From: Gemmatimonadota bacterium
GTDB taxonomy: Bacteria; Latescibacterota; UBA2968; UBA8231
Assembly: GCA_002712305.1 (NCBI GenBank)
Contig: PATE01000077.1
Span: 1-11,880, forward strand
Length of the DNA: 11,880 bases
Direction of reading: 5' to 3'
Within the stretch, counting starts at the first letter, position 1, and every line of letters begins with the position of its first letter. Below are positions 1 to 11,880 of this stretch, piece after piece. The notes under the pieces were generated by a model. It had not been told where the DNA came from, did no database searches, and saw nothing but the letters and a program-made list of their open reading frames with translations. Made by a program: the position numbers and the translations under genes.

Positions 1-201
1 GCCGCCACGCTCACCGACCGTGCTGCGGTGAACGAGTTCCTCGCCAAGGATCCACAGTTGGCGAATTTCCAGGACGGCAACGGCAGTCGACCCGCCGTCG
101 CCGTTGCCGGCGCCCTGACTTCTGCCGGCGCGACCGCCGACGGCATCGTCATGCCGACGGGCCGAGAAGATCTCGACAAGGTTCTGGAAACGGCGAAATG
201 A
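1..201 (+). CDS. C-terminal end of an unrecognised protein (partial at window edge)
   Basis: Frame 1 is open from the first base and stops at TGA 199-201, giving the last 66 residues of a protein whose start lies outside the window. The visible part is rich in Ala, Asp and Gly and ends in a predicted helix (REDLDKVLETAK). I see no catalytic motif, membrane segment or repeat, and I do not recognise the family. Codon choice (G or C at most third positions) looks like real coding. The gene converges on the PhyH-type gene that ends at 247, with a hairpin in between. Confidence 0.6.
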   Translation, partial: AATLTDRAAVNEFLAKDPQLANFQDGNGSRPAVAVAGALTSAGATADGIVMPTGREDLDKVLETAK

Positions 202-206
202 CCGCC

Positions 207-233
207 TGGGCGCTCGCCGTCAGGGGGCGCCCA
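207..233. terminator. hairpin between two convergent genes
   Basis: TGGGCGC at 207-213 pairs with GCGCCCA at 227-233 (7 bp, GC-rich) around a 13-base loop. It starts 6 bases after the stop of the upstream gene and lies 14 bases before the stop of the gene arriving from the right, so it could serve both. There is no run of T on either side, so intrinsic termination is inferred from position and shape only. Confidence 0.4.
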
Positions 234-246
234 CCAACCAAGGAAT

Positions 247-1998
247 TCAGGCGTGGGTCTTCGCCAGTGGCTTGTCGGGTGTGGCGCCGCTGTAAAGGCC
301 TCCAGAGCGTTCGTACGACACCTGCACGTCTCCATCGTCTGCGACCTCAAGCCGCGGGACGTTTCCCGAGTGATTGTCCCGGTCGGGGCCGCGCATCACC
401 GACAGTTGGGCGTCGCTCATTCCCTCCACCACATCGCCCCACCTTGCCTCAGGGTGAGCGAAGTCTCCGCCACTGCGATTGAAGTTGCGTGACGAGTACT
501 TGATCAGAATGCTGCGCCGCGCCACCTCGCTATGCCAGGCGAGGGCGCCATGGGTCTGGGCGCCATCCATAAAGAACAACACGTCGCCCGCCTTGAAGGT
601 GGGATGGACGACGAGACCCATGTCGTCATCACAGGAGCGAACGCCGGGCGGCATCCGATACTGTGCTTTGTGGCTGCCTGGAACACAGGCGAAGCCCCCA
701 TCGTCGTCGGTGACGTCGCGGAGTTGCCAGGTGACGGTCACGGCTTCGCAGAAGCTGCGACCGTTCTTGTAGACATAGGAGCGACTCGGATTCAGCGGTT
801 CGTTGGCATCGTGCAACGAGTGGCCTGAGGTGCCCTTCACAGCGCAGAACGCCGTGGGTCCGTCACATCGGAAGCCGCTGCCACCCATCCACGTAAGTCG
901 ATGGACGACGGCGGGGTGGGCCACCATGCGGCGAAAGGGGCCACACCAGGGTTCTGGCAACTCGAGCAGACGATTCAGCACAGGTCGCCCCGTGCCGGCC
1001 AGGGACGTTGAGTTACGAGACAGCTCTTCCTGGACGACGATGTCGGACTCGAAGCGATCGATCGCCCCGTTGGCCAACGCTAGGTCTTCGGGACTCATGA
1101 CGTCTCGGATCACCAGATGTCCACACAGGTCCCAGAAGAAGAACTCCTCCTCATCGATGCCGCAGTCCGGATCGTGACGCAGAAAGGACGGATGGAAGGC
1201 CTCATCTGCAGAGGCGACGTGACAATCGTCACCCTTGGCAATGAGCGTTTTCGGGGGTGTGGTGTCCGATCTGCCCGGTCCGTGCAGGACGGTCTGTTGG
1301 GCAGGCGTCAATTCCTCTTTCCACGGCGGACTCTGTGTCTCAAAGGCGTCCGCGCCCGAACCGGCCTCGAGGATGACGCCTCTGGCGGCGAAGCCGTAGT
1401 CGAGAAGTCGAAGGCGCCTTTCCCCTTTCCATGGACGGAGCCCACGGATCGTTGTGTCAGCGAGGAGCAACAGATCGCCGGCTCTCACGGGAATCTCACG
1501 GACCAATCCCAGATCCTGTGCGCCCTCTCGAAACGCTGATGGCATGGCCACGTTGGTCTTGTGACTCGCCTGCACGAAGGCAAGACCACCGTCACCCTCA
1601 GCCACATCGTCCAATGCCCAGATCGCCCGCACCAACTGACACTGGCGACGAGCATTCTGGTGGTAGTAGGCGCGGGCTTGATCACGAGGCTCGTCACCTC
1701 CTGACAGTTTGCCATCGAAACTGAGCTTGGCTGCCGGGTCGTCCGTGATCAGGCGGGGGAGTTGCTCGAGGCGAAAACCGGTACCGCACAGCTGATTGAG
1801 GTAGTCCACCAGCACCGGGTGGACGAGCAGATCGCGAAAGAATTCGCGCTGCTCATCTTCCCAGCTCAGCATGTCATCGAACTGGCCGGTCGCATCAAAG
1901 GCCTCATTGAGCTGGGCTACCATCGTGTCGCTCAAAACGCCGGGCACGATCAGGTAACCGCCCGCGTCGAAACAGTAGTTCTCTTCGTTCGTCATCAT
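247..1998 (-). CDS. tandem phytanoyl-CoA dioxygenase (PhyH)-family protein, 583 aa, N-terminal domain lacking metal ligands
   Basis: The protein is two copies of a PhyH-type double-stranded beta-helix domain, residues about 6-245 and 281-550. Family members are usually about 250-300 aa, so this is a duplication/fusion. The copies align by eye: LSGGDEP (98-104) with LHDANEP (395-401); D-V-x(3)-DGG with D-V-x(3)-DGG; QASHK with PGSHK (440-444); TTIRGLRPW (182-190) with AQTHGALAW (480-488); and both end in a similar L/M-x(7)-GP stretch. PhyH enzymes use Fe(II) and 2-oxoglutarate to hydroxylate a substrate. Candidate ligands H396 and H483, and R494/R495, are present only in domain 2; domain 1 has S99 and R185 at the His positions. 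Domain 2 reads H-D-A rather than the classical HxD. The start at 1998 is supported by an AGGAG 8 bases upstream and by an ATGA overlap with the preceding gene. Substrate unknown; it is the last gene of a three-gene operon. There is no signal peptide, so it is probably cytoplasmic. Confidence 0.85.
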   Translation of the reverse strand: MMTNEENYCFDAGGYLIVPGVLSDTMVAQLNEAFDATGQFDDMLSWEDEQREFFRDLLVHPVLVDYLNQLCGTGFRLEQLPRLITDDPAAKLSFDGKLSGGDEPRDQARAYYHQNARRQCQLVRAIWALDDVAEGDGGLAFVQASHKTNVAMPSAFREGAQDLGLVREIPVRAGDLLLLADTTIRGLRPWKGERRLRLLDYGFAARGVILEAGSGADAFETQSPPWKEELTPAQQTVLHGPGRSDTTPPKTLIAKGDDCHVASADEAFHPSFLRHDPDCGIDEEEFFFWDLCGHLVIRDVMSPEDLALANGAIDRFESDIVVQEELSRNSTSLAGTGRPVLNRLLELPEPWCGPFRRMVAHPAVVHRLTWMGGSGFRCDGPTAFCAVKGTSGHSLHDANEPLNPSRSYVYKNGRSFCEAVTVTWQLRDVTDDDGGFACVPGSHKAQYRMPPGVRSCDDDMGLVVHPTFKAGDVLFFMDGAQTHGALAWHSEVARRSILIKYSSRNFNRSGGDFAHPEARWGDVVEGMSDAQLSVMRGPDRDNHSGNVPRLEVADDGDVQVSYERSGGLYSGATPDKPLAKTHA

Positions 1999-2300
1999 CT
2001 CCTAGTCTCCTGTGTCCCGCCAATACATGCCCACGAGTCGCCACTGCTTCTCAAGGGGGCCGCAAAGTAGATCAGTCTCGATCCCTGCCACGTGGTCATG
2101 ATCTTTCCTGCCGAATCAGTCCACGATCCGCTCTCTTCGGTCACCACGATACCCAATTCTTCGTTCGCCGTCGTCGACTGAAACTGTATGTCGAATTCAT
2201 AGGAAGAGGCGTTCACGTGCGGATCCTTCCCCCATTCCGCTATGTAGTCTGCGGTACAATAGGCCGCTGGAACCCACTGGGTCGGGTCGTCTGGGGTCAT
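1995..2300 (-). CDS. orphan 101-aa protein, middle gene of a coupled operon
   Basis: The ATG at 2300 overlaps the TGA of the upstream Nudix gene as ATGA (2297-2300). Its own TGA (1995-1997) overlaps the ATG of the PhyH gene as ATGA (1995-1998). The 101-residue product is acidic in its first half, has only two Cys (about positions 14 and 91), and alternates polar and hydrophobic residues in a way that suggests a small beta-rich domain. There is no signal peptide or membrane segment. I do not recognise the family. The same frame stays open upstream to 2474, but that stretch is antisense-like Arg/His-rich sequence overlapping the Nudix gene, so the overlap start is preferred. The double overlap is the best evidence that it is real and co-translated with its neighbours. 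Confidence 0.6.
   Translation of the reverse strand: MTPDDPTQWVPAAYCTADYIAEWGKDPHVNASSYEFDIQFQSTTANEELGIVVTEESGSWTDSAGKIMTTWQGSRLIYFAAPLRSSGDSWACIGGTQETRR
2007..2011 (-). promoter_or_regulatory. ribosome binding site of the tandem PhyH gene
   Basis: On the minus strand an AGGAG lies 8 bases before the ATG at 1998. A second AGGAG directly abuts that ATG, 3 bases before the next ATG at 1995. The upstream copy favours the first ATG. Both sit inside the last codons of the 101-aa gene, so this start combines an internal Shine-Dalgarno with stop/start overlap. Confidence 0.5.
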
Positions 2301-2845
2301 CGGAGAATCTGACTCATTTCGTAGATCGCTCTGAAGTGGCGATTGCGGCCCTCGAACAGAGCCGCCGCATCGGCGATGGCTGATGGCTTCCCAATGTCGG
2401 GGTCTGCGGGATTCTGCACGAGGGTGACGTCGGCGATGGTCACGATTCGATAGGTGATCGTGTCGCAGGCACACCGATAAGCTCCCATGGGTATCACGGA
2501 GCCAATACGTGCCCCGGTCTCCTCGAGCAACTCTCGAGGCAGCGCCTCGATCCCTGATTCACCGGGCTCCATGGTGCCTCCGGGAATCGTCCACTCACCG
2601 TCGGCGCGTCGTGCCACGAGACACTCGTCCGATCCATCGACATAGGGCACCGCGTAGGCATGAGACGCCTTGCCTGCGTCGACCTCGCCGAAAGGCATGA
2701 ATGAAACATCAACGCCATTGTCGCCAGTGAAGCTAAGTTCGGGAAACCTATCGATTAATGGGCGGATGATGTCGTCGTCAACGGCGGGCTTGTGATCCGG
2801 CGGGTCGGTCTCGACCCCCAACAAATGGTATAGGGGTTCAAGCAT
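2297..2845 (-). CDS. Nudix hydrolase, 182 aa
   Basis: A perfect Nudix box (G-x5-E-x7-R-E-U-x-E-E-x-G-U) spans residues 90-112: G90, E96, R104, E105, E108, E109, G111, A112. It is preceded by the usual strand WTIPGG. Nudix enzymes split a nucleoside diphosphate linked to another group, using Mg2+ held by the box glutamates; the substrate cannot be told from the sequence. The box lies mid-protein after an ~80-residue N-terminal part with a helical start. The chosen ATG at 2845 has GGAAG 5 bases upstream. The frame stays open and protein-like for about 20 more codons upstream (SDSFYEATKLLFIALEDR), with no ATG, GTG or TTG in that stretch, so the N-terminus is uncertain. It is the first gene of the operon and its stop overlaps the next ATG. 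Confidence 0.85.
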   Translation of the reverse strand: MLEPLYHLLGVETDPPDHKPAVDDDIIRPLIDRFPELSFTGDNGVDVSFMPFGEVDAGKASHAYAVPYVDGSDECLVARRADGEWTIPGGTMEPGESGIEALPRELLEETGARIGSVIPMGAYRCACDTITYRIVTIADVTLVQNPADPDIGKPSAIADAAALFEGRNRHFRAIYEMSQILR

Positions 2846-2889
2846 CCGATCTTCCAGGGCGATGAACAGAAGTTTCGTAGCTTCGTAGA
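2846..2889. promoter_or_regulatory. short divergent intergenic region
   Basis: Only 44 bases separate the Nudix ATG (minus strand) from the first ATG of the FMN enzyme (plus strand), or 59 if that gene starts at 2905. The promoters of the leftward operon and the rightward gene must therefore overlap each other or lie within coding sequence. I could not identify convincing -35/-10 boxes or an operator palindrome. Marked as regulatory by position only. Confidence 0.3.
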
Positions 2890-4050
2890 ATGAATCAGAA
2901 ACTGATGAATCGCTACCCGTCGATTGCCGATCTGCGTTTGCGGGCTCTCGAACGCATCCCTCATTTCGCCTGGGAATATCTGGATAGTGGCACGGGGGCC
3001 GACGTCTGCATGCGGCGCAACCGAGAGGCCCTCGATGCGGTGACGATGGTCCCACACTTCATGAAGGGCGTCTTTCAGCCGATTCTCTCGACGCGTCTGT
3101 TCGGCGTTCTCTACGATGTCCCCTTTGGTGTGTCGCCCGTTGGTTTGACGGGTCTGATGTGGCCGCGGGCTGAACGCATCCTCGCGGTGTCCGCTGGAAA
3201 ACACCGGCATCCTTACACGCTCAGCACAGCAGCGACGGAAGCGCCGGAGACCATCGGGCCCCTCGCCGACGGCATGGGCTGGTTTCAGCTCTATCCTCCG
3301 CGAAGTGCCCAGATTCGACGGGATCTGATCGAGCGGGCTCGTGACTCGGGATTCACAACTCTATTGGTGACGGCAGACGTGCCCATCGCCAGCCGCCGCG
3401 AGCGTCAGGTAAAGGCGGGTGTTGTCGTGCCACCCAAGATCACCCCACTCATGTTGTATCGATGCGCAATCAGGCCCGCCTGGAGTCTCGCGACGCTCAT
3501 CGCGGGTCGCCCACGCTTTCGTGGACTCGAGCAGTATATCCATGGTCGAGACATGCGCGATATGCTGCAGTTCATCGGTCAGGAGCTGGGCGGTGGACTC
3601 GACTGGGATTACCTGAAGGCCGTGAGGGAGGAGTGGAATGGCCCTCTCGTGCTCAAGGGGGTGCTTCATTCGGCAGAGGCGATCGAAGCCGTTTCGATCG
3701 GCTATGATGGGATCATGGTGTCTAATCACGGCGGGCGGCAGTTCGATGGCGCGCCGGCGGCGATCTCGGTGCTACCGGAGATTGCCGAGGCGGTCGGTCA
3801 GCGAGCGAAGATTCTCTTTGACAGCGGTATACGGGGCGGGCTCGACATTATTCGTGCCCTGGCACTGGGCGCCGATTTCGTGCTGTTGGGCAGGGGGTTC
3901 ATGTATGGCGTCGGTGCCCTGGGCCGTCGCGGCGGCGATCATGTGGCCGAGATCCTGAAGGCGGATCTTACGAACAATATGATCCAGTTGGGATGCAGGT
4001 CGATTGCGCAGATCAAGGAACGGGGCGCGAGGGCCCCGTCACCAAGCTAG
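2890..4050 (+). CDS. FMN-dependent alpha-hydroxy-acid dehydrogenase/oxidase (LldD/glycolate oxidase family)
   Basis: This 386-residue protein is typical in length for this TIM-barrel family, which oxidises 2-hydroxy acids such as lactate, glycolate or mandelate to 2-oxo acids using FMN. Expected active-site residues are visible: Tyr30 (WEYLDSGTG), Tyr135 (WFQLYPP), Asp163 (VTADVP), Arg172, Lys256 (LVLKGV), and His280 with Arg283 in SNHGGRQFDG. The FMN-phosphate region DSGIRGGLD (311-319) and LLGRGFMYG (332-340) are intact. There is no membrane-anchoring insert, so it may be a soluble type. The exact substrate cannot be assigned. ATG 2905 (MNRYPSIADLR) is an equally good start, since family similarity begins at RYPSIADLR; neither start has a strong Shine-Dalgarno. 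The stop TAG shares its last base with a GTG that may start the next ORF. Confidence 0.92.
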   Translation: MNQKLMNRYPSIADLRLRALERIPHFAWEYLDSGTGADVCMRRNREALDAVTMVPHFMKGVFQPILSTRLFGVLYDVPFGVSPVGLTGLMWPRAERILAVSAGKHRHPYTLSTAATEAPETIGPLADGMGWFQLYPPRSAQIRRDLIERARDSGFTTLLVTADVPIASRRERQVKAGVVVPPKITPLMLYRCAIRPAWSLATLIAGRPRFRGLEQYIHGRDMRDMLQFIGQELGGGLDWDYLKAVREEWNGPLVLKGVLHSAEAIEAVSIGYDGIMVSNHGGRQFDGAPAAISVLPEIAEAVGQRAKILFDSGIRGGLDIIRALALGADFVLLGRGFMYGVGALGRRGGDHVAEILKADLTNNMIQLGCRSIAQIKERGARAPSPS

Positions 4051-4196
4051 TGCCAGATCTGACGGACTTTGCGCCCACGGACGGCTGTGTTGCCCCTCTC
4101 CAGATGCCCTTCCTCTATGACGAGTTCATCTCCCGTCGTGTTGGCATGTTGGGCGGCGACGTCGTGACCCTCGCCGGACTTGGCATAGACGACTAA
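4050..4196 (+). pseudogene. 5' part of an interrupted ankyrin-repeat gene (48 codons), or a small independent ORF
   Basis: The GTG at 4050 overlaps the last base of the FMN enzyme's TAG, a typical coupled arrangement. The 48-aa reading ends with GDVVTLAGLG and then stops at a TAA (4194-4196) inside a palindrome. If bases 4184-4209 are left out, the reading runs in frame from TLAGLG into RIDRVREIVGAGARV, which looks like an ankyrin helix pair and leads into the ORF from 4253. I therefore read it as the separated 5' end of the ankyrin gene. The alternative is a short unrelated ORF closed by a terminator-like hairpin. Alone it has no recognisable domain. Confidence 0.4.
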
Positions 4197-4206
4197 TTCG
4201 TCGTCT
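4187..4206. repeat. 7-bp inverted repeat at the break in the ankyrin gene
   Basis: AGACGAC (4187-4193) and GTCGTCT (4200-4206) are perfect reverse complements around a 6-base loop. The hairpin contains the TAA that ends the 48-codon ORF and lies inside the 26-base stretch (4184-4209) whose removal restores the ankyrin frame. No T-tract follows. It could be a small palindromic insertion or, if the two ORFs are separate genes, a terminator. I did not notice a second copy in the window. Confidence 0.45.
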
Positions 4207-4252
4207 GGGACGAATCGATCGTGTTCGTGAAATCGTCGGCGCCGGGGCCCGA

Positions 4253-4867
4253 GTGGCTCCGTCCGCTGGAGACGGTCGCGAAGTCTGGCATCTCACTTAT
4301 GACTTCCCGGAACGTCCGCTGCTCACGGGGCATCAAGGTCTGATCGACGACGCGTTCTGCTGCGCGGCACGCAACGAGCAGCTGGAGGTTGCGGCGTATC
4401 TGCTCGAACAAGGCGCATGGGTTAATCGGGTGACGTATGTGGGCACGGCCCTGCATTGGGCGGCCTTCCTCGGGCGGTTGAAAGCAGTCCGTTTCCTGCT
4501 CGAGCACGGTATCGATCTCGAAGCGCAGGATGATGAGTTCCACGGGACGCCGCTGGCGTGGTCACACATCTTTCGGATTTGCGAGACCGCTTCCTTCTTA
4601 ATCGAACAAGGCGCCGAGTGCTCGCCGCCACTGTTGTGTGCCTATGGCACGGTGGCCCGGATTCAGAAGCAACTGGCGGATGGTACCGACGTAGATGAGA
4701 TCGACTTCCAGGGCGATACAGGGCTCATACACGCGATTCGTGAGAAGAGAGAAGACGTGGTGGAATTGCTGCTCCGTTCGGGAGCGGACCTGGATCGAAC
4801 CGATGGCAACCGACCAAGCCCGAGGGAGGAAGCAAGCCGTGCAGACCTCTCGTCACTCATCGACTGA
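4253..4867 (+). CDS. ankyrin-repeat protein (204 aa from GTG; probably 5'-truncated by a frameshifting insertion)
   Basis: Ankyrin repeats mediate protein-protein binding. Consensus pieces are visible: a helix pair near residues 31-57 (AARNEQLEVAAYLLEQGA), TALHWAAFLGRLKAVRFLLE at 65-84, a divergent unit TPLAWSHIFR to ASFLIEQGAE (99-122), another near 126-150, and DTGLIHAIREKREDVVELLL to SGADL (155-180). Four to five units are present with no other domain, signal peptide or membrane segment. The first available start is GTG 4253, but the same frame upstream encodes GRIDRVREIVGAGARV, which looks like another repeat and has no start codon. This argues that translation originally began further left, probably at 4050. 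Whether the 204-aa product is made is unclear. It ends 50 bases before a convergent acetyltransferase gene. Confidence 0.7.
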   Translation: MAPSAGDGREVWHLTYDFPERPLLTGHQGLIDDAFCCAARNEQLEVAAYLLEQGAWVNRVTYVGTALHWAAFLGRLKAVRFLLEHGIDLEAQDDEFHGTPLAWSHIFRICETASFLIEQGAECSPPLLCAYGTVARIQKQLADGTDVDEIDFQGDTGLIHAIREKREDVVELLLRSGADLDRTDGNRPSPREEASRADLSSLID

Positions 4868-4877
4868 CCATCGTGGG

Positions 4878-4911
4878 CCCATGGGAAACCCCATGGGTTG
4901 CGAACGCGCAA
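4878..4911. terminator. tandem hairpins between convergent genes
   Basis: CCCATGGG occurs at 4878-4885 and again at 4890-4897. The 8-mer is its own reverse complement, so the copies form an 8-bp stem with a 4-base loop (AAAC). It is directly followed by TTGCG (4898-4902) pairing with CGCAA (4907-4911) around AACG. The pair lies between the ankyrin stop (4867) and the stop of the leftward acetyltransferase (4918). A bidirectional terminator is inferred; no T-tract is present. Confidence 0.5.
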
Positions 4912-4917
4912 CGCGAC

Positions 4918-6036
4918 TCAGAAGTGATCGGGCGCCCAGAAAAGGGGCTCTCGGCGAGGGAAGAGGTCCTCCCATTGCTGCTGGTCTTCGGCGCCGATTC
5001 CTCGGCTCTCCAGCACCGGTCGCAGATCTCGCATCGATGATTCCCCGAAGAGTAGGCGCAGGAGAAGGTCGGCGGGGATCTTCTGCACCGACGACGCAGC
5101 AGCTGGAGCCACCTTCTCGACGAGACCGGCAAGATCCAGAGGCAGCCCCATCATTGACGCGTCGCCGGCCAATTCGAGATCGGCATCAGCCGCTGATAGG
5201 AGCGTATCCACGAAGGGGTGGGTTTGGGGGATCTCACCGTATACCCGGGTTACGCCTACTCGGTCGCATTCGGCCAACAGATGGTGAACCAACGCCTCCG
5301 TCGAGGCTCTGTCTCGAGACGCGACATCAGCGATGCGCATTCCGTCGGATCTCTCATTCCAATTGAGATAACCCCGAAGATGATCACTTCGGACGACGAC
5401 CGTCGGCAAGACGTCCCGAACGCGGGATGGGGTGTAATCCCAGTAGGGTCGTGGTCGCAGCATCGTTCCGCTCTGGCCGTCGTTGCAACGTTGATAGAGG
5501 GCTGCTACTTCTTCGAGGTCGCGTGACTCATCGAAGGATTCGACGGCCAGTGCTGCATGGGGGGCAGCATTCGTCGCCACCGAACAGCCATCGTCGTTAG
5601 TCGCTTCGTCCCAGGTTGCACGGAAGCCGGCCATGGGCACGCAGTGCCAACCCAGACGCCGGTAGAATCGAGCTGGAATCTCGGTGAACAGCAGTCCAAG
5701 TTCGTAGCCACCTGACCGCATCACCTCTTCGGCGTACGTCATCAATTGGCTGGCCAACCCACGCCGCCGGTATTCGGGGTGCGTCGTCACGCCGCCGATC
5801 CCACCGATACGCACGGGTGTGGATCCAAGGTGAATCTGGCGATCCCAGATTCTCAGTGCCGAAACGAGTCGGCCTTCGCAGGAGACGACGAGGGTTTGCT
5901 CGGGGTGCCACGTGGGATCTCCCTCGATATAACCGCGGTATCGCTCGGCGCCCTCCGGATTGTGGACCAGACAGAGCAGGTCGATGAGTTCATCGAGCTC
6001 GGTCTCGCGAATGGGGCGGATCTGGGGTTCAGACAT
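4918..6036 (-). CDS. Eis-like GNAT N-acetyltransferase, 372 aa
   Basis: The N-terminal half is a GNAT domain that transfers acetyl from acetyl-CoA to an amine. Residues 81-99 carry the CoA-pyrophosphate loop (GGVTTHPEYRRRGLA, with the R-x-x-G-x-A pattern), followed by a helix and LLFTEIPARFYRRLGW (115-130). A second, degenerate GNAT-like half follows at about 160-300 (VAALYQRC, then YLNWNER). A short tail ends in FWAPDHF, in the place where Eis-type proteins have an SCP2-like domain. The layout and a length near 400 aa match the Eis / 'enhanced intracellular survival' class, whose members modify aminoglycosides, other amines or protein lysines; the substrate here is unknown. The C-terminal carboxylate used as general base in Eis is plausible but unverified. 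The ATG at 6036 has no clear Shine-Dalgarno. No co-directional neighbour is close, so it is probably monocistronic. Confidence 0.85.
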   Translation of the reverse strand: MSEPQIRPIRETELDELIDLLCLVHNPEGAERYRGYIEGDPTWHPEQTLVVSCEGRLVSALRIWDRQIHLGSTPVRIGGIGGVTTHPEYRRRGLASQLMTYAEEVMRSGGYELGLLFTEIPARFYRRLGWHCVPMAGFRATWDEATNDDGCSVATNAAPHAALAVESFDESRDLEEVAALYQRCNDGQSGTMLRPRPYWDYTPSRVRDVLPTVVVRSDHLRGYLNWNERSDGMRIADVASRDRASTEALVHHLLAECDRVGVTRVYGEIPQTHPFVDTLLSAADADLELAGDASMMGLPLDLAGLVEKVAPAAASSVQKIPADLLLRLLFGESSMRDLRPVLESRGIGAEDQQQWEDLFPRREPLFWAPDHF

Positions 6037-6115
6037 GGTGAACGTGTGGGGATTGGTGTTGCGTGGGATCCATAAACGAGGCCATCGTAGGGCATTCAGT
6101 CATCGAGTGCGACCC

Positions 6116-6390
6116 ATGTCAAAAACGAGAGCGATGCAATACCCAAAACTGCAATAGGAAGTTCTGACGGCGCTACAACAGGCCGGCAGACCCGAACTCG
6201 GCGAAGCGGTCAAGGCAGATCGCAAGTCGGCACTCACCTACCTGGCCGTCCGCGCACCGAATCAACGCAAGATACTGAAGACGGGGTTCTCGTTCTACGA
6301 GCTTGAGGAGCGAGAGATCCTCGATGTGTGGGATGACCTGTGGACCCATTCGCCCTACTACGACGCCATGGCCGTTTTCGTTCATCGACG
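6116..6390 (+). pseudogene. broken AlkD-like DNA-alkylation-repair protein (5' part only)
   Basis: From ATG 6116 the frame reads MSKTRAMQYPKLQ, a TAG at 6155-6157, then EVLTALQQAGRPELGEAV and onward without a stop to about VFVHR (near 6385). The pieces YLAVRAPNQRK, GFSFYELEEREIL and WDDLWTHSPYYDAM follow the pattern of helical-repeat (HEAT-like) AlkD-family glycosylases, which remove alkylated bases. The family is usually about 220-240 aa; here only about 90 codons remain before the sequence becomes the antisense of another broken gene. The TAG is one transition from CAG (Gln), consistent with a later nonsense mutation. With a stop at codon 14 and over half the gene missing, it cannot be functional. 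The family call rests on by-eye similarity. Confidence 0.55.
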
Positions 6391-6643
6391 ACGATGTCTC
6401 CACTCCGAGCTCGTCAGAGATATTCTGATGGACCCGCGCCAACAGGGCCGGGTACAGCAAGTCGGGGTTCGTTTGTTCAGCCTCGAATTCGTGATGGGCG
6501 AACCTCAACAGAAGGTCCGATGCCTCTATGGCCGTGCTCTGCTCGCGCAGCAGCGGCTGAAAAGCGTTCCAGATCCCCGATTCCCAATCGATGAGGGTTC
6601 CGTAGCAGTCGAAGGTGAGCACCTTGAAGTTTCCGAGCTTCAT
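6173..6643 (-). pseudogene. truncated haloacid dehalogenase type II-like protein (real homology 6643 to about 6390)
   Basis: ATG 6643 has GAGGG about 8 bases upstream and starts MKLGNFKVLTFDCYGTLIDW, the HAD motif I with nucleophile Asp12, in the form typical of 2-haloacid dehalogenase-like hydrolases. About 85 residues of credible sequence follow (cap-domain helices, WNAFQPLLREQ, FAHHEFEAEQ, PALLARVHQN). At about 6390 the frame crosses into the antisense of the AlkD relic and continues as noise to a stop at 6173-6175. The ORF could still be translated as a 156-aa chimera, but it lacks HAD motifs II, III and IV and so all remaining catalytic residues. The N-terminal region between 6919 and 6643 in this frame is not part of the gene. 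It shares its break point with the convergent alkD-like relic. Confidence 0.65.
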
Positions 6644-6815
6644 GGCAGTGTCCCTCAAGTGAAAGTCAAAGCGGATTCTGGACGGTTTCGACAATGATAA
6701 CCAACCGTTGCTTCCCATCGGAAATTGCCGAAGGCGTCTGTTTCTCGTACTCCTTGTCGGAGCGAGATGTACTAAGAACTGAATCTCTCTCCCGCCCGGG
6801 ACGGAGTCTCCGCTG

Positions 6816-7325
6816 ATGATCCGACACCATGCAATCGCAGTTCTCCTCGTCCTTTCGTCGACGGCGGTCTTGGCCCAGTCCAACCACTCCAGTGCTGATG
6901 CCGAGGAAGAGGCGGCCATGGCGGCTGTCGTGGTCGAATATCACCGCCTCGTCGCTTTGCAGGACAGCTCAGCCTTCGATCTGCTCGCACCTGCCTACAT
7001 GCAGACAGAGATGGGTAAACGGGCTGATGCCCGGACGTGGCGTCCATCAGGTCAGCTGCCCTCGTGGCTCAAGAGATACTCCCACAGTGATGAGGAGTTT
7101 CACGTGTGTTATCAGAATGACGTCGAGATCGTGCACACGAGGATTCTTGAGTCCGGTGGGATGGTGCTCACTCATGAGGTCGGCAGCTACCGGGGAGATT
7201 CATGGGATAGCTACAATGCCTGGATCATGATTCGCATCGACGGCACCTGGCTCATCGGTACCTCGCTACACGAACTTCCACCGGCCGTGACCGAGGGGAT
7301 GCGATCCCCGACTGAGACGAACTAA
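6816..7325 (+). CDS. secreted NTF2/SnoaL-like (DUF4440-type) small protein, 169 aa
   Basis: The protein begins with a clear Sec signal peptide: charged MIRHH, then hydrophobic AIAVLLVLSSTAVLA, with likely cleavage after Ala20. This places the ~149-aa mature domain outside the cytoplasmic membrane. The mature part starts with a helix (AAMAAVVVEYHRLVALQDSSAFDLL), continues with LKRYSHSDEEF, and ends in beta strands (DVEIVHTRIL, GGMVLTHEV, AWIMIRIDGTWLIGTSLHE). This helix-then-curved-sheet order is that of NTF2-like/SnoaL folds, a group with ligand-binding or enzymatic members. No specific catalytic residues can be assigned. ACGGAG lies 9 bases before ATG 6816. The stop is 8 bases before the acetyltransferase start, so the genes may be co-transcribed. 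Confidence 0.65.
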   Translation: MIRHHAIAVLLVLSSTAVLAQSNHSSADAEEEAAMAAVVVEYHRLVALQDSSAFDLLAPAYMQTEMGKRADARTWRPSGQLPSWLKRYSHSDEEFHVCYQNDVEIVHTRILESGGMVLTHEVGSYRGDSWDSYNAWIMIRIDGTWLIGTSLHELPPAVTEGMRSPTETN

Positions 7326-7333
7326 AGCGCTTT

Positions 7334-7855
7334 GTGAACCTGCTCACTTCCAGACTCCCGTTGCGCGAATACGTCGGTTCAGACGTGCACCCGACACATC
7401 AGTGGCGCTGCGATCCACGCTATCTGGAACACGCTCCGAGTGATGGCTACGAGATCAGCCACTCGGAGGAACTGATCGAGCGTTTCATCGGTTGGCAGTC
7501 GACGTCTCCACGAAGGCGTTGGCAACTGGCAATCGAGCGGCGTGACACGGTCGAGCTGATCGGGTCAGGCGGCGTGCGCACGAAAGGAGAGACGGACACG
7601 GCCGACATCGGTCATGAACTCGACCCCCGTCACTGGGGGAATGGCTTCGCCACCGAAGCGATGAGTCGGCTCGTCACGTTTGCCTTCGAGGAGGCCTCCC
7701 TTCGTTTGCTGACGGCGCGGGCTGTCTGTCGTAACGAACGCTCCCTGCGTGTTCTCGAACGCCTCGGATTCGAGCGGGCCGAGATGATTCCGACTGGCGT
7801 TATACCGGACGGAACGGTCTGGCCAGATCGCTACGAGTATCACCTGCATGGCTGA
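7334..7855 (+). CDS. RimJ/RimL-type GNAT acetyltransferase, 173 aa
   Basis: This is a single GNAT domain of the Acetyltransf_3 kind. SRLPLREY (6-13) is the first strand, DIGHELDPRHWGNGFATEAM (91-110) contains the acetyl-CoA loop (W-G-N-G-F-A-T-E-A), and CRNERSLRVLERLGFE (132-147) is the typical asparagine-to-GF end motif. Such enzymes acetylate protein N-termini (RimJ, RimL) or small amines; the target is unknown. The start is GTG 7334, eight bases after the previous stop, with no Shine-Dalgarno, so translation may depend on re-initiation from the upstream gene. The 3' end overlaps the next gene by 8 bases. Confidence 0.85.
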   Translation: MNLLTSRLPLREYVGSDVHPTHQWRCDPRYLEHAPSDGYEISHSEELIERFIGWQSTSPRRRWQLAIERRDTVELIGSGGVRTKGETDTADIGHELDPRHWGNGFATEAMSRLVTFAFEEASLRLLTARAVCRNERSLRVLERLGFERAEMIPTGVIPDGTVWPDRYEYHLHG

Positions 7856-8900
7856 TTGGATTCGTCCCGAACCGCTGAACTGCGCGGATGACGTCCCGAT
7901 CGTAACTCGTGAGCAGGACGCACCCACCGTGGCGCAGAGTCTGTGTGACGGACAGAACGCTTGCGTTGGAGATCTGTACAGCACGGGATTGGCCGCGCTT
8001 GCTGAAGTGCGCCGGTTGCTGTCGTCGGATGCCCAGTTGGATACCTATGAAGCTAGTCGTCAGAACCGACGGGCCTATCGACAAGCCTCACATCGGCTCC
8101 TGGTACCGATCCGAAATCGAGAGATCGCGCTGCGCAAGTCACCGACGATCGGGTGGCTCGTCGAACTCTATCCGGACATCTCTGACTTCCATCTGACCTT
8201 TCCTCAAGTGCAGGGCCTCAACAGTTCCTGGCAGTGGTACGAGCGCGGCGTCGAACTGCCCGGTCTCGAACGGCGACTGCACCCGTTCTACGGCACCTAT
8301 TTCCCGACACGTCACGACCACCTCGCATTGTTCGACGAGTGGTTGCGTTCCTACACGGGCCAAAAGGACAAGGCGCTTGATATCGGCACCGGCTGTGGTG
8401 TGCTGGCCATGATGCTGGGCCGGGCAGGTTTCTCGCGCGTGCTGGCGACCGACACCAATCCGAACGCGATCGAGAGTGTTCGTCGCGATCTGAAGCGGCT
8501 GAACCTTGAGGCGGGCATCGAACCCGTCGTCGCAGATTTTCTTGGAGAGGAAACGGGGGCGGATCTCATCGTGTTCAATCCGCCCTGGCTGCCAGGTGAG
8601 CCCGAGGGCCCGATCGATGAGGCGGTCTACTACGAAGAGGGTTTCTTTGAGCGGTTTTTCAATGGCGCCGCAACCCACATGGCCGCCGATGCACGACTTG
8701 TGATGTTGTTCTCCGGCCTCGCCGAGGACGTTCTGGCCAGCAGTACCCACCCGATTGAAGCGGAGCTGTCGTCGAGCTCTCGATTCGGTCTCGTGCAGAA
8801 ACTTGAGCGCGCCGTGCAGCCGTCCTCGAAGAAAACGAGACGCAGGAAGCGGTCCGCCGATCGAGAGAAGGTGGAACTCTGGGAGCTCCAACGAGGGTGA
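7848..8900 (+). CDS. class I SAM-dependent methyltransferase with NPPW motif, 350 aa
   Basis: The catalytic domain occupies residues about 150-350. LDIGTGCGVLAMML (177-190) is the SAM-binding loop, ATDTNPNAI (200-208) gives the acidic residue for the ribose, and VFNPPWLPG (242-250) is the N-P-P-[YW] active-site motif of enzymes that methylate a planar nitrogen: HemK/PrmC on glutamine, or RNA and DNA adenine methylases. An N-terminal region of about 150 residues, helical at first, precedes it, possibly for substrate recognition as in PrmC. It is not obviously PrmC, because a basic patch KKTRRRKRSADREK (328-341) sits near the C-terminus and suggests nucleic-acid or ribosome contact (inference). 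ATG 7848 lies inside the end of the acetyltransferase gene, and the 8-base overlap implies translational coupling. The pairing of an N-acetyltransferase with a methyltransferase could indicate a shared macromolecular target. Confidence 0.8.
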   Translation: MADWIRPEPLNCADDVPIVTREQDAPTVAQSLCDGQNACVGDLYSTGLAALAEVRRLLSSDAQLDTYEASRQNRRAYRQASHRLLVPIRNREIALRKSPTIGWLVELYPDISDFHLTFPQVQGLNSSWQWYERGVELPGLERRLHPFYGTYFPTRHDHLALFDEWLRSYTGQKDKALDIGTGCGVLAMMLGRAGFSRVLATDTNPNAIESVRRDLKRLNLEAGIEPVVADFLGEETGADLIVFNPPWLPGEPEGPIDEAVYYEEGFFERFFNGAATHMAADARLVMLFSGLAEDVLASSTHPIEAELSSSSRFGLVQKLERAVQPSSKKTRRRKRSADREKVELWELQRG

Positions 8901-8956
8901 TGCGCTAGTCGAAGGGAAACGGTGGCAGCTGGTAAACGCGCAGAGACTCATTCTCC

Positions 8957-9091
8957 CATCGGCATCAGGTGCTTCGACGGGCGAATCAGGTGATCGTGTT
9001 GAGCAAGGGACGGGTGGTGGCACAGGGGGCTCTCGATGACCTGCTGTAGACAAGCCCGGAACTACAACGAATCTGGCACGCCGAGGGGTGA
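8957..9091 (+). pseudogene. C-terminal remnant of an ABC transporter ATP-binding protein
   Basis: The frame reads SHRHQVLRRANQVIVLSK, then GRVVAQGALDDLL, TAG at 9047-9049, TSPELQRIWHAEG, TGA at 9089-9091. This is the characteristic end of an ABC-exporter nucleotide-binding domain: the switch His in 'SHR', the strand VIVLSKGRVVAQG, and the final helix ending in IW. Only the last ~45 residues exist; Walker A, signature and Walker B would lie upstream but the methyltransferase gene ends just 56 bases away. A TAG also interrupts the fragment. It is a relic left by a deletion that removed almost the whole gene. Confidence 0.6.
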
Positions 9092-9309
9092 CGCGACCGG
9101 CTCAAGTGACAGGCAATCGCCACAGTGATCGCCTCACGCCTCAGTTCTGCAGAGAGCTCGAATCTTGGGCAAGGACACTCGCCCGTCCGGCACGTGCCTT
9201 CTCCATGGCAGATTCAAGCCCACCCTTGAGGGAAGCGAGTTTGAGGGCTTGCAGAGCCATTCATCGGCATACTCAAGGCCGTCGTCCTCAGGGCCCATGC
9301 CGGAGATGA
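9092..9309. other. relic-like stretch with a weak 39-codon minus-strand ORF (9260 to 9141)
   Basis: No convincing gene. On the minus strand ATG 9260 to TGA 9141-9143 would encode 39 residues, beginning MALQALKLASLKGGLESAME and ending in AQDSSSLQN, with an amphipathic Ala/Leu/Lys helix that looks more protein-like than either plus-strand frame. A TGA directly precedes the ATG and there is no good ribosome binding site. A different minus frame just upstream (PEDDGLEYADE) also looks coding-like, so this may be another frameshifted remnant. I cannot name a family. Confidence 0.2.
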
Positions 9310-9726
9310 TCATGGTCGCCGTACACGGGCGCCCTGCAGGACGAAGTAGGTACTCAGCCCTTTGCTCCAGGTCCTCTGTTTGCGTCCAAACCCATCTCGT
9401 ATCTTCTGCTTCCAGAGGACACCGATCCTATCGCTTTGAATATCGACGGTCTGCAGCTCGACTTCGCGTCCTTCACGACAGAGCCCATGGACTCGATTGC
9501 CACGTCGGGTGTCTTGGCGACCCTGCAACTTCTGGCGGTCAAGCCGACCGAGCAAGCACTGTTCCTGATCGATGACAATCCGATTCGGGAAACGCGACTG
9601 GTTTTGGGTGACCGCGTTTCCGAGGTCCGATTCCGATCAGTCGGATGGATGGGGGTGAAGGTCGTCGGCACCGCAACAGCGGTCACACCAAGCACGTGGG
9701 GTGATGTTAAGATTCGTGTCGACTGA
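9310..9726 (+). pseudogene. unidentified ORF without a proper start, beta-rich
   Basis: The frame is open from 9310 (after TGA 9307-9309) to TGA 9724-9726, about 138 codons, and reads like true protein throughout: PLFASKPISYLLLPED, LNIDGLQLDFASF, KPTEQALFLIDDNPIRETR, LVLGDRVSEVRFRSVGWMG, VTPSTWGDVKI. The alternation suggests a beta-sandwich or barrel. No ATG or GTG exists in frame; the first usable codon is TTG 9436, which would discard protein-like sequence and has no correctly spaced Shine-Dalgarno. The gene therefore appears to have lost its 5' end, like its neighbours, although a start at TTG 9436 (96 aa) remains possible. I do not recognise the family. Confidence 0.45.
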
Positions 9727-9762
9727 GGTTCGTGGCCGATCGCATAACAAAGGTCGCAGGGT

Positions 9763-10620
9763 GTGAGTCAATCAGTCTATCTGCAGATTCTCGGTTCTGG
9801 CGCCGGTGACGCGAATTTCGATTCGGACGGGGCAGCTGATCTGCCACCAAAGGATCGACGACGGTACGCCAGCAACTTCCTCGCGCCTGATCTGCTGATC
9901 GACTTCAATCAGCACACGCCTGGCGCGCTTGCTCAATACTCCATCGACCCGACGTCCATCGAGTATCTGCTCATCAGCCACGGCCACTTCGATCACTTTC
10001 AGCCAGTTGAGATCATGCGTTTTGCCGCTGGGTTGTCTAAGCCGCTGAAGGTGTTCGGCAACAGCATGGTGATCGATGCGCTGGAGTTGTGTCGCGATAC
10101 CGCGTTCGACGAGGCGACGGGCCGGTTCGTTCTGCACGAAGATCCCTACAATCTGCAGACCACGAAGTTGACTCTCGCAGAACAAGCGACGGTGGGCGCC
10201 ACTCGGGTCACACCCCTGCTCGGCAATCACTTCATGAACAAGCCGTATTGCATCATGGAGCAGCAGGTTTTCAACTATCTCATCGAGACGGACGACAAGA
10301 GAATCTTCTATGGCCTCGACTCCTCCTATCTGATGCCCCAGACGCTGGCTCAGCTGTCAGGGGTGCGGTTTGACGTGGCAATCCTCGATGCCACATTCGG
10401 GCCTCGCGACATCGATCCCATTCTATCGGGGCACAACAACTGGGTCATGTTCGATGAGACCCTGGCCGAACTTCGCAGTGCAGGATGTGTGGATGAGGAT
10501 ACCGTCATCGTCGCCGACCATCTCAGTTCAGCCAGTGTCGGGTCGCACGACGAGATGGAGACCGAGCAGGCCCGCAAAGGGATTACCGTGGCCTACGATG
10601 GACTGGTGCTACCCCTATAG
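9763..10620 (+). CDS. metallo-beta-lactamase-fold hydrolase, PhnP-like, 285 aa
   Basis: The metal-binding HxHxDH motif is complete: ISHGHFDHF with H73, H75, D77, H78. Further ligand candidates are H156 (LLGNHF), D186 (FYGLDSSY) and H252 (VADHLS), giving the full set for a dinuclear metal site. The N-terminus ILGSGAGD (9-16) is the start of PhnP/RNase Z-like members, which cleave phosphodiesters, e.g. cyclic phosphates in phosphonate breakdown. No other phosphonate genes are present, so the substrate is open. There is no signal peptide. GTG 9763 is the start, with AAAGG 9 bases upstream. It is the only clearly intact gene between 8.9 and 11.9 kb and appears monocistronic. Confidence 0.85.
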   Translation: MSQSVYLQILGSGAGDANFDSDGAADLPPKDRRRYASNFLAPDLLIDFNQHTPGALAQYSIDPTSIEYLLISHGHFDHFQPVEIMRFAAGLSKPLKVFGNSMVIDALELCRDTAFDEATGRFVLHEDPYNLQTTKLTLAEQATVGATRVTPLLGNHFMNKPYCIMEQQVFNYLIETDDKRIFYGLDSSYLMPQTLAQLSGVRFDVAILDATFGPRDIDPILSGHNNWVMFDETLAELRSAGCVDEDTVIVADHLSSASVGSHDEMETEQARKGITVAYDGLVLPL

Positions 10621-10652
10621 AGACCTGGCCCTCGTGTCGGGGCGCAGCCTCT

Positions 10653-10851
10653 TTAGCGGGTGGTTATCGCGGCCTTCAGAAAGGCGCGATTGATCGGGTC
10701 CAGCTCGAGGTTTGAGGCCTGCTCGATCGACGTGAATCAGGCCCCCGCCTCCCACTCACTCTCCTGCTGCATCTCATGAGGGCGATGCTCGCCCGCCTCT
10801 GCACAGAAGATCAGCTGGCAGAAGTCTGGATGCGGGTAGGCGTATCCTGGG
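10653..10851 (-). pseudogene. C-terminal remnant of a second Nudix-like protein, with an in-frame TGA
   Basis: On the minus strand the frame reads PGYAYPHPDFCQLIFCAEAG, EHRPHEMQQESEWEAGA, TGA (10737-10739), FTSIEQASNLELDPINRAFL, KAAITTR, TAA (10653-10655). The order of an aromatic-rich strand, an acidic 'E-x-x-E-x-E-W/A-x-F' segment and 'L-x-P-x-N-R-x-F-L' resembles the end of ADP-ribose-pyrophosphatase-type Nudix proteins. The Nudix box itself is missing. At the TGA position such proteins often have Trp (A-W-F), so one TGG to TGA change would explain it. Its 5' side is joined directly to a HAD fragment on the same strand. The family call is by eye and moderate. Confidence 0.4.
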
Positions 10852-11336
10852 GGCGCCGGTTTCTAGAGCGGCCTGAAAGATTCGTGGATCGGGTTTCTTG
10901 CACCCCACTTCTTCGGAAATCACGGTCGTGTGAAAGAGGTTGGTCAGCTCCAGATCGGAGAGTTTCTGCGTCTGGGCACTTCAGAGCCATTCGTAACGAG
11001 ACCCAATGCATAGTCGCACTGGCGAAGCTCATTCAAGGTCGACAGTGTATCCGGCATCGCCACTGCACAGGTTGGGAAGTGCTCGCGCCAGTGTTGATCC
11101 ACCTCGTCTGCACTCGGTGGAGTCCTCCAGTTCAGGCCGTCGACGATGTCCATCGGACGCTCTGCTGCTCGATACCCGGCACCATCAGCGGAGGTCAGAA
11201 CCGATACGATATCTGCTCCTGGATCAAGATGCCGTCCAAAATGAGGCATGAATCGCTCAGAATACCGGGTGATCGATGCACGGCGATCCACGAGCCTACA
11301 GTCGAGATCAAACAGTACTGCGCGGGGTGGATTCAT
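10849..11336 (-). pseudogene. frameshifted and 3'-truncated HAD-superfamily phosphatase
   Basis: From ATG 11336 the frame reads MNPPRAVLFDLDCRLVD to GLVTNGSE (motif II, Thr115), then leaves the HAD pattern at about 10970-10979. One base shift later the pattern resumes: QTQKLSDLELTNLF, HTTVISEEVGCKKPDPRIFQ (motif III lysine in KKPDP), AALETGA, where it ends at the junction with the Nudix remnant (about 10850). Motif I, normally D-x-D-G-T, reads D-L-D-C-R. With a changed motif I, a frameshift and no motif IV (the DD pair for Mg2+), it cannot be an active phosphatase. Subgroup resembles YjjG/PynA-like phosphatases; the substrate is unknown. The 5' end faces the VOC relic. Confidence 0.65.
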
Positions 11337-11346
11337 CAGTCCATAG

Positions 11347-11499
11347 ACTGTTTATAGATGCGTTCAGGGGACGGAGAAGGAAACAGAGCCCAACAAGGTT
11401 GCACCATGTCAAGGTGGTGCTCAGTTCGTCGATTTGCGGGACTTCATCTTTGCCGATCCGGATGGGAATCGAATCGACGTGGGTCAGTCTATCAAATGA
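11347..11499 (+). pseudogene. C-terminal remnant of a VOC (glyoxalase/bleomycin-resistance) protein
   Basis: The frame ending at TGA 11497-11499 contains VDLRDFIFADPDGNRIDVGQ. 'F-x-DPDGN-x-I/L' is the hallmark closing strand-turn of vicinal-oxygen-chelate proteins, where a nearby acidic residue binds metal. The stop shortly after it is normal for the family. Upstream the frame is open only from 11347, and the preceding ~30 codons do not show the rest of a ~120-aa VOC domain, so the N-terminal three quarters are lost. The fragment converges on the sulfotransferase relic, 21 bases away. Confidence 0.5.
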
Positions 11500-11520
11500 C
11501 CAAGTACTCGAGATGTGGGG

Positions 11521-11880
11521 CTAGTTGTCGGACCGGCTCTCGCGTCGATATCGCTCGACCCACTGCGAACTGAGATCGTCTGCAAGCCGCTAGGTGCGTC
11601 CGTGGATTCGGCGCCCTGGCGGTGGTTCGAGATCGAGGTAGCGCAGGATGCCGCGGGTCACACTGACAGGATCGGCGTCGAGGTCCTCATCGCATTTCTC
11701 CCAGATGGTCGACCAGTTCATCCATCGTTCCCCACATGATCCGCGCGGCGAACACTCCATTTTCGGTCTGACCCGCCTCAATCGCCGTACGGACGAAGTC
11801 GGCGTAGTCGAATCCACCATCTGGTGCGCGAACAATCCCCCACTGTCTGGCGGCGCCCATGTGTGGCTACCGGGTGGATG
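11521..11880 (-). pseudogene. decayed Stf0-type sulfotransferase (extends beyond window)
   Basis: Three minus-strand pieces in two frames together resemble the Stf0 sulfotransferase family (PAPS-dependent transfer of sulfate, e.g. to trehalose lipids). The window edge enters in one frame (HPPG...). From 11860 another frame gives RQWGIVRAPDGGFDYADF, then NGVFAARIMWGTMDELV and a TGA at 11687-11689. The original frame resumes with EDLDADPVSVTRGILRYL, DLEPPPGRRIHGRT, TAG (11590-11592), RLADDLSSQWVERYRRE and a final TAG (11521-11523). The 'GVF-x-x-K/R-x-M/I-W', 'EDL-x(2)-DP' and 'QW-x(2)-RYR' pieces are family-like. The region between the MW helix and EDL, usually tens of residues holding the PAPS 3'-phosphate contacts, is missing. 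Frameshift, internal deletion and nonsense codon mean it is non-functional. Confidence 0.6.

Follow-up and report, generated by a model that had tools for sequence, protein, structure and literature searches.

The question raised by this locus is why a bacterial protein should carry two PhyH domains on one chain when only one of them appears able to hold iron, and what the other domain is kept for. The window, i.e., the whole stretch of 11,880 nucleotides analysed here, contains a fused PhyH-PhyH gene at 247..1998 on the minus strand, which encodes 583 amino acids plus the stop codon. The start codon is the ATG at 1998 or the ATG at 1995, and AGGAG is found immediately 5' (1999-2003). A preliminary description of 247-1998, which was silent on the strand, had regarded the first half of the protein as a dead domain that is kept; the open reading frame reads on the minus strand. 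The sequence of the fused protein was compared with fused and unfused homologues and with known oxygenases, and the origin, the constraint and the predicted fold of its first half were analysed.

Active-site residues and lid segment of the two domains

The fused gene product is a member of the PhyH superfamily (PF05721) in each half: Pfam detects the family separately in residues 1-262 (36.0 bits) and in residues 263-583 (37.1 bits), both above the gathering cutoff of 22 bits, and the two halves aligned to each other show 28% identity over 290 columns (E value 1e-27). Domain 1, the putative pseudo-oxygenase domain (residues 1-262), is encoded by 1213..1998 and domain 2, the presumed catalytic domain, by 250..1212, both on the minus strand; the PhyH core of domain 2 spans approximately residues 280-505 and a C-terminal extension runs to residue 583.

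In profile alignments with human PHYH, EasH and AndA, two histidines of domain 2 fall on the two metal-binding histidines, i.e., the proximal His396 (811..813, minus strand; aligned to the metal His of PHYH, EasH and AndA) and the distal His483 (550..552, minus strand), and Arg494 (517..519, minus strand) falls on the 2-oxoglutarate (2OG) Arg of PHYH and AndA. At the equivalent positions domain 1 has Ser99 (1702..1704) opposite His396, Arg185 (1444..1446) opposite His483, and Leu196 (1411..1413) opposite Arg494, all on the minus strand, the last depending on the alignment register: two alignments lay two residues apart, and the ungapped one (R494/L196, R495/R197) was chosen, with the 'RG' motif further along the sequence as its anchor. 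An alignment artefact at the His sites was rejected because the separate BLAST, MAFFT and HMMER profile alignments give the same positions. The claim of the preliminary description that only the second domain keeps the metal-binding histidines is thus borne out by the half-to-half alignment, in which Ser99/His396 and Arg185/His483 are equivalent. Of the canonical Fe(II)/2OG oxygenase signature (HxD/E...H triad plus 2OG Arg), domain 1 has Ser99, Arg185 and Leu196 in place of both histidines and the Arg, and domain 2 has the two metal histidines and the 2OG Arg.

The two domains also differ in length at one place. Domain 1 is about 25 residues shorter than domain 2 at a segment that we call the substrate lid because of the alignment to AndA and the description of SptF, in which the lid over the substrate is formed by Trp53-Asn75 (PMC8748661). 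The shortened segment, from which the lid loop would have been lost, lies at residues 36-44 of domain 1 (1867..1893, minus strand; measured as the length N31..R55), and the approximate equivalent of the SptF/AndA lid in domain 2 lies at residues ~323-347 (958..1032, minus strand). The earlier statement that neither half is truncated is therefore only roughly right, domain 1 being of full length except for the lid.

Conservation of the losses and probable origin from a gene pair

Near-universal loss of the sites at positions 99 and 185 was found in domain 1 when 184 distinct fused homologues were collected, which answers the question of conservation left by the preliminary description. In domain 1 both histidines and the 2OG Arg are missing in 149/179, and all three are present in only one. 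Site 99 is His in 1/179 and otherwise freely variable (V, S, T, I, A, Q, E); site 185 (n = 181) is Q in 136, R in 17 and H in 16 sequences (His ~9%), and the equivalent of Arg494 is still R in 18/181. In domain 2 the set His/His/Arg is kept in 183 of the 184 homologues, the remaining sequence being cut (His396 site, His in 184/184; His483 and Arg494 sites, 183/183 readable). The stretch that separates the second helix from the 'PFR' motif (N31..R55) is 13-26 amino acids long in 175/175 measurable domain 1 sequences, as compared with 47-69 in 184/184 domain 2 sequences and 49-52 in the unfused genes of LFF type described below.

The single fused protein with His/His/Arg in domain 1 (L153, 352-2199; G028:C60:293554-295014) is a homologue of the kind that the preliminary description had named as evidence against its view, but the lid segment is deleted there as well. 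Since this protein keeps both domain 1 histidines yet is without the lid, the lid was probably lost before the metal ligands, an order read from one intermediate. In L010 a His at site 185 occurs within an Arg-bearing group of the domain 1 tree, which could be explained by a one-base reversion. In L015 (5677-7721) domain 1 is apparently frameshifted, with two overlapping frames, which would be explained by an error in sequencing or by decay of this copy.

Fused homologues were found in one scan of species genomes in metagenome-assembled genomes labelled Gemmatimonadetes, Latescibacteria, Poribacteria and one Planctomycetota. Whole-genome searches gave long fused matches for many of the 64 genomes from the phylum to which the window belongs and for 58/84 genomes from the phylum labelled Poribacteria; in Planctomycetota the fused gene was detected in 1/294 genomes, and that lone gene is therefore either a rare transfer or a case of misbinning. 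The window's own genome holds a second intact fused copy that is 57% identical (G000:C29), and in this single 4.8 Mb genome (G000) the PhyH query has around 39 matches, a strong family expansion. Many proteins of sponge-associated and marine bacteria that carry the label 'phytanoyl-CoA dioxygenase' have one half that is probably unable to bind iron.

Two kinds of unfused PhyH genes are related to the two halves: the LFF type with the motif LFFAETATHG and the FFM type with the motif FFMDGAQTHG. In a maximum-likelihood tree from which the metal columns were left out (TlxI, discussed below, was not among its sequences), all domain 1 sequences form one clade (SH-aLRT 100) beside the unfused LFF genes (83, moderate support) and all domain 2 sequences form one clade (98) beside the unfused FFM genes (98). 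In the first set of loci an FFM neighbour was present beside the LFF gene in 26/26 cases; the two genes are separated by -22 to 113 bases, and the order is mostly LFF first, matching the fusion. In a separate search that started from the LFF profile such a neighbour was present in 47/49 (overlapping loci counted), the exceptions being a contig end and a broken gene. Both unfused kinds keep both metal histidines, and the LFF genes carry His/His/Arg in 48/48 readable cases. Tight LFF-FFM tandems occur in L026 (5965-7775), L022, L023, L025, L027, L028, L030-L035, L040 and others, sometimes with extra FFM copies.

As judged from these comparisons, the simplest history is a single fusion of a closely spaced LFF-FFM pair, with the active site of domain 1 lost largely afterwards. 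The ancestral pair was probably co-transcribed, and the tandem LFF and FFM genes likely encode a heteromeric enzyme, for which no function has been described. The homologues form a natural series from a gene pair with both histidines, through a fused protein with both histidines and a lidless domain 1 (one case) and proteins with half-lost sites, to a fully dead domain 1; the change from oxygenase to putative helper domain can be read stepwise within one protein family.

No conserved neighbours were found across the fused loci compared, and the surroundings therefore give no hint of a substrate. A sulfatase gene is located near L009 and another near L026. In the window, an FMN-dependent alpha-hydroxyacid dehydrogenase (PF01070) is encoded at 2890-4050 on the plus strand, and the rest is occupied by Nudix, ankyrin, two GNAT, methyltransferase and MBL-fold genes and a HAD fragment, with no link to the PhyH gene seen. 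Positions 1-309 of the window repeat the end of contig C18 (G000:C18:11697-11888, L286), from which 110 bases (116-225) are absent; this is an assembly overlap in which the missing bases may reflect a strain-level indel.

Fold, constraint and proposed role of domain 1

Domain 1 evolves faster than domain 2 yet is under purifying selection. When the window protein is compared with L009, the nearest relative, Ka/Ks is 0.108 for domain 1 and 0.076 for domain 2, and over the 405 pairs in which synonymous change is not saturated the medians are 0.128 and 0.078, respectively; Ka of domain 1 exceeds that of domain 2 in 355 of these pairs, and its stem branch in the tree is longer (0.90 vs 0.43). Domain 1 models as a complete PhyH fold: the AF2 model of this domain alone (35 alignment rows) has a pLDDT of 87.1 and a pTM of 0.88, and in VIA-align the model matches HygX with Z 21.0 and TlxI with Z 18.2, a score that several further oxygenases share. 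In the full-length model (11 rows) the pLDDT is low (67.9), and no interface between the domains could be read from it.

The former pocket of domain 1 looks rebuilt and not worn away. Four Arg residues, R105, R118 (~93%), R124 and R188, and also Q121, are conserved in domain 1 and not in the unfused LFF genes; the lost His and Arg are most often replaced by Q185 and Q196; E103 is kept in 172/179 sequences and R197 is kept too. Residues Y111, H146 and D175 are invariant in domain 1 and are general PhyH-fold residues, present in domain 2 and in the unfused genes as well. No newly conserved His, Asp or Glu was found in domain 1 relative to the unfused LFF genes. The view that domain 1 is dead but kept, and that random decay is unlikely, agrees with the near-universal loss of the sites, and it fits better than decay because the fold is well predicted (as the preliminary description had wished to see for the first half) and purifying selection is evident. 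Domain 1 has lost catalytic residues, retains a predicted fold and is constrained, as expected of a pseudoenzyme, and these data support a conserved pseudo-oxygenase domain that would lack activity of its own.

We propose, with a probability of roughly 60%, that the protein is an internal oxygenase/pseudo-oxygenase pair that arose by fusion of adjacent PhyH genes and in which domain 1 is the non-catalytic partner of domain 2. Two adjacent, related genes, LFF upstream and FFM downstream, both with metal histidines beforehand, would have been joined; domain 2 would carry the working active site with its two histidines and 2OG Arg, and domain 1 would have lost the lid and then both metal ligands and the 2OG Arg, its pocket being refilled with conserved Arg and Gln. 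Domain 1 would then contact domain 2 and hold it in shape, and would probably complete or close its substrate pocket, in the way that TlxI serves TlxJ. Of this history, the sequences show the fusion, the losses, the constraint and the predicted fold, and through one intermediate also that the lid preceded the ligands. A built-in partner is favoured because of the TlxI/TlxJ/TalA precedent and the matching losses, and a partner or scaffold role also because the origin is an adjacent gene pair. Some observations count against this model: R105, R118, R124, R188 and Q185 of domain 1 equally fit a ligand-binding pocket, E103 and R197 are retained, domain 1 of L153 keeps His/His/Arg, and the grouping of domain 1 with LFF genes has only moderate support (SH-aLRT 83). 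Sequence does not discriminate, for domain 1, between the three roles offered in the preliminary description (structure, substrate binding, allostery).

The main rival, which we consider possible, is a regulatory domain that binds a ligand or substrate, the new Arg set holding a small anion or a substrate handle. The conservation of R105, R118, R124, R188 and Q121 in domain 1 and not in unfused LFF genes, the prevalence of Q185 and Q196 and the retention of E103 would suit such a site, but the same residues could form a salt-bridge network that replaces the metal and stabilises the fold, and site 99 is freely variable. A domain 1 that acts mainly as an intramolecular chaperone for folding or solubility and takes no part in the active site of domain 2 is unlikely; it would recall TlxI, first spotted by raised TlxJ expression (PMC11880133), and by sequence it is inseparable from the favoured partner model. 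It is more improbable still that domain 1 remains an active enzyme with different metal ligands or a different chemistry, as the conserved E103, H146, D175 and Y111 and the fewer protein ligands (two His) of AspH (PMC10947486) might suggest: H146, D175 and Y111 belong to the general PhyH fold, no new acidic residue or His has become conserved, and both histidines, the 2OG Arg and the lid were lost together. Least probable, and very much so, is a decaying relic without function. The faster evolution of domain 1 and the frameshift in L015 would agree with decay, but Ka/Ks stays at ~0.11-0.13, in 175 proteins from at least two phyla only the lid is missing from an otherwise complete domain, and Y111, H146 and D175 do not vary.

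The metal site of domain 2 and comparison with known systems

The second domain, to which the preliminary description had assigned the metal-binding histidines, does keep both of them and the 2OG Arg, but it is not canonical, the Asp of the HxD motif being absent. The H+2 position is Ala398 (window 805-813, His396-Asp397-Ala398), and in all 184 domain 2 sequences it is occupied by G, A, S, N, P, Q, C or T; no Asp or Glu was found at H+2 in these 184 or in the unfused genes examined. A Glu at H+4 is present in 48/48 unfused LFF genes, but only in 147/184 domain 2 sequences. The working halves of such 'phytanoyl-CoA dioxygenase' proteins are also without the textbook Asp, and an unusual iron site, with two His or of another kind, could exist in a very large group of bacterial PhyH proteins, which we regard as a lead only. 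Fe/2OG halogenases with HxG/A provide a precedent for a two-His iron site. Among natural oxygenases, AspH uses two His (PMC10947486).

The PhyH family is expanded in Poribacteria, to more than 1.9% of genes (Kamke et al. 2014, PMC3909097); the Pfam family is the same and the bacteria are of a similar kind, being uncultured and often associated with sponges, and the text-search passages of that paper do not describe fused proteins, dead domains or LFF/FFM pairs. The nearest solved relative of both domains, by sequence and fold, is HygX of Streptomyces hygroscopicus (PDB 4XC9/4XCA/4XCB/4ZPI), an iron- and 2OG-binding oxygenase that forms the orthoester of hygromycin B; it has a single domain and no dead partner.

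It is doubtful, though worth stating, that the fused proteins form a large conserved bacterial class of oxygenase/pseudo-oxygenase fusions, convergent with TlxI-TlxJ and TalA, in which the working half has two protein metal ligands. If this is true, domain 1 may tune a two-His iron site at which hydroxylation proceeds with no carboxylate ligand, or at which an extra ligand, e.g., chloride, is employed in the manner of a halogenase.

The closest known parallel to the PhyH-PhyH fusion is found in fungi. TlxI and TlxJ form a heterodimer in the talaromyolide pathway of Talaromyces purpureogenus (PDB 7VBQ, 7VBR), in which TlxI, without the 2OG Arg and with a short cap loop (loop A), is non-catalytic and TlxJ is catalytic; one TlxI loop takes part in substrate binding, and the kcat/Km of TlxJ accordingly increases from 0.02 to 1.63 in the presence of TlxI (PMC12141560, PMC11880133). 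A stable dimer in which a loop of the partner (loop B) completes the pocket of the catalytic subunit is characteristic of this type of auxiliary oxygenase. As in that pair, two related PhyH-type Fe/2OG folds are combined and one would be non-catalytic; as in TlxI, the 2OG Arg of domain 1 is mostly lost and the lid segment is short (175/175). Both fungal chains match the family profile, and the top structural matches of domain 1 include TlxI. Unlike the fungal proteins, which are separate subunits with a known substrate, the bacterial protein is a single chain, and unlike TlxI, with which it shares ~16% identity, domain 1 has lost both metal histidines as well and appears to descend from a bacterial neighbour gene, since it groups with the LFF genes in a tree without TlxI. 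TalA of Talaromyces pinophilus, a natural fusion corresponding to TlxI-TlxJ (PMC11880133, PMC13311259), likewise has a pseudo-oxygenase and an oxygenase on one chain; it is fungal and apparently the product of a separate fusion event.
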